Shown piece by piece: positions 1 to 5,748 of a stretch of 5,748 nucleotides of DNA (its first letter is position 1; the number at the start of each line of letters is the position of its first letter). The stretch spans positions 1-5,748 of the forward strand of contig JAJOLG010000016.1 of NCBI GenBank assembly GCA_021129445.1, read 5' to 3'. This DNA is from Candidatus Altimarinota bacterium (GTDB lineage: Bacteria > Patescibacteriota > Gracilibacteria > GCA-2401425 > JAJOLG01). The position numbers and the translations under genes were made by a program. The notes beneath the pieces are model-generated. The model worked only from the letters and a program-made list of their open reading frames with translations. It was not told the DNA's origin and did no database searches.

Positions 1-357
1 TAAATCTGAATTTGCAATTTCAAACATTTTTTTGTAAGTATCTCTTTCAATTTTTACATGCATTATCGGCATCATTTCAGAAATTTTTTCTCAAAAATTT
101 TCTGCCACAATTTCTTTTTTTTCAGAAACTTTATGTTCAGTTTTTTCTTTTTTAAAATCAAAATTTGTATCAATTTCATCAATAATATCAACATTTTTTT
201 CAAGTCTAATTTTTTTTAAATCATCTTCACAAAATAAAACTCTTCATTTTATTTTTTTATATTCAATTTTTTTTGATAAAACATATCTGTCAAGTGTGCG
301 AAGTGAAATTCATGCGATTTGTCATGCCTCTTTTCTTGTGATGCTGTAATTTTTCAT
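1..357 (-). CDS. HTH DNA-binding protein, MerR/excisionase-like, N-terminal part
   Basis: Partial gene; 119 codons are visible and it continues past the left edge. With UGA read as Gly the frame is open throughout, with four TGA codons (residues 12, 16, 38, 89) and no GGN. Residues 4-51 read as a small winged-helix/HTH_17-type domain: YSITRKEAGQIAGIS, then the recognition-helix-like SLRTLDRYV, then a wing-like segment KKIKGRVLFCEDDLKKI. This pattern is typical of MerR-like and excisionase-like DNA binders. Residues 52-100 are an acidic/lysine-rich linker, followed by MHVKIERDTYKKMFEIA, which may start a second, perhaps coiled, region. The start at 357 is the only ATG after an in-frame TAA (390-388). 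It diverges from hisS across a 125-bp gap containing a palindrome that it might bind, but nothing shows the target. The HTH call rests on pattern; the function is unknown. Confidence 0.75.
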
Positions 358-392
358 TGTAAAAAATGATTGTTTTTTAAAAAATTTTTAAA

Positions 393-420
393 ATTCTCAA
401 AAAATTTTTTATTTAGTCAA
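393..420 (-). promoter_or_regulatory. Possible promoter for the HTH gene
   Basis: On the minus strand TTGACT (420-415), a 16-nt spacer and GAGAAT (398-393) resemble a sigma-70 promoter upstream of the start at 357. The -10 matches the consensus at four of six positions. In such AT-rich DNA chance matches are common, so this is tentative. The same TTGACT plus 16-nt spacing recurs upstream of rpsJ. Confidence 0.3.
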
Positions 421-436
421 AAAAATTTTTTTGACT
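415..436. repeat. 22-nt perfect palindrome between divergent genes
   Basis: AGTC, seven A, seven T, GACT: a perfect dyad of 22 nt. It lies between the divergent HTH gene and hisS and puts a TTGACT box on each strand. It could be an operator, perhaps for the adjacent HTH protein, or simply two back-to-back -35 boxes joined by an A/T tract. A/T tracts are frequent here, but the GC-containing AGTC/GACT ends make pure chance less likely. Confidence 0.5.
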
Positions 437-458
437 GATGAAAAAAAAATATGAAGAT
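431..458 (+). promoter_or_regulatory. Possible hisS promoter
   Basis: TTGACT at 431-436 is a good -35 match. With a 16-nt spacer the -10 would be GAAGAT (453-458), only three of six consensus positions; TAATAA at 460-465 is a better -10 word but too far away (23 nt). The -35 half is plausible, the -10 uncertain. Confidence 0.25.
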
Positions 459-482
459 GTAATAAAATAAAAAAAATTTTTT

Positions 483-1817
483 ATGTCAAAAAATACAGTT
501 CAAGCAAGAAAATTAAATGGTTTTCGTGATATTTTACCAAGTTTAGCAATTCAAAAAATTGAAATGCTAAAAAAAATTTCTGAAACATTTCAAAGTTTTT
601 GATTTGCTCCAATTGAAACTCCGCACCTTGAATATGCTGATGTTTTAGTGTGAAAATGAAGTGATGAGATTCAAAAAGAACTTTATCGTTTTGAGGATCA
701 TTGAAAGAGAGATGTTGCATTAAGATTTGACCAAACTGTGCCCTTAGCGAGGTTTACTGTGGAAAATTTGCGTTTGCAAAATATTTCCTTGCCTTTTAAA
801 AGGTATGCAATTTGAAATGTTTTTCGTTGAGAAAGGGCTCAAAAATGAAGATATCGTGAGTTTACTCAATGCGATTTTGATTTTATTTGAACAAAATCTC
901 TTGCCTCTGATGTTGAAATTATTCAAGTAATTTATTCGACTTTGAAAAATATTTGAATTGAAAAATTTACAATTTCCTTGAATAACAGGAAAATTATGAA
1001 TTGATTTTTTGAGTATTTGTGAGTTTTAGAAAAATCTGAGTGAATTTTGAGAATTGTTGATAAAATAGCGAAAATTTGAGAAGAAAAAGTTGAAAAAGAA
1101 TTGATTGAAACTGAAAAAATTTCTTTTGAAAATGTAAAAAAAATTTTAGAATTTGTGAATTTAAAAGAAGAAAATTTTTCCGATAAAAAAGAATTTTTTG
1201 AAAAAATTTCTGAATACAAAAATTTTTCTGAAAAAATAAAAAATTGAGTTGAAGAATTGGAAAAAATTTATGAAATTTTGTGAAAATTAGATATTCCAAA
1301 AAATTTTTACAAGGTAGATTTTTCAATTGCAAGAGGGCTTTGATACTACACTTGAATGGTTTACGAAACAACTTTGGACGATTTGCCGTGAATGTGATCG
1401 GTTTGTTCGGGTTGAAGGTATGATGATTTGACAAAATCCTTTTCAAACGATGATATTTCGTGAGTTTGAGCATCAATTTGACTCGATAGGCTTCTTGCAG
1501 CACTTGATGAACTCGGTTTAAGTGAAGAAAAAAAATCTCCTGCAAAAGTTTTGATTGCGAATATGGATGAAAAATTTTTGTGAGAAATTTTTAAAATTTG
1601 AGAAAAATTGCGCAAAAATTGAATTTTTACCGAAATTTATCCAGAGTCTGTAAAATTACAAAAACAATTTAAATTTGCTGATAAACAAAAATTTGAATTT
1701 ATTTTGATTTTGTGAGAAAATGAGATAAAGGATTGAAGTTTTACTTTGAAAAATTTAAAGAATGGGGAGCAGGAGGGTGTTTGAGATTTTGAGGAGTTGG
1801 TGAGAAAATTAAAATAA
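483..1817 (+). CDS. hisS: Histidine--tRNA ligase
   Basis: 444 aa, normal for bacterial HisRS; charges tRNA-His with histidine in the cytoplasm using ATP. The class II core is complete: [10 protein letters not shown] near the N-terminus (residues 10-19), TPHLEY of motif 1 (46-51), [12 protein letters not shown] (79-90), motif 2 FRGERAQKGRYREF (114-127) with QCDFD after it, the HisRS signature ARGLGYYTGMVYE (283-295), GGRYDDL (310-316) and motif 3 GASIGLDRL (329-337). The C-terminal anticodon-binding domain covers about 354-444 (AKVLIANMD, then FILILGENEI and [11 protein letters not shown]). The gene holds 29 TGA codons, many at invariant glycines, against 6 GGN, so it is intact only if UGA is Gly. 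ATG 483 is the first start after an in-frame TAA at 468-470. There is no Shine-Dalgarno; the leader is A/T only. The 3' end overlaps the opposing nucleotidyltransferase gene by 9 nt. Confidence 0.98.
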
Positions 1818-2753
1818 CTCATCCAAAATTTTTACCCTTAAATCCTCATTATGAAATTTCAAAAAATCATCAGAAATAATTATTCAAAAATTATTTTTGA
1901 TGTTTTTTTTCTTTTTTTCTGCTCTTTTTTTTCAAATTTTTCTCAGAAAATTTTCAATAAAATTGAAATTTAGAATTGTTTCAAAAATAATTTTTATTTT
2001 ATTTTGTCAATCCTGCGAAGGCGGGAATCCGGTATAAATATGTTTTATTCAAAAATCTTTAATCCACTTATTTTGTTCAAAAAAATCCTTAAAAAATTTT
2101 TTTTCTCAAAAAACTGGTATTAAAGTTGCAGTCCAGATTGCAAGGTAAATATCAAAATTTTTGTATTTTTTTACCTTTTCAAAAATTTTTTTTTCATTTT
2201 CTGAAAAATCTTTTTCAGAAATTTGAATTTTTTCAAGATTGAAAGATCCTTTTTCACTCGTAAAAAAACTTAAACAAAATCTTCAAGCGATTTTTTTTCA
2301 ATGTCTGCGAAGTCAAAAAATGTGTAATAAAATAGTCAAAAAAAATCTACCTGTCCAAATTTTTCAATTGTCAAAAACTATAAAAAGATCAATATCGCTT
2401 TTTTCGTTTGCACTTCAAAAAGCAATTGTATTTCAAATAAAAATTCATTTTACAAAAGGACAAAATGCGAAAATTTTTTGGTATTTAAAAAATTTTTTTA
2501 AAAATTTTTGTGAGTAAAAATTTTTTTGTAATCAGTTGGAAAAAAATTTTTTTACATCAAATTCTTCGAATTTTCAAGTGTTTTTTTGGTGAAAAAATTT
2601 ATTTTTTTCATTGAAAAAATTTTTATCAAAATAAGATTTTTTTTCTTCATTTTGAATTTTTTTTCACTCAAAAAATTTTTTTTCCTCATTTATTGAAATT
2701 TTTTTATCAAAAATCAAAAAAAATTTTTTCAAAATTTCAGGTGTAATTGTCAT
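1809..2753 (-). CDS. Nucleotidyltransferase-domain protein (CPR-type)
   Basis: 314 aa. A nucleotidyltransferase (Pol beta superfamily, MNT-like) core is clear: GNTIAFGSANEKSDIDLFIV at 107-126, with the GS pair (113-114) and the metal-binding Asp pair D120 and D122. The following WTGRFFLTILLHIFGLRR, then GKKIAGRFCLSFF (133-164), and the later DIYLAIWTATLIPVFG with NKWIKDF (201-234) fit a family that I recall as common in candidate-phyla genomes and whose substrate is unknown. Residues 1-95 are Lys/Phe-rich and unrecognised. Near the C-terminus FHNEDLRVKIL (300-310) also fits the family. Fifteen glycines are TGA and three GGN. Residues about 240-249 are encoded by a GC-rich palindromic repeat. 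The ATG overlaps the yjjX stop (TAATG), implying co-transcription and coupled translation. The gene ends head-on against hisS. A role in RNA or nucleotide modification is possible but not shown. Confidence 0.85.
2006..2035. repeat. GC-rich REP-like palindromic element inside a CDS
   Basis: Positions 2011-2032 are about 68% G+C, in strong contrast to the flanking poly-A/T. TCCTGC and GCGGGA (2011-2016, 2021-2026) pair around a GAAG loop with one G-T wobble, flanked by GTCAA and ATCCGG. From memory this closely resembles the dispersed hairpin repeats of the GTCATTCCTGCGAAGGC/GGGAATCC type found in many bacteria. It is read in frame as part of the nucleotidyltransferase (TGFPPSQDG, residues 241-249), between two family-conserved segments. 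Whether other copies exist in this genome cannot be seen here. Confidence 0.6.
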
Positions 2754-3292
2754 TATTTTAAATAAAATTTGTTAAAAAATGGGGGAATTGCAGATAAAAA
2801 TGCAAAAACAAATTGGTCTGTTCTTGTTAAATTTCAATCGGACCACGCTCAAAAAGCTCATCATTTTTTGCTTGCATTTTTGTCTTTTGTCTCTTTTCCG
2901 AGAATTATTCATAATTCTTCACCATCTTCATAAATTCATTTTTCAAATTTTTCCGGTACTTCCATAAAATTTGAAAGTCAAAAATGTCAGTTTCAGTTTT
3001 TATCCAAAATGTAAATTGCTCAAAATAAATATGCTTTTTCTCAAATTTTTGTTGTTCATCATTCCATTCAAACAAAAAAATTTCATTCGATTCACTTTTT
3101 TTTCAAATTTTCCGCACGATTTTTTGCTCATTGCATATTTTCTTCAAGTGAAATTGGCATATCCGAAACATTAGAATTCATTTTTTCTCAAATTATTTCG
3201 ACTTTTTCACCATCAAAATAATTGCATTTTGCAATTCATTCTTCAATTGCCTTCAATTTTGCCGGGTTTGTTGTTCAAATTATGAATTTCAT
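2753..3292 (-). CDS. yjjX: Inosine/xanthosine triphosphatase, YjjX/DUF84 family
   Basis: 179 aa, the usual length of the family. These enzymes hydrolyse ITP/XTP, keeping damaged purine nucleotides out of nucleic acids. Family motifs in order: N-terminal IIGTTNPAKLKAI (4-16), VSDMP (42-46), QGAKNRAENL (54-63), FVGMEGG (73-79), a segment GEELGIILGKET (124-135), and GGAFGAWSDGNLTRTDQF (144-161) followed by AFLSAIPPF. TGA encodes 20 of 23 glycines, including those in GTTNPAK and MEGG. The ATG at 3292 is the only start after an in-frame TAA (3319-3317). Its TAA stop shares one base with the ATG of the downstream nucleotidyltransferase, so the two form an operon with likely translational coupling. 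Family assignment is strong; the exact substrate preference is inferred from the family. Confidence 0.9.
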
Positions 3293-3308
3293 AAAAATTG
3301 TTTTTTTG

Positions 3309-3336
3309 ATTTTTAATTAAAAAATTTTTTTGTCAA
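3309..3336 (-). promoter_or_regulatory. Possible promoter for the yjjX-nucleotidyltransferase operon
   Basis: On the minus strand an exact TTGACA (3336-3331), 16-nt spacer and AAAAAT (3314-3309) lie just upstream of the yjjX start. The -35 is perfect, the -10 matches four of six positions. It overlaps the -35 of the divergent PRC-gene promoter candidate. Confidence 0.35.
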
Positions 3337-3358
3337 AAAGTTTTGTTGAATTTATGAA
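3330..3358 (+). promoter_or_regulatory. Possible promoter for the PRC-barrel gene
   Basis: TTGTCA (3330-3335), a 17-nt spacer and TATGAA (3353-3358) match the sigma-70 consensus at five and four of six positions, with a predicted leader of about 30 nt before the ATG at 3394. The rest of the 3293-3393 gap is A/T tract with nothing else recognisable. Confidence 0.4.
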
Positions 3359-3393
3359 AAATTTTTTTATTTTTTTAAAAATAATTTTTTTAA

Positions 3394-3909
3394 ATGTCAA
3401 AAATAAAAAATACAGATTCATTCAGAGAAACAATTTGATTAAAGGCATTTTTTGATGAAAATACAAGGCTTCCCTTGTGAGTTTTGTCAGATATTGTGAT
3501 TGATGCAAAAAATTTGAAAATTGAGTGATTTATTGTGCAAATGTCGCTTTTTTGAAATAATAGTAAAGTTGTAAAACCATCTGCGATTTCAAGATGGTCA
3601 GGGGATTTATTTGTTTCTGAAAGTGCGATAAAACCTTTAGATTACTACGATTCCGTGAAAAAAATTTTAATTGAGCAAAATTCAATTTTACGGAAAAAAG
3701 TTTTAAGTGAATCTGGTGAAAATATTTGAAAAGTTTATGATTTTATTTTTTCAACAGCATCATTTTCATGTTTGTCAATTGTTGTGAGAAAAAATTTTTT
3801 TGGTTTATTTTTTTACTGAAAGGAGAGAATAATTTCAAAAAAACATATTTTAGATATCAATAAAGATGCAATTATTGTTAAAGATAAAATTTTAGCAAAA
3901 GCTGTTTAA
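3394..3909 (+). CDS. Double PRC-barrel domain protein
   Basis: 171 aa, cytosolic by appearance: no signal peptide or membrane segment. Two PRC-barrel-like repeats are visible. The first spans about 14-85 (IGLKAFFDENTRLPLGVLSD, then VIDAKNLKIEGFIV, then SESAIKPLDYYD). The second spans about 97-165 (ILRKKVLSESGENIGKVYDF, then FSCLSIVV, then RIISKKHILDINKDAIIVKD). Each shows the typical order: glycine turn, IG/LG-V-D strand, later strand I-V-D/K. PRC barrels occur in RimM and in various small RNA- or membrane-associated proteins; tandem forms are frequent in candidate-phyla genomes, with no established role. Six of nine glycines are TGA. An in-frame TAA directly precedes the ATG, fixing the start. 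Residue 100 is the window's only CGG codon. The stop overlaps the opposing M23 gene stop. Confidence 0.8.
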
Positions 3910-5177
3910 TCCAAGAATTTTAAAGGATTGACAGGTTTTCAATTTTCGTGAAATTCGAGATGTAAATGCGGTCAGGTTGTCAAAGGTCAAGCTCATGGGG
4001 TTCACGGCATTCATCAAGTTAATGCAAAAATTTGTCATTTTAAAACAATATCTCATTCCTTTACAAGAGATTTTGAAATGTGTCAATAAACCGTTTGAAT
4101 ACTTCATTTGTGGGCTAAAATTATGTAGGCATATCACATTCAGTCTGATCATCATTTTTCAACTTTGTAAACAAAAGCGTTTGCTGGTGCATGGATTTTT
4201 GTTCATTGTTTAGCACGAATATCAATTGCATAGTGTTTTATTCAAAATCTTTTTTCATATTCTGGGTCCAGAAATTTTGCGGTGATTCAGCGATTTTTGT
4301 CAATCGGCCAAATAAATTTTTTGTCGTCCAAATCAGAAAATCAGATTACATCATATGGATCATCGCTATTTTTCTTGATTTCATTTTTTCAAATTTCAGA
4401 ATTTTGTTCAATTTTTTGTATTTTTTCGTATCAAATATTGATTTTTTTGTCAATTTCTTTTTGTTTCAAAAGTACTTTTTTTGTCTCCAAAAGAGATAAA
4501 AGCATTGCTTTTTTGTTTTCTTTGAGTTTTTCTTCAAAAAGATTTTTTTGTTGAGAATAATATTTTGCAAGTGTTTCTTTTGCATTTTTAATTTGCAATA
4601 ATTCTTGTGAGTTTTCCAAAATTTTCTGATCAAGTTTAGAAATTTCTTTTTTTAATCTTGCATTTTTTGCGATTTCATCGGATTTTTTTTCTCAAATTAA
4701 CTCATAACTTTGAAAAAATCTCTGGCTAATTTTTCAAATTATTTCAAAATAATTTAATTCTTTAAAATAATTTCAAATTCAATTTTTTGTAAAAAATAAT
4801 TTTACAAAATTTTCTTCTCAGTTTGTTTCAATTTTTTTTTCTTCTCTGTGTAATTTTAAAATAAAATTTAAAAATTCCTCTTTATTTACATCTTTTACAA
4901 AATCAATATTACTTTTTTCTCAAATATTTTTTTCCAAATTTTTTTGAAATTCTCTTCTTTTTTCCAAAAATATTTTTTTCTCCACTTCTAATTGTTCCAA
5001 TGTTTTTTCCAAAAGATTTAATTGAGTTTGCAAAGAAAATTGCTTATCCAAAATTTTTTCAATCTCATTTTGAATTTTTTTATTTTCATCATTTAACTTT
5101 TTCAAAGTCTCAGAACTCGCAAAAACTCCTGAAAAACAGGTTAAAAAAATTATTATTGATGTGAAAAATTTTTGCAT
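3906..5177 (-). CDS. Secreted coiled-coil M23 family metallopeptidase
   Basis: 423 aa. Residues 1-20 form a signal peptide (lysine, hydrophobic IIIFLTCFSGV, likely cleavage after VFA-20). Residues about 22-260 are mostly Lys/Glu/Leu/Gln-rich coiled coil, as in EnvC-like cell-wall hydrolases. The C-terminal LytM/M23 domain begins near FIWPIDKNRGITAKF (288-302). It carries the zinc ligands H315 and D319 (KHYAIDIRAKQGT), H366 in VYGHIS, and H404/H406 in TTGPHLHLEF, preceded by a glycine-rich loop (388-397). All key residues are present, so it should be an active Zn-dependent peptidoglycan endopeptidase acting outside the membrane. TGA supplies 27 of 28 glycines; without recoding only N-terminal and middle fragments remain. 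An in-frame TAA at 5183-5181 fixes the start. A weak promoter candidate is TTGCAC (5224-5219) with TATTTT (5202-5197). The 3' end is stop-to-stop with the PRC gene. Confidence 0.93.
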
Positions 5178-5243
5178 TTTTTAAAATTTTTTCAAAAAAA
5201 TAAAAATTTTTTCATCAAGTGCAAAAAAAATTTTTTTAAATAC

Positions 5244-5280
5244 AAAAAATCTCAGAAAAAATTTTTCTGAGATTTAAAAA
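5244..5280 (-). terminator. Rho-independent terminator of rpsJ
   Basis: Positions 5247-5275 form a near-perfect inverted repeat: AAATCTCAG then A/T, then CTGAGATTT, with the arms continuing through the A/T core to leave a short loop. On the minus strand it lies 24 nt after the rpsJ stop and runs into TTTTTTGTA, an intrinsic-terminator layout. The flanks of this 121-bp gap hold only A/T tracts and a second small palindrome at 5290-5305 overlapping the rpsJ stop. Confidence 0.75.
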
Positions 5281-5298
5281 TTTATTTTTCGAATAAAA

Positions 5299-5628
5299 TT
5301 ATTCGTTTAACATTTTAATTTCTGTATCAACTCATGACGGAAGAGCAAGAGTTTTTAAAGTTGAAATTGTTTCGTTTGTTGGATTTGAAATATCAATCAA
5401 TCTTTTGTGAGTTCTAATTTCAAATTGTTCTCTTGCATCTTTATTTACAAAAGTTGATTTATTTACAGTATATTTTCTAATTTTAGTTGGCATTGGAATT
5501 GGTCAAGCAATAATTGCTCATGATTTTTCAATTGCTTCGATTATCGAAGTTGTAGCTTGATTAATGATTGCTTGATCGAATGATCTTACAATAATTCTAA
5601 TTTTTCAAGTAGATTTTTTTGGTGCCAT
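5299..5628 (-). CDS. rpsJ: 30S ribosomal protein S10
   Basis: 109 aa, the normal S10 length. S10 sits in the 30S head and also pairs with NusB in antitermination complexes. Conserved blocks in order: [17 protein letters not shown] (9-25), the extended-loop segment [20 protein letters not shown] (36-55), [20 protein letters not shown] (61-80), and LALPSGVDTEIKM (94-106). All four glycines (8, 37, 42, 99) are TGA, including the invariant GPIP glycine. The ATG at 5628 is the only start after an in-frame TAA (5649-5647). No Shine-Dalgarno is seen. Unusually, rpsJ is followed by a terminator and a cell-wall peptidase rather than rplC; what lies upstream is outside the window. Confidence 0.98.
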
Positions 5629-5685
5629 AATAAAATTAATTATTTTTTAGTTTTTTAATTTACAGATTTTTTTAAAATCCAAGAA

Positions 5686-5713
5686 ATATTATTTGAAAAA
5701 AAATTTAAGTCAA
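5686..5713 (-). promoter_or_regulatory. rpsJ promoter
   Basis: On the minus strand TTGACT (5713-5708), a 16-nt spacer and TAATAT (5691-5686) lie about 60 nt upstream of the rpsJ ATG, giving a leader of roughly 50 nt. This is the best promoter-like pair in the window. A nine-T run on the minus strand further upstream (5731-5723) might be the tail of another gene's terminator, but its stem is not identifiable. No gene is seen in 5629-5748. Confidence 0.55.
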
Positions 5714-5748
5714 GATAAATATTAAAAAAAAATGGCATAATTTCAAAT

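Follow-up and report, generated by a model that had tools for sequence, protein, structure and literature searches.

Results

The window, the whole 5,748-nucleotide stretch that we analyzed, makes up one contig (G000:C49) of a 672,893-base genome assembled in 77 contigs. Its seven genes were fragmented under table 11, whereas re-calling them with table 25, as had been advised in a preliminary description of this DNA, returned whole open reading frames with strong family matches. A fragment of an HTH_17-like gene runs off the contig end (1 to 357, reverse strand; E 2.8e-5, under the curated cut-off; 4 TGA and 0 GGN codons). It is followed on the forward strand by hisS (483 to 1817; 29 TGA, 6 GGN), encoding a Campylobacterota-like and probably laterally acquired histidine--tRNA ligase whose table-25 translation matched its family at 428.6 bits against a cut-off of 286.75. 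On the reverse strand lie genes for a weakly nucleotidyltransferase-like protein (1809 to 2753; NTP_transf_2, E 0.013; 15 TGA, 3 GGN, 3 TGG) and a YjjX/DUF84 inosine/xanthosine triphosphatase-like protein (2753 to 3292; DUF84/YjjX, E 1.3e-35; 20 TGA, 3 GGN). A PRC-barrel protein is encoded on the forward strand (3394 to 3909; PRC, E 9.9e-13; 6 TGA, 3 GGN), and an M23 peptidase with a coiled coil (3906 to 5177; Peptidase_M23, E 2.2e-21; 27 TGA, 1 GGN) and the ribosomal protein uS10 gene rpsJ (5299 to 5628; 133 bits, cut-off 85; 4 TGA, 0 GGN) on the reverse.

Consistent with the preliminary description, which had estimated by hand about 105 TGA against about 16 GGN codons and had seen tryptophan as TGG in six places, the exact totals for the seven table-25 genes were 105 TGA, 16 GGN (GGA 4, GGC 0, GGG 3, GGT 9), and 6 TGG. 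All glycines of rpsJ and the HTH fragment, and 27 of the 28 in the M23 gene, are indeed TGA codons. The stops comprise six TAA and no TAG. TGA codons fall on conserved glycines, as had also been described: those of the T-G-PHLH and K-G-Q motifs of the M23 peptidase, those in the GPIP motif and the C-terminal GV(D/E) of uS10, and 23 of the 29 TGA sites in hisS, at which glycine is the commonest residue among Campylobacterota HisRS proteins.

UGA across the genome

Open reading frames of at least 100 amino acids covered 84% of the genome when called with table 25 and 11% when called with table 11, in keeping with the expectation that standard gene calling would fail on this DNA, and the UGA coding signal is far beyond chance. 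We counted codons genome-wide from non-overlapping open reading frames (504 genes), the set of all six-frame open reading frames being spoiled by antisense shadows. TGA accounted for 10,764 glycine codons and GGN for 2,084, so that UGA makes up 83.8% of the total and has largely replaced GGN, as proposed. Its share reached 91% in the contigs carrying the ribosomal and polymerase genes. In 16 sampled genomes of the known recoded families, UGA made up 9 to 73% of glycines on comparable genes, all below this genome. Stops of the table-25 open reading frames were 441 TAA and 63 TAG, a count in which TGA cannot figure by construction; that only UAA and UAG end genes is argued by the full-length family matches, which pass through TGA to TAA or TAG, and by the coding density of 84% versus 11%.

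Five contigs (C21, C60, C62, C64, and C66) stood out by a higher GC content and by in-frame TGA that was sparse or absent (0 to 0.22 of glycine codons). They are probably foreign to the bin; C60 carries an HtpG-like gene. The contigs that supplied the phylogenetic markers, C4 and C27, are themselves TGA-rich.

The preliminary description had suggested tabulating TGA columns against homologues, and we aligned TGA as X in all such comparisons to prevent bias. Across 77 genes genome-wide, TGA sites corresponded to glycine in standard-code relatives at 417 of 538 positions, while TGG matched tryptophan at 23 of 32 and AGG matched arginine at 22 of 28. Twenty genes of the S10-spc region, among them the rpsJ of the window, contained 274 TGA codons; glycine accounted for 2,665 of 3,741 aligned standard-code residues and formed the majority in 204 of 269 TGA columns. 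The same was true of 134 of 177 TGA columns in rpoBC. Judged from these alignments, the genome uses NCBI table 25, with UGA as glycine, UGG as tryptophan, and UAA and UAG as stops. The table 4 code of Mycoplasmatales and insect endosymbionts, in which UGA is tryptophan, is similar in that reduced, AT-rich genomes likewise took UGA into use as a sense codon; it is ruled out here, as the preliminary description had it, because the UGA columns are glycine and the UGG columns tryptophan.

Release factors and tRNAs

The preliminary description had proposed a search for a tRNA-Gly with a UCA anticodon and for the absence of prfB. Neither prfB (RF2) nor prfA (RF1) was found in the 648 kb of the genome searched. 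We looked for a UCA tRNA with ARAGORN, an anticodon-loop regular expression, and a tRNA-Gly(UCA) pattern, and found no tRNA-Gly(UCA) in the same 648 kb, where the tRNA set is visibly incomplete and the tRNAs for Met, Glu, Leu-UAA, Arg-UCU, Ser-GCU, and Thr-UGU are also missing. With introns allowed and the threshold set low, ARAGORN returned more than 1,000 spurious hits in the AT-rich sequence, and the regular expression for UCA anticodon loops returned low-complexity junk only. As the assembly also lacks prfA and a number of essential tRNAs, not finding RF2 or the UCA tRNA says little by itself. With RF1 missing as well, the absence of RF2 is unprovable in this assembly, which leaves some room for an ambiguous or context-dependent decoding in which UGA is read as glycine by suppression while RF2 persists. 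We nevertheless consider such decoding extremely improbable, as UGA supplies about 84% of glycines, including those of ribosomal proteins and RNA polymerase, where competition from RF2 would be ruinous.

Besides these, we observed two tRNAs with a CCA anticodon, one of which has A73, C1:G72, and G37 and is odd for tryptophan, and a CCG tRNA with A1:U72 and G73 (all among C8:1944-2019, C4:12830-12904, and C5:3026-3102). A1:U72 and G73 have been treated as features of Trp-type tRNAs (PMC8629427), and CGG may not encode arginine in this genome. The rarity of CGA and CGG (88 and 80 in the 504 genes) and the CCG tRNA with Trp-type features resemble the CGA/CGG-to-Trp code of Absconditabacteria (PMC8629427), although the conserved testable sites, 0 and 1, respectively, are too few to decide the matter here.

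Phylogenetic placement

UGA-to-Gly recoding is held to be confined to Gracilibacteria/JAEDAM01, with an origin in their last common ancestor (2026 review, PMC13293708), and a screen of more than 250,000 genomes listed it only for Gracilibacteria and Absconditabacteria (PMC8629427). The open-access literature that we searched mentions no separate origin, which is not proof that none exists. In our class-wide sample, families f12, f15, and f22 had in-frame TGA in prfA (up to 17, with one or none in a few members) and no prfB over the cut-off, whereas in the other families prfB was present in almost all genomes and in-frame TGA was practically absent. The tRNA-Gly(UCA) pattern matched 85 of 353 class genomes, all of them in f12, f15, f22, and f24 except G011 (family f13) and one false positive, G340, whose match is actually a tRNA-Glu(UUC). 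We infer that these four families are the published Gracilibacteria/Absconditabacteria lineage. The genome studied here belongs to none of them.

In the grouping that we used, the order of this genome holds just one other genome, G012. A concatenation of the S10-spc proteins, with TGA masked as X, placed the two as sisters inside the standard-code families with a support of 0.995, and of 0.997 when the coverage of G012 was raised to 82%. They were also sisters in the rpoBC tree (support 0.999), and they grouped together in a tree of a second, native-type hisS copy of this genome, at C10:11088-12491 (support 0.97). G012 encodes an intact RF2 with the GGQ and SPF motifs, ends some genes with TGA, and has no in-frame TGA in prfA, rplB, rpoB, or hisS. 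A single clade of all recoded genomes was rejected by the AU test (P = 0.0007), and again with rpoBC (P = 0.0047), with the combined set (P = 0.00015), and with the raised G012 coverage (P = 1e-5). Thus, of the preliminary assignment to table 25 as known from Gracilibacteria and Absconditabacteria, the code itself was supported; the lineage was not, because the genome groups with the standard-code, RF2-bearing G012 and the tests reject a clade that unites it with the recoded families.

This genome might still be an ordinary member of the Gracilibacteria/Absconditabacteria lineage that a long branch or skewed composition has drawn toward standard-code genomes, given that it shares their code and, like f15 and f12, has low GC and UGA-rich genes. 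As a check for composition effects, we repeated the test with Dayhoff-6 recoding. The ribosomal set alone then no longer rejected a single recoded clade (AU P = 0.165), a point in favor of such a membership, but the combined set rejected it (P = 1.75e-5). Furthermore, attraction due to low GC or fast rates should pull the genome toward the AT-rich recoded clades rather than toward G012, the rpoBC and native hisS trees give the same answer as the ribosomal set, and the order grouping contains G012 only. We therefore regard ordinary membership as unlikely. Because its sister G012 has the standard code and one recoded clade is rejected, UGA very probably became a glycine codon in the own lineage of this genome, separately from the Gracilibacteria/Absconditabacteria origin.

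A possible intermediate in G011

G011, a standard-code genome, branches near this genome and G012, with an exact position that was unstable across trees. It has an intact RF2 with the GGQ and SPF motifs, and its tRNA at L283:4485-4561 combines the anticodon UCA with G1:C72, C2:G71, G3:C70, and U73, which are the criteria of glycine identity (PMC8629427). Its pilB gene (L282:10877-12118), which shares a contig with prfB at a distance of 3 kb, contains five in-frame UGA codons, all at glycine positions of the PilB of this genome; no other in-frame UGA was found in about 9,400 aligned residues (about 58 kb read). The UGA codons in pilB could mean that reassignment is just beginning in G011, that the gene was transferred, or that it is decaying. 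In G012, a UCA tRNA was not found. It is conceivable, and we put it forward tentatively, that the reassignment has been caught at successive stages, with G012 before it, G011 midway, and this genome once it was complete and UGA had come to dominate among the glycine codons.

The tRNA-Gly(UCA) and the single UGA-bearing gene of G011 could alternatively be relics of one ancient origin of the glycine code at the base of the class, after which the standard-code families, including G012, went back to using UGA as a stop. That history would require that in-frame UGA was purged again and again, and RF2 regained or kept, in more than 12 families, of which only f13, through G011, has a pattern-matching UCA tRNA among the 353 genomes, and we consider it very unlikely compared with a separate origin in the lineage of this genome.

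Turnover in a probably acquired hisS

The hisS gene of the window was 53 to 56% identical to Campylobacterota HisRS and branched among them in our contig search and tree, suggesting it was probably acquired laterally from a Campylobacterota-like donor. Since a standard-code donor cannot carry in-frame UGA, its 29 UGA codons would have arisen after the transfer. Provided that its immediate donor was not itself recoded, the gene directly documents a strong turnover from GGN to UGA in this genome.

Discussion

In bacteria, the reassignment of UGA to glycine has so far counted as a one-time event of one lineage. An independent second origin would make it repeatable, and its preconditions, i.e., very low GC, a small genome, RF2 loss, and an available glycine tRNA, could then be compared. 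With its standard code, G012 forms a before-and-after pair with this genome, and G011 may show a step between them, while the acquired hisS displays the turning of GGN into UGA in force after the code had changed. There are practical consequences as well, as pipelines that use table 11 miss most genes of this genome, and trees can be misled by marker proteins translated under the wrong code.

This genome resembles the table-25 organisms of class JAEDAM01, the Absconditabacteria (SR1) and Gracilibacteria (BD1-5/GN02), in having UGA as glycine, UGG as tryptophan, and UAA and UAG as stops, as well as a low GC content and a small genome. However, it lies outside that lineage, its UGA share of 84% of glycines exceeds the 9 to 73% in the 16 sampled members, and the UCA tRNA was not seen in it. 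Because the known recoded lineage has lost RF2 and has tRNA-Gly(UCA), we infer that both apply to this genome too and propose the following order of events. In a genome very rich in AT, UGA would first have ceased to serve as a stop, after which RF2 would have been lost and a tRNA-Gly with the anticodon UCA would have captured UGA. AT-biased mutation would then have converted GGN codons to UGA, until UGA made up about 84% of glycines.

Within the known recoded families, we observed two very different tRNA-Gly(UCA) bodies (loci L124-L142), one in f12 and the other in f15, f22, and f24, which may point to repeated origin or replacement of the tRNA in these families.
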